A stretch of DNA of 64,000 nucleotides from a bacterium (GTDB lineage: Bacteria; Hinthialibacterota; Hinthialibacteria; OLB16), in assembly GCA_022072055.1 (NCBI GenBank), contig JAJVIK010000006.1:62001-126000 (forward strand), read 5' to 3'. The translations under genes were made by a program, and so were the position numbers. The notes under the pieces are model-generated. The model was not told where the DNA came from and searched no databases. It saw only the letters and a list, made by a program, of their open reading frames with translations. Below are positions 1-64,000 of the stretch, in pieces; position 1 is the first letter of the stretch, and the number at the start of each line of letters is the position of its first letter.

Positions 1-917
1 GAGGTCGTCTTGGTCATCCAGATGTCCGGTTCGGCCCCCATCCGGATCGTGACAATCCCCTTGGTCCCGTAAATGTCCAAACCCCACCGCCCACCGTCTC
101 CATCAACTGTCTTCTTGGTTCCGAAGAAGCCGTGCAAGCCGTTCTCGAATCCGTAGGTCACCTGGATGTTGTCGCCCACCACGGGGCCGAGCGGTTCCGT
201 GGGGTCGTGGATGTCCGCCTTGGTGGCTGGGCGCTCCTCGACCGTGATGTCGGCGGCCACCCACTTGGGTTTGCCCACGAAATAGAGCATCAGGTCCATG
301 ATGTGCGTTCCGAGCACAAGCAGGTCCTCGCCGCCGGCCCGGTCATCTTCCTTACCGCGCCCGCGCATCTCCAGCACCTCGCCGATAATCTTGTCCTCAA
401 AGATCAATTTCTTGGCGTGGGCCACATGCGGGGTGGCGCGCTTCTGATGGGCCACTCCCCATTTCAAGTTCTTGGCCTCAGTGGCCGCCACCATCGCATC
501 CGCCTCGGCCAGATCGGTCGCCACCGGCTTCTCCATGTAGCCATGCGCTCCGATCTCCGCGCAAGCGAGCACATATTCCTTGTGCCTGGTGGTGATCCTT
601 GGTCCGACCGCGACCAGGTTGGGTTTCTCTTTCTCCAGCATCTCTATGTAATCGGCGTAGGTCCGCGCCGCGCCGCATTCCTTGGAAAACTTCTTCCGCG
701 CCTTCTCGTGCGGATCGGCCAGCCCCACAACCTCCACATCTGAGCGCTTCGAGAAGGCCATGTGCAACGAGTGGCCATACCCGCCGTTATCCCAATCGCC
801 GATCACACAGGCCTTGTATTTCTTGGCTTCTTGGGCAAATGCGGATCGCCCCAGGAATGGTGAAGTGAGCGAGAGAACGGCGGCTCCGGCGAGGAATTCT
901 CGGCGACTTTGGGACAT
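1..917 (-). CDS. Gfo/Idh/MocA family oxidoreductase, exported (3' end outside window)
   Basis: The frame is open from an ATG at 917 to the left edge, giving 305 visible codons; the C-terminus is missing. The N-terminus has a twin-arginine-type signal (SRREFLAGA, residues 4-12), so export in folded form with its cofactor is likely. A Rossmann-type start (CVIGDWDNGGYG) and the EKP signature of this family (residues 129-131, YMEKPVA) are visible, followed by the usual mixed alpha/beta substrate domain. Family members are NAD(P)-dependent sugar or inositol dehydrogenases; TAT-exported copies are abundant in planctomycete-like genomes. GGAGG lies 8 nt before the ATG. Substrate unknown. Confidence 0.9.
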   Translation of the reverse strand, partial: MSQSRREFLAGAAVLSLTSPFLGRSAFAQEAKKYKACVIGDWDNGGYGHSLHMAFSKRSDVEVVGLADPHEKARKKFSKECGAARTYADYIEMLEKEKPNLVAVGPRITTRHKEYVLACAEIGAHGYMEKPVATDLAEADAMVAATEAKNLKWGVAHQKRATPHVAHAKKLIFEDKIIGEVLEMRGRGKEDDRAGGEDLLVLGTHIMDLMLYFVGKPKWVAADITVEERPATKADIHDPTEPLGPVVGDNIQVTYGFENGLHGFFGTKKTVDGDGGRWGLDIYGTKGIVTIRMGAEPDIWMTKTT

Positions 918-967
918 GGGGGTGGCCTCCGGATTAGGTCTTTGATGAACTTGATTTCAAGGAGGAA

Positions 968-996
968 ATGAGAATCTTCGGGGCGATGTTTGTCAA
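968..996 (-). promoter_or_regulatory. sigma70-type promoter for the oxidoreductase gene
   Basis: Reading the minus strand, TTGACA (991-996) is followed by 17 nt and TCTCAT (968-973), 4 of 6 matches to the -10 consensus. Transcription would begin near 961, about 44 nt before the ATG at 917. The -10 overlaps the first possible ATG (968) of the divergent radical SAM gene. Confidence 0.5.
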
Positions 997-1927
997 CAGT
1001 TTGCTCATTCGCACCCCCCGGCGGGACTCCCGGACCCAATTGGCGGCTGCTGACAGGGAGACGCTTGACGCCCAACAAACCCACCGACAGACTCAGCGCA
1101 TGGTCAGACGATTCGGTTCCCAGTCCGGCACGCGGACCCTTGAGGAAGGCAGGGTGGTCGTGCATGGCCTTCTCCCGGACGTGGTCTTCGGCCCGGTCGA
1201 TTCACGGCGCTATGGGAAGTCTCTAGGAGTGAATCCCTTTCCGCTCGGAGAGAAGATCTGCTCCTTCAATTGCCCTTATTGCGAGTGCGGCTGGACCAAC
1301 AAGCTCTGGGTGGGGATGCATGAGGAGATTGTCTGGCCGAGCGTCAGCCAGATCGCCTCGGAGATCGAAACCCGACTCCAAAAGATGCTTGAGCATGGCG
1401 AGAGCCTGGGGGCGATTACCTTCGCGGGCAACGGCGAGCCCACCCTCCATCCCGAATTCCCAGCCTTGATCGATGCCGGCATCAGCCTCCGCGACCACCT
1501 CGCCCCGTGCGCAAAGGTTGTGGTTCTGACCAATGCCACGGAATTGGGCCGTCGGGAGATTCGCGAGGCGCTTCTGCGCGTGGAGGAGCCGTGCATGAAG
1601 CTCGACGCGGTCTCCACTCAGGTGGTGAGCCGGATCAACAAGCCGCATGCCTCCGTGGAGATGGCGAGGATTATCGAATGGATCGCGGACTTCCCAAGCC
1701 CGATCATCCAGTCGATGTTCGTCCAGGGTCCCGCCGACAACACCGGCGAGAAGGAGGTCACCCTCTGGCTGGATGCACTCAAGCAAATCCGACCGGCCCG
1801 TGTCGACATCTATAGTCTCGACCGAACTCCCCCGGACCGCCGTCTCACCAGGGTCTCCTCTGAAGAGCTGGAAGAGATCGCCTCACGCGCCCGCGAAGTC
1901 CTGAACGTTCCGGTGGGGGTTTACTAG
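968..1927 (+). CDS. radical SAM protein (COG0731-like)
   Basis: 319 codons. The radical SAM cluster motif is C98-x3-C102-x2-C105, preceded by FGPVDSRRYGKSLGVN, a hallmark of the COG0731 group related to wyosine synthases. FAGNGEPTLHPEF is the glycine-rich SAM-binding strand. Members carry a 4Fe-4S cluster and SAM; the substrate of this bacterial branch is not established. The start is uncertain. AAGGAGG sits only 2 nt before the ATG at 968, and residues 1-45 look unlike the family, so ATG 1100 (codon 45) is a real alternative. The gene stands alone, divergent from the oxidoreductase. Confidence 0.85.
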   Translation: MRIFGAMFVNSLLIRTPRRDSRTQLAAADRETLDAQQTHRQTQRMVRRFGSQSGTRTLEEGRVVVHGLLPDVVFGPVDSRRYGKSLGVNPFPLGEKICSFNCPYCECGWTNKLWVGMHEEIVWPSVSQIASEIETRLQKMLEHGESLGAITFAGNGEPTLHPEFPALIDAGISLRDHLAPCAKVVVLTNATELGRREIREALLRVEEPCMKLDAVSTQVVSRINKPHASVEMARIIEWIADFPSPIIQSMFVQGPADNTGEKEVTLWLDALKQIRPARVDIYSLDRTPPDRRLTRVSSEELEEIASRAREVLNVPVGVY

Positions 1928-2026
1928 AGCGTTTCTCACGCGAATGTAGCGTTGGAGGGACGCGCGCGCCATCGCGTGCCGGGGCCCCGCAAGACCTGCC
2001 ACGACCAAGCGTGGCCCTCCGAGGCC

Positions 2027-3319
2027 CTACACCCTTTTCAGCAATTCCACCGCCGCCTCTTTCAGTGCGCTTGCGGCGTTGGGAGCAAAGGGTGGCAGGT
2101 CAAGGATCTTCGGGACCACCACGGCGGCGTACTCGTCCTTCTCATAGGCCCTTGGATCCGTGAGATACCCGACAAAATCATCCGTGTACCCCACCACCAG
2201 CGTGTCCGGGAAGGGCGAATCGCGGCGCACAGCGAGACCGTAGTAGCTGTACAGCTCCGAGCCATGGAAGAGCAGCGCCGCATCCCCAAGCGCAAGCGCG
2301 GAAATGGGAGTGGAGAGCGTGGCCCTGGTCTTGTCGATCTTCTCCGCGCCGCGCGCCCAGTCCTCCGCGAATCCGGGATCCACCCACACGCCCTCCTTGC
2401 AGGCGGCCGGGTCCTTTCGATACGTGACAAGCCACTCCTCAAGGAGCGGAAGGTTCAGCGGGAGTTCCACTCGCCCCGACTGGATCCGGAGCCTGTCCAC
2501 ATCGACCAGCCGTCCGTGCCCGATGGCGTGGTGCAGGGCGGGCAATACCGCCCGAGCAGTCTCCTCGGGGTCTCCGATCCAGGGGGTTCCATCCCCCGGG
2601 TTCACATCCCCGATATGCCCCTGAAGGAACCCGACATCGATGGGATGCGCGGGGAGAATTCGCTCGGCCACGATCCCTGGCCAATCCGGGCCCGCCAGTC
2701 CATCCGTGAAACAGACCGGATGGGCGCAGAAATGATACCACGCCAGGTCCGGCTTTCCGTTCGAGCGGACGAAATAGAGGCAATGCAGGGCAGTGTCCAA
2801 CCAGCGCTCGGAATCGCTGGATTCCGGGCCGAATGCCTCACCGGTCTTCCAGGTCGGCGTGGTCCGATTGAAGTTTCCCCCCACGACCTTGTGCTCCCCG
2901 AGATAAAGGTCACACGGCGAGAGGTCTTCCACCGCCTTGTGTACCGCTTCGAGCGCGGCATCGGCCACCTTCATCCGGTAGCCCTCATCCTCGGCTCCCC
3001 ACTGACGAAAAAAGCGCAGCGCGGGGGTGGAATGGCTGTGCGTCGCGGTGACCATGACATGGGAGGCCGGAATGCCGATTTCTTGTTCCACCGCCTCCTT
3101 CACCGTCCGAGCGAATTCTGAGGAGATTGCGCAGATTTCCAGGGAAACAATCGCCGCCCGGCTAACCCCGGTCTTGAGCGCCAAGGCCCGCGCGCCGGTC
3201 TTGCCGCGGACTCCTTCCACGCGGCGCTCCTTGCCGGGGGCGCGGTGAAAGCCCGCCATCTCAATCCCCAACGGCGGGGTGATGTCCGCCTTCCCCTGAC
3301 CAGCCTCCAGCACGCTCAC
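2027..3319 (-). CDS. neutral/alkaline ceramidase N-terminal-domain-like protein
   Basis: 430 codons from a GTG at 3319, chosen because GGGAGG lies 7 nt upstream and the GTG shares a GTGA overlap with the stop of the preceding gene. The start AGQGKADITPPLGIEMAGF and the metal-site-like ATHSHSTP and CAHPVCF match the neutral ceramidase N-terminal fold. Known members hydrolyse the amide bond of ceramide with zinc, but short bacterial versions like this one, without the C-terminal domain, often have unknown substrates. No signal peptide is visible. It is the last gene of the overlapping operon that runs from 6727. Confidence 0.8.
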   Translation of the reverse strand: MSVLEAGQGKADITPPLGIEMAGFHRAPGKERRVEGVRGKTGARALALKTGVSRAAIVSLEICAISSEFARTVKEAVEQEIGIPASHVMVTATHSHSTPALRFFRQWGAEDEGYRMKVADAALEAVHKAVEDLSPCDLYLGEHKVVGGNFNRTTPTWKTGEAFGPESSDSERWLDTALHCLYFVRSNGKPDLAWYHFCAHPVCFTDGLAGPDWPGIVAERILPAHPIDVGFLQGHIGDVNPGDGTPWIGDPEETARAVLPALHHAIGHGRLVDVDRLRIQSGRVELPLNLPLLEEWLVTYRKDPAACKEGVWVDPGFAEDWARGAEKIDKTRATLSTPISALALGDAALLFHGSELYSYYGLAVRRDSPFPDTLVVGYTDDFVGYLTDPRAYEKDEYAAVVVPKILDLPPFAPNAASALKEAAVELLKRV

Positions 3320-4656
3320 GGTCCATCCTCCCAACTGAAGCGTTTCGGAACGAAGCTAGGATAAGGCGGGGAAGGAACACTGTCTTCCGGCATCCTCAAT
3401 TCGACCTTGTCGCCCGGCTCCACGCAGACCACCTTCCAGCGCGGACGTTTCCCCTTGTAACGCAGCTCGAAAGTGTGGCAGCCCCCTCGGAGGCGGATGA
3501 GCTCCTCGTGGAGGTGGTGACGGTCATTCACAAACATCTCCAAGTCATCGATCTTGTGCGTGGGCACATTCAGGACTCGCACCTCGGCCAACCCCCGGTG
3601 AGGAAGGTCCGCCCAAACCGGGACATGGACCAGCCATACCGCGGCGGCCACCGCGAACCACATCCCGGAAAGCACGAACCGCAAGCCTGAGCCGACCACG
3701 AATTGCGCCGCCAGAACCGCCGCCGGAAGGCTGGGGAGCATGAACAGGTCCCAGTCTCGCTTGCCGCAGTCGGGATGAAACACGATGAGGAACACCAGCC
3801 CGCAAACGAGCAGCAGGGCGATCTGGAGAGTCCGCGGATCACGTCTCTCCTTCCAGGTTTGAAGTAAGGCCAAGGGCAAAGTCACTTGCGTGGCCATCCA
3901 AAGAAAATAGAGCTTGATCTCCAGGTGTCTGAGGGTGAAGAAGGGGCCGAATTCCTGTTCCGCGGAATGCACAAAGGCGCGCCGAAAGCTTCCCCCCGTC
4001 ACCCCCTCGCCCACCGCGTGATAGCGAATAAACACCCAAAGCCCAACCACGAGCAAGGTAGAAAGCAGCCAGTAGCGCCACTCGCGTAAGGCGGTCCGGA
4101 ACTGTAAGAGGAATCCAAGGACCAGGGCGGGAACGAGAAAAGCCGCAACCAGATGGAACCACATCATCCCCGCCACGATCAGGCCGAGCAGGTAATGCGG
4201 CCATTTCCCTGCTTCCACTCTGTCGATGGCGAGGATCCAAAGCGCCAACATGCAGGTGGGCAACGCGTAGGACTCGACCGCTCCATGAAAAAGGAGCACA
4301 TACCCCGATGAGAGACAGAGAGCCAACGAAAGCCACGGATGCGGTTTGTCCATCCAGTATCGTCGCAGAATGACCACCGCCGCCGCGCCCGCGATGGACG
4401 AAACCAGGGATATCGACAAGGCGGGCGGCCAGTGGAACTGGGGATGCAAAATCCGGTGGGCCAGCTGCATGGCGGCGACACAGAGCGGTTCCCGCTTGTA
4501 GAACCACATTCCTTCATGGATGCGACGGTCCATGATCTCCGAGTCTCCACCAAAGAAGCCGTGGGGACGCCAGAACCAGAACCAGGCCAGGGCCGCCATG
4601 AAGAGCGCGGAGTCAAGCAGGCGCTCCCTGAGGTCGGGGTCGAGACGTAACTTCAT
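3316..4656 (-). CDS. polytopic membrane protein, GT-C glycosyltransferase-like
   Basis: 446 codons with about ten hydrophobic segments between residues 15 and 355, then a soluble tail of roughly 90 residues. FFGGDSE (residues 34-40), just after the first membrane helix, resembles the acidic first-loop motif of GT-C enzymes, which use lipid-linked sugar donors. CGKRDWDLF is a second conserved-looking periplasmic loop. ATGA overlap with prmC upstream and GTGA overlap with the ceramidase-like gene downstream imply translational coupling. The GT-C assignment rests on topology and the acidic motif only; donor and acceptor are unknown. Confidence 0.65.
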   Translation of the reverse strand: MKLRLDPDLRERLLDSALFMAALAWFWFWRPHGFFGGDSEIMDRRIHEGMWFYKREPLCVAAMQLAHRILHPQFHWPPALSISLVSSIAGAAAVVILRRYWMDKPHPWLSLALCLSSGYVLLFHGAVESYALPTCMLALWILAIDRVEAGKWPHYLLGLIVAGMMWFHLVAAFLVPALVLGFLLQFRTALREWRYWLLSTLLVVGLWVFIRYHAVGEGVTGGSFRRAFVHSAEQEFGPFFTLRHLEIKLYFLWMATQVTLPLALLQTWKERRDPRTLQIALLLVCGLVFLIVFHPDCGKRDWDLFMLPSLPAAVLAAQFVVGSGLRFVLSGMWFAVAAAVWLVHVPVWADLPHRGLAEVRVLNVPTHKIDDLEMFVNDRHHLHEELIRLRGGCHTFELRYKGKRPRWKVVCVEPGDKVELRMPEDSVPSPPYPSFVPKRFSWEDGP

Positions 4657-5540
4657 CGAATGACCCCCGGAGACCTCTCGGAGGGACGACGCCCGCTCAG
4701 GAATCGCTCCTTTCCCGCCAAGTCACGGTGAATCTGAGTTCCCACAAACCCAGCCTCCCCAAGCAGAGCAACCACTCCGGCGGCGACAGTCGGACTCCCT
4801 TCGACGAGCACTTGTCCCCCCGGTGACAGACACCGGTAAGCTTGGGGAAGGAGGGTGCGATAGGCATCCAACCCATCCACTCCGCCTCGGAGCGCGCCAG
4901 CCGGTTCGTGCAAGGCGATCTGGGGGTCGAGGGAGTCCATTTCCTCATCGGTCAGGTAGGGAGGATTACTCACCACCAAATCCAGACTGTGCTCCGCGAA
5001 TGCCTCCAGCCAGTTGGAACATACCCAGCCCACACGGCGGCGCGCGTCATTGGCGACCGAGACACCGAGAGCCTCGCCTGACACATCACAACCCAAGATC
5101 CTGGCCTCCGGGTACAACTCCACCAAGGAAAGCGCAATGCAGCCGGAACCTGTGCCCGCGTCCAGAATCCGCCTGGCGCTGGGCTGAAGACTCGACGCAA
5201 GGTCCGGGATTTCCTCGGTCTCGGGTCGAGGAATGAGGACCGCGGGAGTCACCCGAAGACTCAGGTTGCGGAACTCTTTGAAGCCGAGAATGTAGGCCAC
5301 CGGCTCGTGCCGAGCACGGCGCGCCAACAGACCTTCCGCTATCTCAATCTCATCAGGCGTCAGAACAACATCCGGATGGATCAAGAGCTGACTTCGAGAG
5401 ACACCAAGCGCGAAGGCGAGCAGCAGTTCCGCCGATAGGCGTGGGGATTCCACCCTGATCTCCGCGAGCCGCGAAGCGGCCGACCGGACCCAGTCACCTC
5501 TTGAGATATCGAGGCGTTTTGTTCCCACAGTCCAGTCCAT
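4653..5540 (-). CDS. prmC: peptide chain release factor N5-glutamine methyltransferase
   Basis: 295 codons. PrmC methylates the glutamine of the GGQ motif in release factors RF1/RF2 using SAM. A helical N-terminal domain (residues 1-80) precedes the catalytic domain, with RPETEE at 105-110, the SAM-binding DAGTGSGCIAL at 127-137 and the catalytic NPPY at 192-195. Length matches the family. The start overlaps the stop of the glycosyltransferase gene by one base and the stop overlaps the next start as ATGA. prmC commonly sits next to prfA; here it is embedded between glycan-related genes instead. Confidence 0.95.
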   Translation of the reverse strand: MDWTVGTKRLDISRGDWVRSAASRLAEIRVESPRLSAELLLAFALGVSRSQLLIHPDVVLTPDEIEIAEGLLARRARHEPVAYILGFKEFRNLSLRVTPAVLIPRPETEEIPDLASSLQPSARRILDAGTGSGCIALSLVELYPEARILGCDVSGEALGVSVANDARRRVGWVCSNWLEAFAEHSLDLVVSNPPYLTDEEMDSLDPQIALHEPAGALRGGVDGLDAYRTLLPQAYRCLSPGGQVLVEGSPTVAAGVVALLGEAGFVGTQIHRDLAGKERFLSGRRPSERSPGVIR

Positions 5541-6727
5541 CAGCCGGATCGCCCACGTCGCGCGAGGCAGCGTTCATAGGCGGCCTCGAGTTTTTCGCCT
5601 TGCCGAATCCAGGAGAGTTCCCCCTCGGCCAGCGCGCGCGCCCGGTCCCCCATTTGGGCGCGGTTCCCCGGATTCCGGAGCAATTCGAGAATGCCCCCGG
5701 CCATCCCTTTAGGAGTCGGGTCCGTGGCGATTCCGGCGCCCTCACGGTGAATGACCTCCGCTGGGTCCCCTACGCTCGAAACCACGGTCGCCCGACCGGA
5801 GGCGAGGTAATCCCCGACCTTGATCGGCCAGCGCGCGCGGTTGGCGGGGTTATTCGGCAAGGGCAGCAGGTGAATGTCCGCCGCGGAAAGTGGGACCGCC
5901 AGACGCTCCGGCTCAACTCGACCCAGGAAACGAACCCGCGAGGCGCGCTCGCCCAATCCCCCACGGACAATCTCCTCGATGCGGCTGTCTTTATCCTGAC
6001 CCGCGACGACGAGGAGGGTTTCAGGAAACTCGGCGAGCACATGAAGAAGCGCCTGGATCATCAACTCGAAATCCCAAAAGGCGAAACCCACGAACGAGAG
6101 AATCGGCGCACTCAAGGGTAAGCCGAGCTCTTCCCGGCAGCGCGCCTGGTCCAGAGGGCGAATCCGGGTCGTGTCGCAGCCGGATGGAACCATCGTAAGC
6201 CGCTCCTCGGGGATTCCGATGCCTCGCGCCCGGTCCCAAAGGGCGCGAGAGACCACGGTCACCAGGTCCGCCGACCTCTTGAACCCCTCCTCCAGAAAGC
6301 GCGCCTCCAGGCGGTCCACAAACCCCCACCTCCTTCTCGGCGTGGTGATTCCCCCTCGGGTCCACCAGTCGGACCAGTCCACCACCAAGGGGGTTCCCCG
6401 CAAACGGGAAAAGAGCGCGGGAACGAGGACATTGGGGCGATGCTCAAAGGCGTGAATCAGGTCCCAGCGACCGAGCGCGAGAGGGAGACGTGAGAGGATG
6501 TCGATGGGGGCGTAACCGCCGTCATGGGTCCCGACTTGTCCGAGGCGCGGGGGGAGCAGGATGCGAACCCCACCATCCTCCATCCGACCCCAACGCACGG
6601 AAGCGCTATCCGCCGCGGACACGAGATCCACCGAGTGGCCCCGGGCGACCAGATGTCTGGCCAGATGCAAGCACCGAAGGAAGCTCCCCCGGCCGACCAG
6701 GTTGTGATTCAGCATCAGAACCCGCAT
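5540..6727 (-). CDS. GT4-type glycosyltransferase
   Basis: 395 codons. The N-terminal half begins MRVLMLNHNLVGRGSFLRC and has the GT-B fold; the C-terminal half carries ILSFVGFAFWD, FLGRVEPERL and SAADIHLLPLPNNPANRARWPIKVGDYLASGR, the donor nucleotide-sugar region of family 4. It is likely cytoplasmic and adds a hexose during polysaccharide or glycolipid assembly. First gene of the 6727-2027 operon. Its AGGA ribosome-binding site, 5 nt before the ATG, lies inside a strong intergenic hairpin (6728-6772). Confidence 0.88.
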   Translation of the reverse strand: MRVLMLNHNLVGRGSFLRCLHLARHLVARGHSVDLVSAADSASVRWGRMEDGGVRILLPPRLGQVGTHDGGYAPIDILSRLPLALGRWDLIHAFEHRPNVLVPALFSRLRGTPLVVDWSDWWTRGGITTPRRRWGFVDRLEARFLEEGFKRSADLVTVVSRALWDRARGIGIPEERLTMVPSGCDTTRIRPLDQARCREELGLPLSAPILSFVGFAFWDFELMIQALLHVLAEFPETLLVVAGQDKDSRIEEIVRGGLGERASRVRFLGRVEPERLAVPLSAADIHLLPLPNNPANRARWPIKVGDYLASGRATVVSSVGDPAEVIHREGAGIATDPTPKGMAGGILELLRNPGNRAQMGDRARALAEGELSWIRQGEKLEAAYERCLARRGRSG

Positions 6728-6772
6728 GCGCTTCCTATCGCACGTTGCCCGCGAAAGGGCAAGTGGAAGCGC
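6728..6772 (-). promoter_or_regulatory. intergenic hairpin covering the ribosome-binding site of the GT4 gene
   Basis: Outer arms GCGCTTCC (6728-6735) and GGAAGCGC (6765-6772) pair perfectly. Inside them TTGCCC (6745-6750) and GGGCAA (6757-6762) form a second perfect stem around a 6-nt loop. In the minus-strand transcript the outer arm next to the ATG contains the AGGA Shine-Dalgarno. There is no U tract, so simple termination is less likely than RNA-level control or processing between gspF and the GT4 operon. Confidence 0.65.
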
Positions 6773-6793
6773 CGTAAACAGCGGGAATCCGGG

Positions 6794-7924
6794 TTAGTCC
6801 ACCAACTGCCAAAGCTGAAAGTAGGGCAAGTACGCCGCCAGCGCCACCAGAAGAACCAGACCACCGAGGGTCAGGATCATCAGCGCCTCTTGGACCTGGG
6901 TGAAAATCTCGATGGCCGAATCCACCTCCTCGGTGAACGCTTGCGCGATTTTATCGAGGACCATGTCCAGGGTGCCGGACTCATCCCCGATCGCGAGCAT
7001 GTCGATCATCAGCTGGGGGTAGATCCTGCTCTCCTCCAGCGGTTTCACCATGCTCCCGCCTTCTTCGACAATTCGCGCGGTGTTGCGGAACGAGGAGGAA
7101 ACGAAATAGTTGGGTTGGGTCTGAGCGACAATCTTGAGGCATGAGATGATCGGAATCCCGCAGTGGACCAGAGTGGAGAAGGTCGCCGACACCCTTGCGG
7201 CCACCACCCGCACTCCCAGGAAGTTCCCCACGAGCGGGATCTTCAGCTTAAGCCAATCCTCCAGGATCTTCCCCGGCAGGGTCCTTCTCGCCACGCCAAT
7301 CCCCACGGCGGCCGCGAAGACCACGAGCAGCAGGAACTTCCAGTGGTGCAGAACATACTGCCCAATGGAATCCACCATCCGGGTGATCCAGGGGAGCTCG
7401 ATCTTCGGGTTGGACTTGAGCGGTTCGAGGATGTTCGGGAAGACAAACACAATCAGCACCAGCAGCACCGCGATGAGGACCATCACCGCGAGGACCGGAT
7501 AGACCGAGGCCGCGACCACCTTGCGCCGCAGCCGCACAACCTTCTCAAGGTGAGTCGCGAGCCTGCGCAGGGATTCATCCAGAACGCCGCCCGTTTCCCC
7601 CACCTTGATGATGCCGATCATCATTTCATCGAACACCGAGGGGTAGTTCGCCATCGCCGCGGCCACCGTGTTGCCGTTCTCCACGCTCTGGTGGATCTCC
7701 TTGACCATGCCGCGCAGTCGCGGGTGGCTCACGCGCTCGGAGAGAATCTTGAGCACGCGCAGCAGCGGGATGCCGGCGTCCAGCATGATCGACATCTCTC
7801 GACACAGCGTGGCGAGCTGAATCTTGGAAACATGATGGTTGCTCCAGAAATAGAACCCGATGATGAGAACGACGATGGGCGCCGCGATCTCGATGAACAA
7901 AACGATGAGTTGCCCGGGTGTCAT
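6794..7924 (-). CDS. gspF: type II secretion / type IV pilus inner-membrane platform protein
   Basis: 376 codons. GspF/PilC proteins form the inner-membrane platform that the assembly ATPase turns during pseudopilus growth. Two repeats of the T2SSF domain are visible: one with SIMLDAGIPLLRVLKIL, the second with ATFSTLVHCGIPIISCLKI. Long hydrophobic helices lie around residues 8-27, 135-160 and 195-215, with a last one near 350-370. GETGGVLDESL and GDESGTLDMVLDKIA are the conserved end of each repeat. It follows gspE by 35 nt. It could equally be called pilC, because no outer-membrane or motility gene is present to decide. Confidence 0.92.
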   Translation of the reverse strand: MTPGQLIVLFIEIAAPIVVLIIGFYFWSNHHVSKIQLATLCREMSIMLDAGIPLLRVLKILSERVSHPRLRGMVKEIHQSVENGNTVAAAMANYPSVFDEMMIGIIKVGETGGVLDESLRRLATHLEKVVRLRRKVVAASVYPVLAVMVLIAVLLVLIVFVFPNILEPLKSNPKIELPWITRMVDSIGQYVLHHWKFLLLVVFAAAVGIGVARRTLPGKILEDWLKLKIPLVGNFLGVRVVAARVSATFSTLVHCGIPIISCLKIVAQTQPNYFVSSSFRNTARIVEEGGSMVKPLEESRIYPQLMIDMLAIGDESGTLDMVLDKIAQAFTEEVDSAIEIFTQVQEALMILTLGGLVLLVALAAYLPYFQLWQLVD

Positions 7925-7959
7925 GTAAAAGTCTCCTCGGCCTCTAGTGTCTCAATGAT

Positions 7960-9981
7960 TCAATCCTGCTGCATGACCACGACGCGCGAGAGCTCGTCAA
8001 AACCGGTGACTCCCGCGAGCACCTTGCGCTTCCCGGCCTCCTCGAGGGTGATCATCCCTTCCTCGACCGCCACGCGCTGAAGCTCCTTCTCGTCCGTGCC
8101 GTGAATGATCGCCTCTTGCACCTTGTCGGTGACCTTCAGAACCTCGTAAAGGCCGGTCCGACCCGCGTAGCCCGTTCCGAAGCAGGTGGGGCAGCCCTTG
8201 GCCTCGAAGATCTTCTTCTTGCCCTTAAGTCCGAGGAACTCTTTGGCCAGCGGTTTCGGTTCCACCTCGGTTTTGCACTCGGGACAAAGGACACGCACCA
8301 GGCGCTGGGCGATCACACCCTGCAAGGAGGTGGCGATCTGGAAGCGGGGGACCTCCAGGTGTTGGAGCGCGGTGAGCGCGCTCACCGCGTTGTTGGTGTG
8401 AAGGGTGCTGAAAAGTAGATGGCCGGTGTTGGCGGCGCGCACCGCGGTGGCCGCGGTCTCCGGATCGCGAATCTCGCCCACCAGCAGAATATTCGCATCC
8501 TGGCGCAGCACCGAGCGCAGACCCGAGGCGAAGGTGATCCCGATCTTGGGATCGACCTGCACTTGATTGATCCCCGGAAGCTGGTATTCGACCGGGTCCT
8601 CCAGGGTCACGATGTTCCGGGTGCTTTGATTGATCTCCGCAAGCGAGGTGTACAGCGTGGTGGTCTTGCCGGAACCGATCGGGCCGGTCACCAGCACCAT
8701 CCCGTAGGGGCGATGGATCAGCTCCTTGAGCGCGGAGAGGCTTTCCTCCTCAAGGCCCAGATGACCGAGACCCTTGAGCACCTGGGTTTCATCGTGGACC
8801 CGCAAGACCATCTTCTCCCCCAGATTGGTCGGGAGCGAGGCGGCGCGCAGGTCCTTGCGACGGCCCTCATATTCGTAAGAGATATGGCCGTCCTGGGGGC
8901 GGCGACGTTCGGTCACGTCCATCCCTGCGAGCACCTTGAGGCGCGAAACGGTGGGGATGCCCATGTCTCTCGGAATGGTCATGATGTCATACAGCATGCC
9001 ATCGATGCGGTAGCGGATCCGAAGCCCTTTTTCCTGCGGCTCGACATGAATGTCGGTGGCCTGCGTGTTGAGCGCTCCCTCGATGATCTTGGCCACCATC
9101 TTCACCGCCGAATCGCTGTCCAAGAGCGCGCGGAAGGAGTCCTCGTTCCCGGCAATGGCCTTGATGCGTTGGGTTTGAGTGTCGGGAACCACCACGAACT
9201 CATCGATTCGCTTGAGCAATTCGCGTCGATCCGCCAAATGCGGAACGATCTCGTGGCGGGTCATCATCTCGAGCTTCTTGATGATCGAGGAGTTGCGCGG
9301 ATCGCTCATCGCCAGGTGAATCTTCTTTCCCCGGCGGCGGAACGGGAGAAGCTCGTGGGTCTTGATCAGATTGTCCGGGACCAGATTCACCACCTGAACC
9401 TCGATGGGAAGATCGGTGAGGACTATCGGCTCGATGTCGAAATGCTTCTTGAACACCTCGGCGACCTTGTCGAAGGAGGCGAAGCCGCCCGAGACCACGG
9501 CCTGGGAGAACCGAGTTCCCTCCTTCTTGGCGAGCTCATCCGCCTGGGCGGCTTGGTCCTCGGTCAGGACCTTTTCCTGGATCAGGAACTCTCTCACCGA
9601 GGCGCCCCGCGCCATGCGCTCCTCGGTTTCGCGGCGGAGCTCCTCGGCCAGATCATCCAGGGCGTCCGGCTGGACAATGCGGTGCTTGATAAGAAGCGAG
9701 GAGAGCGGGGTCTGAGTCTCGGCCATTTCGCCCAGGAGCTCCTGCCATTGCTCGCGGGTCACCACTCCCTTCTCGATCAGGATCTCCTCCATGTGGCGAC
9801 CCTGCTCCTCGAGCTTCTCCACAAGGTTCTCAAACTGCATGGAGCTCTCCTTGAGACGCTCCTTTTCGCCGGTGAACGGGCGGGTCACGTCCACTGTCAT
9901 CAAGTCCTTGAGGGTCGAAAGCGAGAAGGCTTCCGAGGAAAGGATCTCCTTGAGGCTTTTCCTGCTGGGTGCGATCAACAT
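7960..9981 (-). CDS. gspE: type II secretion / pilus assembly ATPase
   Basis: 673 codons. The C-terminal half is a full assembly ATPase: Walker A GPIGSGKT at 433-440, Walker B region LLVGEIRD near 499-506, and a zinc-binding pair of CxxC motifs (C566/C569 and C597/C600). Upstream, about 100-240, are helical MshEN-like repeats ending in VPDNLIKTHELLPF. The first 65 residues are an unusual charged extension. It powers pseudopilin polymerisation from the cytoplasmic face. Gene order pseudopilins-gspE-gspF suggests one transcript from the promoter near 11570. Confidence 0.95.
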   Translation of the reverse strand: MLIAPSRKSLKEILSSEAFSLSTLKDLMTVDVTRPFTGEKERLKESSMQFENLVEKLEEQGRHMEEILIEKGVVTREQWQELLGEMAETQTPLSSLLIKHRIVQPDALDDLAEELRRETEERMARGASVREFLIQEKVLTEDQAAQADELAKKEGTRFSQAVVSGGFASFDKVAEVFKKHFDIEPIVLTDLPIEVQVVNLVPDNLIKTHELLPFRRRGKKIHLAMSDPRNSSIIKKLEMMTRHEIVPHLADRRELLKRIDEFVVVPDTQTQRIKAIAGNEDSFRALLDSDSAVKMVAKIIEGALNTQATDIHVEPQEKGLRIRYRIDGMLYDIMTIPRDMGIPTVSRLKVLAGMDVTERRRPQDGHISYEYEGRRKDLRAASLPTNLGEKMVLRVHDETQVLKGLGHLGLEEESLSALKELIHRPYGMVLVTGPIGSGKTTTLYTSLAEINQSTRNIVTLEDPVEYQLPGINQVQVDPKIGITFASGLRSVLRQDANILLVGEIRDPETAATAVRAANTGHLLFSTLHTNNAVSALTALQHLEVPRFQIATSLQGVIAQRLVRVLCPECKTEVEPKPLAKEFLGLKGKKKIFEAKGCPTCFGTGYAGRTGLYEVLKVTDKVQEAIIHGTDEKELQRVAVEEGMITLEEAGKRKVLAGVTGFDELSRVVVMQQD

Positions 9982-9994
9982 GGCTTCATGGTCC

Positions 9995-10501
9995 TCACTC
10001 GTAGGGTTGGCTGCGTTCGACTCCCGGCCAGGAGGTCAGCACCTGGGGGGGACGTGTTTCCTTGACAACATAGTACCAGGTCGCGTCGCCCTCCGACTCG
10101 CCCTCGGCGGGAGAGGACGCCACCGCACAATACATCCGTACGGTCACACCGCCATCATCCTGAACCAGCGCCGCGGAGTCTCCCTCCATGATCCGCGCCA
10201 GCAGGTTGATGGGCGGTTTGTGGACGGTCACCTGGACGCGAGTCCCGTGGAAATCAAAACGGGTGAGAGAGTCGGGTGGATTCGCCAGCGCCCGCATCAC
10301 CGCCCCGTGGCAGGCCCAATCGGCCTGAACCGAGGCCACCGCGGCGTGGCTGACCGTGTTCGCGTCCACAAGGGTGTTTTCCAGCACCCCGATCAGAAAA
10401 GTCACCAGGAGCAGCGCTGCCAGGGCGATGATCAGGGCATAGCCTTTTCGCTCAATCTTGCGTTTCCACCGAAGCATCCCCAACCGTCCCGGAGCGCTCA
10501 T
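9995..10501 (-). CDS. GspK/PilX-like minor pseudopilin component
   Basis: 168 codons. A basic N-terminus (RKIERKGYALIIALAALLL) leads into one hydrophobic helix, as in GspK or PilX proteins, but the usual glutamate at mature position 5 is not present. The rest is a small soluble domain. The first codon overlaps the stop of the preceding pseudopilin as ATGA. Position between GspJ-like and GspE genes supports a role at the pseudopilus tip. It is shorter than typical GspK (about 300 residues), so it may be a reduced version. Confidence 0.7.
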   Translation of the reverse strand: MSAPGRLGMLRWKRKIERKGYALIIALAALLLVTFLIGVLENTLVDANTVSHAAVASVQADWACHGAVMRALANPPDSLTRFDFHGTRVQVTVHKPPINLLARIMEGDSAALVQDDGGVTVRMYCAVASSPAEGESEGDATWYYVVKETRPPQVLTSWPGVERSQPYE

Positions 10502-11085
10502 GGCTTTTTCTCCACGATTCTCAGCTCCCGGCTGACAGGTCGATCCTTGAAGCGCTCATCCGTGAGAGTGACCACGAGCCGCTGAAGAGTCGGTCCGGTG
10601 GCCTCCGCGACGGGCGTGGCGGACCATACCAGATTCTCTTTGAATTCCAGGGTGAAAAGATTCTGGAGGGAGGCCTGTGAACTTCGACCGGGGGCGAGGT
10701 CCGGATCGAGGCTTCGGATGACCGCCCTTTGTCCGCTCCCCGGCGAGGGTTCCTCGACCGTGTAAATCACCTCCCGTAGGTCCACATTCGGCTCCTCCCC
10801 CTGAACCAGGACATTCGCCCGCAGGAGAGTCTGGCTTGCGGATTCCGGGTTCGGAGAAGCGATGGAGACTCCCCCCGGCTGGTACGCGGGAAACCGCCCC
10901 GCGAGATCGCGGGACACGGCGGTCTGCAACAACCGCAGCCGTTCGCCGCGTGACAGGACCGACATGCGCTGGTGGACACTCTTGGTGCTTGTGAACATCA
11001 AGTGAAAGCCCATCGCCCCCACGAGCAGGGCGGAAAGCATCACCGCCATCAGCTCGATCAATGTCATCCCCCGTCGGCCGGACAT
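10498..11085 (-). CDS. GspJ-like minor pseudopilin
   Basis: 195 codons from an ATG at 11085 that shares one base with the stop of the previous gene (TGATG). A short leader MSGRRG is followed by MTLIELMAVMLSALLVGAM, a class III prepilin signal with glutamate at mature position 5, cleaved by the GspO/PilD peptidase. The soluble domain has GspJ-like strand patterns and ends with LVVTLTDERFKDRPVSRELRIVEK. It is expected to sit at the pseudopilus tip with the I- and K-like partners encoded on either side. Confidence 0.8.
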   Translation of the reverse strand: MSGRRGMTLIELMAVMLSALLVGAMGFHLMFTSTKSVHQRMSVLSRGERLRLLQTAVSRDLAGRFPAYQPGGVSIASPNPESASQTLLRANVLVQGEEPNVDLREVIYTVEEPSPGSGQRAVIRSLDPDLAPGRSSQASLQNLFTLEFKENLVWSATPVAEATGPTLQRLVVTLTDERFKDRPVSRELRIVEKKP

Positions 11086-11531
11086 CAGAGATCTCCCTTC
11101 GAGTCCAGCACGCTTGTGGTGAACACAAGCTGCTCCATGCCCTGAGGCCCCACCCAGCCGATGGTGAGCTCCAGATCCGTCAGCCCCTCCTCCGGTCCCT
11201 CCGAGGGGAGCATTTGGAAGGTGAAATCGGTGTTCCAGGCTTTTTCCGGTTCGAGCTTTTCGCCCACTTCCCGCCAATCCGGGGTGGCCTTGAGCTGCTC
11301 AAGGACCTCCCGCGCGCGCTGGAGGGCGAAATCGTACTGGTCCTTCTCGAGCTGAATCTTGCTCGAATAGACCATCACATTGAGAACAAACAGGGAAAGG
11401 AACGAAATAATCAACAGGGCGACGGAGATCTCAATGGCGGTGAATCCGCCTTGGTGACCGTCCGTCCGAACCGACCTTTTCAGATGGATGAGGAGCCGAC
11501 TCAACCCCGGTAATTTACAGTTCATTCTCAT
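11085..11531 (-). CDS. GspI/PilV-like minor pseudopilin
   Basis: 148 codons from ATG 11531; ATG 11525 is also possible. A start at 11567 is unlikely because it would place the promoter -10 inside the gene. A long basic leader precedes GGFTAIEISVALLIISFLS, a prepilin signal with glutamate at mature position 5. The soluble domain begins with the charged helix QLEKDQYDFALQRAREVLEQ. First gene of the pseudopilin-gspE-gspF operon. No good Shine-Dalgarno is visible, consistent with a short leader from the promoter at 11557-11586. Confidence 0.75.
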   Translation of the reverse strand: MRMNCKLPGLSRLLIHLKRSVRTDGHQGGFTAIEISVALLIISFLSLFVLNVMVYSSKIQLEKDQYDFALQRAREVLEQLKATPDWREVGEKLEPEKAWNTDFTFQMLPSEGPEEGLTDLELTIGWVGPQGMEQLVFTTSVLDSKGDL

Positions 11532-11556
11532 GCACGGATGCTCGGGATGATGGGCT

Positions 11557-11586
11557 ATGATACGCATCCGTTTTCCGAGGCGTCAA
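11557..11586 (-). promoter_or_regulatory. sigma70-type promoter of the pseudopilin-gspE-gspF operon
   Basis: On the minus strand TTGACG (11581-11586) is followed by 18 nt and TATCAT (11557-11562), 5 of 6 matches in each box. The start of transcription would be near 11550, about 20 nt before the ATG at 11531. Confidence 0.6.
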
Positions 11587-11617
11587 TGCCTATTTTTCCC
11601 TCCATCCGCCAATTTTT

Positions 11618-12211
11618 TCACGGTTCGGGTTCGAGGCTCGAAGGGCCGGTCGCTCGGTAGCGACGCCCGCATCCGCAGACCAACCTCTCAGGGAGGCGCG
11701 CTCCACAGACGCAGGCCCATCCCTTGGGCGCGGCGGGGTTGCCCGCCACCATCTGGAAGGGGGCGACATCCCGTATGACCACCGCCCCGGCGGCCACCAT
11801 GGCATAACACCCCACTCGCACCCCGCAGAGGATCACGCTTCCCGCGCCCAGGGTGGCTCCGGTTTCGATGACAGTCGGGAGGAACTCCTCGCGCCGCTTC
11901 TTGAAGCCCACCCGTGGGTTTTTGACATTCGTAAAAGTGACACTCGGCCCGACAAAAACCTCATCCTCGATCCGGACCCCATCCCACACCGCGACGTGGT
12001 TCTTGATCGTGACATGGTCTCCGATCCGCGCGCCGCCCTCAACATAGACATAGTCGCAGAGATTACAGCTCCGCCCGATCACCGCGCCCGGAAGGACATG
12101 GACAAACGCCCAGATGCGGGTTCCTTCCCCGATTTGAGCGGACTCCACCAGCGCGGTGGGATGAATCCGGACGCCCGACGGGCCGGACCCTCCGGGAGCT
12201 CCGGCGCTCAC
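11618..12211 (-). CDS. hexapeptide-repeat acyltransferase (WbpD/WlbB-like)
   Basis: 197 codons from a GTG. Repeating [IV]GxxxxI-type hexapeptides (IHPTALVESAQIGEGTRIWA and onward) build a left-handed beta helix that binds acetyl-CoA. The block FTNVKNPR and the closing MVAGNPAAPKGWACVCGARL, with a small Cys cluster (CVCG...CGCG), match the family that N-acetylates 3-amino sugars on UDP for polysaccharide synthesis. It starts 3 nt after the dehydratase stop, with AGGTGG 7 nt before the GTG. The sugar substrate cannot be fixed from sequence. Confidence 0.85.
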   Translation of the reverse strand: MSAGAPGGSGPSGVRIHPTALVESAQIGEGTRIWAFVHVLPGAVIGRSCNLCDYVYVEGGARIGDHVTIKNHVAVWDGVRIEDEVFVGPSVTFTNVKNPRVGFKKRREEFLPTVIETGATLGAGSVILCGVRVGCYAMVAAGAVVIRDVAPFQMVAGNPAAPKGWACVCGARLPERLVCGCGRRYRATGPSSLEPEP

Positions 12212-12213
12212 GT

Positions 12214-14436
12214 TCAGGCCACCTGACGTTCAGGTCCGCCCTGACGGCGTGTGTTGCGGATTCGGTAGGTGGACACCCGGGAGGCGTGCTTGCGGGTCGC
12301 GGAGCGGGCGATCCGCTCCGGCACCACCCCCTGCGAGGCGTCCGTGACCGCTTCCAGGCGGTTGGTGGGGGAGATCTTCTCGCGGCGTTTCTCCATCCGC
12401 TGCATCCGTTGAGCGCCCAAGACATAGCGCTCTCGGTCAAGCGAGCGATTGTAGGTCTCCAACTTCCCGGAGCGCATCCTCTGCGGGTCGAGGAGTTCCA
12501 CTCGCTTGACTCCAAGTTGAAGGCGCAACAAGTCCCCGGTCCTGAGAAAGAGGATATGCCCGCCCTTGATCGCCTCCGGCGTGATGTGCCCAATCGCCGC
12601 CCCGTAGGTCACACCCGAAAACCGGCCATCTGAGAGCAGGATTGCGATCCGGCGGAGCTGACTGTTGGTATTGATGTGGTGCATCGGGGTGAACATCTCG
12701 GGCATCCCGAACGCCTCCGGACCCTGCCCGCTGATCACCACGGCGACTTTGAACAGGCCGCGGTCGATCATCATGTTGAACAGGCTGGTTCGGTTCATCA
12801 GATTGGCCTGGGCCTCGGTCGGATCCCCCTCCTCGCGGTTGGCGACCATCATCGCGAGCAGCGCCTCCTTGGAAAGAGATTTCTGATGGCGGAGGGCGTT
12901 GATCAGATGCGCGTCCGTGAGCCCCGCGTTGGCCTCATCCTCGTTCTCGTAGTACAAGACATAAAAAACCTTCTCATCGAATTCGCGGACTTGCTGGTCG
13001 CTGAATCCGCTGATCTTGAGAATCGCGGACTCGAAGAAGTTCCCGCGCAAGACCTCCACTCCCGAGATCGCCCGGCGCGGCTTGGCCAGGATGATCGGGT
13101 TTGTCGTAACACCCGAGGGGTCCAGCCCCTTCTTATTCGCCAGGCGGTCCTTCCACAAGGCTCCGGTGACTGTCGGCGCGGCCAGGGTCATGGGAACACC
13201 GTTCTCGACCAATGCCGAGTAAAGGGTCTCCACTCCCCGGATCTTTCCCTCGCAACACTGTTCGGCCAAAGCGAAAATGTCGCGCCCCTCGGTGAGCGAG
13301 TAATCGAACAGGTCGGGAATCGGGTGCGAATTGCGGATGCGCTGGTAATCCCACAGGTCGAATCGATAGCCGGCGTACAGCATCGAGGCGACCAGGTGTT
13401 TCATCAGATTCGTGGACCCGCCCGTGGAGGAATGGACTCGGATCGCGTTGTCGATGTTCCTCGACAGGATGTTGGACACCGAGAAATCCGGTTTTCCGAG
13501 GCAGGCGATCAATCCCTTGGTCGCGGCGCGCGCCTGTTCCTGGGTCGGTGGTTCCGTCAGCAGCTCCACGGAGGGATGAACCAATCCGAGGGCCGAGATC
13601 ACCATCCGGGAGGAGTTCCCGGTGCCGTAGAACGCGCAGATTCCCCCCTTGGAGTCACAGGTATGGATCGCCAGCTCCTTCTCGATTCGCTTGTGGTCCG
13701 CCTTGGAGAGCAGATGGAGTTGAACCGCGCGCCGAAGGATCCCCTGGAAGGCCTGGTTGGAGCTGCACTGAAGGATGTAGCCCAGGGTCTCCTCCAGGTC
13801 CCGCGCCAGGGACTCATGCCCCTTGGCGCGCGCGGCGCCGGCGAGCTTCTCGAGCTCCTTGCGCAGGGGGGCCGGAATGGCTCCGCCTCGGAGCACATGG
13901 GCGGGGACAAAGGTGGCGTGCAGGGGGAAATCCTCGCGGGCAAGACGGGTGGCGTCCAGGTTCGCCAGGCCGTTCAGAACCCCGAAGGGGGACTTGTCGC
14001 ACCCGGCGAGCACAATCGCCGAATGGTAACTGTGCGCCTCCATCTGGTTCACCACCATGTCCGAAATGAGATTCCGCGAGGCCAGCGAGTAAGACATGCC
14101 CAGCGTGCTCTGCGCGGTGCCGTCACAGAGGACCGGAATCCCGAAAGAGAAGGGAACCCCGCCCTCCGCCCAAACCGCCGCCGCAAAGCGCAGACGTGTC
14201 TCGCCATCGGTTACATGCGCCGGATGGTCGGAGGACCCGCCGATGATCGCGACTCGAGGGGCATTGTTCTCCAAGCGGTCGTAGATCTCCCCCATGGTGA
14301 CCGTCTTGAGCGACGCCTTGAGTGTCCGCCGAGCCTCGTCCAACAGCGCGGCCACCGTGATCGGTTCATTGGCCTTGCCCTGAACCTGGTCGTGGTACGG
14401 GTTGTAACCTTTCAGCCTGATGTAGGATTCCGTCAT
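12214..14436 (-). CDS. IlvD/Edd family dehydratase (aldonate or dihydroxy-acid type)
   Basis: 740 codons from ATG 14436, preferred over an upstream TTG because AGGAG is 12 nt away rather than 3. The iron-sulfur ligands of the family are recognisable: LCDGTAQSTLGM, LAGCDKSPFG and CDSKGGICAFYGTGNSS; STGGSTNLMKHL is the substrate-loop signature. These enzymes dehydrate 2,3-dihydroxy acids or sugar acids such as xylonate and gluconate. It is longer than IlvD (about 560) and Edd (about 600), with an extended N-terminus and basic C-terminus. Its neighbour is a cyclase-family hydrolase rather than branched-chain amino acid genes, which favours sugar-acid catabolism. Confidence 0.85.
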   Translation of the reverse strand: MTESYIRLKGYNPYHDQVQGKANEPITVAALLDEARRTLKASLKTVTMGEIYDRLENNAPRVAIIGGSSDHPAHVTDGETRLRFAAAVWAEGGVPFSFGIPVLCDGTAQSTLGMSYSLASRNLISDMVVNQMEAHSYHSAIVLAGCDKSPFGVLNGLANLDATRLAREDFPLHATFVPAHVLRGGAIPAPLRKELEKLAGAARAKGHESLARDLEETLGYILQCSSNQAFQGILRRAVQLHLLSKADHKRIEKELAIHTCDSKGGICAFYGTGNSSRMVISALGLVHPSVELLTEPPTQEQARAATKGLIACLGKPDFSVSNILSRNIDNAIRVHSSTGGSTNLMKHLVASMLYAGYRFDLWDYQRIRNSHPIPDLFDYSLTEGRDIFALAEQCCEGKIRGVETLYSALVENGVPMTLAAPTVTGALWKDRLANKKGLDPSGVTTNPIILAKPRRAISGVEVLRGNFFESAILKISGFSDQQVREFDEKVFYVLYYENEDEANAGLTDAHLINALRHQKSLSKEALLAMMVANREEGDPTEAQANLMNRTSLFNMMIDRGLFKVAVVISGQGPEAFGMPEMFTPMHHINTNSQLRRIAILLSDGRFSGVTYGAAIGHITPEAIKGGHILFLRTGDLLRLQLGVKRVELLDPQRMRSGKLETYNRSLDRERYVLGAQRMQRMEKRREKISPTNRLEAVTDASQGVVPERIARSATRKHASRVSTYRIRNTRRQGGPERQVA

Positions 14437-14451
14437 GGATTCCAATCTCTC

Positions 14452-15078
14452 CTAAAGGGGGCGGGCCACGGCGCGGCAAGGAGAGCCGTCGCCATCCCGG
14501 ATCTTGAGTGGAAGACAGATGAATTCGACATCCCCCTCGGGTAGCCCGGAAAGGTCCAGCCCCTCCACCACCACGACCTCATTCCCCAGCAGCACGTGAT
14601 GAACCCGGTGTCCCTCGCAACCGAACGGCTCGATGGACAAATAGTCGATCCCCACCAGGCCGACCTCGCGCTCCACCAGGTATTCCGCGGCGTCGGGGTC
14701 GAGCGCCACAAAATCGGAGCGAAACTCGGACTTGTTCAGCCAGTTTGAACAGGCGGTGCGCAGGAGCACCCGCGTGGCGCCGTTCAGATTGACGCGTTCG
14801 AGGTCGGCGCGCGAAATCCGTCCCCGCGCTTCGGAGCAATCCACCACGCGAGCGGGTCCGATCAACTTGTCCAGGTCGATCTCATGCAGCCGTTTGCCGT
14901 CCTGAACGAAGTGAAAGGGGGCATCCAAATGGGTTCCGAGATGGCTCGGAAACTGGAGCAGGGACGTGTTGCAGGAATCCCCCGCATCGATCCGCGCCTG
15001 GGGCGTGATCGTCGGTGATGGGTCCCCCGGCCATGTCACAAGGGCGGGGTGAATGGAGCGGGTTAGGTCGGTCCACAT
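14452..15078 (-). CDS. cyclase family protein (kynurenine formamidase-like metal hydrolase)
   Basis: 208 codons. The motif HLGTHLDAPFHF is the metal-binding HxGTHxDxPxH signature of the cyclase family (PF04199), which includes KynB and other metal-dependent amidases or lactonases. DLTRSIHPALVTWPGDP is the typical start. No tryptophan-degradation gene is adjacent, so the formamidase role is not supported; with a dehydratase next door a lactone or cyclic-amide substrate is equally plausible. It is the first gene after the promoter at 15109-15137. Confidence 0.85.
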   Translation of the reverse strand: MWTDLTRSIHPALVTWPGDPSPTITPQARIDAGDSCNTSLLQFPSHLGTHLDAPFHFVQDGKRLHEIDLDKLIGPARVVDCSEARGRISRADLERVNLNGATRVLLRTACSNWLNKSEFRSDFVALDPDAAEYLVEREVGLVGIDYLSIEPFGCEGHRVHHVLLGNEVVVVEGLDLSGLPEGDVEFICLPLKIRDGDGSPCRAVARPL

Positions 15079-15108
15079 GGGGGGATAAATCCTCGGGACA
15101 ACTGCGCC

Positions 15109-15137
15109 ATTATCGGCTCTAAGTCCTTTGGATTCAA
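15109..15137 (-). promoter_or_regulatory. sigma70-type promoter for the cyclase-dehydratase-acyltransferase genes
   Basis: On the minus strand TTGAAT (15132-15137), 17 nt and GATAAT (15109-15114, 5 of 6) precede the ATG at 15078 by about 25 nt of leader. It would drive the three genes down to 11618. Confidence 0.55.
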
Positions 15138-15159
15138 GCCCGCAAGCGCGATTTACTCG

Positions 15160-16056
15160 CTATTTCTCTCGCTCCAAGCGGTTTTCAAGGGTCCCGACAA
15201 GGCGTCCGAGGTTCCGAAAAAGGGCCGCCTCATGGCGCTGGACCTTGCTCCTTTCAACCCTCACAAGCCGCGAGGCGCGGTAAGCTGCCCAGCGCCAGGT
15301 CACATTCCACAGTAGACGCGCGACTCCCCAATTCCGATAGGCCAGAGAGCTCTTTCCACTGAGGTAATGGGAGCGTCGGAAGTTCGCCTGGGTGGCGCGG
15401 CCCGGGATCAGGGGGTGGTAAACCAGGGCGTTCGGCTCGTAGCCGATGCGCGCCCCGGCATCCTGAGCTTGGTGCGCGAACTTGCTGTCCTCCCCCGCGC
15501 CGGAGGCCCCCACCCCCAGGCGCTCATCAAAGGGGAACTGTTGATACCATCGGGCCCTACCCCCCACATTCCCGCCCCCCAGGCCCTGGAAATCGCGCCG
15601 GGACTCCCCTTTGTCACAGGTCGGAACCATCGGGTACTCATGGGGCGAGAGGTCATCCGCCGGATCGGGGAGAATCCGCCCTTGCATGAGGTCATAGGGG
15701 GTTTCGCGGAAAAAGGCGAGACAGGCCGAAAGCCACCCCGGCGCGATCCGCATGTCATCATCCAGGAACAGGAGGATATCTCCGCGCGCCTCGGGGATGG
15801 CGTGGTTCAGGGCCGCGGACTTGCCTCCCAAGGGGTGGTGGATGTATCGCCCACGTTCTCCGAGCGACTCGGCAATCTCTCGCAGTTCGGTGGAGGGTTC
15901 GAGGCTCTTCCGATTGTCCAGGATGATGACCTCCACGCACTCCTGGGCGGACTGGAGCTCGGACCTCAGGTCTTCCGCCAATCGGCGGACATAGACCGAG
16001 TTCCCGCTGGTGGGGATGAGGATGGAGACAGAATCATTTGCGTGGTTATCAAGCAT
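15160..16056 (-). CDS. GT2-type glycosyltransferase
   Basis: 298 codons from ATG 16056. SVSILIPTSGNSVYVRRL starts a GT-A fold, FLDDDMRIAPGWL is the DxD metal and nucleotide-sugar site, and GLGGGNVGGRARWYQQFPFDERLG is the acceptor loop typical of family 2. LGVGASGAGEDSKFAHQ contains the ED motif that usually positions the catalytic base. It is last in the operon begun by the SPFH gene, 13 nt after the sulfatase, with no membrane segment visible. Product sugar unknown. Confidence 0.85.
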   Translation of the reverse strand: MLDNHANDSVSILIPTSGNSVYVRRLAEDLRSELQSAQECVEVIILDNRKSLEPSTELREIAESLGERGRYIHHPLGGKSAALNHAIPEARGDILLFLDDDMRIAPGWLSACLAFFRETPYDLMQGRILPDPADDLSPHEYPMVPTCDKGESRRDFQGLGGGNVGGRARWYQQFPFDERLGVGASGAGEDSKFAHQAQDAGARIGYEPNALVYHPLIPGRATQANFRRSHYLSGKSSLAYRNWGVARLLWNVTWRWAAYRASRLVRVERSKVQRHEAALFRNLGRLVGTLENRLEREK

Positions 16057-16069
16057 CACATTTCAGAAA

Positions 16070-17656
16070 CTATGGTCTTCGGTGTCTCGCCGCCCAGTGT
16101 TCCATCCGCTGGTCCTCATTCCGCATCCGCCAGCGCAGCATCCGTTGCGCGCACTCGGCCACCGCCGCGGCATGCGCCGGAGACTTCGCCAGGTTGTTGA
16201 ACTCCGAGGGGTCTTCCTGGAGGTCAAAGAGCAGCGGGGGAAGCGACTCCAGCCCGAATTGAACATACTTGTAGCGATCATCCCGGATCACCCACAGCAG
16301 ACATTCATTCGGATCCCAGTCGTTCTCCGGCGGCACGAGGTTCCGGAAGTCGAACTCGAAGTGGATCTCCCGTCGAACACAGGCCTCGGGATCGTTCCGG
16401 ACTTGTCCGAGCAGGCTTCGGCCCTGAAACCGGTCGGGGACCTGCAGATCGAGGAACTCGAGGATCGTCGGGGCGATGTCGATCGTCTCGGCGAAGCGGT
16501 CAAACCGAGCGCCGCGGGCAGAGTCCGCTTCCGGCGAGGGATCGCGGAGAATCAACGGGACCCGCATGGTGCCGTCATAAAAATGCGCCTTGTCCAGGAG
16601 GTAGTGGTCCCCCAGCATCTCTCCGTGGTCCGCGGAGAAAACAATCAGTGTGTTCTCCCACTGTCCCGACCGCTTGAGGTAATCAAACAAGCGCCCCAGG
16701 CAATCGTCCAACTCCGTGATCATCCCATGGTAATTGGCCTGGGTTTCGCGAAGGTCACGTTCGCATTCGAGCCTCGGTTCCGCATGCATCAGGCGGAAAT
16801 AGGGGTGGGGATCGCCCAACTCCTCACGCCGCCGCGAGGCCGGCGGCATTTGCGCCGGGTTGTACATCTCATGGTAAGGCGCCGGACAAATGCGCGGCGG
16901 GTGCGGCTTGATGTAGTTCAGTGAAAGCGCCCAACCGCGGTTTCGACGCAGATCGATGTAACGGATGGCTGTTTCGGTGACAAAGCTCGCCTCGCTGTCC
17001 TCGGCCCGGTAGCGCGCCGGATAGTGGAGCGCGAGGTGCTCGCCCGGCCCCGCCGGGGGGACATTGGGAGCTTGAATGCGCCTGCAATCCAGAATCTCCT
17101 CTGGATACTCCTTAGCACGCAGCCATTCGATGTATTCCCGACTGGCATCCTCATCATGGAACAGGACCCAATCAAAACCGGGAAGGACATTGTCGTAACA
17201 GGGGACTGTCTTCTGAGGGTGTCCGTGCGGGAGGATGCGGGGGTCCTGAACATAGTCGTTGTAACCGATCAGGCCCGGATTGTAGCCTCCCGCCTGGAGG
17301 TGCATCGCCAGGTTTTCCTCGGCGTCGACCAGTGGGGTTTCATTGGTCAATGCTCGAGTCGAGCACAGATAGCGGCTGGTGAAGATGCACATCCGGCTCG
17401 GCCCGCAGGGGTTGGTCTGGCAGAAGCACTTCTCAAAGAGAACCCCTTCCGCGGCCAGGGCATCGAGGTTGGGGGTCCGGATGATCGGATTCCCCGCCGC
17501 GCCCAGGCAGTCCGCCCGGAACTGATCGGCCAAGATGAAGAGGACATTCTTGCGAGGGATGCGACCCATGCGCTCAACGCTAGAACAAACCCCAGGTCCC
17601 TGGTAGAGCCATTCGCCACCGGCGGAGCGCCGCGTGCCCGGGAGCGGTTCGTGCAT
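16070..17656 (-). CDS. type I (formylglycine) sulfatase
   Basis: 528 codons from ATG 17656, which shares one base with the preceding stop. NVLFILADQFRADCLG gives the metal-binding aspartates, and C84-GPSR is the CxPSR motif whose cysteine is converted to formylglycine. VFSADHGEMLGDHYLLDK and AHFYDGTMRVPLILRDP are later conserved blocks. The family removes sulfate from carbohydrates; abundance of such genes is typical of planctomycete-like bacteria. No signal peptide is evident with this start, nor with the alternative Met30, so an intracellular location is possible. It follows the SPFH-RHH-PH genes in one direction. Confidence 0.9.
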   Translation of the reverse strand: MHEPLPGTRRSAGGEWLYQGPGVCSSVERMGRIPRKNVLFILADQFRADCLGAAGNPIIRTPNLDALAAEGVLFEKCFCQTNPCGPSRMCIFTSRYLCSTRALTNETPLVDAEENLAMHLQAGGYNPGLIGYNDYVQDPRILPHGHPQKTVPCYDNVLPGFDWVLFHDEDASREYIEWLRAKEYPEEILDCRRIQAPNVPPAGPGEHLALHYPARYRAEDSEASFVTETAIRYIDLRRNRGWALSLNYIKPHPPRICPAPYHEMYNPAQMPPASRRREELGDPHPYFRLMHAEPRLECERDLRETQANYHGMITELDDCLGRLFDYLKRSGQWENTLIVFSADHGEMLGDHYLLDKAHFYDGTMRVPLILRDPSPEADSARGARFDRFAETIDIAPTILEFLDLQVPDRFQGRSLLGQVRNDPEACVRREIHFEFDFRNLVPPENDWDPNECLLWVIRDDRYKYVQFGLESLPPLLFDLQEDPSEFNNLAKSPAHAAAVAECAQRMLRWRMRNEDQRMEHWAARHRRP

Positions 17657-18195
17657 CACCCCGATCCGCCGACTTTCCGGAGCGTCTCCAACATCTTCTC
17701 AGGTTTCGCCACGCTCATCATCAGGGCGTACCCCTTCTTGGTGGGAACATAGACCACCTTCCTTGTGTCGGTGAGGTAGATCCACGCCGCCTCGCCGTTC
17801 TTGAGCTTGAACCGTCCGGTTTGATACCCCGGTACGCTCGATCCGCAGATTTTCCAGCTGGGCTTGTATCCCGGCTCCTTTTCGAGGTCGATGATCCTGG
17901 CCTTCTTCGTCTCAAGAAGCATGGTCGGGACAGTTCGCCCAAAGATGTCGCCCCGAACCTTGAGGCGTTCGCGGTCCAGGATGAAGGTGGTGCGACGGCT
18001 GGAGCGGAGTGTGACCAGCACCGCTCCGGCGCCAACCGAACTCCCGAGGAAGAAAAACACCAACGGGATGGTCTTGCTCTCGCGCATGAGGAAGCCCGCC
18101 GCTCCCAAGAACGCGACCGCCAGCGCGGCCAGGATCAGAAGGAGACACAGGAAAGTCCGCCGATCGGCGGGGATGATCTCAAAGGTCTCATGCAT
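17656..18195 (-). CDS. two-helix membrane protein with bacterial PH-like domain
   Basis: 179 codons. Two hydrophobic segments lie at about residues 14-35 and 45-63, followed by a soluble domain of about 110 residues with alternating strands (RTTFILDRERLKVRGDIFG, RKVVYVPTKKGYALMMSV). The layout resembles bacterial PH-domain proteins of the PF10882 type, but I assign this from topology and strand pattern only. It overlaps the RHH gene by 8 nt and the sulfatase by 1 nt, so it is co-translated. It may act at the same membrane as the SPFH protein. Confidence 0.6.
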   Translation of the reverse strand: MHETFEIIPADRRTFLCLLLILAALAVAFLGAAGFLMRESKTIPLVFFFLGSSVGAGAVLVTLRSSRRTTFILDRERLKVRGDIFGRTVPTMLLETKKARIIDLEKEPGYKPSWKICGSSVPGYQTGRFKLKNGEAAWIYLTDTRKVVYVPTKKGYALMMSVAKPEKMLETLRKVGGSG

Positions 18196-18376
18196 GGTCC
18201 TCCTCCTCGTTCAACTCCTCCGGCGCCTCCGCCAACGCGCGCCCCCTGCGTCGAACCGACTCCATCAACAGATACTCGATCTGCGCGTTGACGCTCCGGA
18301 ACTCCTGGTCCGACCAGCGGACCAGTTCATCCCACAGCTGCGGGCTGATGCGGAGGAGAAATTTCTTTTTCACCAC
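18188..18376 (-). CDS. Arc-like ribbon-helix-helix DNA-binding protein
   Basis: 62 codons, beginning GTG GTG AAA; GGAGG lies 5 or 8 nt before the two GTGs. KKFLLRISPQLWDELVRWSD followed by SVNAQIEYLLMESVRRRG is the short beta strand, helix, helix layout of Arc/MetJ-like dimeric repressors. The tail is acidic. It lies between the SPFH and PH-like genes, and a 12-bp perfect palindrome covers the -10 of the operon promoter, so autoregulation is a reasonable inference. Confidence 0.75.
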   Translation of the reverse strand: MVKKKFLLRISPQLWDELVRWSDQEFRSVNAQIEYLLMESVRRRGRALAEAPEELNEEEDHA

Positions 18377-18388
18377 AACCCCCTCCGG

Positions 18389-19288
18389 TCAACTGTAGAG
18401 CGTGCCCGTGTTGATGACCGGGTGCGCCTCCTTCTCGCCGCACAAAACCACCAGGAGGTTGCTCACCATGGTCGCCTTGCGCTCTTCATCCAGCTCCACA
18501 ACGTTCTGCGCCTTGAGACGGTCCAGCGCCATCTGCACCATCCCCACCGCGCCATCCACGATCTTGGTCCGCGCGGCGACAATCGCCGAGGCCTGCTGGC
18601 GCTTGAGCATCGCCTCCGCGATCTCCGGCGCGTACGCAAGGTGCGACAAGCGGGCCCCCTGAACAATCACCCCCGCGTTATTGAAGCGGTCTTGAAGCTC
18701 GGTGATCAGAGCCGCCGACACCTGATCGACACTCCCTCGCAAGGAGATCGCGTCCGGATTCGATTCCTCCCAGGAGTCATAGGGATAGGTGCTCGCCAGG
18801 TGACGCAGCGCGGTTTCGCTCTGGGTGGAAACATAATCATCGTAATCATCCACTTCAAAGCTCGCCGCGAAGGTGTCCTCCACCTTCCACACCACCACCG
18901 AGGCGATCTCAATCGGGTTTCCCGAATGATCATTTACTTTGAGCTTCGGCATGTTCAAGGTCCGAATTCGTAGGGAGATCTTCTTCTTGGTCATAAACGG
19001 ATTGGTCCACCAGAAACCGTTCTCCTTGACCGATCCCCGGTAGTCCCCGAAGAGGATCAACACTCCGGCCTCATTGGGCTGGAGGACAAAGAACCCGGCT
19101 GACACAAGGATCGAAAGGAACATGGTCAGAACCCCCCCGACCAGCAGCCAGACCCCCCGCAGATCCTGCCCTTCATTGAGGGTCATGATCCCCCGATAGA
19201 AGATATAACCCGCCAAGAAATAGAGGGCGATGTTGACCACCAACATCAACCACCCGGATACCGGCACGACAACCTTCTCCCGTGACAT
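18389..19288 (-). CDS. SPFH/Band 7 domain membrane protein
   Basis: 299 codons. Two hydrophobic segments (about 12-35 and 45-70) anchor the protein; the SPFH domain follows (EAGVLILFGDYRGSVKENGF, GNPIEIASVVVWKVEDTF) and then a helical region with APEIAEAMLKRQQASAIVAAR, typical of stomatin/prohibitin assemblies. These proteins form large membrane-bound rings that organise microdomains or regulate proteases. AGGAGG is 9 nt before the ATG. It is the first gene of the operon with RHH, PH-like, sulfatase and GT2 genes. Confidence 0.88.
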   Translation of the reverse strand: MSREKVVVPVSGWLMLVVNIALYFLAGYIFYRGIMTLNEGQDLRGVWLLVGGVLTMFLSILVSAGFFVLQPNEAGVLILFGDYRGSVKENGFWWTNPFMTKKKISLRIRTLNMPKLKVNDHSGNPIEIASVVVWKVEDTFAASFEVDDYDDYVSTQSETALRHLASTYPYDSWEESNPDAISLRGSVDQVSAALITELQDRFNNAGVIVQGARLSHLAYAPEIAEAMLKRQQASAIVAARTKIVDGAVGMVQMALDRLKAQNVVELDEERKATMVSNLLVVLCGEKEAHPVINTGTLYS

Positions 19289-19321
19289 GTTCGTGAGCCT
19301 CCTTTTTGACTCTGATAGTGA

Positions 19322-19350
19322 AATGATATCATTGTGATTTCGGATGTCAA
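19322..19350 (-). promoter_or_regulatory. promoter of the SPFH operon with palindromic operator over the -10
   Basis: On the minus strand TTGACA (19345-19350), 16 nt and TATCAT (19323-19328) form a near-consensus promoter. AATGATATCATT (19322-19333) is a perfect 12-bp palindrome that includes the whole -10. A DNA-binding RHH protein is encoded two genes downstream in the same transcript. Confidence 0.65.
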
Positions 19351-19473
19351 GACTCCTTGGAACCCCTTACCCCACCCATCGGGGTGTCCCGCCAGTCACA
19401 GCCGTTCCTCCCCTGTTCTTTCCTTGCTCTTCTCATATAGTTCCCCTTTGTCCAATTCTTGAGGCGGTTTTTG

Positions 19474-20892
19474 ATGGCGCGATCGGTAATCTTAGGGGCA
19501 GGAGTCGCGGGGCTGGCGGCGGCGCATTACCTGCAGAGGCTGGGGGACTCGGGGCCCCTGGTCGCCGAGGAAAAGCCCTATCCCGGGGGTCTCGCCGCCA
19601 CTATGGAATGGCGCGGCTGCCGGATGGACCTGGGACCCCACCGGGTTCACACGATCTACCCTCACGCCAAGGAACTGATTCAGTCCCTGGTCGGAGATGA
19701 CCTCGTGGTCTGCCGCCGAACCAGCCAGATTTTCCTCAACGGCAAGTGGATGGATTATCCGCCGCGCGTGGGCGAGATGCTCGCGAAGCTCGGGCCGCTC
19801 ACCGGTCTCTCGATCCTGGCCTCGGCGATTCCAGGAAAGCTCAAGGGGTTGGGCGCCCGAATCGCCAAACGTCCGCCCCGGTCGTATGGCGAGTACCTCG
19901 AACGGCGCTTCGGCCACAAGCTCCGTGAACTTGTGTTCGACCCGTTCGCCTTCAAGGTCTACCGCGAGGACGCGGAAGACTTGGATGAGATGGTGGCCAG
20001 GGTGCGACTCGCCAGCCAGGGGCTTTTTTCAGTCCTCTGGGAGGCCCTCACCGGTCGCAACAAGTCGGCGGTCAAAACCTTTCTCTATCCGGGAAAGGGG
20101 ATGGGGCTGATCTCCGCGCGTCTCGCGGAGAGGATCCGAGCCTCGGGCGGGGAAGTCCTCCTGCAACACCGCGCGGCGCGAGTCCGCCACACCGGGGGAT
20201 TGGTCCGTTCGGTCGAGCTGGAAACCCCCAAGGGAGACCGGGTCTCGGTGGAGGCGAGCCGTTTGATCACCACCATCCCGCTCACTGTCCTGCTGGACCT
20301 TCTGGAGCCGAAACCGCCCGCCCCGATCAAGGCGGCGGCGGATAACCTGACCTACGCCGACTCTTTTCTGGTCTACACTTTGGTCAACAAGCAACCTCTC
20401 ACTCCTAATTGCTGGATGTATTTCCCCGGCCAGGAGGTCATCTTCACGCGGGTGTTCGAGCTCTACCATTTCTGCCCCGCGCTGGTTCCCGAAGGAATGA
20501 GCTGCTTGTGCGCGGAAATCCCCGCGCGTCCGGCCGATCCGGTCCAGTTTGTGTCCGAGGAAGAACTTAGAGAGCGGGTCTGGGAAGGGTTCAAGCACAC
20601 CGGGATGGCGCGCGGGGCGGAGCGCGTCGATCAAGTGGTCCTCAAGGTCCCGAGGGCTTATCCGATCTACCGCGTCGGGTACCGTCAGGAGCTCAAGCAA
20701 GTGCTCGACTACCTCTCCGGCTTGGGGAACCTGATCAGCACAGGACGTCACGGCCTGTTCCACTACAACAACAGCGACCACAGTCTGGAGATGGGGCGAC
20801 TCGCGGCGGAGTACTCCTTCCAGTCCCCCGAGGAATCCGAGCGCTGGTACGCTCGCCGGGATGAGTTTGACGCCTACCGCATCGTGGACTAA
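19474..20892 (+). CDS. FAD-dependent amine oxidase / protoporphyrinogen-oxidase-like protein
   Basis: 472 codons from ATG 19474, with GAGG 9 nt upstream; a TTG at 19459 is the alternative. SVILGAGVAGLAAAHYL carries the GxGxxG dinucleotide fold, and PYPGGLAATMEWRGCRMDLG is the FAD-contacting stretch shared by phytoene-desaturase, UDP-galactopyranose-mutase and protoporphyrinogen-oxidase relatives. The closing GRHGLFHYNNSDHSLEMG completes the FAD site. No signal or membrane helix. It leads a cassette with three radical SAM genes and a lipoprotein gene, so it probably oxidises or reduces a shared intermediate. Confidence 0.85.
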   Translation: MARSVILGAGVAGLAAAHYLQRLGDSGPLVAEEKPYPGGLAATMEWRGCRMDLGPHRVHTIYPHAKELIQSLVGDDLVVCRRTSQIFLNGKWMDYPPRVGEMLAKLGPLTGLSILASAIPGKLKGLGARIAKRPPRSYGEYLERRFGHKLRELVFDPFAFKVYREDAEDLDEMVARVRLASQGLFSVLWEALTGRNKSAVKTFLYPGKGMGLISARLAERIRASGGEVLLQHRAARVRHTGGLVRSVELETPKGDRVSVEASRLITTIPLTVLLDLLEPKPPAPIKAAADNLTYADSFLVYTLVNKQPLTPNCWMYFPGQEVIFTRVFELYHFCPALVPEGMSCLCAEIPARPADPVQFVSEEELRERVWEGFKHTGMARGAERVDQVVLKVPRAYPIYRVGYRQELKQVLDYLSGLGNLISTGRHGLFHYNNSDHSLEMGRLAAEYSFQSPEESERWYARRDEFDAYRIVD

Positions 20893-20901
20893 GATGAACC
20901 C

Positions 20902-22326
20902 ATGAAAGCGCCCGATATCCGCACCGCCTTTCTGATGGTTCCCCCCACCGGGAAGGTGATCCGCGAGGACCGTTGCCAAACCCCGATCCAGGGGCTTCAC
21001 ACAGTCGCCCTGCGTCCCCCGATGGACCTGCTCTACATGGCGGCCTCCCTGGAGCGTCAAGGGGTCAAATGCACCCTCTTCGATTATCCGGGCGAGGGTC
21101 AGTCTTGGGAGCGACTGGAGGAGGACCTCCGCCGCCTGCGCCCCGACCTGCTGGTCCTCTCGATCACCACCCCCACGTTGGATCGCGACCTGCGCGCCGC
21201 GCAGCTCGCCAAGGTGGTTCGTCCCGACACCGTGGTGGTGGTCAAGGGGGCCCATTTTTGGCGCGACCAGCCCTCGATCCTCAAACAATACCCGATGATC
21301 GATGTGGTGATGCGCGGCGAGTATGAAGAGACCATCGCCGACCTGGTCACCCAAGCGGATTGGGAGAAGGTCACCGGGATTGTCTATCGTCGCAACGGTC
21401 AGATCTCGTCCACCGGCAAACGTCCCTATCTCCAGGAATTGGACCGTCTGCCTTACCCGGCGCGCCACCTGGCCAATAATGCCCTCTACATTCGCCCCGA
21501 CACGGGCGAGCTCCAAACCACGATTGTCACCAACCGCGGATGTCCGGAGAAATGCATCTTCTGCCTGGCCCCGCGGGTGGCTGGACGAGAGAACCGCGTA
21601 CGCTCCATCCCGAATATCCTCGGCGAGCTGGAGAACTGCATCAACCAGCACGGCATCCGCAACTTCCTGTTTCGTTCGGACACCTTCACGCTCGATCCCG
21701 ATTGGGTGATCGAACTGTGTCAGGGGATCGACCGCGCGGGTCTCAAGATCAAGTGGTCCTGCAACAGCCGGGTGGACACCTTGAACGGCGAGGTCTTGCG
21801 CGCCATGCGCGAGGCGGGCTGCTGGTTGATTTCCTTCGGAGTGGAGAGCGGCAGTCAGGAAATCCTCGATCTCCTCAGGAAGAACATCACCAAGGACCAG
21901 GTCCGCCAGGCGATCAACCTCTGCAAGGTTGAAGGGGTCAAAACCAGCATCTACTTCCTGATCGGGACCCCCTGGGAATCCGAGCAGACCTTTCGGGAAA
22001 CCTTGGAGTTCGCCAAGCTCCTCGAACCCGATTTCGTGGAATTCTTCTATGCCTACCCCTTCGAGGGGACCGAGATGTACCTGGTGGCCGCGCACGAGGG
22101 ACTCATCGCGAAAGGAGAGTTTCCGATCTCGGCTTATTCACGCCCGGCCATGCCCACCAAGTACCTTTCCCTCGAACGTCTTGAGGAAATGCGGTCGGAG
22201 GCGCTCCGCGAGTATTACCTGCGCTGGCCGGTCATCTCCCGAACCATCCGAAACGTCAAATCCCCCAAGGTCTTGGTCAACTACGCCAAGATGGGATTTC
22301 AGCAGCTGGCGGACATCCTGACCTGA
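20902..22326 (+). CDS. B12-binding-type radical SAM protein (paralogue 1)
   Basis: 474 codons, 9 nt after the FAD gene. Residues 1-160 form a cobalamin-binding-like Rossmann domain (FLMVPPTGKVIREDRCQ; LDRDLRAAQLAKVVRPDTVVVVKG), without the classic DxHxxG motif. The radical SAM core starts at C214-x3-C218-x2-C221 (NRGCPEKCIFC) and includes FGVESGSQEIL and YFLIGTPWESEQTFRETLEF. The C-terminal part (LREYYLRWPVISRTIRNVKSP) is shared with the other two paralogues. Such enzymes methylate or couple unactivated carbons, often in lipid or natural-product pathways; substrate unknown. Confidence 0.9.
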   Translation: MKAPDIRTAFLMVPPTGKVIREDRCQTPIQGLHTVALRPPMDLLYMAASLERQGVKCTLFDYPGEGQSWERLEEDLRRLRPDLLVLSITTPTLDRDLRAAQLAKVVRPDTVVVVKGAHFWRDQPSILKQYPMIDVVMRGEYEETIADLVTQADWEKVTGIVYRRNGQISSTGKRPYLQELDRLPYPARHLANNALYIRPDTGELQTTIVTNRGCPEKCIFCLAPRVAGRENRVRSIPNILGELENCINQHGIRNFLFRSDTFTLDPDWVIELCQGIDRAGLKIKWSCNSRVDTLNGEVLRAMREAGCWLISFGVESGSQEILDLLRKNITKDQVRQAINLCKVEGVKTSIYFLIGTPWESEQTFRETLEFAKLLEPDFVEFFYAYPFEGTEMYLVAAHEGLIAKGEFPISAYSRPAMPTKYLSLERLEEMRSEALREYYLRWPVISRTIRNVKSPKVLVNYAKMGFQQLADILT

Positions 22327-22337
22327 AGGCGAATCCA

Positions 22338-23795
22338 GTGACAGCCAAACGGCATCGCATCCTGCTTCTTAACCCCCCCGGCGACCAGCGCTACATCCGG
22401 GACTACTACTGCAGCCACATCTCCAAGGCGCGCTACATCTGGCATCCCTACGACCTGTTCGTTCAAAGCGGTATTTTAGGTGAGCGGCATGACTTGGCGG
22501 CCCTGGACGCCAATATCGACAACTGGACCTTCGAGCAGACCGCCGCGCGGCTCGCGAAGTTGGATTTCGACACGGTCCTCATGCTCACCGGCCAGGTCTC
22601 CTGGATGAACGACTTCCGCTTCGCCGAGCAGCACCTTGCCGGAAAGACCCTGATCGCCTCCGGGGATGTGACCATCGCCAATGGGCGCGACCTGCTTGAA
22701 CGCTTCCCGTTCCTGGAGGCCACCCTGCAGGATTTCACCCAACCCGCGATCAGCGATTACCTTGAAAGAAGGGACGCCGCCGGCGGCAAGGCGCTCGCGA
22801 GCGGCGACCCGATTCCCGGACTCCTCTACCGCAACGTCTCCGGGGAGATGGTTGAAGGGCCGGTTTACCCCGCCTACGGGCGCTTCTCGCACCCGATCCC
22901 GAAGTATGAGCTTTTTCCGTGGCGCAGATATCGCGTTCCGCACGCCCGCAAGCTCCCCTTCGCCTCGATGATGACCGACTTCGGCTGCCCCTATCACTGC
23001 AGCTTCTGCATTACCGGGAATTTCGGGTACCGGATGCGCGACCTGGACAATGTGGCCGAGGAGCTCGCCTATATCCGGAGCATCGGGATCGAGGACATCT
23101 GGTTCAAGGATGTGGTCTTCGGGGTCAACAAGCGCCACTACAACGAGCTGCTCGACCTGCTCATCGGCCAACCCAAGCCGTTTCGTTGGGCAACCCTCTC
23201 GCGGGTGGACATTGTAACCGAGGAGTTGCTTGAGAAGATGGCGCGCGCGGGGTGCCACACCATCCAGTTCGGCGTGGAAAGCGCCGACGAAAAGATTCTC
23301 GAATCGATTGAAAAGGGGATCAGCCCCGAGCGGGTCAAGGAGGTCTTCGCGCTCTGCCGGAAGCTTGGGATTCGCACCCTGGCGCATTTCATTCTGGGGC
23401 TTCCGGGGGAGACACTCGAATCCGCCCGTCGGACCATCGACATGGCCCTCGAAATCGACCCGGACTTCGCCTCTTTCAATGTCGCCTCGCCGCGCCTCGG
23501 AACCGCGCTCCGGGAGGAGGCGCTCGAGAAGGGCTACATCCCCAACCAATTGACCGAACTGGACAATTCCATCTCGTTCCCTACCATGGAGCTCGGGACT
23601 CTGTCCAAACAGGAGGTGTGGGCGCTGCGGAGCGAAGCCATCCGGAGGTTCTATCTCCGCCCGAGCTACCTCTGGCGACGTCTTTCCGGGGTGCGTTCGG
23701 GACGGGAGCTGGGGAATTCCCTGGTCGAGGGATTCAACCTGATTCGCAACGCGTTCCGCCCCGGAGTCGACCCCGCCGAGATGGTGGAAGTCTGA
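22338..23795 (+). CDS. B12-binding-type radical SAM protein (paralogue 2)
   Basis: 485 codons from a GTG. It is more divergent than its neighbours: the N-terminal domain starts LLLNPPGDQRYIRDYYCSH and has ALDANIDNWTFEQTAARL. Cluster cysteines are C217, C221 and C224 (FGCPYHCSFC). FGVESADEKILESIEKGIS and AHFILGLPGETLESARRTID are the SAM-binding strands. The tail RRFYLRPSYLWRRLSGVRSG matches the tails of paralogues 1 and 3. It lies 11 nt after paralogue 1, probably in the same transcript. Role unknown. Confidence 0.9.
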   Translation: MTAKRHRILLLNPPGDQRYIRDYYCSHISKARYIWHPYDLFVQSGILGERHDLAALDANIDNWTFEQTAARLAKLDFDTVLMLTGQVSWMNDFRFAEQHLAGKTLIASGDVTIANGRDLLERFPFLEATLQDFTQPAISDYLERRDAAGGKALASGDPIPGLLYRNVSGEMVEGPVYPAYGRFSHPIPKYELFPWRRYRVPHARKLPFASMMTDFGCPYHCSFCITGNFGYRMRDLDNVAEELAYIRSIGIEDIWFKDVVFGVNKRHYNELLDLLIGQPKPFRWATLSRVDIVTEELLEKMARAGCHTIQFGVESADEKILESIEKGISPERVKEVFALCRKLGIRTLAHFILGLPGETLESARRTIDMALEIDPDFASFNVASPRLGTALREEALEKGYIPNQLTELDNSISFPTMELGTLSKQEVWALRSEAIRRFYLRPSYLWRRLSGVRSGRELGNSLVEGFNLIRNAFRPGVDPAEMVEV

Positions 23796-23835
23796 CGCCC
23801 GCCCATCCAATCCAGCTGAATTGAGGCGAATAACC

Positions 23836-25191
23836 GTGCGTTTCACCCTGCGAAGAATCGGCATCCTTATGTTCATCGCCCTGGGGCTTGCGGGCTGCTC
23901 CAAGCCCCCGGCGGAGGACATGTTTCAAGAGGCTTACTCGCTGATGGTCCAGCAGAACTATGTCTCGGCCCGTCACCGCTTCGAGGAGCTCATCAAGGCC
24001 CATCCGGATTTCGAACTGATCCCCGAAGTCCGGATGTTCGTGGCCGACTGCTACAATTTCGAACAGCGTCCCGATGACGCCGAGGCGATCTTCAAGGAAA
24101 TCGCCGAGAAGTACCCCAACACCATGCGCTCCCTCAAGGCCAACATCCGCCTCGGTGACATGGCGGTGAACGACAAGCGCTACGAGGACGCGGTCAAATA
24201 CTTCACTGATGCCGTGGATGACTCGACCGGCGAGGCGGACCGTTTGACTGTCTTGAACGGCCTGTCCAAGGCCTACGACGCCGCCGGGGAGAAGGCCAAG
24301 TCCCACGAGACCTTGAACCGGATGATGGAGGTCGCCAAGGAGCCTCGGCACCGCTTGCGCGTCGGGGCCGAACTCTTCAACAAGCTCATCATGGATGGCT
24401 CCAAGGAAGAGGCTTGGCGCGCCATCGCGAGCGTGTATGACCCGAAACTGACCCTTGAGGAGCGCGAGAACTACTTCAAGGCGCTCCTCCAGGCTGCACC
24501 CGCCGCCGGAAAATACGACCAGGCTTTCCAGCTCTTCAACGCCGTGGTGGAGAGCTCCACCGAGGACGAGGCCAAATCGCAAGCCTCCTTCTTCAACGGC
24601 CTCCTCGCGGCCTCCACCGAAACCCACCTCGCCACCGGCGTGGCGGTCCTCAAGCGCATCCACGAGATCTTTCCCAAGACCACCTACGGGCGTTGGTCCC
24701 CGGTTGAGGCGGCGATGAAGGTCATGTCCGCCACGGATGTGTTCCCTAATGCCACCTCCGAGGTCGCCGCAATCCTCGAATCCTCGCTCCACAATTACGA
24801 TGACATCATCAATGACCTGACCACCGAATGGTTTGAACCGCGCAAGGCCGCCTGGGGCTGGTTCCAGGTCGGAACGATCCATGAGCTCCGCAGCAATCTG
24901 CTCTTGAACCGCGACGCCCTCGAAGAGGCCAGTAAGACCGCCACGATCATCCGGGAGAAATTCAAGAACCTCCCGGAGGAAATGCAGTCGGCCCAGAAAT
25001 GGCAACAGAACCTCGCCGCCAAGCTGCACGTGTCCGAGACCAGCCCGGAGTTCTACTGGCGGCAGATCCGGATGATGCGCGCGGGGATCCAGCCCAAGCC
25101 GCCCGAGGCCGCCGGGGCCGAGGTCGCGGGCGCCACCACCGCCTCCGCCACCACGACAACCTCCGCCACGGGAACCGAATCGAAGAATTAG
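23836..25191 (+). CDS. lipoprotein with TPR-like helical repeats
   Basis: 451 codons from GTG 23836, preferred over a TTG at 23821 because GAGG is 9 nt upstream. The signal peptide ends in the lipobox LAGC with the acylated cysteine at residue 21. After it, helical hairpins of about 35 residues recur (EDMFQEAYSLMVQQNYVSAR, PDDAEAIFKEIAEKYPN, EDAVKYFTDAVDDSTGEAD), as in tetratricopeptide or YbgF/BamD-like scaffolds. The last 40 residues are Ala/Thr-rich and look disordered. Its position between two radical SAM genes suggests it scaffolds or transports the product at the envelope. Confidence 0.82.
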   Translation: MRFTLRRIGILMFIALGLAGCSKPPAEDMFQEAYSLMVQQNYVSARHRFEELIKAHPDFELIPEVRMFVADCYNFEQRPDDAEAIFKEIAEKYPNTMRSLKANIRLGDMAVNDKRYEDAVKYFTDAVDDSTGEADRLTVLNGLSKAYDAAGEKAKSHETLNRMMEVAKEPRHRLRVGAELFNKLIMDGSKEEAWRAIASVYDPKLTLEERENYFKALLQAAPAAGKYDQAFQLFNAVVESSTEDEAKSQASFFNGLLAASTETHLATGVAVLKRIHEIFPKTTYGRWSPVEAAMKVMSATDVFPNATSEVAAILESSLHNYDDIINDLTTEWFEPRKAAWGWFQVGTIHELRSNLLLNRDALEEASKTATIIREKFKNLPEEMQSAQKWQQNLAAKLHVSETSPEFYWRQIRMMRAGIQPKPPEAAGAEVAGATTASATTTTSATGTESKN

Positions 25192-25202
25192 AGCGAACGA
25201 CG

Positions 25203-26723
25203 ATGGATGTCCTCCTCATCCAACCTCCCACGGGATCTTACCGGCGCGATGACCGCTGCCAGTCGCGCGTGGAGGATCAGACCATCCAAGTTCATTTCCC
25301 ACCGATGGACCTGGCCCACCACGCCGCGGTCTTGGAGCGGGATGGCTTCGAGTGCGCCATTCGCGACTATTCGACCGCCGGGACTCCGGTCGGGCGCGCG
25401 CTTGAGGAGATCGGGGGAATCAGGCCCAAGATGGTCTTCTTCTCTTCAACTCAGCCGACCCAGGCCAACGACCTGGCTTTCGCTCAACGGATCAAAGACC
25501 TGCTCGGAGAGGTGACCGTGGTCCTGCGGGGCGAGTCGGTCACCTTCCAAGACCAGGTTATCCTTTCGGAGTATCCCCAGGTGGATTTCATCTTGCGAGG
25601 CGAGTCGGAGGAGACCCTATCGGAGCTGGCTTCGCTCCTGCTGAAAGCCAAACCGATTCCACTGGAGGAAATCGCCGGTCTCAGCTTTCGAGGGGGGGGA
25701 ATGACCATCCGAACCCCGGATCGACCGTTCATCAAGGACCTGAACCGTCTGCCTTGGCCCGCGCGTCACCTTCTGGACCAATCCCTTTACAGGAGTCCCG
25801 AAACAGGAAACACGATCACCACCCTGTACGCCGCGCGCGGGTGCCCCTACCCGTGCATCTTCTGCCCCGCTCCGCTCGCCTCCGGGCGCCCGGTGCGTCT
25901 CCGCGCGGTCAGCGACCTCCTCGCGGAAATCCGGCACTGTGTGGAGGAGTACGGCATCCGCGAATTCCTGTTTCATGGAGACACCTTCACCTATTCGCGC
26001 GAGTGGGTCCTGGAGCTCTGCCGGGCCATCGAGGAGGCGGGCCTCCGAATCCGCTGGGGGTGCAACAGCCGGGTGGACACCATCGACCCGGAAATGCTGC
26101 GCGCGATGAAACGCGCCGGGTGCTGGGTGATCGGGTTCGGGGTGGAAAGCGGGCACGAGGAAACCCTCAAGCGTGTCCGCAAGGCGGTCAAGCGAGAGAA
26201 GATCGTGGAGGCCTTCCGGATGTGCCGCGAGGCGGGGATCCGCTCCCACGCCTTCTTTGTGTTCGGTTTCCCGTGGGAGACCGAGGAGCACCTCGCGGCG
26301 GATCTGGTCCTCGCGCGGGAGATCGATCCGGACTTCTTCGATTTCAACATCGCCTATCCGCTCCCGGGCACCGAGCTGCTCGCGATGGTTCAAAACGAAA
26401 GCCTTTACCACGAGGAGCGTGTGGATCAGGGGGGGTACGCCGTTCCCGCCACTCGGACTCACGCCCTCTCGGCCGAGGAGCTGGACCGCTGGCGGCGCAA
26501 GGCTCTGCTTTCCCTCTATCTCCGCCCCTCCTACATCGCGCGCACCCTTTGGCTCGCCGGGTCTCCACGCAAGACATTCAACTACATTCGCGCGGGGGCG
26601 CGCCGCCTTCGCCAACTCCTCTCAAACCGCCGCTCCAGCCCGGTCATTGAGGAGTTCCCCGCCGACCCCGCCGAACCGCTTCCCCGCGCCTCGCTTCCGG
26701 AGGCAAAGGCCACGGGGGCATGA
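25203..26723 (+). CDS. B12-binding-type radical SAM protein (paralogue 3)
   Basis: 506 codons from ATG 25203, 11 nt after the lipoprotein stop. The N-terminus LLIQPPTGSYRRDDRCQ and the placing of the cluster cysteines at C214, C218 and C221 (ARGCPYPCIFC) are the same as in paralogue 1, showing recent common descent. FGVESGHEETLKRVRKAVK and FVFGFPWETEEHLAADLVL are core strands. The C-terminus (LYLRPSYIARTLWLAGSPRK) is shared, with an extra proline-rich tail of about 35 residues. Substrate unknown. Confidence 0.9.
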   Translation: MDVLLIQPPTGSYRRDDRCQSRVEDQTIQVHFPPMDLAHHAAVLERDGFECAIRDYSTAGTPVGRALEEIGGIRPKMVFFSSTQPTQANDLAFAQRIKDLLGEVTVVLRGESVTFQDQVILSEYPQVDFILRGESEETLSELASLLLKAKPIPLEEIAGLSFRGGGMTIRTPDRPFIKDLNRLPWPARHLLDQSLYRSPETGNTITTLYAARGCPYPCIFCPAPLASGRPVRLRAVSDLLAEIRHCVEEYGIREFLFHGDTFTYSREWVLELCRAIEEAGLRIRWGCNSRVDTIDPEMLRAMKRAGCWVIGFGVESGHEETLKRVRKAVKREKIVEAFRMCREAGIRSHAFFVFGFPWETEEHLAADLVLAREIDPDFFDFNIAYPLPGTELLAMVQNESLYHEERVDQGGYAVPATRTHALSAEELDRWRRKALLSLYLRPSYIARTLWLAGSPRKTFNYIRAGARRLRQLLSNRRSSPVIEEFPADPAEPLPRASLPEAKATGA

Positions 26724-26730
26724 GTGTCCC

Positions 26731-26749
26731 AACACGCCGATTGCGTGTT
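26731..26749. terminator. hairpin between convergent genes
   Basis: AACACGC (26731-26737) and GCGTGTT (26743-26749) pair perfectly around the 5-nt loop CGATT, in the 41-nt gap between the convergent radical SAM and hydrolase-like genes. There is no long T run on either side, so it would be a weak or Rho-assisted terminator. Confidence 0.5.
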
Positions 26750-26764
26750 TCCACGCTGGCGTTG

Positions 26765-27940
26765 TCAGTTCCTTCGTATCCGATAACGATGGACTGCGTA
26801 CGGCTCGAAGGCATCCTTCCAGCTCTGACCCGCGACCTCCAGTGACTTGCCTTCTCCGAGGACCTCGACGGCGCTGCCCTCGGGAACCCCCTCCAAGGTG
26901 AAGCTCGCTTCAGCCCGTTCTCCGTTCATCTCCACCGCAAAGACATACACGCTTTCCTGATGGACCTTCACCAACCTGCTCACCTCCGCTCCCGCTGGGT
27001 TTGACCGGACCTCAACCGTGGGAGGGGGAACCGTTGAACGGAGCACCGGGGCGAGTTCCTGAATCTGCTTGTTGAGCGCGGTCACAGCCGCGAGCATCTC
27101 GGAGTTCCTCAGGAGGGCGCTCGAGCTGAACTTCGGCTCCCACTCGTGGACAAAATAGATGATTCCGCTCGACCCGTGGATGATCGACATCCACACCTCG
27201 GCCTCCACTTGCTTGGGAGTGGGGCGGTTTCCGGTCTTGACCCCCGTGGTCTCAATCACATTCCAAACCAGACGATCCGGTCCCGCCCATTCGCGGAGTC
27301 GTTTGACCCCGCGCGCCACATAGGCAAGCTTCCCTTGGACCACCGGGTGCGAGTGCGCCACCGGGTAAATATCGAACGAGGCAATGTCGCATCCCTTGGC
27401 ATACTCGATGTAATCCTCCGGATGTCCGCTGCGCTCACCCCGTCCCCACCAGCCGTCCCAAGCGACCCCCTGCCCCAGGTTGAGAAGGATCGGGCGGCTC
27501 GGATCGGCGGACTTCATGCTTTGGTATTCACGGAGGATCTCCTCTGGGGGAATCGGGGAGCCATGTCCCAGGCCGCCGGGGCGGGGTTGGGCGTTGTCCG
27601 GCTCATCCCGATGCAACCACCCGACAATCGTGGACTTGTCCGCGTACCTCAGACCCATCTCGTTCTGAGGGCAGATCACCGGCATCTGGGCCAGCTTGAG
27701 CTGGTTGAGCTGCGCGAGGGTCGGCCCCTCCCACAGCCCCACATACAGGTTGATTCCCGCCGCCTTGTAGGCCTTGGCGTCCCTCGGATCCTGAAGCCAG
27801 ACTCCGATGGGGAAGGGGGCCGTGTCACAGGTGGGGCCGCCGGGCCAATGGGCATACAGCGAACGCGCGGCATCCGGGGGAGGTGAAACCTCCACGCCCG
27901 CGAGGAGCAACCCTGAAAGCAAGACACCGATTCCGACCAT
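26765..27940 (-). CDS. secreted glycoside-hydrolase-like (TIM barrel) protein
   Basis: 391 codons from ATG 27940; GGAGGT lies 11 nt upstream, and this start exposes a signal peptide (MVGIGVLLSGLLLAGVEVS). The mature part begins FPIGVWLQDPRDAKAYKAAG and continues with VGLWEGPTLAQLNQL, VGWLHRDEPDNAQPRPG and SFDIYPVAHSHPVVQG, the alternating strands and acidic residues of a TIM-barrel hydrolase. IYFVHEWEPKF may hold a catalytic acid. The last 90 residues look like a small beta domain. I cannot name the family. Confidence 0.65.
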   Translation of the reverse strand: MVGIGVLLSGLLLAGVEVSPPPDAARSLYAHWPGGPTCDTAPFPIGVWLQDPRDAKAYKAAGINLYVGLWEGPTLAQLNQLKLAQMPVICPQNEMGLRYADKSTIVGWLHRDEPDNAQPRPGGLGHGSPIPPEEILREYQSMKSADPSRPILLNLGQGVAWDGWWGRGERSGHPEDYIEYAKGCDIASFDIYPVAHSHPVVQGKLAYVARGVKRLREWAGPDRLVWNVIETTGVKTGNRPTPKQVEAEVWMSIIHGSSGIIYFVHEWEPKFSSSALLRNSEMLAAVTALNKQIQELAPVLRSTVPPPTVEVRSNPAGAEVSRLVKVHQESVYVFAVEMNGERAEASFTLEGVPEGSAVEVLGEGKSLEVAGQSWKDAFEPYAVHRYRIRRN

Positions 27941-28007
27941 ATGAAAAGTCCACCTCCCGCCGTGGGCCCCACAGGTTACCAAAGGAAGGCCGCTTTCCCC
28001 AGCGCGG

Positions 28008-28036
28008 TTGACCTCATTCTGTGGGGTGGCTACCGT
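28008..28036 (+). promoter_or_regulatory. possible promoter of the sialidase-like gene
   Basis: TTGACC (28008-28013), 17 nt, TACCGT (28031-28036). The -35 is good and the -10 weak (3 of 6). The same arrangement, TTGACA-17 nt-TACGGT, precedes the propeller gene at 30863. Confidence 0.3.
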
Positions 28037-28083
28037 TCCTGGGTGGATTTGCGGGGACCGAAAGCCAGCGGTGGAGGCGGATG

Positions 28084-29298
28084 ATGAGGAAGCTCCTGAG
28101 TGGACTATTCATGGCATGTCTATTTGCATTCCAAGCCTCGGCGGCGGAACCCTTGCACGAGGCCGAGTTCATCTTCGACCCGGCCGTGAAGAGCCATGGC
28201 CATGTCCATGCCTCCTGCATTGTCGAGTGCCCCAACGGCGATCTCCGGGCGGTGTGGTATGAGAACGGAGACCCGCTTCCGCCTCCCTATTTTTCCGCGC
28301 AGCAGGACAAGAACGACAATGTGCGCATCGGAGGATCCCGGCGGGGGAAAGACTCGGGGGCCTGGGAGGAGCCTTTCGTGATGGCCGACACCTTCGGCGT
28401 TTCCGACAACAACCCCTGCCTGGTGATCGACAAACAGGAGCGTTTGTGGCTGATCTACCCGACCCTCACCGGAGTTCCCAAATGGACCTGGGGCAGCGCG
28501 CTGATTCGATACCAGGTTTCTTCCGATTATCAAAAACCCGGCAAACCTGCATGGGAAGAGTCCGAAATCCTGATCCCCCGTGTCGAGGGTCTGGGACAGG
28601 TGCTTGAAAACACATTGAAGGCGGTCGAAGAGCAGGGTCTGATCCCCAAGGCGCGGATCGAGGAAATGCGCCGTGAGAGCGCGGAGGAGCTCAAGAACCC
28701 GCTCATCGAGCGGTTTGGATTCATGCCCCGCGCGCATCCGCTCGTCCGCTCGGATGGCGCGCTGCTATTACCGCTCTCCAACGAGAACTTTTCCGTGGCC
28801 GCAATGGCGATCACGAGTGACGGTGGTGCGACCTGGAGCTTCTCCAAACCGGTTCCGGAGGCGGGACTGACTCAGCCGACCGTGGTCGAGTTCCCGGATG
28901 GGAAGCTCTCCTCCTTTTTCAGGAACAGCCGTCCCCAGCATCGCATTCTGCGCAGCGATTCCGAGGATGGGGGACTCACCTGGTCGGCCCCGGCGCTCAC
29001 CGACCTTCTCCACCCGGGGGCCGGGATCGAGGCGCTCGTGCTGAAGAACGGACACCTTGTGATGATCTACAACGACAAGGAAGAGGGTCCCCGCGACCGT
29101 CTCGCGGTCTCGATCTCGGAGGATCGGGGGAAGACCTGGAAGTGGACACGTCACCTGGAGAACACCCCGGGCGGACGATTCGACTACCCCTCGATCATTC
29201 AAGCCAAGGATGGCTCCCTGCACGCGACCTACAGCTACAACCTGGAGACCATCAAGCATGTCCGATTCAATGAGGAGTGGGTGAAGACGGGGGAGTGA
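28084..29298 (+). CDS. secreted sialidase-like BNR-repeat protein
   Basis: 404 codons from ATG 28084 (GGAGG 6 nt upstream; the adjacent ATG at 28081 is possible). A signal peptide (MRKLLSGLFMACLFAFQASAA) precedes a six-bladed propeller. Three Asp-box repeats of the SxDxGxTW type are visible: ITSDGGATW, DSEDGGLTW and ISEDRGKTW. HASCIVECPNGDLRAVWYE and NNPCLVIDKQERLWLIYPTL are the strands that hold the arginines of sialidases and related exo-glycosidases. It is divergent from the hydrolase-like gene. The sugar cleaved is not predictable. Confidence 0.82.
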   Translation: MRKLLSGLFMACLFAFQASAAEPLHEAEFIFDPAVKSHGHVHASCIVECPNGDLRAVWYENGDPLPPPYFSAQQDKNDNVRIGGSRRGKDSGAWEEPFVMADTFGVSDNNPCLVIDKQERLWLIYPTLTGVPKWTWGSALIRYQVSSDYQKPGKPAWEESEILIPRVEGLGQVLENTLKAVEEQGLIPKARIEEMRRESAEELKNPLIERFGFMPRAHPLVRSDGALLLPLSNENFSVAAMAITSDGGATWSFSKPVPEAGLTQPTVVEFPDGKLSSFFRNSRPQHRILRSDSEDGGLTWSAPALTDLLHPGAGIEALVLKNGHLVMIYNDKEEGPRDRLAVSISEDRGKTWKWTRHLENTPGGRFDYPSIIQAKDGSLHATYSYNLETIKHVRFNEEWVKTGE

Positions 29299-29394
29299 TT
29301 CGTCCGGAGGACTTTAAGTCCCTTTATCTGTAGACAAGGTCTCCTTGCCCCCGCTACAGTCTCCCATCCATCCCCAATAGGAAGGGCCGCCCAC

Positions 29395-30633
29395 ATGCTC
29401 CACCTTGTTCTGCCGATCCTCCTCGCCGCGCTCTCATGCTTACCTCTGTCGTCCCATGCCGAATCCTCCATCACCTCGGACTGGCCCCAGTTTCTCGGTC
29501 CCAATCGGGACGGCATCTCTCCGGAAACGGGATGGAAAGCCGAATGGCCCGAGGAAGGACCGCCGATCCTCTGGAGGGCCGGCGTCGGCACCGGGTATTC
29601 CTCCGTGGCCGTGGTGGGAGAACGCGCTTACACGATGGGGAATGTGAGCGGCCAGGAGACAGTCTACTGCCTCGATGCAAACACGGGGGAAGTGGTCTGG
29701 AAGCACTCTTACCCCGCCGACCTCTACGCCTTGTACAACGATGGCGGCCCGGCCTGCACCCCGCTGATCGCCGGAGATTCGGTCTACACCCTCGGCCGCG
29801 GGGGCGTGGCGCTCCGTCTGAACCGAGAATCCGGGAAAGTCGAATGGCAGAAAAACCTCCCGAAGGAATTCTCGCTTGAGGTTGAGGACTTCGGCATCTC
29901 CTGCTCTCCGATGCTCGAGGGGGACCAATTGATCCTTGACCCCGGCGCGATGACGGCCCTGAAACGGACAGATGGCTCCCTGATCTGGAAGGCGCCCCCG
30001 GTCCCCCGCGCCTTCACCTCTCCCATGGCCTTCACCTTGGACGGGAAACGGTTGGGGGCGACCCTCAATGGGGATGGGCTGTGGGTCTTCGAGGTCGATT
30101 CCGGAAAAGAGGTCTGCCGTCACCCGTGGGAGACTTTTGACAGGACAAATTGCACGACACCCGTGGTGAGCGGCAACAAGGTGTTTGTCTCCTCCGGCTA
30201 TGATCGCGGCGGCGCGGTTCTGGAAATCGGCCTTGGGAAAGAACCGAAAGTGATCTGGGACAACCGTAACATGCGCAACCACTTCAATATCTCCGTGCTC
30301 TGGCGCGATCACCTCTATGGTTTTGATGGGAATGTGAATCGGGATAACCAAGGGCAGCTGCGGTGCGTTGATTTCAAAACGGGTGAGGCCGAGTGGACCG
30401 AGGACACCGTGGCGAAGGGGGGGCTGCTCATCTCCGACGGCAAGATTGTCGCGATCAGCGACAAGGGGGAGCTCACCATCGCCGAGGCCTCCCCGGAGGG
30501 TTTTAACCCGACGACACGCCTCCAGGTCCTGGGAGGGAAAACTTGGACCCCGCCCACTCTCGCCCGGGGGCGCATTTACTGCCGGAATTCCTCCGGAGAG
30601 ATCGCCTGCATCGATGTGCGAGCGAGAAATTGA
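29395..30633 (+). CDS. secreted PQQ-type beta-propeller protein (1)
   Basis: 412 codons with signal peptide MLHLVLPILLAALSCLPLSSHA. The start WPQFLGPNRDGISPETGW is characteristic of planctomycete-type PQQ-like propellers. Repeats with VYCLDANTGEVVWKHSY, ALRLNRESGKVEWQKNL and VFEVDSGKEVC show the AxDxxTGxxxW motif. Such proteins are named after PQQ dehydrogenases but generally lack the cofactor and catalytic residues; they are also related to BamB. First of three propeller genes in a row; its role is unknown, probably extracytoplasmic binding. Confidence 0.82.
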   Translation: MLHLVLPILLAALSCLPLSSHAESSITSDWPQFLGPNRDGISPETGWKAEWPEEGPPILWRAGVGTGYSSVAVVGERAYTMGNVSGQETVYCLDANTGEVVWKHSYPADLYALYNDGGPACTPLIAGDSVYTLGRGGVALRLNRESGKVEWQKNLPKEFSLEVEDFGISCSPMLEGDQLILDPGAMTALKRTDGSLIWKAPPVPRAFTSPMAFTLDGKRLGATLNGDGLWVFEVDSGKEVCRHPWETFDRTNCTTPVVSGNKVFVSSGYDRGGAVLEIGLGKEPKVIWDNRNMRNHFNISVLWRDHLYGFDGNVNRDNQGQLRCVDFKTGEAEWTEDTVAKGGLLISDGKIVAISDKGELTIAEASPEGFNPTTRLQVLGGKTWTPPTLARGRIYCRNSSGEIACIDVRARN

Positions 30634-30862
30634 ACCCTTCCCGGCTATTGACAGAGGGTGGGGTGGGGACTACGGTTTGAAATAAGTCTGAGATGGAACC
30701 GATCATCACCCAATTGCCCTGATTTCCTGACTTCCGGCCCCAAACCGCCCCGACCCAACCTTTCCCTGTCGAGGAGGGGCGTGCTTGTATTCAGGTCGGG
30801 GAACGATCAAAGGCCGTGGGTGCGCGGTTAACCCAGAGTGAACCAGGAAGAAGGGAAGTGGA
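30634..30862 (+). other. intergenic spacer with possible promoter
   Basis: 229 nt between two propeller genes. TTGACA (30648-30653), 17 nt and TACGGT (30671-30676) form a promoter-like pair with a weak -10. No small gene or hairpin with a T tract is evident in the remainder. Confidence 0.3.
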
Positions 30863-33151
30863 ATGAGCCTGTCACATCTTGCGGCTGTCTCCCTTGCGGT
30901 CCTCACCGCGCTATCTTCGCCCATGCTTGGGGTCTCCGCCCCGGAAGGCCAAGTCCAAGGGTGGACCAACTGGCGAGGTCCCAATCAGGATGGGGTCTCC
31001 TCGGAAACCGGGCTTCCGGACAGGATTGTGGTGGATGGGGAAAACCACCTCTGGTCTCATGACCTTCTTGGTCGTGGGACCCCGGTTCTGGCCAACGGGC
31101 GACTCTTCACCGGCGGGTATCGGGGCGAGGGACCGGACCTTCAGGAGGTTCTGGCGTGTCTCGATGCCGAAACCGGAAAACTGATCTGGGAGCATGGTTT
31201 CAACGATTTCCTGAGCGATATTGTCTACAACCGATACAGCATCGGCGCCCCCGTGGTGGACCGCTCCACGGGAAATGTCTATTACCTCACCGCCGCCGGA
31301 ATCTTCGCCTGCTTCTCTCCGGACGGAAGACCCGTTTGGGAAATCTCCATGATGGAGTCCTACGGTCGCCTGACCTTCCCGAACGGACGCACCGGCGCGC
31401 CGGTAATCGATGACGACCTCGTAATTGTCCATGCCATCACCAGCAACTGGGGCGCGGATGGTCCCGCGCGCGACCGTTTTTACGCCCTCGACAAGCTCAG
31501 CGGAAAGCTGGTGTGGGCCTCCACCCCGGGTGTGGGTCCTCAGGACAGCTCCTTCGCCACCCCGGTCCTCGCCCGGCAGAACGGGAAGCGAGTGCTGTAC
31601 TGCGGCACGGGCTGTGGAAACATTGTGTGTCTGAACGCCCGCACCGGGGATCCGCTCTGGAGGTATCAGGCCTCCAAGGGGGGGATCAATGCCTCCGTGG
31701 TCCTCCACAAGGACAAGGTGATCGCGATCCAGGATGCCGAGAACATCGATTCCGCCGAGGCGGGTCGAATGGCGGCGGTGAAGGTGGGGGCGGAACCCGC
31801 TCCGGACGAGACAGGTCCGAAGGTCCTGGACAAGTCCTATGAGGTCTGGCGCGCCCCTCTGGCGAATGTCTCCAGCTCGCCTGTTGTCGTGGGCGACCAT
31901 GTCTATGTGGTCACCTCGACCGGGGACCTGTGCGATGTGGACGGCAACACGGGCGAAATCCGCTGGAAGATGAAACTCGCCCCCAGCCAGTTGCACGCCT
32001 CCCCGCTATATGCAGATGGCAAGCTCTATGTCCCCATGCAGGATGGGACTCTCCACATCATCAGACCGGGCGACACCGGAGGGGAGGAGCTTTGCAGTGT
32101 TCAACTTGCCGGGGAATGCCTCGGCGCGCCGATTGTCTGGAACGGCAAGATCTATGTCCACACTCTCGGCAAGGTCTACTGCTTCGGTAAAAAAGGGGAA
32201 GGGAAGAACCTCCCCGAATTCCCCCCCCATGAGAAGGCCGCCCCATCCGGCGACCCCGCCCGCATTCAGGTTGTGCCCGCCGAAGTCCTCATGGCGCCGG
32301 GCCAGAGCCTGTCCTTTGAACTTCGGGCGCTGGACAAGAATGGCGCCTTCATCCGCAATCTCGAAAAGGCCGAATGGGCCTCCTTCATTCCCCCCACCGC
32401 CAAGGTGAAGGCAACGATGGATGGTCGCTTCGACGCTCAAGGCAACCTGGTCACCGCGGCCAACGCCAAGCTCTCCGCCGGAGCCTTCCAAGCGGTCGCG
32501 GAGGGCATTAAGGGAACCATTCGCGGCAGGGTCCTTCCGAACCTCCCCATCTCCGAGGATTTCGAGAGCTTCGAGATCAATGTCCCCCACGAAACCGAAC
32601 CGGGGGTCCGGTTCGCCTATCCCCCCCTGCCGTGGATCGGCGCGCGCTTCAAGTGGGAGGTCCGCGACCTCGATGGCAACAAGGCGCTCACGAAGACCCT
32701 CGATAACATCCTCTTCCAAAGGGCGATCACCTTCATCGGCCATCCCGAGATGAAGAACTACACGGTCGAGGCGGACTGCCTGACAGATGGCAACCGCCGC
32801 TCGATGTCGATCGTGGGGGTGATTAATCAGCGCTATATCATCGCCCTGGTCGGCAACTGGCAGCAGCTTGAGGTCAGCTCCAACCACGACCGGGTGAAGG
32901 TCGGAGTTCCCTTCAAGATCGCGCCGAAAACCTGGTATCGTTTGAAGACCCGAGTGGACCTCGCCGAGGATGGCTCCGGCGTGGTGCGCGCCAAGGCGTG
33001 GCCGCGCGGCGAATCCGAGCCGGAGACATGGACCATCGAGGTCCCCCACAAAAACGCCCACCAGCATGGCGCGCCGGGAGTCTATGGCTTCGCGCTCCAG
33101 AGCAAAAACCGGGTCTATATCGACAATGTGCTGGTTACACCCAACAATTGA
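30863..33151 (+). CDS. secreted PQQ-type beta-propeller with C-terminal lectin-like domain (2)
   Basis: 762 codons, signal peptide MSLSHLAAVSLAVLTALSS. The propeller (about residues 30-440) opens with WTNWRGPNQDGVSSETGL and has ACLDAETGKLIWEHGF, YALDKLSGKLVWAS and CLNARTGDPLWRYQ. A linker around 460-560 (PAEVLMAPGQSLSFELRALD) resembles an immunoglobulin-like domain. The last 180 residues (TVEADCLTDGNRRSMSIVGV; GVYGFALQSKNRVYIDNVLV) look like a concanavalin/LamG-type jelly roll, suggesting carbohydrate binding. A three-part architecture that differs from its two neighbours. Confidence 0.8.
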   Translation: MSLSHLAAVSLAVLTALSSPMLGVSAPEGQVQGWTNWRGPNQDGVSSETGLPDRIVVDGENHLWSHDLLGRGTPVLANGRLFTGGYRGEGPDLQEVLACLDAETGKLIWEHGFNDFLSDIVYNRYSIGAPVVDRSTGNVYYLTAAGIFACFSPDGRPVWEISMMESYGRLTFPNGRTGAPVIDDDLVIVHAITSNWGADGPARDRFYALDKLSGKLVWASTPGVGPQDSSFATPVLARQNGKRVLYCGTGCGNIVCLNARTGDPLWRYQASKGGINASVVLHKDKVIAIQDAENIDSAEAGRMAAVKVGAEPAPDETGPKVLDKSYEVWRAPLANVSSSPVVVGDHVYVVTSTGDLCDVDGNTGEIRWKMKLAPSQLHASPLYADGKLYVPMQDGTLHIIRPGDTGGEELCSVQLAGECLGAPIVWNGKIYVHTLGKVYCFGKKGEGKNLPEFPPHEKAAPSGDPARIQVVPAEVLMAPGQSLSFELRALDKNGAFIRNLEKAEWASFIPPTAKVKATMDGRFDAQGNLVTAANAKLSAGAFQAVAEGIKGTIRGRVLPNLPISEDFESFEINVPHETEPGVRFAYPPLPWIGARFKWEVRDLDGNKALTKTLDNILFQRAITFIGHPEMKNYTVEADCLTDGNRRSMSIVGVINQRYIIALVGNWQQLEVSSNHDRVKVGVPFKIAPKTWYRLKTRVDLAEDGSGVVRAKAWPRGESEPETWTIEVPHKNAHQHGAPGVYGFALQSKNRVYIDNVLVTPNN

Positions 33152-33183
33152 GACCTTACACCGCAGGGAAAGGAAACCCGCTG

Positions 33184-34755
33184 ATGACTTCTCGAATCCC
33201 GATCTTCCTCCTTTGCGCGCTGGCCGCCTGCGCCGTCGCCGTTTGCGCGCAAGCCGCCGATTGGCCGTTCTGGGGCTCAGGGCCCGGACGAAACATGTTC
33301 GCCGAGGTCAAGGGCCTTCCGCACTGGTTTGATCCCGGCGAGTACATCAAGGGCAGCGAGGATGTGGACCTGAACACCACGAAGAATGTCAAATGGGTGG
33401 TGCGACTGGGATCGCAGGCCTATGGAAACCCGACTGTGGCGGGCGGCAAGGTCTTTGCCGGCACCAACAACGAGGCCCCCAGCAACCCCAAGTATGTCGG
33501 GGACCGGGGCGTGGTGAAGTGTTTTGATGAAGCCACCGGCAAGTTCCTGTGGCAGCTGGTGATCCCCAAACTCGGCGCCGGAAAGGTGAGCGATTGGGAG
33601 TTTCTCGGGATCTGCTCCTCGCCCGCGGTCGTCGGCGACCGCGTGTACATCATGACCAACCGCTGCGAGGTGGTCTGCCTGGACGCCAATGGAATGGCGA
33701 ACGGCAACGACGGCCCCTTTTTGGAGGAGGCCGAATATGTCCAGGCTCCCCCCGCCGCGGGCGCGCCGCCCCCGCCCCCGATTGAAATCGGTCCGGATGA
33801 CGCCGACATCATCTGGCGCTTCGACATCCGTGAGGAACTGGGGGTCTTCCCACACAACATCACCAGCAGCTCGGTTCTGATCGTGGGCGACAGGGTCTAC
33901 GCCACGACCTCCAACGGCCAGGATTGGTCCCATGTCAACATCCCCTCCCCCTTCGCGCCCGCGCTGATCTGTCTGGACAGGCACACCGGGGAGCTCCTGG
34001 GCGAGGAGGCCTCGGGGATCAGCCAGAGGATGTTCCACTGCAACTGGTCTTCGCCGGCCTATGGCGAGGTGGATGGCAAGGGGATGGTGTTCTTCGGGGC
34101 GGGGGATGGGTTCTGCTACGCCTTCGACCCGGAGCCGGTGGATGGCCCCGACGGTTACAGGATCCTCAAGGAAATCTGGCGCTACGACTGCAACCCGCCC
34201 GAACACAAGCAGGATCCGAGCGGAAAACCCTACAAGTACCCCGACCCGAACGGCCCCTGCGAGATCATCGCCACCCCGGTGTTCCAAAAGAACCGGATTT
34301 ATGTGGCGGTCGGGCAGGATCCCGAGCACGGCGATGGGGTCGGCAACCTGAGTTGCATCAATGCCGCCGGGTCAGGCGACATCACCTCCACCGGGAAGGT
34401 CTGGAACTACAAGGACATCCGCCGGACCATGTCCACCTGTTCCATCGCCGATGGACTCCTGTTCATCTCGGATTACCCCGGTCATGTGCGCTGCCTTGAT
34501 CCGGAGACCGGGACGGAGCATTGGGTCCATGACACCAAGGCGCACATCTGGGGCTCTACCTTTGTCGCCGATGGGAAGGTCTATATCGGAAACGAGGATG
34601 GGATTCTGACCATCCTGGAGGCCGGGAAAGAGAAGAAGGTGATTGAGGAGATCGAGTTCCGCGCCCCGATCTATTCCACCCCGATTGTCGCAAATGGAGT
34701 TCTTTATGTGGGAACACAGACCCACCTTTACGCCATCCAGGAAAGCGGCAAGTAG
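33184..34755 (+). CDS. secreted PQQ-type beta-propeller protein (3)
   Basis: 523 codons from ATG 33184, where AAGGAAA precedes at a good distance and a signal peptide (SRIPIFLLCALAACAVAVCAQA) is exposed. DWPFWGSGPGRNMFAEVKGL starts the mature protein. Propeller strands: VKCFDEATGKFLWQLVI, VVCLDANGMANGNDGP, VRCLDPETGTEHWVHDTKAH. A proline-rich insert (PPAAGAPPPPP) near residue 200 is unusual. The gene ends 18 nt before the DUF3311/symporter pair and may feed substrate to it; this is inference from position only. Confidence 0.8.
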   Translation: MTSRIPIFLLCALAACAVAVCAQAADWPFWGSGPGRNMFAEVKGLPHWFDPGEYIKGSEDVDLNTTKNVKWVVRLGSQAYGNPTVAGGKVFAGTNNEAPSNPKYVGDRGVVKCFDEATGKFLWQLVIPKLGAGKVSDWEFLGICSSPAVVGDRVYIMTNRCEVVCLDANGMANGNDGPFLEEAEYVQAPPAAGAPPPPPIEIGPDDADIIWRFDIREELGVFPHNITSSSVLIVGDRVYATTSNGQDWSHVNIPSPFAPALICLDRHTGELLGEEASGISQRMFHCNWSSPAYGEVDGKGMVFFGAGDGFCYAFDPEPVDGPDGYRILKEIWRYDCNPPEHKQDPSGKPYKYPDPNGPCEIIATPVFQKNRIYVAVGQDPEHGDGVGNLSCINAAGSGDITSTGKVWNYKDIRRTMSTCSIADGLLFISDYPGHVRCLDPETGTEHWVHDTKAHIWGSTFVADGKVYIGNEDGILTILEAGKEKKVIEEIEFRAPIYSTPIVANGVLYVGTQTHLYAIQESGK

Positions 34756-34773
34756 GCGGCCAGGGCCAAGCGG

Positions 34774-35016
34774 GTGAAAGGCATCGGCCTGCTCGTCATC
34801 GTCGTCCTGATGGTGATTCTCCATCAGGACTTCTGGTTTTGGAGGAACAGCTCATTGGTGTTCGGATTCCTGCCCGTGGGACTGGCTTACCACGTGGCCT
34901 ACTCGATCCTGGCCTCCCTGGTGATGCTGGGACTGGTGAGGTTCGCCTGGCCAAAGGAACTTGAGGATCTCGAGGTTCACGCGGAGACGCGGGAGCCTGA
35001 AAACCCCCGCTCATGA
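34774..35016 (+). CDS. small DUF3311-like membrane protein
   Basis: 80 codons from a GTG. Two hydrophobic helices ([14 protein letters not shown] and [19 protein letters not shown]) are separated by a short loop with [15 protein letters not shown], the usual DUF3311 pattern, and followed by an acidic tail. It overlaps the symporter start by 4 nt (ATGA). DUF3311 proteins commonly pair with sodium:solute symporters and may be accessory subunits. Confidence 0.8.
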
Positions 35017-36644
35017 TCCCCGCCATCGTTGTTTTCTGTTACCTGGCGGTTGTCCTCTACATCGGCATCTTCGCCTTCCGGAAAGGGTCCGGGACGGGGG
35101 AGGACTACTTCCTGGCGAGCCGCTCGCTCGGTCCGTATGTGTTTCTCCTCTCGCTCTTCGGGACCAACATGACCGCCTTCGCGATCCTGGGGAGCTCGGG
35201 CCTGGCCTACCAGCGTGGAATCGGAGTCTACGGCCTGATGGCCTCCTCCTCGGGATTTGTGATTCCCCTCACCATCTATCTGATCGGAACCCGCCTGTGG
35301 GCCCTCGGGAAGCGTCACGGTCACATGACCCAGGTCCAGTTCCTGCGGGACCGCTGGGAGTGCTCAGGCATCGGAACCTTCATCTTCGCGCTCACCGCGG
35401 CGATGCTCGTCCCGTACATCATCATCGGGGTGATGGGCGGCGGCGCGACGCTGGAGGCCCTCAGCCATGTGTTCGACTCCGAGGGCAAGCCGGTCATGGA
35501 GACCATCGTGGTGAATGGTCAGACCATCGAACAACAGAAACACTGGGTGAGCTACGAGTTCGGCGGGGCGATCGTGGCCGTGGTGGTGATGAGCTATGTG
35601 TTCTTCGGCGGCATGCGCGGAACCGCCTGGGTCAACGCCTTCCAGACCACCATGTTTCTGTGTTTCGGGAGCCTCGCCTTTTACCTCATTGGGCGCAGCG
35701 TGGGGGGCTTCGATCTGGTGATGGAGCGACTCGGCATGGACCCCAAAACCTCCGCGCTGCTCACCCGCCAGCGAATCCCGCAAGCGGAGTTCTTCAGTTA
35801 CATGTTCATCCCGCTCTCCTCGATCATGTTCCCGCACATCGCGATCATGTGCATGACCGCGAGGAAGGTCACCTCCTTCAAGAAGACAATCGTCTTCTAT
35901 CCGATTTGCATCCTGCTCATCTGGCTTCCGAGCGTGTACCTCGGAGTGGTGGCGGCGGACAAGTTTCCCGGACTCAAGATGGGCGAGTCGGATGATGTGA
36001 TCCTGCGGATGCTGACCTCCTACACCGAGGTCTGGGTGGCGGGGGTGCTGGGGGCCGCGATCATGGCCTGCGTGATGGCCTCCGACAGCCAGATTCTGGC
36101 CCTCTGCACCATGTTCACCGAGGATGTCTTCGCCTATTACGGCCACAAGGAGCGCTTTGGTGAAAAGGCCCAGGTATGGACCGGGCGCGCCTTTGTGGTG
36201 ATTGTGACCGTGTTCGCCTATCTCACGGCCGTGGAGCTCAAGGACAAGGCCGGGATCTTCGAGCTCGCCATCCGCTTCGCCTTTTCAGGTTTCGCCTCGC
36301 TGGCCCCGATCATGCTCGCGGCGCTCTTTTGGAAGCGAAGCACCAAGTGGGGCGCGCTCGCCTCCGCGCTGTGGGTGGCCGTGGCGGTTCTGGGGATCTG
36401 GTATCTCCACAACCTGACCGCGGGAATGGCTCCGAAACCGGGGCAGCCGCCGGTTCGGATCTTCCCCGCCCTCGGAGACCTGTTCCTCCGGACCACCGGG
36501 AATGTGACCGTTTATGGAGCCCTCCCGGTCATGCCGATGTGCATCATTTCGGGGGTGCTCATGTGGGTAGTGTCGCTGATGACCAGTCCGCCAAGCCAGG
36601 CGACCCTGGACAAGTATTTTTCGCGGGTTCAGAGTGTGAGGTGA
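35013..36644 (+). CDS. sodium:solute symporter (SSS family)
   Basis: 543 codons with about thirteen hydrophobic segments. [22 protein letters not shown] and [25 protein letters not shown] (shown by the motif FLASRSL) are the start of the LeuT-like core; [20 protein letters not shown] is the SSS signature region near the sodium site. The family couples sodium entry to uptake of sugars, carboxylates or vitamins. Overlap with the small DUF3311 gene points to a two-subunit carrier. Substrate unknown, possibly a product of the secreted enzymes upstream. Confidence 0.92.
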
Positions 36645-36690
36645 AAGAGCTCCTTTTTGATGTCATGACGCCGATCGGGATACCGCGGAT

Positions 36691-36909
36691 ATGGAACGGA
36701 TAAAGGTCATCCATGACACAGTGGGAGGGACACTTACCGTGTGGTTTGGAAACCCCGCGGATGAGTTCGTATGCGAGGAAACCAACGAAGAGGTTGTCTT
36801 GATGAAAGACCGAAGTGGAAGAACCATAGGTCTGGAAATCCTGCACTACAAACCGGTGAATCCAGAAGGTGAATTGGCGGTGGAAGCCGTGGTTCGAGTT
36901 GGTTCTTAG
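36691..36909 (+). CDS. DUF2283 domain protein, orphan antitoxin-like
   Basis: 72 codons. IKVIHDTVGGTLTVWFGN, EEVVLMKDRSGRTIGLEIL and the following HYKPVN match DUF2283, a small beta-rich family often found beside a DUF4258 toxin-like gene. No DUF4258 gene is present within 50 nt on either side, so the gene looks solitary. It lies between the symporter and the PaaK-like gene, on the same strand. Confidence 0.75.
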   Translation: MERIKVIHDTVGGTLTVWFGNPADEFVCEETNEEVVLMKDRSGRTIGLEILHYKPVNPEGELAVEAVVRVGS

Positions 36910-36932
36910 TCCGCCGATCCGAGTAAGAGACG

Positions 36933-38000
36933 ATGAATACCCCACGAACACAAGCCAAGACCGGTGTCGACGAGCATGTCCGCGAAATCGTCAATTGGCA
37001 TTTCTCCCCCGAAACCGGCTGCCCCTTCTGGCTCGAATGGGCCGCCAAGGCGGGATGGAGTCCGGCGGAGGAGGTCCACGCCTTCGAGGACCTGATGAAA
37101 TTTCCGCACTTCGAGGATGAACACCTCCGGGATGAACCGCCCCATCGCTGGGTTCCGAAAGCCTACTCCGGGAAGCCCTACAAGATCTTCGAGACCGGCG
37201 GAACCACCGGCATGCCCAAGCAACGGGTGAGCTGGGAAGACCATCTCATCGATTACAGCGAGTTCTCAAAAACGCTCGACGACAAGTCCTTCCCCCCCGG
37301 CTCGGACTGGCTGATGCTCGGTCCGACCGGACCTCGCAGGCTCCGCCTCGCCATCGAGCATCTGGCGAACGCGCGCGGCGGCTCCTGCTATCATGTCGAT
37401 CTCGACCCGCGCTGGGTCAAGAAGCTGCTGGATGAGGGTCATTACGAGGCCGCCAACAGATACAAGGACCATGTCATCGACCAAGGGGTGACCATCCTGC
37501 GGAACCGCAAGGTCACCTGCATGTTCACCACCCCCAAGCTCCTGGAGGCCCTCGGGGAGCGTCTCTCGGTCCCCGAGGCCGGGATTCGTGGGGTGTTCTG
37601 CGGCGGGACGTCGATGACCTCCCAGGTCGTGCGTTTCCTGGTTGAAGAAGTCTTGGAGGGAGAGGCCCAGTTCGTCCCGACTTACGGCAACACCCTGATG
37701 GGGCTGGCGTGCTGCAAGCCGGTCTCCGCCGAGGATGGCTTCGCGCTGACTTACTACGCTCCCCAGCCGCGCGCGGTGCTGCGCGTGGTGGACCCGAAGG
37801 CGACCGAAAGGACCGTGGGTTACGGCGAATGGGGGCGGGTGGAGCTCACCACGATGACCCAGGAATTCTTCATGCCGCGCTTTCTGGAGCGGGACGAGGC
37901 CATCCGCCGCGAGCCGATTGAGCGCTTCCCCTGGGATGGAGTCGGCGAAGTGCGCCCCTTCGGGAGCAGCGAGAAAAAGATTGTGGAGGGGGTGTACTAA
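36933..38000 (+). CDS. PaaK-like adenylate-forming (ANL superfamily) protein
   Basis: 355 codons. ETGGTTGMPKQRVSW is the phosphate-binding loop of adenylate-forming enzymes, and VFCGGTSMTSQVVRFLVEE with PTYGNTLMGLA resembles the adenine-binding region of phenylacetate-CoA ligase relatives. The protein is short: the family usually has about 430 residues, and most of the mobile C-terminal domain with its catalytic lysine appears absent. It may therefore be a truncated or specialised acyl-adenylating enzyme. Downstream is a hairpin and the convergent peroxidase gene. Confidence 0.7.
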   Translation: MNTPRTQAKTGVDEHVREIVNWHFSPETGCPFWLEWAAKAGWSPAEEVHAFEDLMKFPHFEDEHLRDEPPHRWVPKAYSGKPYKIFETGGTTGMPKQRVSWEDHLIDYSEFSKTLDDKSFPPGSDWLMLGPTGPRRLRLAIEHLANARGGSCYHVDLDPRWVKKLLDEGHYEAANRYKDHVIDQGVTILRNRKVTCMFTTPKLLEALGERLSVPEAGIRGVFCGGTSMTSQVVRFLVEEVLEGEAQFVPTYGNTLMGLACCKPVSAEDGFALTYYAPQPRAVLRVVDPKATERTVGYGEWGRVELTTMTQEFFMPRFLERDEAIRREPIERFPWDGVGEVRPFGSSEKKIVEGVY

Positions 38001-38006
38001 ACGAGA

Positions 38007-38025
38007 GGGCGAGGCGGCCTCGCCC
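38007..38025. terminator. hairpin between convergent genes
   Basis: GGGCGAGG (38007-38014) and CCTCGCCC (38018-38025) pair perfectly around a 3-nt loop in the 39-nt gap between the convergent PaaK-like and peroxidase genes. No T tract follows, so it would act as a weak bidirectional or Rho-assisted terminator. Confidence 0.5.
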
Positions 38026-38039
38026 CCTCGCTTAATCCC

Positions 38040-38603
38040 TCACTCCCCCAGCGCCTTCTCAATCGCCGCGATCAGCTTGGGGTCCTCGGGCTTGGTCTTC
38101 GGCTCGAACTTGGCGACCACCTTGCCCTTCTTGTCGATCAGGTATTTCTGGAAATTCCACTGGATCTCCCCCGCGAACTCGCCATTGGTGGCCGGATCGG
38201 TAAGGAATTTATAGAGGTCGCACATGTCCTCGCCCTTGACCGAGACCTTCGAGAACATATCGAAAGTGACCTTGTATTTGGTCGAGCAGAACTCGCGGAT
38301 CTCGGCCTCGGTTCCCGGCTCCTGCGCGCCGAAGTTGTTGGCCGGGAAGGCCAGAATCTTGAATCCCTTGTCCTTGTAGGTCTCGTGGAGTTTTTGGAGA
38401 CCCTCGTACTGCGGCGTGAGACCGCACTTCGAGGCCACATTCACCAGCAGAAGCACACTCCCCTGGTAATCCGCGAGAAAGACCTCTTCGCCGAGGATGT
38501 TCTTCATCTTGAAGTTGAGCACCGGGCTGACCTCCTTCGCCGCCATCGCGGCCACCGTGAGGACGAATACCGACAACAAGCCGAGGGCGATTCGACGGAC
38601 CAT
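38040..38603 (-). CDS. exported glutathione-peroxidase-family protein
   Basis: 187 codons from ATG 38603, with GGAGGT 7 nt upstream and a signal peptide (RRIALGLLSVFVLTVAAMAA). The peroxidatic residue is Cys60 (ASKCGLTPQY), encoded by TGC rather than a selenocysteine TGA; Gln94 (NNFGAQEPG) and Trp149-Asn150 (QWNF) complete the catalytic tetrad. Cys106 could be the resolving cysteine, so thioredoxin-type reductants are likely. Export to the periplasm is less usual than the cytoplasmic form. Monocistronic by orientation. Confidence 0.93.
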   Translation of the reverse strand: MVRRIALGLLSVFVLTVAAMAAKEVSPVLNFKMKNILGEEVFLADYQGSVLLLVNVASKCGLTPQYEGLQKLHETYKDKGFKILAFPANNFGAQEPGTEAEIREFCSTKYKVTFDMFSKVSVKGEDMCDLYKFLTDPATNGEFAGEIQWNFQKYLIDKKGKVVAKFEPKTKPEDPKLIAAIEKALGE

Positions 38604-38762
38604 TTTCTTCACCTCCACACCCAGATTGATTCCGCGTTCGGTTGAACTTGAGTATTCCATGGAATGGGACATTCCGCAATGAGTGGGGCCGCGATCCTCG
38701 CCCGGCCGGGCGGAGGCATCGCGAGGAATTTCCTCTCGATTCCAAGGGGGTATGGTGCCAAG

Positions 38763-41276
38763 ATGGAACACCCGGAGACGATGATGACGCCCCCGCCGAT
38801 GTGTTCCTCTTGGCTCCCCCCCCGCGCGCGCTTGCTTCTCCTTTTCCCCTTACTCCTCGGCCAATTCTCAATCGCCGCCGGGGAGCCGGTCACTCTCCAG
38901 TTCTGGGCGGTTACCGGGGTGTACCAGGAGCTCGAGATGTACAAGCTCCTCGCGGCCGACTTCGAGATGCAAACAGGCATCCGCGTGCGGGTGACTCCCC
39001 TCGGGTGGGGCAACTTCGCCACCAAATACCTCACCGCGATGGCTGCCGGGGTTCCGCCCGATGTGGGGGTCACCAACCTGGGCGGGCCGGTGGAGTATGG
39101 GCGCGTGGGTGGAGTGCTCGATCTTCGGGAATCGTTTCCCGATGAAATCGCGGAGTTCGAGTCCGGGTTCTTTCCCAAGCTGCTGCCGGGATTCACATTC
39201 CGGGGGAAACTGTTCGGTCTGCCCGCCTCGCTCACCACGATGGCGGTCTTCTATCGCACGGACACCTTCGCGCGCCTCGGCATCAAGCCCCCCGAGACCT
39301 GGTCGGAGTTCTCGGAGGCGATCCGCGCCCTCGAAGCCGCCGGGTACCACTATGGCTTCGGGTGGCCGCGTGGCGATGCCTGGGCCTTGAACCTCTACTC
39401 GATGCCCTTTGGGGTCCCCTATCTCGGGTATAATCCGGATCGCGAGGCGAAGGTCTTCTGGGATAACCCGGTGTTCCAAGAAGCCCTCTTCCAGGGCCTT
39501 TCCTGGTGGAGCCTGCATGACCTTGGCGACAAGACCCTCCAAGGGGCCCGTCAGATCGCCCTTTTCAAATTGGATGATCCGAAGACCGCCATCCCGCTCC
39601 TGATCGACCTCTCCTTCATCTACAACGCGATCCCCATTTCCGCGCCGGAGATCAACGGCAAGTGGGACATCCTCCCCTGGCCCAAGGCCGACCACGGAGA
39701 AGCGTTCAACATTGTCGGAGGAACCGCCTATGTCATCTTCCGCGAGTCTGAGCGTCCCAGGGAGGCGTTCCAGTGGCTCCGTTTCCTGAACTCGGTGGAG
39801 GCGCAGCGGTTCATGATTCTCCACAGCCTTTCGCGCGGCGAGGACTCCACCTTCGTGGTCTCACCGATCCGGGCGCTCTGGGAACCCGAGGCGGAGGAGT
39901 TTTGGAAGTGTCCCGAAATGGCCGCCAGCGCCCGGATCAAGGAGGTCATGGCTCAGGTTGTCGACTCCTTCGCCCTGCTTGAGCCGGTTCTCGGAGGCTC
40001 CGAGGTTGGCCGCCTCCTGGATGCCTCGCTGGACCGTCTCGTGGCCTCCGCGATGCGAGCCTTGAACCGAAGCGCCAACCGGGCCGGCATGAGCCGGTGG
40101 GAGTTCATCCAATCCATCGCGCGGGGCGAGCGCGAGCAAGAGGCGCGCGACGTGGAGTCCGCCCTTCGCGAGGCCATCCGGTCCGAAGCCCAGGCGGTGA
40201 CCGGTCCCGCGAACTCCATCCTCGAAAGGGAAGCCCGGGCCTATGACCGCAACTATGGCGACATCCTGGATCGTTTGGATGAGCTCGACGCCAGTTGGGA
40301 TGTCCTCTCGGTCCTCGAGGTCCTGGTCGCGGGACTCCTGGCGATTCTCACTGCGGTCGTGTTGCTTGTCCCGGCGTGCCGGAGAAACCTGGTGTCGTAT
40401 CTGTTTATCGCCCCGCCGGTGGTTTGCGTGCTCCTGTTCGTGGTGGTCCCAGCGACCGCGGCTCTGTATCTCTCCTTGACCGAGTATATGCCGGTGCTCC
40501 CGCTCGCCACCGCGCGCTGGGTGGGACCCGAGCATTACCGTTCGATCCTATCCGGCGAGCTCTTTTTCGCTTCTCTATTCCGCACTGTTCTATACGCCCT
40601 GGGGATGCTCCCGGCCCAGATCGCCATCGCCTTGGCGCTTGCCGTCCTGCTCAACAACCCGGTCTCGGGGCAACGCTGGTGGCGCTTTGTTTACTTCTCG
40701 CCGATGGTCTCCAGCGTGGTGTCGGTGTCCCTGATCTTTGTCGCGCTCTATCAGGGGGCGCATTACGGTTGGGCCAACGCCCTACTGCTTAAGCTCGGCT
40801 ATATCCGGGACATCGTGGTCTTTCTGGACAACGAGAAAACCTTCCTCGGCTGTGTGATTGTGCTCGCCATCTGGCATGGGCTCTCCTTCAACATCATCGT
40901 GTTTCTGGCCGGCCTGCAGCAGATTCCTTTCACCCTTTACGAAGCGGCGGAGGTGGATGGCGCGGGCTGGTTCCGGCGGTTCCTGCATATCACGCTCCCG
41001 GGTCTCCGTCCGCAGATGGTCTTCCTGGTCGTGGTCGGATGCATCTGGGCCTTTCAGGTCTTTGAGCCGATCTACATGCTCGGCGGCGGCGCGGGCGAGG
41101 CCGGAACCAAGTTTGGGCCCAATGATGCCGGTCAGGCCCTCGTGCCGCTCATCTATCAGACCGGCTTTGAGGACTTCCGGATGGGACAGGCCGCCGCCTA
41201 CGCCTATCTCCTGTTCGCCATCCTCTTTGTCCTCACCCTGCTCCAGGTCAGGACCCTCCGTAGGGCGGGGGTTTGA
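38763..41276 (+). CDS. fused ABC sugar-binding protein and MalF-type permease
   Basis: 837 codons from ATG 38763, after which a signal-like helix (RLLLLFPLLLGQFSIAAG) appears; an upstream ATG at 38664 gives an implausible N-terminus. Residues about 40-450 are a type 1 extracellular solute-binding protein (TLQFWAVTGVYQELEMYKLL; GVPPDVGVTNLGGPVEYG). A charged helical linker (450-540) follows, then membrane helices from about 555 onward with the permease EAA loop (AAEVDGAGWFRRFLHITLP). Normally these are separate MalE and MalF proteins. The second permease follows 3 nt later; no ATPase gene is nearby, so a shared ATPase elsewhere is expected. Confidence 0.88.
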   Translation: MEHPETMMTPPPMCSSWLPPRARLLLLFPLLLGQFSIAAGEPVTLQFWAVTGVYQELEMYKLLAADFEMQTGIRVRVTPLGWGNFATKYLTAMAAGVPPDVGVTNLGGPVEYGRVGGVLDLRESFPDEIAEFESGFFPKLLPGFTFRGKLFGLPASLTTMAVFYRTDTFARLGIKPPETWSEFSEAIRALEAAGYHYGFGWPRGDAWALNLYSMPFGVPYLGYNPDREAKVFWDNPVFQEALFQGLSWWSLHDLGDKTLQGARQIALFKLDDPKTAIPLLIDLSFIYNAIPISAPEINGKWDILPWPKADHGEAFNIVGGTAYVIFRESERPREAFQWLRFLNSVEAQRFMILHSLSRGEDSTFVVSPIRALWEPEAEEFWKCPEMAASARIKEVMAQVVDSFALLEPVLGGSEVGRLLDASLDRLVASAMRALNRSANRAGMSRWEFIQSIARGEREQEARDVESALREAIRSEAQAVTGPANSILEREARAYDRNYGDILDRLDELDASWDVLSVLEVLVAGLLAILTAVVLLVPACRRNLVSYLFIAPPVVCVLLFVVVPATAALYLSLTEYMPVLPLATARWVGPEHYRSILSGELFFASLFRTVLYALGMLPAQIAIALALAVLLNNPVSGQRWWRFVYFSPMVSSVVSVSLIFVALYQGAHYGWANALLLKLGYIRDIVVFLDNEKTFLGCVIVLAIWHGLSFNIIVFLAGLQQIPFTLYEAAEVDGAGWFRRFLHITLPGLRPQMVFLVVVGCIWAFQVFEPIYMLGGGAGEAGTKFGPNDAGQALVPLIYQTGFEDFRMGQAAAYAYLLFAILFVLTLLQVRTLRRAGV

Positions 41277-41279
41277 ATC

Positions 41280-42101
41280 ATGCGAACCACGCGCCAAACC
41301 TTCACCGTATACTTCCTTCTCACCGTCTTCGGAATCGTCTTGATCCTGCCCTTTTACTACATGGTGATCACCTCCTTCAAATCCACGACCGAGGTGACCC
41401 GCATCCCCATCTCGCTCTTTCTGATGGAACCCGAACTGACATCCTATCGCGTCCTTTTGTCCGAGTCGCTGTTCCCGCGCGCCGCCTGGAACAGCTTCCT
41501 GATCGCCTCCGCGCTCACCCTGGGCAACATGTTCCTCTGCCCGCTCGCGGGGTACGCCTTCGCCAAACACCGCTTCCCCGGGCGCGACGCGATCTTCATC
41601 GCGCTTCTCGCCACCATGATGATCCCAGGAAGCGTCCTCTTGGTCCCCGGCTTCCTCCTGTTCCGCGATTTCGGCTGGCTCAACACTTGGCTCCCCCTCA
41701 TCATCCCCGGCCTGGTCGGTGTTTTCGGCGTATTCCTTTCCCGCCAGTTCATCTCCGAGATTCCCACCGACCTGATTGACGCCGCCCGGATCGATGGCTG
41801 CTCGGAATTGGCCATCTACCGGAATGTGATCCTCCCTCTCTCGAAATCCCTCCTCGCCACTTTGGCCATCTTCACCTTCCTGTCGGCCTGGAACAGCTTT
41901 ATCTCCCCGCTCATCTTCCTGTTGGACGAGGAGAAGTTTACCCTTCCGCTGTTCATCTCCCTGCTCCAAGGGCGCTTTCGAGGGAAGGAAAATGTCCAGA
42001 TGGCGGGCGCGGTGCTTTCCATCTTGCCCGTCCTGATCGTTTTCTTCTTCTTTCAGCGCCAGATTGTGCGGAGCCTGGCCGGGACCGGGCTGAAGGAGTA
42101 G
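41280..42101 (+). CDS. ABC sugar permease, MalG-type
   Basis: 273 codons with six hydrophobic segments. FTVYFLLTVFGIVLILPFYY is the first helix; the EAA loop, which docks the ATPase, reads DAARIDGCSELAIYRNVILP. PLAGYAFAKHRFPGRD is another conserved MalG stretch. It starts 3 nt after the fused binding-protein/permease gene and is its partner subunit. GH130 and enolase-type genes follow, suggesting that an oligosaccharide such as a mannoside is imported. Confidence 0.92.
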   Translation: MRTTRQTFTVYFLLTVFGIVLILPFYYMVITSFKSTTEVTRIPISLFLMEPELTSYRVLLSESLFPRAAWNSFLIASALTLGNMFLCPLAGYAFAKHRFPGRDAIFIALLATMMIPGSVLLVPGFLLFRDFGWLNTWLPLIIPGLVGVFGVFLSRQFISEIPTDLIDAARIDGCSELAIYRNVILPLSKSLLATLAIFTFLSAWNSFISPLIFLLDEEKFTLPLFISLLQGRFRGKENVQMAGAVLSILPVLIVFFFFQRQIVRSLAGTGLKE

Positions 42102-42132
42102 GGCGCTGGGAAAAGGACGGAAACCCGCATCC

Positions 42133-43068
42133 ATGACCATTGGCTCTGGCCCGATTTTGAAGAGGCATCCGGGGAACCCAATTATTCCCCGTGACTCCAT
42201 CCCCTGTTCCAACAGCATCTTCAACAGCGCGGTGGTTCGACATGGATCGGAGTATCGAGGGGTATTCCGAGTCGACAACCAATGTCGCGACATGCTCCTC
42301 CATGCCGGGAGGAGCCGGGATGGCATTCACTGGGAGCTTGGCCACGACCCGATTGCCTGGCGATGCAAGGACTCGGATATCGCCAAGTTTGTCTATGGGT
42401 ATGACCCGCGCATCACCTGCCTGGAGGGGCGTCACTATATCACTTGGTGTCATGGGTATCATGGTCCCTGCATTGGGCTGGGGGTGACCGATGATTTCGA
42501 GACTTTTGAACTGCTCGATTTGGCGCTTCCACCTTACAACCGAAATGCCGTGCTCTTCCCCCGTAAGATCGGCGGCGAGTATGTCATGCTGCACCGCCCC
42601 AGCGACAACGGTCACACCCCCTTCGGGGACATCTTTATCGCGCGCTCGCCGGACCTCATTCATTGGGGAAAACACCGCTGGGTGATGGGGCCGCGCGATG
42701 GCTGGCAGAGCACCAAGGTCGGCGCGGGTCCGGTCCCCATCGAGACTCCGGAAGGCTGGGTCTTGATCTATCACGGTGTGCTGACCTCGTGCAATGGATT
42801 TGTGTACAGCGCGGGCGCAGCGATTCTGGACCTGGAACAACCCTGGAAGGTTCTGCATCGCACACGCCGCTATATCCTCGCGCCTCGTGAGACCTATGAG
42901 TGCGTGGGGGATGTTCCCAACGTGACTTTCCCAGTGGCCGCGATCCATGACCCCGCCACGGATGATCTCGCCGTCTATTACGGCGCGGCGGACACCTGCA
43001 CCTGTCTTGCCACGTGCAAACTCGCGGACCTGATCATGTTCATCAAGGAAAACCGGTATCCGGATTGA
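42133..43068 (+). CDS. glycoside hydrolase family 130 (beta-mannoside phosphorylase-like)
   Basis: 311 codons. GPILKRHPGNPIIPRDSI opens the five-bladed propeller of GH130; NSAVVRHGSEYRGVFRVDNQ, YGYDPRITCLEGRHYITW and KVGAGPVPIETPEGWVLIYHG are conserved blocks, the last with the phosphate-binding and acid residues. FVYSAGAAILDLEQPWKVL is also typical. The family phosphorolyses beta-mannosides to mannose-1-phosphate, though a few members hydrolyse. No signal peptide, so it acts on sugar brought in by the adjacent ABC importer, 31 nt upstream. Confidence 0.9.
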   Translation: MTIGSGPILKRHPGNPIIPRDSIPCSNSIFNSAVVRHGSEYRGVFRVDNQCRDMLLHAGRSRDGIHWELGHDPIAWRCKDSDIAKFVYGYDPRITCLEGRHYITWCHGYHGPCIGLGVTDDFETFELLDLALPPYNRNAVLFPRKIGGEYVMLHRPSDNGHTPFGDIFIARSPDLIHWGKHRWVMGPRDGWQSTKVGAGPVPIETPEGWVLIYHGVLTSCNGFVYSAGAAILDLEQPWKVLHRTRRYILAPRETYECVGDVPNVTFPVAAIHDPATDDLAVYYGAADTCTCLATCKLADLIMFIKENRYPD

Positions 43069-43071
43069 TCC

Positions 43072-44538
43072 ATGAATCCCACGAGAATCGCCCTTGCGCG
43101 CGCCGACTTCTTCCTCCGCAATGTCCGCGCGCGTCTCCCCTTTCGCTATGGGAAGGCCACGCTGGTGGCCATGCCGCTCCTGCATGTCCGCCTCTCCGCG
43201 GCGGGAGAGGATGGAAAACGGGTTGAAGGGCATAGCGCCGACTGCCTTCCACCCAAATGGTTCGACAAGGACCCCGCCAAGACCTACCGCGACAACATCA
43301 ACGACATGCTCTCAGCGATTCGGATCGGATCGGAGTGCTACCTGAGACACGGCGCCTCCCCGGATTCGGTCTTTTTGATCTGGAGGAGGGCGCACGAAGA
43401 GACTGTCGCCAGGGCACAAGCTTCCGGTCTGAATGGGCTTACCTCCTCCTTCGGGTCCTCCCTCATGGAGCGCGCCGCGATGGATGCCGCCTGCAAGCTC
43501 GCCGGAATGGCGGCTTTCGACTGGATTCGCGAGGGCGGCCTCGGTTTGAACGCCGAGGCGGTTCACTCCGAACTTGCCGGGAGGGATCTATCCGCTTCCC
43601 TGCCGAACGCCCCCCCGGAGCATTTGTATGTCCGCCAAACTGTCGGCCTCGCCGATCCGATCTGGGAGAGGGACATCGCGGAGGCCGACCGGCTGAATGA
43701 TGGTCTTCCTCAAAGCATCGAGGCTTGGATACGCGATGCCGGAGTCCGCTATCTGAAGGTCAAGATCAATGGCGATCTCGCCTTTGACCTCCCCCGGTTG
43801 AGCGCCATCGCCAACCTGCTCGAACGCGCGGCTTCAAAGGATCACGCAGTCTCCCTCGATGGCAACGAGGTCTTCAAGACCGTGGCCGATTTCGAGTCTT
43901 GGATGAACGCCGCCGGCGAGAGCGAAACCCTGCGCCGATTCTGGGAGCATGTTCTGTATATCGAGCAGCCCCTGGACCGGAGCGTGGCGCTTTCCCCGGA
44001 GGTCGCCTCCGAACTCGCCGATCTGCGCGGAATCGCCCCGGTTGTGACTGATGAGTCCGATGACCACCTCGACTCCTTCAAGCGCGCCGCCGAACTGGGA
44101 TATCGCGGAACCAGTGTCAAGAACTGCAAGGGACCGATCAAGGGAATCCTGAACAAACTCCTGGTTGACCACCTGAGCCGCGAGCGGGGAACACCCTTCC
44201 TCCTCACCGGCGAGGATCTGGCCAATCTCCCCGTGGTCCCGCTTCAACAGGACCTGGCGACCATCGGGATCCTCGGGCTGGAGCATGCCGAGCGCAACGG
44301 GCACCACTTCTTCCATGGGCTTGATCATCTCACGGAAAGCGAGCGCCGCGCTTGCCTCTCCGAGCACTCTTCTCTCTATGAACCGTTCGGTTCGAGCGCC
44401 CGCTTGGCGATCCGCGAGGGGCGCATCCGCACACGCTCGCTTCACTCGTCGGGCTTCGGGGCCTGCATGGCTCCCGACTTTGGGAGCATGGTCCCGCTCG
44501 CGGACTGGGATTTTGAAATGCTGGGGGTGAGGGAGTAG
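43072..44538 (+). CDS. enolase-superfamily (mandelate-racemase-like) enzyme
   Basis: 488 codons. The barrel residues are in order: YLKVKI (general base lysine), SLDGNE, IEQPL and TDESDD (three metal-binding acids), and an end motif SSGFGACMAPDF. The N-terminal capping domain (residues 1-130) and the length, about 100 longer than typical dehydratases, are unusual. Members dehydrate or epimerise sugar acids through an enolate. It begins 3 nt after GH130, so it probably works on an oxidised product of the same oligosaccharide. Exact reaction unknown. Confidence 0.82.
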   Translation: MNPTRIALARADFFLRNVRARLPFRYGKATLVAMPLLHVRLSAAGEDGKRVEGHSADCLPPKWFDKDPAKTYRDNINDMLSAIRIGSECYLRHGASPDSVFLIWRRAHEETVARAQASGLNGLTSSFGSSLMERAAMDAACKLAGMAAFDWIREGGLGLNAEAVHSELAGRDLSASLPNAPPEHLYVRQTVGLADPIWERDIAEADRLNDGLPQSIEAWIRDAGVRYLKVKINGDLAFDLPRLSAIANLLERAASKDHAVSLDGNEVFKTVADFESWMNAAGESETLRRFWEHVLYIEQPLDRSVALSPEVASELADLRGIAPVVTDESDDHLDSFKRAAELGYRGTSVKNCKGPIKGILNKLLVDHLSRERGTPFLLTGEDLANLPVVPLQQDLATIGILGLEHAERNGHHFFHGLDHLTESERRACLSEHSSLYEPFGSSARLAIREGRIRTRSLHSSGFGACMAPDFGSMVPLADWDFEMLGVRE

Positions 44539-44607
44539 ACTGAGGCGCCATGGAGTTCGATGAATCTCAGCGAGGCTTAGATTCCATTCGGGAGGAGGGA
44601 TCGGCTC

Positions 44608-44823
44608 GTGTTTGATCACATCACGTTTGAACCGAATGTTCTGGGTGGAAGAGCGTGCGTTTGAGGAATGCGGACACCCGTTTCTGTCATAGTCAGTCAG
44701 ATTGCACATGGAGCTTCCGTTGAGGAAATCCTGGATGGATATCCAGACTTGGTGCGCGAGGATATCCAGCAGGCCATTGAGTACGCCGCTTGGCTAAGCC
44801 AAGAACAGGGTGTGTCGGTGTAG
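44608..44823 (+). pseudogene. DUF433 antitoxin gene with in-frame TGA
   Basis: A GTG at 44608 with GGAGGAGG 9 nt upstream opens a frame matching DUF433: FDHITFEPNVLGGRACV, then TGA at 44662-44664, then GMRTPVSVIVSQIAHGAS and EEILDGYPDLVREDIQQA to TAG at 44821. The family has an arginine (GKPCIRGTR-like) exactly where the TGA stands, so a single CGA to TGA change explains the break. The remainder of the frame is intact over 71 codons. Next to it is a stub of the DUF5615 toxin. Confidence 0.8.
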
Positions 44824-44835
44824 CGGAGCCGGCCT

Positions 44836-44862
44836 GTGCGGTTCCTTGCGGACATGGGAGTG
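44836..44862 (+). pseudogene. stub of a DUF5615 (PIN-like) toxin gene
   Basis: Directly after the broken DUF433 gene, GTG CGG TTC CTT and onward encode MRFLADMGV, the usual first nine residues of DUF5615 toxins. From 44863 the reading frame no longer resembles the family, and at 44869 the stop of the convergent membrane-protein gene begins. The remaining 90 or so toxin codons are missing, most simply by a deletion. Confidence 0.65.
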
Positions 44863-44868
44863 ATGGAT

Positions 44869-46797
44869 TCAGTTCCCCTCCATCCCATACACCCAATATC
44901 CCCCCCTCTCTTTCTCCGGCGTGGGGATATAAAGACGTCCCTCGCGCAGGGTCATCGGGAGCGAGGCGCGGTCGGGGTGGCTCGGCTCACGTCCATGCCA
45001 CTCCAGCCAGACCAATGAATCCATGTGCTGCCAGGTGTGACTCTCATCGACTTGGGCTCCGTTGGCGAGCGTCGCCATGACCGAGCGATCCTGACGGATC
45101 TCAAGGCGCGCGGGCGCGTCTTCCTCCGTTCCCTCCGGCTCGCCACCCATCTCCCGTGCAACCCCCAGCAGCTCCCACCGGTTGACAATTTGGCTGATGA
45201 GTCTCCAGTAGGCCTCCGACCCGAAGCGTTTCCGCGCTCCCGAGGCCGCTCCCTCCTGCATGGCCATGCTCAGGGATGTGATCGCGATGAGGACCAACGG
45301 AACACAGACCCAGGTGAGCGCATGCCCTCGTCCCACATTCCATTTCGGATCCGAATAGGGCGTGCATGCAGCGGGGGTCTCTTCCTCACGCGGGCAGCGC
45401 GAAAGGACCATCACCGTGAGAATCGCGGCCAGCGCCACAAAGGAGATGTCCTCGAGGGAAAGTACATGCCCGCGCGCGCCCGGAAGATGCGCCACAAACG
45501 CCCCCACAACAGTGACCCACACAAGCAGCAACAGTACCGCCGCGCCTTTACCGTAAGCGCTGTCGGGCGCGATGGGGAGTTTCCCTCGCGCGTACCGGGC
45601 AAGGGCATAAAGCGCGAGCGTGCTCAAGGTGAGTCCAACCAGGAGGAACCAGACCCAAGGCGCGAGGCCCGCCACCGGCTCGTGCGTCACCGCCTGGTAC
45701 CGTTCGATCCAGGCCATCGGCGCTCGCCGCAGGTTGATCCAGGGAATCGCTACCAGGATGACAAACACCGCGAACAGGTCCAGCCGAACGCGGGATGTGT
45801 CTTCCGTGGCGGGCGCAAGCCCGCCACGCGCGAGGCGAAGCGCGCCCAAGGCAATCGCGAAGCCCATGAACAGGCCGAAACTCTCCTCGGCGATCTTCCA
45901 TTGCATCGCTCCACCCCATGCCTCGAAGGGCCCCCAAGACACGCGGATCGGGTGGCGCACAAACACCGCGAGCGCGAAGGCCAGACCTCCGCCCACCACT
46001 CCGTACAGGCACAGCATCAACGCGGCTCGGTTCCTTTGTCGGATAAGGTATAGGAGAAGAACCGCCAGGATGCCGACCACTCCACCCCAGCCCTCGCTCC
46101 GATACGGCGGACCCAAGCTCAAGCCGCCGAACTTGGTGAATCCAAGATACCCAACCCACCAGGCCACGCCGCAAGCAAGGAACAGCGCCGCCTCCTCACG
46201 CTCCTTGGGGCGCACCGCCCAATACAGGGCGCTCGCCACAATCACAATCGAGGCGGGAAGCCAGTCGGCGTCATGAAAATGTTCCGCCGTGTAACGCTCA
46301 AAGAGGTCTCGCGCTTCGGGATTCATGAAGTGATAGAGGTAAGTGAGCAGAAACGCAGAGGAGATGGCGGCGAGCGGTCCGGCCAGGCGCTCCAGCGCCG
46401 AGCGTGGGAGGGTGAAGGCCAGCCCCAGGATCGCCCCCCCGATCCCCGCCCACAGGCCTCCGAGGAAAAACAGCATCGTGTAACCGTAAAGGACATCCGG
46501 GAAGGAATCGGTCACAGTGTAAGCGGTCTGCTCCATGTAGCTGAGCGATCCCCCCCAGGCCCACCCCACCGCGCCGCATAACCCGACCACCGCGGCTCGT
46601 CGCCGCCAGTCCGCGCGCCCCGAACCGAGGCACAACGCAAGGCCCAGCATGGCCCCCGGCGCCATCGCCCCGCCTTCATGACCCACAACTCCGCGGTAGC
46701 CCCAACCGTAAGCCATCACGATGGCGGCGAGCAGACACAGATACGCCCCACTGATGGACTTGTCTCGCGCTCCCAGTTTCGATTCGAAAGAGCTCAT
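44869..46797 (-). CDS. large polytopic membrane protein of unknown function
   Basis: 642 codons with about fourteen hydrophobic segments over residues 15-500, then a soluble, probably extracytoplasmic, tail of about 120 residues (LEIRQDRSVMATLANGAQVD; LVWLEWHGREPSHPDRASL). Glycine-rich blocks such as YGWGYRGVVGHEGGAMAPGA and FTKFGGLSLGPPYRSEGWGG stand out and may be functional loops. AGGAGA precedes the ATG by 6 nt. It follows priA by 18 nt. I recognise no family. Its stop lies 6 nt from the toxin stub on the other strand, so its C-terminus could have been altered by the same deletion. Confidence 0.7.
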   Translation of the reverse strand: MSSFESKLGARDKSISGAYLCLLAAIVMAYGWGYRGVVGHEGGAMAPGAMLGLALCLGSGRADWRRRAAVVGLCGAVGWAWGGSLSYMEQTAYTVTDSFPDVLYGYTMLFFLGGLWAGIGGAILGLAFTLPRSALERLAGPLAAISSAFLLTYLYHFMNPEARDLFERYTAEHFHDADWLPASIVIVASALYWAVRPKEREEAALFLACGVAWWVGYLGFTKFGGLSLGPPYRSEGWGGVVGILAVLLLYLIRQRNRAALMLCLYGVVGGGLAFALAVFVRHPIRVSWGPFEAWGGAMQWKIAEESFGLFMGFAIALGALRLARGGLAPATEDTSRVRLDLFAVFVILVAIPWINLRRAPMAWIERYQAVTHEPVAGLAPWVWFLLVGLTLSTLALYALARYARGKLPIAPDSAYGKGAAVLLLLVWVTVVGAFVAHLPGARGHVLSLEDISFVALAAILTVMVLSRCPREEETPAACTPYSDPKWNVGRGHALTWVCVPLVLIAITSLSMAMQEGAASGARKRFGSEAYWRLISQIVNRWELLGVAREMGGEPEGTEEDAPARLEIRQDRSVMATLANGAQVDESHTWQHMDSLVWLEWHGREPSHPDRASLPMTLREGRLYIPTPEKERGGYWVYGMEGN

Positions 46798-46815
46798 GGC
46801 TTCTCCTTCCTCCGC

Positions 46816-49038
46816 TCACAGCAGAGTCATCGGATCCATATCCACAATCACCCGGACCTTGGCCGGGGGTTTAAGCAACTTGTCTCGCACGGTTGGGTGT
46901 TCCAGCAACGCCGCGCGTTGGGAGGCATCCCGAGAAGTGATCTGAATCTGCCAGCGCCAGCGCGCCTGGACCTTTTCAATCGGGCAAGGGGCCGGACCGA
47001 GCAAGCGGCACTCCTTGTCCTTGGAGTCGGCCACCAGCGGCTCCAAGACTTTCCCAAGCTCCTTGATCTCCCGGATGACCCGGTCTTCGTCCTCGCTTTC
47101 CATTCGAATATTCAACAGGCGGGTGTGTGGCGGGAGCTTGAGATGATAGCGGAAACGGTTCTCAATGCGTCGGAACCCGGTGTAGTCCTGGTGGAGCGCG
47201 GAAAAGATCGAATGATGGCTGGGGGCGTAAGACTGCACCAGCACCAACCCCGGATGATCCCCGCGTCCGGCGCGTCCGGCCACCTGGGTGAGCAGCGCGA
47301 AGGATCGCTCGGCCGCGCGAAAGTCGGCGATGTTCAGCGCGGTTTCCGCTTGCACCACCACCACCAGACGAACCCCCGGCATGTCCAGCCCCTTGGAGAC
47401 CATTTGTGTTCCGACCAAAACCTCGATCTCGCCCTTGCGGAAGGAGGAGAGGATGCGGTCATGCGCGCCTTGTTCCAAGGTGGTGTCGAGATCGATCCGT
47501 TCGATCTTGGCGCGCGGAAAGCAGTTCTCCACCGCTTCCTGGACCTGTTCGGTGCCATAGCCCCGCGCGCGGATCCACTGCGAGCCGCAGCCGGGGCACC
47601 TCTCCGGCTCGGGTTGGCGACGGCCGCAGTGGTGACAGCGCAGGCTGCGGTCATGAGCGTGCCAAACCAGGGTGACACTGCAATCCGTGCACTCCAGCGC
47701 GGCGCCGCAATGGCGACATTCCAACTGGGTGGAGTGTCCCCTCCGGTTCAGGAAAAGGATGGTCTGAAGCCCCATCGCCAGGGTCTCGCCGATGGCATCG
47801 CGCGCCTCGGCGCTCAGAATCCGTTCGGTGGGGGGCCGGCTCCGCATGTCCACCAGCTGGACAGTGGGGAGCTGGTGAGCCGTGGCGCGCCTTGGAAGAG
47901 AGAGCAGGATCGACTTCTTGCGGACCGCGTTCTCGTAGGACTCCAGCGATGGGGTCGCGCTTCCGAGCAGAACCGCCGCGTTTTCCATGTGACCCCGGTA
48001 GGTGGCCACATCTCGCGCATGGTACCGCGGAGCCGGATCGGCCTGCTTGTACGAGGGATCGTGCTCCTCATCCACGACGATCAGCCCCAGGTTCGCGAGC
48101 GGAGCGAACACCGCCGACCGGGTTCCCACGACAATCGGGATTTCGCCGCTCCGAACCCGTTGCCACGCCTCAAACCGTCGCGGCTGGGAAAGCCCGCTGT
48201 GCAGCACCTCCACCTTGCCGGGGAATCGCCCTCGATAGCGCGCGGCGGTCTGTGGAGTGAGCGCGATCTCCGGAACCAGGACCAGGGCGGTCCTGCCCAG
48301 TCGTAGCGTTTCGTCGATGGCGCGAAGGAACACCTCGGTCTTGCCGCTGCCGGTGACGCCATGAAGAAGAAACTGACGATATCCGCCCTCGCGAAGAGCC
48401 TCCGACACCTGCTCGGTGACAGCGGCTTGATCCTCGTTAAGCTCCGGTGGCGCCGACTGGTAAAGCGCCTCCGCCTCGGAGACGCGGACTGGAGTGGGCC
48501 GGACCCGCCATTCCAACGCTCCTTCCTTCACCAACGCATGGATTGGTCCCGGTCCGACTTGAGCCAACGCGCGCGCCTCGTTCAGAGAAAGGGTTTCCCT
48601 TGCTCCTGTGAAACAGGCAAGGACCACACGGCGCTTTTTGGGCGTCTTGGGGTCGGCCAAGGCGGCATCGAACAGCGGTCCTCTCGCCAGCGCCCGCTCT
48701 CTCCTCACATCTCGTCGCGCGCCGAACGGAAACGCCGCGAACAAGACCTCCCCCAGGGAGCAGAAGTAATAGTCGGAAATCCACTCAAGGAGCCGAAAGA
48801 GTGTCGGCTGCAAGAGGGCTTCCTCATCAAGCAGCTCCTCCAGCTCCTTGACCTTTGCCTCCGGGACCGCGGATACATCCGCAATCCCGACCACGAATCC
48901 GAGTTGTTTCTTCTTAGGACCGAAAGGGGCCAGCACCCGCGCCCCGATCGGCGGCGGCTCATTCCAGGAGAGGGGAATTCGATATGTAAAGCGCTCGCGA
49001 AGAGGGTTATTAAAAACAACGTGGGCGTAGCGGGGCAT
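46816..49038 (-). CDS. priA: primosomal replication-restart helicase PriA
   Basis: 740 codons from ATG 49038; a longer start would run into the upstream gene. The N-terminal DNA-binding domain is YAHVVFNNPLRERFTYRIPL. Helicase motifs: Walker A GVTGSGKTE, DEEHD for Walker B, and GTQMVSKGLDMPGVRLVVV. Between them the zinc-binding domain has pairs of CxxC (CRHCGAALECTDC, CHHCGRRQPEPERCPGC). PriA reloads the replisome at stalled forks. Length and domain order match the family. Confidence 0.97.
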   Translation of the reverse strand: MPRYAHVVFNNPLRERFTYRIPLSWNEPPPIGARVLAPFGPKKKQLGFVVGIADVSAVPEAKVKELEELLDEEALLQPTLFRLLEWISDYYFCSLGEVLFAAFPFGARRDVRRERALARGPLFDAALADPKTPKKRRVVLACFTGARETLSLNEARALAQVGPGPIHALVKEGALEWRVRPTPVRVSEAEALYQSAPPELNEDQAAVTEQVSEALREGGYRQFLLHGVTGSGKTEVFLRAIDETLRLGRTALVLVPEIALTPQTAARYRGRFPGKVEVLHSGLSQPRRFEAWQRVRSGEIPIVVGTRSAVFAPLANLGLIVVDEEHDPSYKQADPAPRYHARDVATYRGHMENAAVLLGSATPSLESYENAVRKKSILLSLPRRATAHQLPTVQLVDMRSRPPTERILSAEARDAIGETLAMGLQTILFLNRRGHSTQLECRHCGAALECTDCSVTLVWHAHDRSLRCHHCGRRQPEPERCPGCGSQWIRARGYGTEQVQEAVENCFPRAKIERIDLDTTLEQGAHDRILSSFRKGEIEVLVGTQMVSKGLDMPGVRLVVVVQAETALNIADFRAAERSFALLTQVAGRAGRGDHPGLVLVQSYAPSHHSIFSALHQDYTGFRRIENRFRYHLKLPPHTRLLNIRMESEDEDRVIREIKELGKVLEPLVADSKDKECRLLGPAPCPIEKVQARWRWQIQITSRDASQRAALLEHPTVRDKLLKPPAKVRVIVDMDPMTLL

Positions 49039-49052
49039 CAGTGGCGATCTAA

Positions 49053-49871
49053 TCAATTGGGCCGTCTCTTGGCCAACACGAGCTTTGTCTTTGCGCGCGG
49101 GGAGAGGGGGTCCACCTTGGGCAAGACCAGTCGGTCCAGGTGATACAGAACAAAGGTGAACCAGCCGCGAAAGTAAAAGGGCGCGAGCAGGAAGTTGGTC
49201 ATCCACGAGTGGTTCATGTCCTTGACCGTTAATCCCACCACGCGACCCAAGTGATAGAACACCGGCGCGATGGAAAGGACCTCGAACCCGTGACGGGAGA
49301 GGGACTCGCGGTAGGTTTCAAGCGAGCGGTGCTTCACGTGCGCGGCGGAGATTGTCTGACGGTCATCGAAGTAATCCGTGATGACCACCAGCGCGTTTGG
49401 AGCGCAGAGACGGGAGAGGTTCATGAGCGCCTGCTCAAACTTGGAATCGTCGGTGATGTGATAAAGAACATCAAAGGCGGTGACCAGATCGAAACGATCC
49501 CTGAGGGGGAAATCCTCGCCCAAGTCCCCCTGATAGAACCTGTAATGGGGAAACCGCTGAGAGACTAAAGAGATCGCGACTTGGGAAACATCAATGCCGG
49601 TGTACTCCCGAACCCCCTTCCGCTGAAAGAAATCCGCCCAGTATCCCGACCCGCAACCCACATCGAGGACCTGCTCCCCACGCAACTCGGCGCGATGGCG
49701 CGAAAGCGCTCGTTCAAGGGCCTCTTCGCGGAGGAGGTAGAGATACTTGTTGTACCGTCCGCTTCCACCCAGCGCCAAGGTCCCGGATGCGCTCCCGACT
49801 CGATCCAAGCCGCGTCGTCGGTATCGAGCGTCCCAATAGTCTTTCTCGTGATAGGAATCCATGGCCGACAT
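49053..49871 (-). CDS. SAM-dependent methyltransferase
   Basis: 272 codons from ATG 49871, 2 nt after the queG stop. LDVGCGSGYWADFFQ is motif I of class I methyltransferases, TGIDVSQVAISL holds the acidic residue that binds the ribose, and FDLVTAFDVLYHITDD is the motif II/III region. The C-terminal 70 residues (DMNHSWMTNFLLAPFYFRGWFTFVLYHLDRL) are hydrophobic and may touch a membrane or a lipid substrate. Target unknown. It lies between queG and priA. Confidence 0.85.
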   Translation of the reverse strand: MSAMDSYHEKDYWDARYRRRGLDRVGSASGTLALGGSGRYNKYLYLLREEALERALSRHRAELRGEQVLDVGCGSGYWADFFQRKGVREYTGIDVSQVAISLVSQRFPHYRFYQGDLGEDFPLRDRFDLVTAFDVLYHITDDSKFEQALMNLSRLCAPNALVVITDYFDDRQTISAAHVKHRSLETYRESLSRHGFEVLSIAPVFYHLGRVVGLTVKDMNHSWMTNFLLAPFYFRGWFTFVLYHLDRLVLPKVDPLSPRAKTKLVLAKRRPN

Positions 49872-49873
49872 AT

Positions 49874-50791
49874 TCAAAAATGAAACCCACAGTTGCGCAG
49901 CCAGCCTTCATGTCCCGGTCGCCTGAGCGCTGTGCCGCGCGTGAGCGCATCCCATTCCGCGCGGGAGAGCGCGGCCCACCGGACCAGATCCGGCCTGCGC
50001 AGCTCCTCGCCGAGCTCGAACTCGCTCACATTGGTTGGCCTCGCGAAGCGATTCCAAGGACAGACTGTCTGGCAATCGTCGCAACCGAAAACCCAACCGT
50101 GAAGATCAGCCCCCTCAGGGAGCTCCCCACGATGCTCAATGGTCCAATAGCTGATGCACAGACCGCTATCAAGGACTCCCGGCTCAAGCAGGGCGGAAGT
50201 GGGACAGGCCTCCAAACAGCGCGCGCAACTCCCGCAATGGTCGCGGCGCGGGGCATCCGGCGGAATCTCCAGCGAGGTGAGCAACACCCCCAGGAATGTC
50301 CAGGACCCAAACCCACGAGCGATCAGGAGCGTATTCTTCCCGACCCAGCCGAGCCCCGCCTTTTCGGCCCAATAGCGCTCCAACACGGGGGCCGTGTCCA
50401 CCGCATGCCAAACCTTCGCTCCAGGATACAGCTCCTCAAGACGCCTTTTCAGGGCCCTGAGACGAGACTGCATCACCTTGTGATAGTCGCGACCCCCGGC
50501 ATAGCGGGCGATCTTTCCGGTCTGGGCGTGTTCGGTGGGGTTGTCGCGATGGTAATTGAGCAGGACCGCGATCACAGTCCGCGCTTCGGGGAGGATCCGA
50601 GTCGGATCGAGTCGCTCCTCGACCCGACCCTCCATGTACTTCATCCCCGCGTGACGGCCCTCCCGGAGGAACCTCCGGAAACGCTCGGCTGTGTCCACAT
50701 CCACCGGCCCGGCCCGGGCAAACCCAACTGAGTCGAAGCCAAACTCCGTTCCAAGGGCCCGCACACGCGCGGCGAGATCGGTACCCGACAT
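49874..50791 (-). CDS. queG: epoxyqueuosine reductase
   Basis: 305 codons. QueG reduces epoxyqueuosine in tRNA to queuosine with cobalamin and two 4Fe-4S clusters. The clusters are bound by CGSCARCLEACP and, later, CDDCQTVCPW. GKIARYAGGRDYHKVMQSRL and WVGKNTLLIARGFGSW are the conserved cobalamin and substrate regions. The protein stops at about 305, without the C-terminal HEAT-repeat extension seen in some members. No other queuosine gene lies in the window. Preceded by the cyclase gene with a 5-nt gap. Confidence 0.95.
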   Translation of the reverse strand: MSGTDLAARVRALGTEFGFDSVGFARAGPVDVDTAERFRRFLREGRHAGMKYMEGRVEERLDPTRILPEARTVIAVLLNYHRDNPTEHAQTGKIARYAGGRDYHKVMQSRLRALKRRLEELYPGAKVWHAVDTAPVLERYWAEKAGLGWVGKNTLLIARGFGSWTFLGVLLTSLEIPPDAPRRDHCGSCARCLEACPTSALLEPGVLDSGLCISYWTIEHRGELPEGADLHGWVFGCDDCQTVCPWNRFARPTNVSEFELGEELRRPDLVRWAALSRAEWDALTRGTALRRPGHEGWLRNCGFHF

Positions 50792-50796
50792 GGCGA

Positions 50797-51840
50797 TCAG
50801 AGGGTCAGCACCCGCGCTAGAAAGGTCTCCCCGGCCTCGGTTTGCCCCATGCGCTCCTCAAACAGGAGACCCGGTCTGCCCTCGAGATGGTGGAATAGCA
50901 GATTATTCACCACGACTTCTCCGGCGCCTCCGACTCGCGTCATGCGCACCGCCCACACAATCGCATCCCCCACCGCCACCAAATGGTTCCCCAGGTCCCG
51001 GAATTCCACAAACCCGAGATCCGCTCCCATGGCCAACCCCACGGGAATCGGTGGAAGCTTCCTGACCGCCTTGGTCCAGGCGGCGAAGTGTTTGTTGGCG
51101 AAGGCGGCCTCATCCCGAAGGAACTGCTCGAAGGAGGAGAGATAGTCGCGGCCCGCCTCGCGGCACACCGAGTCGTTAAAATAGGCCAGGAACCCATCCC
51201 CGGTGAACTTATCGAAGATCCCGGCGTGCCCATCAATCAAGCTCTGAGTCCGATCGATGAATTCCACCATCAGATGAGAGAACTGGTCGCTGTCCGCGGC
51301 GTAGGTCATCAGATCTTGCGAACGACGAATGTCTCCCACCACCACAATCGACTTCGAGGCCGAGGCCTTCGCCAGGAGCAGGGCGGGGTCATGGGTCAGC
51401 AGCGCCTTGGGCAGTTGCCCGCGCCAACGAACCGCGCGCGACCCATGCAGGAACTCATCCGTGCTGAAGATGATTCTCGGCTCGACCGTGACACCCAATT
51501 CGGAGTACAACAGACGCTTGAGTCCGGCAAACAGGGTGAGCAGCATCAGTCGAGTTTGCGAGGGGCTTTCATAGGGGTCCGCGAAGTCGCCCTCGGACCA
51601 AGCCGAGAGTCGCTCCACAATTTCAGAGGGGGGGATCGAGCCGCCATAGGGCAGCGAAATGGGGTCGCCCGCGCGCGGATCGGCCCGCGCGAGCTCCCGC
51701 CAGGCAGCTGCGAAATCCCGCGCGGCGTCTCGGCACTCCCGGCCATAAAGCTGCCCATCGCTCTGTGAGAAATACGCCCAGTAGGTCTCAAAGGTCTGTG
51801 CCAGGACCAAACAAGCGATATGCGGGGTCGCGACTGGCAT
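50797..51840 (-). CDS. class III nucleotidyl cyclase domain protein
   Basis: 347 codons from ATG 51840, with GGAGG 7 nt upstream. The C-terminal half is a class III cyclase: both metal aspartates are present (Asp170 in VVGDIRRS and Asp215 in KFTGDGFLAY), with Lys211 before the second, and VAVGDAIVWAVRM matches the dimer/purine region. The first 150 residues (FETYWAYFSQSDGQLYGREC; LTLFAGLKRLLYSELGVTVE) are not a recognised domain and may be a sensor. It could make cAMP or cGMP. First gene of the operon with queG, a methyltransferase and priA. Confidence 0.8.
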   Translation of the reverse strand: MPVATPHIACLVLAQTFETYWAYFSQSDGQLYGRECRDAARDFAAAWRELARADPRAGDPISLPYGGSIPPSEIVERLSAWSEGDFADPYESPSQTRLMLLTLFAGLKRLLYSELGVTVEPRIIFSTDEFLHGSRAVRWRGQLPKALLTHDPALLLAKASASKSIVVVGDIRRSQDLMTYAADSDQFSHLMVEFIDRTQSLIDGHAGIFDKFTGDGFLAYFNDSVCREAGRDYLSSFEQFLRDEAAFANKHFAAWTKAVRKLPPIPVGLAMGADLGFVEFRDLGNHLVAVGDAIVWAVRMTRVGGAGEVVVNNLLFHHLEGRPGLLFEERMGQTEAGETFLARVLTL

Positions 51841-52125
51841 GGGCGGTCCTCCGGCCCATTCTGATTGATCCCACAAGGGAAGGGAATCCAATCCCATGCG
51901 GTGTGCACGATCTCGTTCAGCCCTGCACCCAATGGGGACATTTCCTCCCCGCGGCCAACTCTCAGGGCGCGCATCCCCCAAGGAAGCGGAGTTGCATAAA
52001 CCATTCACTTTACTTCAGTTATATCGGACCATGGGAGGACACGCGCAAGAACAAGCTGGGTTCGGTCGGCTGGCGCGGTCCCTGCTACGCTTACTGACAG
52101 CCCAAGCTCGGTAAGGGGACTCAAG
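51841..52125. other. divergent intergenic region
   Basis: 285 nt between the cyclase gene and the DUF1549 gene. No small gene with a ribosome-binding site was recognised. A TATAAC on the minus strand lacks a well-spaced -35, so no promoter is called. Confidence 0.4.
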
Positions 52126-53814
52126 ATGCGCGCGCTTCCATTTCCCGCCCGGATGAGAGCCGTCCTTTTCATCGCGCTCCTCGCCCTTTCCGGGTCAGCC
52201 CATGCCCTTACTCCGAGCGAGTTGGACACCCTCATCGACCGGATATGGGCAACCCATGGCATCACCCCCGCGCCGACAAGCTCCGACTCCGAGTTCTTCA
52301 GGAGAGTGTACCTGGACCTTGCGGGCGAGCCTCCCTCCGTGGAGGAGACCGTCAATTTCCTCACAAGCAACGAACCCAACAAGCGCGCGAAGGCCATCGA
52401 GCAGTTGCTCGCCACCCGCGAATATGGCGACCACCACGGTCGCGTCTGGACCAACCTGATCCTGGAGGGACGAGTCCTCAAACGCCGCTTTCCGCGCGAG
52501 AGATTTGACTCGTATCTGGCGGACTCCTTCAACAAGAACAAACCGTTCGATGACCTGGTGAAGGAGCTCATCGCGGTGGAAGGCTCCAGCGCGGACAACG
52601 GCGCCACGTTTCTGATCCTGAGCCACGAGGGCAAACCCGAGGACCTGACCTCGACCAGCGCGCGCCTGTTCCTCGGAACCCAGCTCCGCTGCGCGCAATG
52701 CCATGATGACAAGTTCGGACCCTGGAAGCAGGAGCAGTTCTGGGGTTTCGCCGCCTTCTTCGCCCGCGTGGAGACCCGTCCCGAAAAGAGCCCCCTCGCG
52801 AAACGCCCCGAGTCCTTCCTGGTGACCGACCGCCCGCGGGGGGAGGCGATCATCCCGGAGGATGGCGCGACCCCCTCCTTTAAGGACCTTCCCCCGGAGG
52901 AGCGGCGCAAGGCCCGAATGGCGCTCGAGAGGGAGATGCGGACCCACCCGGTCCGGCCCGCCTTCCTCGGCCAACCTGTGGACCTGCATCCAAGGGACCA
53001 CCGCCGCAAGGCGCTCGCGGAGCGGATTGTCCGCGCCCCGGACAACCTGTTCGCCCGAACCCAGGTCAACCGGGTCTGGGCGGAGATGTTCGGAGCGGGC
53101 CTGATCGAACCGCTTGATGATTTGTACGGGAAAACGGCGGGTGACTGGGAGCCGGTCCTTCAGGCCCTGGCCAGTCACTTCATCGAATCCGGCCACCGCA
53201 TGAAAAGCCTGTACGCCTTGATCGCCAACACCAAGGCCTACCAACTCACCTCCGAGGGACAGACGGAGAGCAACAGCCTCCGTGAATATTTCGCCCGGGC
53301 GCGGCTTCGCCCCCTTTCCCCAGAGGCGCTGTTCCAAACCATTCTCAAGACCACCAACGTGGAATCGACCGCGAGCGCCACCCGGAAGGCGCGCCTTGAA
53401 CAGGAGAAACAGCGCTACCTGGAGCGCTTTGTGTTTGTCTTCGGCAACGACGAGGGTGAGAAATCCACCGCCTTCGAGGGGACCATCCCCCAGGCGCTCA
53501 TGATGATGAACGATCCTCTGATCGAGCGCGGACTTGCCCCGCTGGGAGGAACCACGCTCCATCGCATCCTGGAATCCTCGCAAAGCGTCTCGGAGCGGAT
53601 TCGGTTCCTGTATCTCGGCGCGCTCTCGCGCGAACCGAGCGTGGCGGAGATGAAGGATGCCCAGCGGTTCCTCGTCGAGGCATCGCCGGAGCCGATTGGG
53701 GACGCGCGCGCGATACGGCCCCGTGACAGACTGGCTCGCATGCGGGAAGCCGAGGCTTACCAGGACCTGCTCTGGAGCCTCATGAACTCCGCGGAGTTCC
53801 TGTACAACCACTAG
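52126..53814 (+). CDS. secreted DUF1549/DUF1553 protein
   Basis: 562 codons, AAGGGG upstream and a signal peptide (MRAVLFIALLALSGSAHA). The DUF1549 part (about residues 30-200) has SEFFRRVYLDLAGEPPSVEE and RCAQCHDDKFGPWKQEQFW, whose CxxCH near residue 189 resembles a c-type heme motif but may bind metal instead. The DUF1553 part (270-560) has LFARTQVNRVWAEMFGAGL and SLYALIANTKAYQLTS. The family pairs with DUF1501 genes in planctomycete-like bacteria, as here; its reaction is not known. Confidence 0.9.
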   Translation: MRALPFPARMRAVLFIALLALSGSAHALTPSELDTLIDRIWATHGITPAPTSSDSEFFRRVYLDLAGEPPSVEETVNFLTSNEPNKRAKAIEQLLATREYGDHHGRVWTNLILEGRVLKRRFPRERFDSYLADSFNKNKPFDDLVKELIAVEGSSADNGATFLILSHEGKPEDLTSTSARLFLGTQLRCAQCHDDKFGPWKQEQFWGFAAFFARVETRPEKSPLAKRPESFLVTDRPRGEAIIPEDGATPSFKDLPPEERRKARMALEREMRTHPVRPAFLGQPVDLHPRDHRRKALAERIVRAPDNLFARTQVNRVWAEMFGAGLIEPLDDLYGKTAGDWEPVLQALASHFIESGHRMKSLYALIANTKAYQLTSEGQTESNSLREYFARARLRPLSPEALFQTILKTTNVESTASATRKARLEQEKQRYLERFVFVFGNDEGEKSTAFEGTIPQALMMMNDPLIERGLAPLGGTTLHRILESSQSVSERIRFLYLGALSREPSVAEMKDAQRFLVEASPEPIGDARAIRPRDRLARMREAEAYQDLLWSLMNSAEFLYNH

Positions 53815-53837
53815 AGACTTGTGGAAGGAGCGACTCC

Positions 53838-55145
53838 ATGACCGACCTCATCCGGACCAACTGCGAGGAGCAGGCGCGAGGCTTTCCCCTTGTCCGCCGG
53901 GAGTTCCTCCGCTCCAGCCTCGCGGGGCTACTGGGGCTGTGCCTGGGGGAACGTTCCACGCTTCCCGCTTCCGCCGCCATCCCCTCGAAGCCCTCGCGCC
54001 CCAAGTCCTGCATCCTGCTCTGGATGGATGGCGGTCCGAGCCAACTCGAAACCTGGAACCCCAAACCGGGATCGGCCAACGCGGGTCCGACCAAGACCCT
54101 CAAGACGCCGGTCGAGGGGGTTCTGATTTCGGAACACCTGCCGCGCATGGCGGAACGGATGGAGGAGGTCGCGCTGATCCGCTCGATGGTGACCAGGGAG
54201 GGGAGCCATGACCGCGCCAAATACCTGGGGCACACCGGATATTCCCCTCAACCCACGATCCAGTTCCCCAGCCTGGGCGCGATGGTTTCCGAGGAGATCG
54301 GCGACAGAGAGGCGAACCTCCCCCAATTCGTGAGCATCCTCTCCCCCTCGTATGGGGGCGGATTCCTCGGCGCGGAGCACTCCCCTTTCGTGGTCCCGAA
54401 TCCGCTCAGGAAGGTGGAGAACCTCACACTCCCGCGCGGCGTGGATCGGGAGCGCTTCGCGCGCAGGCTCCGGATGCTCGACCGGGTCGAGCGTCGCTTC
54501 GCGGCCGATCATCCCGGGGTCGAGATCCGGAACCATCACGGCAATTATGCCCAAACCGTGCGTTTCATGAACGCGCCCGAAACCTCGGCCTTCGATCTCT
54601 CCGCCGAGTCGGAGTCCGCGCGAAACGCTTACGGGATGACCGAATTCGGCCAGGGTTGCCTGCTCGCGCGCCGTCTTGTTGAAACCGGGGTCCGCTTCGT
54701 CGAGGTCTCCCTGCGCGGTTGGGACACTCACCAGGACAACTTCACCCGCGCCCAAAAGCTGTGTGGCGAGCTCGACCCCGCTCTGGATGCCCTGATTGCG
54801 GACTTGATGGAGCGAGACCTCTGGGACAGCACCTTGGTTGTCTGGATGGGGGAATTCGGACGCACACCGAAGATCAACGGCAACGAGGGGCGCGACCACT
54901 TCACCCGGGGTTGGTGCGCGCTCCTGGGCGGTTGCGGTGTGCCCGGAGGGCTCGCGCTGGGCCGGACCTCGGAGGATGGCGAGCAGGTGACCGATCGCCC
55001 CATCGCCATCAAGGATCTCCTCCACACGGTCCTGCGCCTGCTCGACATCGACCCCGCCGCGGAGTTCCTGACCCCCGCCAAACGCCCGATTACCCTGGTG
55101 GAGAAAGGGGCGGTCGGGATCCCCGAAATCCTTGGATCGGCATGA
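53838..55145 (+). CDS. exported DUF1501 (sulfatase-like fold) protein
   Basis: 435 codons, AAGGAG 7 nt before the ATG and 23 nt after the DUF1549 gene. A twin-arginine signal (LVRREFLRSSLAGLLGL, Arg20-Arg21) directs folded export. CILLWMDGGPSQLETWNPKP is the family start, with MVTREGSHDRAKYLGHTGYS, LVVWMGEFGRTPKINGNEGR and DHFTRGWCALLGGCGV as further conserved blocks that resemble the alkaline-phosphatase/sulfatase metal site. Works with the DUF1549 partner in an unknown reaction on exported substrates. Confidence 0.9.
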   Translation: MTDLIRTNCEEQARGFPLVRREFLRSSLAGLLGLCLGERSTLPASAAIPSKPSRPKSCILLWMDGGPSQLETWNPKPGSANAGPTKTLKTPVEGVLISEHLPRMAERMEEVALIRSMVTREGSHDRAKYLGHTGYSPQPTIQFPSLGAMVSEEIGDREANLPQFVSILSPSYGGGFLGAEHSPFVVPNPLRKVENLTLPRGVDRERFARRLRMLDRVERRFAADHPGVEIRNHHGNYAQTVRFMNAPETSAFDLSAESESARNAYGMTEFGQGCLLARRLVETGVRFVEVSLRGWDTHQDNFTRAQKLCGELDPALDALIADLMERDLWDSTLVVWMGEFGRTPKINGNEGRDHFTRGWCALLGGCGVPGGLALGRTSEDGEQVTDRPIAIKDLLHTVLRLLDIDPAAEFLTPAKRPITLVEKGAVGIPEILGSA

Positions 55146-55164
55146 AAAACCAAAGCAATTTCGC

Positions 55165-55193
55165 TTGACCCCACCCTCCGGATGAAATAAAAT
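55165..55193 (+). promoter_or_regulatory. sigma70-type promoter of the tandem pseudopilin genes
   Basis: TTGACC (55165-55170), 17 nt and TAAAAT (55188-55193), 5 of 6 matches in each box. Transcription would start near 55200, about 30 nt before ATG 55230. Confidence 0.65.
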
Positions 55194-55229
55194 TCAGCCA
55201 ACTTCGAATCCATTGTCTTGGAGCCTGTC

Positions 55230-55940
55230 ATGAATCTCAGACCCGTTCACCTTACCCGAGGAAGAGGATTCACGCTTATTGAACTCCTGATCGTGATTGC
55301 CATTATTCTGATCCTGATCGCCATCGCCCTCCCGAATTTCCTCGAAGCCCAGGTCCGCGCCCGCGCCGCCAAGGCCAAGGGCGAACTCCGCTCCCTTGGA
55401 ATCGCCATGGAGGCCTACAACCTGGATTTCAGGGATTATCCGCCCGAAAGCGAGGACGATTGCACCTCCCGGCCCAGAACCTCGGCGGGACATTTCTGGT
55501 TGACCTCGCCGATCCGGTACATCGCCTCCATTCCCGAGGACCCGTTCCCGCGACGTGACAGCGGCTCCAATCTCCATTTCCACTGCTATGAGTCCGGTGG
55601 GATCGAACGCGGCGGATTTGGAGTCCGTTGCCCGACCTGCATGGTCACCTGGGTGATCTACTCGCGCGGACCCAGCGAGGCCGAACCGATCCTGCGCTCC
55701 GCCGACCCGCATTTTGACCTGGGCGGCGGCACCACGCTGATCACTTACAGTCCAACCAACGGCACCCGCAGCCTGGGAACCATCCATTGGTGGGGCGGGG
55801 ATGGTTGGTGGATCGGCGTGCCCGCGGGCACGGCGGCCGCCGCCGCGCGGAATACTCCGCCGATTGCCGGTCCCTATGGGCTCGGCCTGCCGGTCGACTA
55901 TGTGGCCTACGTTCATCGTCTGCCGCCCAACTTGAAATGA
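55230..55940 (+). CDS. GspG-like pseudopilin (tandem copy 1)
   Basis: 236 codons from ATG 55230 (GGAG 6 nt upstream; a TTG at 55218 is less likely). Leader RGRG precedes FTLIELLIVIAIILILIAIA, a prepilin signal with glutamate at mature position 5 and a long hydrophobic helix. The stalk reads KAKGELRSLGIAMEAYNLDF, followed by YPPESEDDC, WLTSPIRYIASIPEDPFP and a glycine-rich block. The end VHRLPPNLK matches copy 2. Structural subunit of a type II-like pseudopilus, or a substrate-specific variant. Confidence 0.88.
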   Translation: MNLRPVHLTRGRGFTLIELLIVIAIILILIAIALPNFLEAQVRARAAKAKGELRSLGIAMEAYNLDFRDYPPESEDDCTSRPRTSAGHFWLTSPIRYIASIPEDPFPRRDSGSNLHFHCYESGGIERGGFGVRCPTCMVTWVIYSRGPSEAEPILRSADPHFDLGGGTTLITYSPTNGTRSLGTIHWWGGDGWWIGVPAGTAAAAARNTPPIAGPYGLGLPVDYVAYVHRLPPNLK

Positions 55941-55973
55941 TTCGGAATCATTCATAAACAGGAGAGGTCTTTC

Positions 55974-56645
55974 ATGAAGTCGAAGGGGTTCACCCTGATC
56001 GAGCTGTTGATCGTTATCGCCATCATTCTCATCCTGATCGCCATCGCCCTTCCGAATTTCCTGGAGGCGCAAATCCGCGCGCGAGTCACCAAGGCCAAGG
56101 GGGAAATCCGCTCCCTTGGCATCGCGATGGAGTCGTATTTCCTGGATTGGAAGATATATCCGGCGGAATCCGAACACGACATCCTGACCAACTTCTCGCG
56201 CGGGAGATTTGAATCGGGCCTCAAGTGGCTCACAAGCCCCATCAAGTACATCTCCTCCATACCCGAAGACCCATTTCCGGGAACGGATCAGGACATCATC
56301 ACGTATGAGACCGGCGGGGTGGAATATGCTGGAACCTTGGTCGACCGAAAGTTCCTCAACTGCATGGTGACTTGGGCGATGTTCAGCCGTGGCCCGCACT
56401 CGGTGAGTGGAAATCCCAATGAGGCAATCAGCTCCGCCGACCCCAACGTGGGAATCGTGACGACTTACAGCCCCACGAACGGAACCTCCAGCATCGGGGC
56501 CATCTACCTCTATGGCGGAGACTCGTTTTTCATCGGAGTCCCGATCAGCACCGCAAACTACGCCGCGGCGCGGACGATGACACCCTCCCCCCTCATGGTG
56601 GATGGGGTCCCCTTCGTCCATCGTTTGCCGCCCCCGCTGAAGTGA
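55974..56645 (+). CDS. GspG-like pseudopilin (tandem copy 2)
   Basis: 223 codons, AGGAGAGG 6 nt before the ATG. The very short leader MKSKG is cut before FTLIELLIVIAIILILIAIA. Stalk KAKGEIRSLGIAMESYFLDW, then YPAESEHDI, WLTSPIKYISSIPEDPFPG and GGDSFFIGVPISTA, all shared with copies 1 and 3, so these are paralogues. The end FVHRLPPPLK repeats copy 1. It begins 33 nt after copy 1, probably in the same transcript. Confidence 0.88.
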   Translation: MKSKGFTLIELLIVIAIILILIAIALPNFLEAQIRARVTKAKGEIRSLGIAMESYFLDWKIYPAESEHDILTNFSRGRFESGLKWLTSPIKYISSIPEDPFPGTDQDIITYETGGVEYAGTLVDRKFLNCMVTWAMFSRGPHSVSGNPNEAISSADPNVGIVTTYSPTNGTSSIGAIYLYGGDSFFIGVPISTANYAAARTMTPSPLMVDGVPFVHRLPPPLK

Positions 56646-56668
56646 GCCGATCGCGATAGGGAGCGGAC

Positions 56669-56699
56669 CGTCATTCCCGTGCGAGCAGGAATCCACCCG
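56669..56699. repeat. REP-like imperfect palindrome
   Basis: In the 199-nt gap between pseudopilin copies 2 and 3, CATTCC...GGAATCCACCC forms an imperfect inverted repeat of the kind commonly dispersed in bacterial genomes. A second small inverted repeat, CCGGAT (56779-56784) with ATCCGG (56793-56798), lies further on. Only one copy is in the window, so repetition is not proven. Confidence 0.3.
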
Positions 56700-56844
56700 T
56701 ACGTCGAGTGTGTGGATGTCCTCGTTCTCTCTACCGGCATGGAGATGTTTTACCGGAAATCTCGATTGAATCCTAATCCCGGATTGACTACGATCCGGCA
56801 CGGATGAATTTTCATCCGCCCATCATCGTTTAAGGAGGTTCCTT

Positions 56845-57591
56845 ATGCTTCAGCGGGTTTATCCGGTTTTTTCCGCCCGCCTCAATTATTTGCCTCATCC
56901 AGAGCGGGCGCGGAGAGGTTTCACCCTCATCGAGCTTCTGATCGTGATTGCCATCATCCTCATCTTGATCGCCATCGCCCTGCCGAACTTCCTCGAGGCG
57001 CAAATCCGCGCGCGAGTGACTAAGGCAAAAGGGGAGATCCGAAGCCTCAAGATCGCCATGGAATCGTACAACTTGGATTTCAAGGTGTATCCGGCTGAGA
57101 GCGAGGACAACTGCCTTGCGAATGAGGGTCGCGCGAGAACTTCCTGCGGGCTGACTTGGCTCACAAGCCCCATCAAGTACATCGCCGCGTTGCCAGAGGA
57201 TCCCTTTCCCGGGGTGGACGTTCGCCTGCCGGCGTTTGAGATGGGAGGCGTCGAATGTGGACCAAAGTGTTTCGGTCGTATTGACCGGCTGCCCACACTT
57301 GTCCTTTGGGCGATCTATACGCGCGGCCCGGACACTCCCAAGGAAGAGATTCGATCTTCGGACCCTCACGAGTCTCCCTATGACAATGTCTCCATCGAAA
57401 CCTACAATCCGACCAACGGGACAAAGAGCGAGGGGGATATCTTCCAGTACGGTGGTGACTCTCGTTTCATCGGTACAACTGCTGGCAACGCCGGGTTGAA
57501 CCCGGATGATCCCGCGCGGAGGAATGGTCAGGGCCTGCTCATCGATGGCAATTACTACTACCGAAAGATGCCACCCGGGGTCAGTAACTGA
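56845..57591 (+). CDS. GspG-like pseudopilin (tandem copy 3)
   Basis: 248 codons. The ribosome-binding site AAGGAGGT is 5 nt before ATG 56845 and sits in a small perfect inverted repeat (AAGGA-GGT-TCCTT). The leader is long, about 25 residues (to RARRG), before FTLIELLIVIAIILILIAIA. Stalk KAKGEIRSLKIAMESYNLDF, YPAESEDNC, WLTSPIKYIAALPEDPFPG and GGDSRFIGTTAG match copies 1 and 2; the end differs (RKMPPGVSN). The gap of 199 nt after copy 2 suggests separate control. Confidence 0.88.
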   Translation: MLQRVYPVFSARLNYLPHPERARRGFTLIELLIVIAIILILIAIALPNFLEAQIRARVTKAKGEIRSLKIAMESYNLDFKVYPAESEDNCLANEGRARTSCGLTWLTSPIKYIAALPEDPFPGVDVRLPAFEMGGVECGPKCFGRIDRLPTLVLWAIYTRGPDTPKEEIRSSDPHESPYDNVSIETYNPTNGTKSEGDIFQYGGDSRFIGTTAGNAGLNPDDPARRNGQGLLIDGNYYYRKMPPGVSN

Positions 57592-57608
57592 AGTTTAGGC
57601 TAGCAACG

Positions 57609-57640
57609 TGGGGCGCGGCGGCAATCCCCGCCGCGCCCCA
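57609..57640 (+). terminator. strong GC hairpin after the pseudopilin genes
   Basis: GGGGCGCGGCGG (57610-57621) pairs perfectly with CCGCCGCGCCCC (57628-57639) around a 6-nt loop, 18 nt after the stop of copy 3; one more T-A pair extends it. No T run follows, so termination may need Rho or the hairpin may protect the mRNA end. Confidence 0.55.
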
Positions 57641-57696
57641 TCGGCTTGTCCTCTTGAGTATCACGCGCCGCAGACTGCTGGGTGGAATCCTCCGTA

Positions 57697-57752
57697 CCGC
57701 GACCGTGAGGGAGTGGGTCGGCAAGAGGGCACCCGCTTGCTCACGCGCGTGC
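57697..57752. repeat. imperfect long palindrome (dispersed-repeat-like)
   Basis: A 22-nt arm at 57697-57718 (containing CCGTGAGGGAGTGGGT) and a partly complementary arm at 57731-57752 (ACCCGCTTGCTCACGCG) match at about 15 of 22 positions around a 12-nt centre. The surrounding short frames are not gene-like. From memory, similar arms are common in planctomycete genomes as small palindromic elements; this cannot be tested here. Confidence 0.35.
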
Positions 57753-57774
57753 TGGCGAGCGCGCCACAGACCCA

Positions 57775-59595
57775 TCACCCCTTCTCAAAGCGCTTGGCAA
57801 TCGGAGGAAGCTGTTTCAGAACCTCCTCGCGAATTTGGAAATCTGCCTTCTTGAGCGTCTCTTCCTGAAGGTTGCGTATCATCTCATCCCTGCGCTGGTT
57901 CTCCAGGATCCCCCGAACCTCCGACTCGGCCTCCTCGAAGGTCTTGGGCTTGCCCGGCATCTCCTGCAGGACCTTCAGCAGCACCGCCTTGTTCCGGAAG
58001 CGGATCGGCTTCTCGATCCACTCCCCTCGCGGGCGGGCCAGGACCGCCTCCCACATCCCTTTCGGATATCGGGTGGTGTCGAGCAGCCAATCCGTGACCC
58101 CGCCGCTTGACGCCTCCTCGCCCACGGAATACTTGCGAACCACGCGCTCCTCATCCGAACCCGCCTGAATCTCCGCCAGCGCCGCCAGCGCCCGCTCCTC
58201 CGCCGCGCGCAGCGCCCGCTCCTGCTCCACCGGGTGATTGGACGCCGGAGAGGGGGCCACCGCGATCTCCCGGAGACGATACTGCGTGGGATTCATGAAA
58301 TCACGACGATGCTCGGCGTGGTACTGCTCAACCCGGGACTGCTCGATCGGCTCGAAGCGCTCAAAGCGGCGACGAGCTGCGCGCCGGAAAACCTCGGTCC
58401 CATGCAGCACCTCCAGGTCCACCGCGACGCGCCGCTCATGCGTGGCGCTCTGGGTGAGTCCCTCCCCCTCAGCCGCCTGGCGCAGCAAATCGGGGATCAG
58501 GAGCCAGTTCATCAGGTTGGTCCGTATCGAGTCGCGGATATCGTTCTCCTCCTCCAGGTCCGGCGGGTACGGCGGGCGCGCCTTCGCCGCGCAATAATCC
58601 TCGTAATCCTGGACCGTGACATCGAAGCTGCCCGCCCCGGCCAGAAGCGCACCGGACCGTCCTTCCTTTTCCTTGTCCAGCAGCGCGTCCAAGCCTTCCT
58701 CATGAATCACCATGAACTCCTCCATGGCGTTCTTCTGCTCATACTCGCGCTTGCGGCGCTCGTACTCCCGCACACGATAGGCTTCCGCCACCTTGTCTCT
58801 GACCTCCTCGAAGGACGGATCGTGCGGGAGCTTCCGCTCCTCGGTCCGGGCGATATGGAATCCCTGGGGGGTTTCGATGATTTCGGTCAGCTTGCCCGGC
58901 TCAGTCGCCAGCACCGCTTTTTCGATCGCCGGGTTGATCTTTCCCAGGAGAAACGGGCCGCGCACCCGGAACTCGGAGGTGGGTTTCTCGGTCTCCATCG
59001 CGGCGACTCGCAGGAACTCCTCGAGCGGGACCGTGCCATCCGGGGCCGCCTTGGAGAGCAACAGGGTGCGGGCCAACTCCGCGCGCTTGCGCAACCCCTC
59101 CCGCGCGCCCGGATCCCCCACCGCCAGGGCGTCATAGAACAAGGTCCGGAAGGAGAACGAACCCCTCTCAACCAGGTTCTCCCGGATCTCGTCGAAATAG
59201 GCCCTCAGTTCCTCCTCGGTTGGCTTGGAAAGGCTCGCGCGGATCTCCTCCAGAACGCGCGTGTAGGCCTCATTGGCGGCAATCTCCCACTCGCCCCAGC
59301 GGACCGAGGGCATGGCCAGGAACTCGGCCTCCGCGGCCTCCTCCGAGGCGGCCAGCACGCGCTCCATGGCGAAGTCCCGGAGCAGGGACTCGTAACTGGG
59401 ATAATTCGGAGCCTGGTTTTGAATCCGCTGGCGTTGCGAGCGGATGTACAGGTCGAAGTCCCCCACAGTGATGACCACGTTGTCTTGAACGGTCGCCAAG
59501 ACCGAGTCGGGTCCCGGAGCGCTCTCCCCGCGAACAGGCGGGGATGCCGCCGCTGGAATCAGCATGGCGAGGAGCAGAATGTAGCCTTTGGTCAT
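57775..59595 (-). CDS. exported parvulin-type peptidyl-prolyl isomerase/chaperone (SurA/PpiD-like)
   Basis: 606 codons from ATG 59595 (GGAGGT 8 nt upstream); a signal peptide (ILLLAMLIPAAASPPVRG) follows. Two parvulin-like domains are visible: the first ends near KLTEIIETPQGFHIARTEER, the second contains QYRLREIAVAPS and TDWLLDTTRYPKGMWEAVL, closing with PKTFEEAESEVRGI. Long charged helices link them, as in SurA or PpiD, which assist folding of exported proteins. It lies directly downstream of the secreted protein at 59708 but is separated by a terminator, so it may be partly independent. Confidence 0.85.
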   Translation of the reverse strand: MTKGYILLLAMLIPAAASPPVRGESAPGPDSVLATVQDNVVITVGDFDLYIRSQRQRIQNQAPNYPSYESLLRDFAMERVLAASEEAAEAEFLAMPSVRWGEWEIAANEAYTRVLEEIRASLSKPTEEELRAYFDEIRENLVERGSFSFRTLFYDALAVGDPGAREGLRKRAELARTLLLSKAAPDGTVPLEEFLRVAAMETEKPTSEFRVRGPFLLGKINPAIEKAVLATEPGKLTEIIETPQGFHIARTEERKLPHDPSFEEVRDKVAEAYRVREYERRKREYEQKNAMEEFMVIHEEGLDALLDKEKEGRSGALLAGAGSFDVTVQDYEDYCAAKARPPYPPDLEEENDIRDSIRTNLMNWLLIPDLLRQAAEGEGLTQSATHERRVAVDLEVLHGTEVFRRAARRRFERFEPIEQSRVEQYHAEHRRDFMNPTQYRLREIAVAPSPASNHPVEQERALRAAEERALAALAEIQAGSDEERVVRKYSVGEEASSGGVTDWLLDTTRYPKGMWEAVLARPRGEWIEKPIRFRNKAVLLKVLQEMPGKPKTFEEAESEVRGILENQRRDEMIRNLQEETLKKADFQIREEVLKQLPPIAKRFEKG

Positions 59596-59647
59596 CGTCC
59601 AAAACCTCCCAACAGTTCTGTTTTGTGAGTTCGCCCGCAAAGAAAAA

Positions 59648-59676
59648 GGCCGCGGCCAATTGTCTTGGCCGCGGCC
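59648..59676 (-). terminator. intrinsic (Rho-independent) terminator
   Basis: GGCCGCGGCCAA (59648-59659) and TTGGCCGCGGCC (59665-59676) form a perfect 12-bp stem with a 5-nt loop. On the minus strand the stem is followed by TTTTTCTTT, as expected for an intrinsic terminator, 32 nt after the stop of the secreted protein gene. Confidence 0.85.
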
Positions 59677-59707
59677 CTTGGATGCAAGCCTTATCAGGCG
59701 CTTGATC

Positions 59708-61366
59708 TCAGTAGATGTCCCAATCCTGGACATCCGTGAGGCTCGCCTGGAAGACGCGAGCGGCGACACCGACCGCGCGCGGCTGACCACCGCAATCGGC
59801 GGCGGCGAGCTCGGCGGGGGTGAGGCCGTTCATCGTGAACCACGCGACGGCGATCGTGTTGTCACCCACGGCGCCCTTCACATCCGCCTGGTCGGCGTCA
59901 TACGCGGTGGCCACATCGGTGTCCGGAGCGGCGATGGCGCTCGGATAGAAGCTGGTGGTCTCGGCGGTGCCATCGTCATTGTAGACGCGGGCAACCGGAG
60001 CCCCGCCGCCGTTCGGCTCGGACGGGTGCTTCCTCCAGCACACCACCAGGTCGCCGTGGATGTTCGAGTCGAGGTCGATGCTGTCGGGATGGACATCACC
60101 CGCCGCGGCGACCGCGAAGTCGTCATCCGGGGTCAGCATCTTCTGCGCGGTGACCGTGCCGCCCACCGTGTCCACAAGGAACTTGAGGATGCAGGGGCGC
60201 TGCGGAGCCACGCCGTTGGCCTGGAAGCGCGAGCCGTAGTACAGGATGTTCGCGCCGCCCGCGAGCGCCATGCGGTTCCCCGGGGTGAGGATGTCGCCGG
60301 CGTTCAGGGTCAACGCATCGTTGGCCTCATACAGCGCCTTCAGGCCGAAGATCTGGGCGATGCGGGTGCCGTTGTTGCGGAACACCGCGATCGAACCATC
60401 GTCCCGATCCACACGGCACGCGAACCAGCCTTCGCCCGCGCAGGCGCCCTGGTTGGTGTCGCCGGCGGCCGTGGTGTGGTTGGAGGTGTTGTAGAAGGTC
60501 GGGGTGGTGGTGACCACGAACGAGCTGGCGGCCGCGTTGGCCACGGTGTGGACATTCACGCGGTTGCCGTCGTTGGTGGTGGTCGCCGGGTTGAACACGG
60601 GAACGACATCCTTGTAGTACCTCAGCACGGAGGGATCGCCGAACGTGCCCGAATCGCGGGAGCGGTCGTTGAGGTAGAAGAGGCTGTTGCCGTTGGACAG
60701 GATCGCGGTTCCGCCGCTACGGCTGCCCTGGTTGTTGGCCTTGAAGTTCACACCGTCCGTGTGCGAGACCGCGCTCGGGATATTCCGACCGCAGGTGACA
60801 TTGGAGACCTTGTTCCCACTGCGATCAAAGCGCTGGAAGAGGCCGTGATCGTTGAAGTGGTTCGGGAACGCCTCGCCATAGACGAGCGCGGCCACGTTCG
60901 TGAATGGGAAATCGACGTCGTTGTTGAAGAAGATCTGGTGGACAATGAACTCACCCGTGTTGGGGTCCGCGCCCAACGAACCTCTCCACCCGAAGCCGCC
61001 CACCGAGCCGTAGCCGACCGCAGCGCCCGGGGTGATGAAATCCCCGCCGCTGTCATCGAGCAAGCCCGGGGCCACGGACAGGATCAGGCCGTTCTTGTCG
61101 AAAATGCTCTTCTTCGGTCCGCACTGGCTGTCGTTCGCGACACCGTAAATGACGAATTCCTCGTTCGTGGTGCTGGGGTTGCGCCCAATGCATTCCACGT
61201 CGAAGTTCGAGCCCTTGTTGTCAATCGGCCAGAACCCCGGGTACACATCCACGTTGTTGGTGAGCGGGTCAATCCCGGCGGTCACCAGATTCGTGTTCTG
61301 CGCCATCGCCAACGGGCACAGAACGCACAGCGCCAAAGTCACAACAAGTGTTTTGCGGAGACTCAT
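59708..61366 (-). CDS. secreted protein of unknown function, probably abundant
   Basis: 552 codons from ATG 61366 (AGGAG 8 nt upstream). Signal peptide MSLRKTLVVTLALCVLCPLAMAQ. The mature part is rich in Asn, Asp, Gly and Thr with repeating strand patterns (GFIVHQ-like, ILSNGNSLFYLNDRS, SFVVTTTPTFYNTS, NILYYGSRFQANGV), suggesting a beta-propeller or beta-solenoid. Six or more cysteines are spread through it. No catalytic signature is recognised. Its own strong promoter, long leader and intrinsic terminator indicate a highly expressed single gene; it ends DVQDWDIY. Confidence 0.75.
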   Translation of the reverse strand: MSLRKTLVVTLALCVLCPLAMAQNTNLVTAGIDPLTNNVDVYPGFWPIDNKGSNFDVECIGRNPSTTNEEFVIYGVANDSQCGPKKSIFDKNGLILSVAPGLLDDSGGDFITPGAAVGYGSVGGFGWRGSLGADPNTGEFIVHQIFFNNDVDFPFTNVAALVYGEAFPNHFNDHGLFQRFDRSGNKVSNVTCGRNIPSAVSHTDGVNFKANNQGSRSGGTAILSNGNSLFYLNDRSRDSGTFGDPSVLRYYKDVVPVFNPATTTNDGNRVNVHTVANAAASSFVVTTTPTFYNTSNHTTAAGDTNQGACAGEGWFACRVDRDDGSIAVFRNNGTRIAQIFGLKALYEANDALTLNAGDILTPGNRMALAGGANILYYGSRFQANGVAPQRPCILKFLVDTVGGTVTAQKMLTPDDDFAVAAAGDVHPDSIDLDSNIHGDLVVCWRKHPSEPNGGGAPVARVYNDDGTAETTSFYPSAIAAPDTDVATAYDADQADVKGAVGDNTIAVAWFTMNGLTPAELAAADCGGQPRAVGVAARVFQASLTDVQDWDIY

Positions 61367-61650
61367 TCGCTTATCTCCTCCTCTCAAGTTTTTGTTTTGG
61401 ATGAATCAACGAAGCAAGACGTTCTCTCAAATTTATCTGTCCCTGCGTCTTCCGTCACGTCTGTTTTGGCCCCTGCCACACCTCCTTTGAAAACATTCCG
61501 GCGAGATCCTTGCTCCGATCCGAAACACCGCCGACACGGAAAGACTCGCTCTCCTTGCGGCGGCTGGTCGGCTTCCGGTGATCCCTCCAAAGTGGCAATC
61601 CATCCCGCCCCCCTCCCTCTAACGGTCCAGGGGGTGGCATACCGCTCACA
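61367..61650 (-). promoter_or_regulatory. long, structured 5' leader of the secreted protein
   Basis: About 284 nt lie between the inferred start of transcription and the ATG at 61366. A hairpin can be drawn with CCGCCG pairing CGGCGG around a region with an inner GGAGAG/CTTTCC stem. No known riboswitch consensus (cyclic-di-GMP, glycine, cobalamin) was found by eye. Confidence 0.4.
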
Positions 61651-61656
61651 GCTCCG

Positions 61657-61686
61657 ATTATTGCATTAGAATCAACCCGATTTCAA
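61657..61686 (-). promoter_or_regulatory. sigma70-type promoter of the secreted protein gene
   Basis: On the minus strand TTGAAA (61681-61686, 5 of 6), 18 nt and AATAAT (61657-61662, 5 of 6). Just upstream is an A-rich stretch (CAAAAAA) resembling an UP element, then a perfect 7-bp inverted repeat (CCGATTC at 61699-61705, GAATCGG at 61726-61732). Confidence 0.6.
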
Positions 61687-61788
61687 GGGGATTTTTTGCC
61701 GATTCCGCGATTTTTTTAGCCCCAAGAATCGGGTCTGTGGAGGGCCATATCCGCGCTTGAACATCTCGTTTCCAACCGCCTTAAACGT
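61687..61788. other. upstream region with A tract and inverted repeat
   Basis: 102 nt between the promoter above and the stop of the ABC gene. It holds the inverted repeat CCGATTC/GAATCGG with a 20-nt centre containing a T run. A terminator for the ABC gene on the minus strand is not supported, because A rather than T follows the stem. Confidence 0.4.
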
Positions 61789-63060
61789 TTACGAAGCGTT
61801 CGATTGAGACACTGCTGTTCCACTAGGCGGCAGCCAGCGCGCCGGATGAAAAAAAATTCCGGCCACCGCCCCCGAGTAGCGGTTCTCCACCTCGCTGGGA
61901 ATCACCGAGAAGCTCTCCGCGTAACTCCACGAGTCCATGATGAGCCCTCGACCCATGGCCACGATCACCTCCAAGTGGTAGTTGCCGGGGTTGAGGAGCA
62001 GGCTCTCCAACACCAATTCCACTTCAAAGCGGTTCGGCGCGGGGTCAAATCCTTCAGCCGAGCCAAGGATGGTCTGACAGACATCGACCGACCATTCGTT
62101 GAGGATCTTGACCGAGATGTAGGGCACGCTGAGGTCGCTATCCTCCGAAACAATCGTGAATCGGATCCGCATTGGGCTGAACTGGCGAAAGGCGCGCGCC
62201 TCGTCGCCGTCGCCATCTAAGAGTGTGACCCGCTCCAAACGCATCCGCTGGTCTCCCAAGCGGTTGGTCACCGCATAGGGGACTCCCCCCACCCCGATCT
62301 GATACTGGTGCTGCCAGACCAAGGCGGCGTACTGATGGGTCACCACTTTGGGCGGCCCATCCATCAGGATGCCTCCGTCCGAGAGCATCACCACCCGGTC
62401 GCAGAAGTTCTCGAGGATCGAGAGATCATGCGAGACAAGCAGGATGGTTTTTCGGCGCGCCTTGAAGCGCCGGAAGATGTCCACCGCCGACTCCCGGAAG
62501 AGGGCGTCCCCCACCGCGAAAATCTCATCCAAGATCAGGATGTCCGGATCCAGGTGGCTGGCGATGGAAAACCCCAGGCGCTGGACCATTCCCGTGGAGT
62601 AGTGCTTGATGGGGGTCTTGGCGAAGCGCGAAAGGCCGGCATCGCTGAAGATGGCCTCCATTTTCGCGTTCAGGTCTCTCTCCGGAAGCCCGAGGATCAC
62701 GCCGTTGAGCAGCACATTCTCCTCGCCGGTCATCTCGGGGTGGAACCCGGCGCCGAGTTCCAGGAGCGAGGCCACCCTGCCCGAAACCGAGAGGGTCCCG
62801 TCACTGGGGTGGGTGATCCCCGCGATGAGCTTGAGCAGGGTGCTTTTCCCGGCTCCGTTGGCCCCGCAGATTCCCAGCGCCTGTCCCTTGGGAACATCCA
62901 GGTCGATCCCTCGCAGGACTTCGAGCACATCCAGATGCCGTCCCCTCACCTTCCGGAGGAACAGGGATTTGAGCGAGCGCTCCTCGTCGCTTCCGAGATA
63001 ATAGCGCTTGGAAAGCCCCCGCGCGCGGATGGCCAAGTCTTCGGGCAGGTTGTCACTCAT
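61789..63060 (-). CDS. ABC polysaccharide-export ATPase with Wzt-type C-terminal domain
   Basis: 423 codons. Walker A GANGAGKST, signature STGMVQRLGFSI and Walker B ILILDEIFAVGD place it with the Wzt/TagH exporters. After residue 250 a second domain of about 170 residues (RLERVTLLDGDGDEAR; YISVKILNEWSVDVCQTIL; NPGNYHLEVIVAMGRG) resembles the carbohydrate-binding beta sandwich of Wzt, which recognises the finished end of the polymer. The membrane partner is not in the window. It lies 27 nt after the sugar transferase gene. Confidence 0.9.
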   Translation of the reverse strand: MSDNLPEDLAIRARGLSKRYYLGSDEERSLKSLFLRKVRGRHLDVLEVLRGIDLDVPKGQALGICGANGAGKSTLLKLIAGITHPSDGTLSVSGRVASLLELGAGFHPEMTGEENVLLNGVILGLPERDLNAKMEAIFSDAGLSRFAKTPIKHYSTGMVQRLGFSIASHLDPDILILDEIFAVGDALFRESAVDIFRRFKARRKTILLVSHDLSILENFCDRVVMLSDGGILMDGPPKVVTHQYAALVWQHQYQIGVGGVPYAVTNRLGDQRMRLERVTLLDGDGDEARAFRQFSPMRIRFTIVSEDSDLSVPYISVKILNEWSVDVCQTILGSAEGFDPAPNRFEVELVLESLLLNPGNYHLEVIVAMGRGLIMDSWSYAESFSVIPSEVENRYSGAVAGIFFHPARWLPPSGTAVSQSNAS

Positions 63061-63087
63061 GAGTGGGAATCGGGTTTGAAACTCGGA

Positions 63088-64000
63088 TCAATAGGCCCCT
63101 TTGCCGAACAAAACCACAGGAATGGTTCGGACCAGGATCACCAGATCGAGCAGGAACGAGCGGTTCTGAATGTAATAGAAGTCATATTCCAGGTTGGCGT
63201 GAAGCGGCAGGTTCTTGCGCCCGAGAATCTGCCACAGGCCGGTGACTCCCGGCGGCACGCGCAGGCGGCTGAGCTGCCAGGGTTCATAGCGCGCCACGAG
63301 CGTGGGCATCTCCGGGCGCGGCCCCACCAGGGTCATCTCCCCGCGCAGCACATTGTAGATTTGGGGAATCTCATCGAGCGAGGTGCGCCTCAGCCAAGCC
63401 CCCAGGCGGCCCAGCACGCGCGGATCGCCCGGCCCGTTGGGGGCCTCGGCATACTCATCGGCGTCCGGGCGCATCGTGCGGAGCTTCACCATCCAGAACT
63501 CCTTCCCATCCAACCCCGCGCGCCTTTGCCAAAAGAAGGGGCTCGCGCCGCTCTTGTAGCGGATGATCGGCGCCAGGACCGCACAGACCAGGAACGCGAG
63601 TGGAGCAAGCAGCGCCGCCACCGTGATGTCCAGGCCGCGCTTCAGGACCAGGTAACCGGGATGAGGGGAGCCCGGCCCCAAGTTCGCCACCAACACCCCA
63701 TCAATCTCCTCCACTCCCACCGAGCGGTTCACCAGCACGGTCGAAAGGTCATGACACACAAAACGGAAATGCACATCATGGTTCGAAGGGCAGCGCGAGA
63801 TCAGGTTGAGAATCTCCGCCTGGGACAATCCCTCGGAGGCGAAAACCACCTGGTCGATCCCGCCCACCTCGAGAATCTTGGGGAGCTGACCGATGTCCCC
63901 GAGCACATCCTTCGGTATCACCCCGGGAGGGGTCTCGGGCTCCTCGCCCACGCGAAGCACGCCGACCACCTGATGCTCGCGGACAGTCGCCCCGACAAGC
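63088..64000 (-). CDS. initiating sugar-phosphate transferase (WbaP/Wca-type), partial at 5' end
   Basis: The frame is open to the right edge, so the start lies outside; at least 304 codons are visible. The C-terminal catalytic domain is intact: a membrane helix (DITVAALLAPLAFLVCAVLAP), KLRTMRPDADEY, LRRTSLDEIPQIYNVLRGEM, VGPRPEMPTLV and RVPPGVTGLWQI, all typical of bacterial sugar transferases that load a hexose-phosphate on undecaprenyl phosphate. Upstream is the nucleotide-binding-like domain (VVGVLRVGEEPETPPG). It starts assembly of the polysaccharide exported by the adjacent ABC ATPase. Confidence 0.92.
   Translation of the reverse strand, partial: LVGATVREHQVVGVLRVGEEPETPPGVIPKDVLGDIGQLPKILEVGGIDQVVFASEGLSQAEILNLISRCPSNHDVHFRFVCHDLSTVLVNRSVGVEEIDGVLVANLGPGSPHPGYLVLKRGLDITVAALLAPLAFLVCAVLAPIIRYKSGASPFFWQRRAGLDGKEFWMVKLRTMRPDADEYAEAPNGPGDPRVLGRLGAWLRRTSLDEIPQIYNVLRGEMTLVGPRPEMPTLVARYEPWQLSRLRVPPGVTGLWQILGRKNLPLHANLEYDFYYIQNRSFLLDLVILVRTIPVVLFGKGAY

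Follow-up and report, generated by a model that had tools for sequence, protein, structure and literature searches.

The locus considered here raises the question of what a flavoenzyme, three radical SAM proteins and a lipoprotein, encoded side by side in a member of the Hinthialibacterota, could be making together. An earlier note on this DNA had proposed a dedicated, undescribed envelope pathway in which carbon methylation or coupling, a redox step and a lipoprotein carrier would be combined. Our literature search found no paper on this gene set, and the Hinthialibacterota are mentioned only in passing in the literature found. We argue here that the five genes very probably form an undescribed pathway and that they most likely remodel a sugar for the cell envelope. 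The envelope setting proposed earlier thus fits the conservation of the set and the lipoprotein signal, while the chemistry proposed with it finds no support.

The cassette and its occurrence

In the window, by which we mean the whole 64,000-nucleotide stretch of DNA analysed, five colinear plus-strand genes follow one another in the order FAD protein (FAD), rSAM-A, rSAM-B, TPR lipoprotein (LP) and rSAM-C (Table 1; the radical SAM proteins are A, B and C hereafter). The gaps between them are 9, 11, 40 and 11 nt, confirming the colinear arrangement with gaps of 9–40 nt described earlier. Since the upstream neighbour, a Band 7 gene (18389–19288, minus strand), diverges from the cassette and the downstream gene (26765–27982, minus strand) converges on it, the cassette forms one isolated unit. 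Within the upstream intergenic region, the sole consensus match seen lies on the minus strand. Pfam assigns Amino_oxidase/NAD_binding_8 to FAD, Radical_SAM to A, B and C, and TPRs to LP. A role as a defence system was rejected, as the PADLOC matches are marginal and stem from superfamily resemblance.

Table 1. Features of the cassette region in window coordinates
Feature	Coordinates	Strand	Remarks
Intergenic region separating the cassette from the divergent Band 7 gene	19289..19473	+	Presumed site of the cassette promoter
FAD protein, UDP-galactopyranose-mutase-like flavoenzyme (PRK07208-type)	19474..20892	+	Pfam Amino_oxidase; eukaryotic UGMs are the closest PDB entries in profile and fold searches; active-site positions of UGM are invariant
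rSAM-A, radical SAM protein of AprD4/HpnJ-like type; N-domain of B12-binding type; CxxxCxxC (GCPEKCIFC)	20902..22326	+	
rSAM-B, divergent radical SAM protein resembling AprD4; N-domain Rossmann-like and unmatched by the B12-binding Pfam model; RDxYCSH motif conserved	22338..23795	+	
LP, TPR lipoprotein, lipobox LAGC	23836..25191	+	GTG start at 23836 after a GAGG-like site; TTG at 23821 also possible
rSAM-C, radical SAM protein of AprD4/HpnJ-like type; B12-binding N-domain; its clade is sister to that of rSAM-A	25203..26723	+	

Our Hinthialibacterota sample comprised 14 genomes in families f1 (the window's own), f2, f3, f4 and f5. The full order FAD-A-B-LP-C is kept in all three genera of f1, with identities between genera of 72–80% for the four enzymes and 38–51% for LP. 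In f3 (six genomes) the set is split: a glycosyltransferase gene (GT2), FAD and A stand together in 6/6, with B adjacent or near in most (23 kb away in G007), and LP-C occupies a separate locus in 6/6, a pair found also in f5. In the f2 genome (G003), B-LP-C form one group and GT2-FAD-A stand at another locus, A being broken by apparent frameshifts; f4 has FAD-A and, in G012, also B, with C elsewhere, and a simple motif search recognised no LP in this family. Across the 14 genomes, FAD is present in 13, B in 12 and GT2 in all; one assembly of 810 contigs (G011) is without FAD, A and B. As many of the genomes are fragmented, a missing linkage is weak evidence.

Beyond this sample, we searched 84,980 species genomes with a profile of B and obtained 23 loci. 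They come from Hinthialibacterota, Sumerlaeota (BRC1) and UBP4, from a few others and from some genomes that carry the label Omnitrophota; among these 'Omnitrophota' entries, several are Hinthialibacterota genomes listed under NCBI's name. The orders found in Sumerlaeota/UBP4 are GT2-FAD-A-B-LP (L091), FAD-A-B-LP (L181, L182), A-B-LP (L087) and B-LP (L097), together with GT2-FAD without an adjoining A at three loci (L090, L178, L179); C orthologues are present in these genomes but unlinked. C adjoins a different GT2 in three genomes (G014, G023, G026). Orthologues of FAD, A and C together occur in 9 of the 13 further genomes reached through B. In the three genomes with a divergent B only (G022, G024, G025), neither A nor C has an orthologue; G026 departs from this pattern, as it possesses a divergent C. 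No FAD match was obtained in G022, G024 and G026, and only a weak one in G025. The cassette is conserved in Hinthialibacterota; in Sumerlaeota and UBP4 it is kept in the form of overlapping sub-operons, and parts of its order recur in at least two other candidate phyla. This recurrence in separate families and phyla rules out a chance adjacency of five genes.

Scattering of the genes among relatives had been named earlier as an observation that would speak against a joint pathway, and half of it is seen: outside f1 the set divides into (GT2-)FAD-A-B and LP-C, and these parts are rejoined elsewhere as B-LP-C, A-B-LP and FAD-A-B-LP. The division bears on the possibility that the operon is shared for regulation only, with LP acting as a general envelope scaffold of the CpoB/BamD kind and with FAD-A-B and LP-C serving different pathways. 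Such a division of labour would account for the separation of the modules in f3, f4 and apparently f5, for the unlinked C of Sumerlaeota and for the position of LP-C in f3 beside one half of a split ispG. We nevertheless consider it unlikely, given that the modules are joined in f1, that in f2 LP lies with B and C, that in Sumerlaeota/UBP4 it comes after A-B or B, and that A and C are co-occurring sister clades.

Two side observations are recorded here in their own right. First, in f3, f4 and f5 (10/10 genomes, G004–G013) IspG (GcpE) appears to be encoded in two pieces by unlinked genes, one carrying the barrel half (profile positions ~1–255, open frame ~300–430 aa) and the other the C-terminal Fe-S domain (positions ~240–342) on a protein of 220–300 aa with an extra N-terminal stretch; it is one ORF in f1 (G000, G002) and f2. 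We know of no described split IspG. A GcpE-domain gene adjoins C in L069–L073 and L075 (e.g. L075:6149–6946); being half of the split IspG and linked in f3 only, it was rejected as a pathway partner. Second, a gene for a Na+/dicarboxylate symporter of the SDF family recurs upstream of LP-C in f3 (L075:1847–3100, with equivalents in L070–L073).

The flavoenzyme and its glycosyltransferase neighbour

The FAD enzyme, described earlier as an oxidoreductase, is not a generic one; by sequence and predicted fold it is closest to eukaryotic UDP-galactopyranose mutase (UGM). In a single-sequence search of the PDB, its nearest relatives are UGMs (E 4e-17), and a profile of 12 sequences matches eukaryotic UGM at up to 166 bits, against 93 for the best protoporphyrinogen oxidase. 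Its AlphaFold model (pLDDT 88) gives the same picture, the top 34 Foldseek matches all being UGMs (TMq 0.79–0.83), ahead of protoporphyrinogen oxidases. Furthermore, residues H63, R182, W315, Y317, R327, Y419 and N457 of the Aspergillus fumigatus UGM align with H56, R178, W314, Y316, R326, Y396 and N433 of the FAD protein, an equivalence and numbering offset worked out by hand from the profile alignment, and these seven positions are invariant in 12/12 orthologues. In UGM itself, these residues are known to bind sugar phosphate and flavin. The FAD protein thus resembles eukaryotic UGM and PRK07208-type proteins in profile, in fold and in the placement of the catalytic residues (His, two Arg, Trp/Tyr and Asn); it differs from UGM in that identity is 20–23% and the A. 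fumigatus Y453 position is not kept in most orthologues. The bacterial UGM family TIGR00031 (cut-off 303.75) does not match the window's protein and scores 42.4 bits with an f3 orthologue, and the PRK07208 cut-offs are not reached either. As it stays below these curated cut-offs, we regard the protein as UGM-like and not as a proven UGM. Readings of the protein as ladderane-type or phytoene-desaturase-type were rejected, as UGM is clearly closer by both profile and Foldseek. The UGM reaction is redox-neutral, and the redox step assigned earlier to the FAD protein therefore need not be its role.

In f2, f3, f5, UBP4 and Sumerlaeota, the gene that adjoins FAD encodes a GT2 of the polyprenyl-phosphate type, likely a sixth member of the pathway. 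Its closest named families are the AglJ/ArnC/DPM-type polyprenyl-phosphate glycosyltransferases, of which AglJ and ArnC load sugars on polyprenyl phosphates; its score stays below the family cut-offs (107 bits against 325) and, in the window's genome, its gene is unlinked. The orthologue there lies on another contig (G000:C9, L147), beside a gene for a GH116-type (DUF608) glycosidase, and the same holds in G002:C94 (L150). PMT-type GT-C genes occur near B at some loci (L093, L060, L061) without being conserved, and a number of suspected instances gave no match to GT-C; PMT/GT-C acceptor transferases were rejected as part of the pathway. The cassette neighbourhoods share no conserved gene for glycan export or for a glycan polymerase.

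Three radical SAM branches

Each of A, B and C matches PF04055 and carries the CxxxCxxC motif of the radical SAM superfamily. A and C share 40% identity, and B is 27–28% identical to either. The B12-binding domain PF02310 (gathering score 32.1) is found in A (52.4 bits) and C (40.9 bits) and is unmatched in B, so that of the three cobalamin-binding-like proteins described earlier, two stand as such and B keeps the resemblance only as a fold. The predicted structure of B (pLDDT 87.5) has an N-terminal alpha/beta domain, and its whole-chain matches include AprD4 and B12 enzymes.

By profile, AprD4 is the best solved relative of all three proteins (E ~1e-44, 1e-42 and 9e-49 for A, B and C), with which it shares the CxxxCxxC core. 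AprD4 is a radical SAM 1,2-diol dehydratase of apramycin C3' deoxygenation (PDB 6fd2, solved with sugar substrate). The model of B superposes on 6fd2 with TMq 0.73 and TMt 0.78 (E 5e-27) and shows the two-domain fold of AprD4; the likeness is seen by fold model and profile for B, and by profile alone for A and C. To our knowledge, AprD4 itself is not cobalamin-dependent. The cassette differs from the AprD4 system in having three paralogues instead of one and in that no AprD3-like reductase gene was seen adjacent, and identity at the fold level is 22–23%. AprD4 removes the 3'-hydroxyl of the paromamine aminosugar unit together with the reductase AprD3 (PMC5461906). Among NCBIfam families, the top match of each protein is HpnJ (TIGR03471; 224.2, 161.1 and 212.3 bits for A, B and C, cut-off 577.6), followed here by scores for AprD4 (NF033070; 133.6, 106.2 and 157.5 bits, cut-off 500) and for the ladderane family TIGR04072 (121.7, 80.9 and 100.3 bits, cut-off 360). 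All these scores are far below the curated cut-offs and, judged by them, none of the paralogues is assignable to a known pathway; an assignment of this kind, which had been named beforehand as a finding against a new pathway, was not obtained.

HpnJ is the last enzyme of hopanoid cyclitol ether formation, which starts from a lipid-linked glucosamine (PMC12583986), and a 2026 preprint places it among the few non-methylating cobalamin radical SAM enzymes (PMC13142503). The closest structural and named relatives of the cassette proteins, AprD4 and HpnJ, are thus non-methylating and act on sugars, B gives no B12-binding match, and the carbon methylation proposed earlier finds no support. Should A and C be HpnJ-type enzymes that finish a hopanoid cyclitol, the HpnJ matches (224 bits for A, 161 for B, 212 for C) would be explained, as would the glycosyltransferase, since HpnI is one (PMC12583986); yet the HpnJ cut-off is not reached, and squalene-hopene cyclase, present in f3, is absent from all f1 and f4 genomes including the window's (one spurious 27-bit match). 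A hopanoid role is therefore excluded for f1 and f4 unless their cyclase is unrecognisable, and we consider it highly improbable overall. HpnJ, which makes the BHT cyclitol ether with HpnI and HpnK, offers a parallel in another respect, as it works after a glycosyltransferase on a lipid-linked sugar, which is what we propose for the cassette enzymes; on the other hand, f1/f4 carriers lack the hopanoid cyclase and no HpnK-type deacetylase gene was seen adjacent.

Cobalamin-dependent radical SAM enzymes have also been proposed to form ladderane and tetraether rings (PMC13142503). The cassette could accordingly tailor ladderane- or GDGT-like lipids, with the radical SAM proteins joining or cyclising acyl or isoprenoid chains, FAD acting as a desaturase and an unusual membrane lipid as the product, a proposal with which the envelope signal of the lipoprotein and the TIGR04072 matches of A and C agree. 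A, B and C do belong to the same broad B12/radical SAM superfamily as TIGR04072, but they score well below its cut-off and higher against HpnJ and AprD4, the FAD protein is UGM-like and not phytoene-desaturase-like, and no ACP, KAS or other fatty-acid gene was seen recurring adjacent, whereas GT2 does recur. Lipid tailoring thus appears improbable.

A quick maximum-likelihood tree of 83 radical SAM proteins, with SH-aLRT support and without bootstrap, assigns each of A, B and C to a clade of its own (SH-aLRT 100, 100 and 99), A and C being sisters. Hinthialibacterota and Sumerlaeota form subgroups within each clade, the pattern that old and mostly vertical inheritance would give; some distant B and C rows sit on long branches where their placement is unsure. 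Within its first 30 residues, each clade has a conserved Cys in a motif of its own, IRE[ED]RCQTP in A, RD[YN]YCSH in B and YRRD[DN]RCQ in C, which is possibly a cofactor or substrate contact; related proteins in G022 and G024 carry IREGRC. A fourth related radical SAM protein is encoded outside the cassette in 3/3 f1 genomes (L057:6292–7722, L056:5271–6725, L058:7323–8753), with ~35–37% identity to A/C and a KELGRCGR motif.

A candidate sugar-remodelling pathway

LP is poorly conserved overall, and it keeps its lipoprotein signal: LAGC in the window, and a lipobox-like stretch ending in Cys, judged by eye, in 16/16 listed orthologues, in most of which a short Cys-x(2-4)-P-[DE]-like stretch follows the lipobox. 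LP is membrane-anchored and presumably faces the periplasm. TPR lipoproteins are normally scaffolds and not covalent carriers, which leaves the carrier role suggested earlier without support.

The evidence now available consists of the gene set and its co-conservation, the orthology of A, B and C, the likeness of the flavoenzyme to UGM in fold and active-site positions, the AprD4-like fold of B and sequences of A and C, and the lipoprotein signal. From this, our tentative reading, to which we give a probability of about 45%, is that the cassette enzymes build an unusual sugar, destined for a glycoconjugate of the envelope and possibly made on a lipid carrier. Here we infer the sugar substrate, the lipid carrier, the order of steps, the product and the role of LP. 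GT2 would first load a sugar onto polyprenyl phosphate or a similar lipid, and the UGM-like flavoenzyme would rearrange or otherwise activate it via a flavin-N5 sugar adduct. Next, each of A, B and C would carry out a single radical reaction on the sugar, a deoxygenation or ring rearrangement of the kind seen with AprD4 and HpnJ. Finally, membrane-anchored LP may help to assemble or deliver the finished glycoconjugate. We favour a sugar because the linked GT2, the UGM-like active site and the AprD4/HpnJ-like radical SAM proteins all point to one, and an envelope destination because of the lipoprotein. A bolder version, which we consider unlikely, is that the flavoenzyme and three successive radical SAM reactions would turn a hexose linked to polyprenyl or a lipid into a sugar that is ring-contracted, carbocyclic or multiply deoxygenated, by a pathway ancestral in several uncultured phyla.

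Several observations count against a sugar pathway. First of all, the named-family matches are all far below curated cut-offs, so that homology does not fix the substrates. Second, GT2 is unlinked in the window's own family. Third, the B12/AprD4-like superfamily also contains enzymes acting on porphyrins, peptides, phosphinates and lipids. Finally, no export or polymerase gene is conserved, and PRK07208-type proteins are annotated merely as hypothetical. One alternative is a small-molecule, RiPP or cofactor pathway (porphyrin, quinone or peptide), in which the three radical SAM proteins would act on a soluble precursor by methylation or crosslinking: matches also include the BchE, RiPP and P-methyltransferase families, and the FAD superfamily includes protoporphyrinogen oxidase. 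We see only a small chance of this, as the set is near-universal in the phylum with a vertical-looking tree, unlike a typical natural-product cluster, GT2 is linked, the active site is UGM-like, and no precursor peptide was noted among the listed ORFs.

If the sugar reading is right, the cassette offers a small and testable group of genes for a sugar-remodelling pathway not described before, one that seems ancestral in two or more candidate phyla for which metagenomes are the main source of knowledge. It would also add three new branches next to AprD4 and HpnJ, where very few reactions are known. Furthermore, its product could give a chemical marker for these phyla, whose envelopes are largely uncharacterised.
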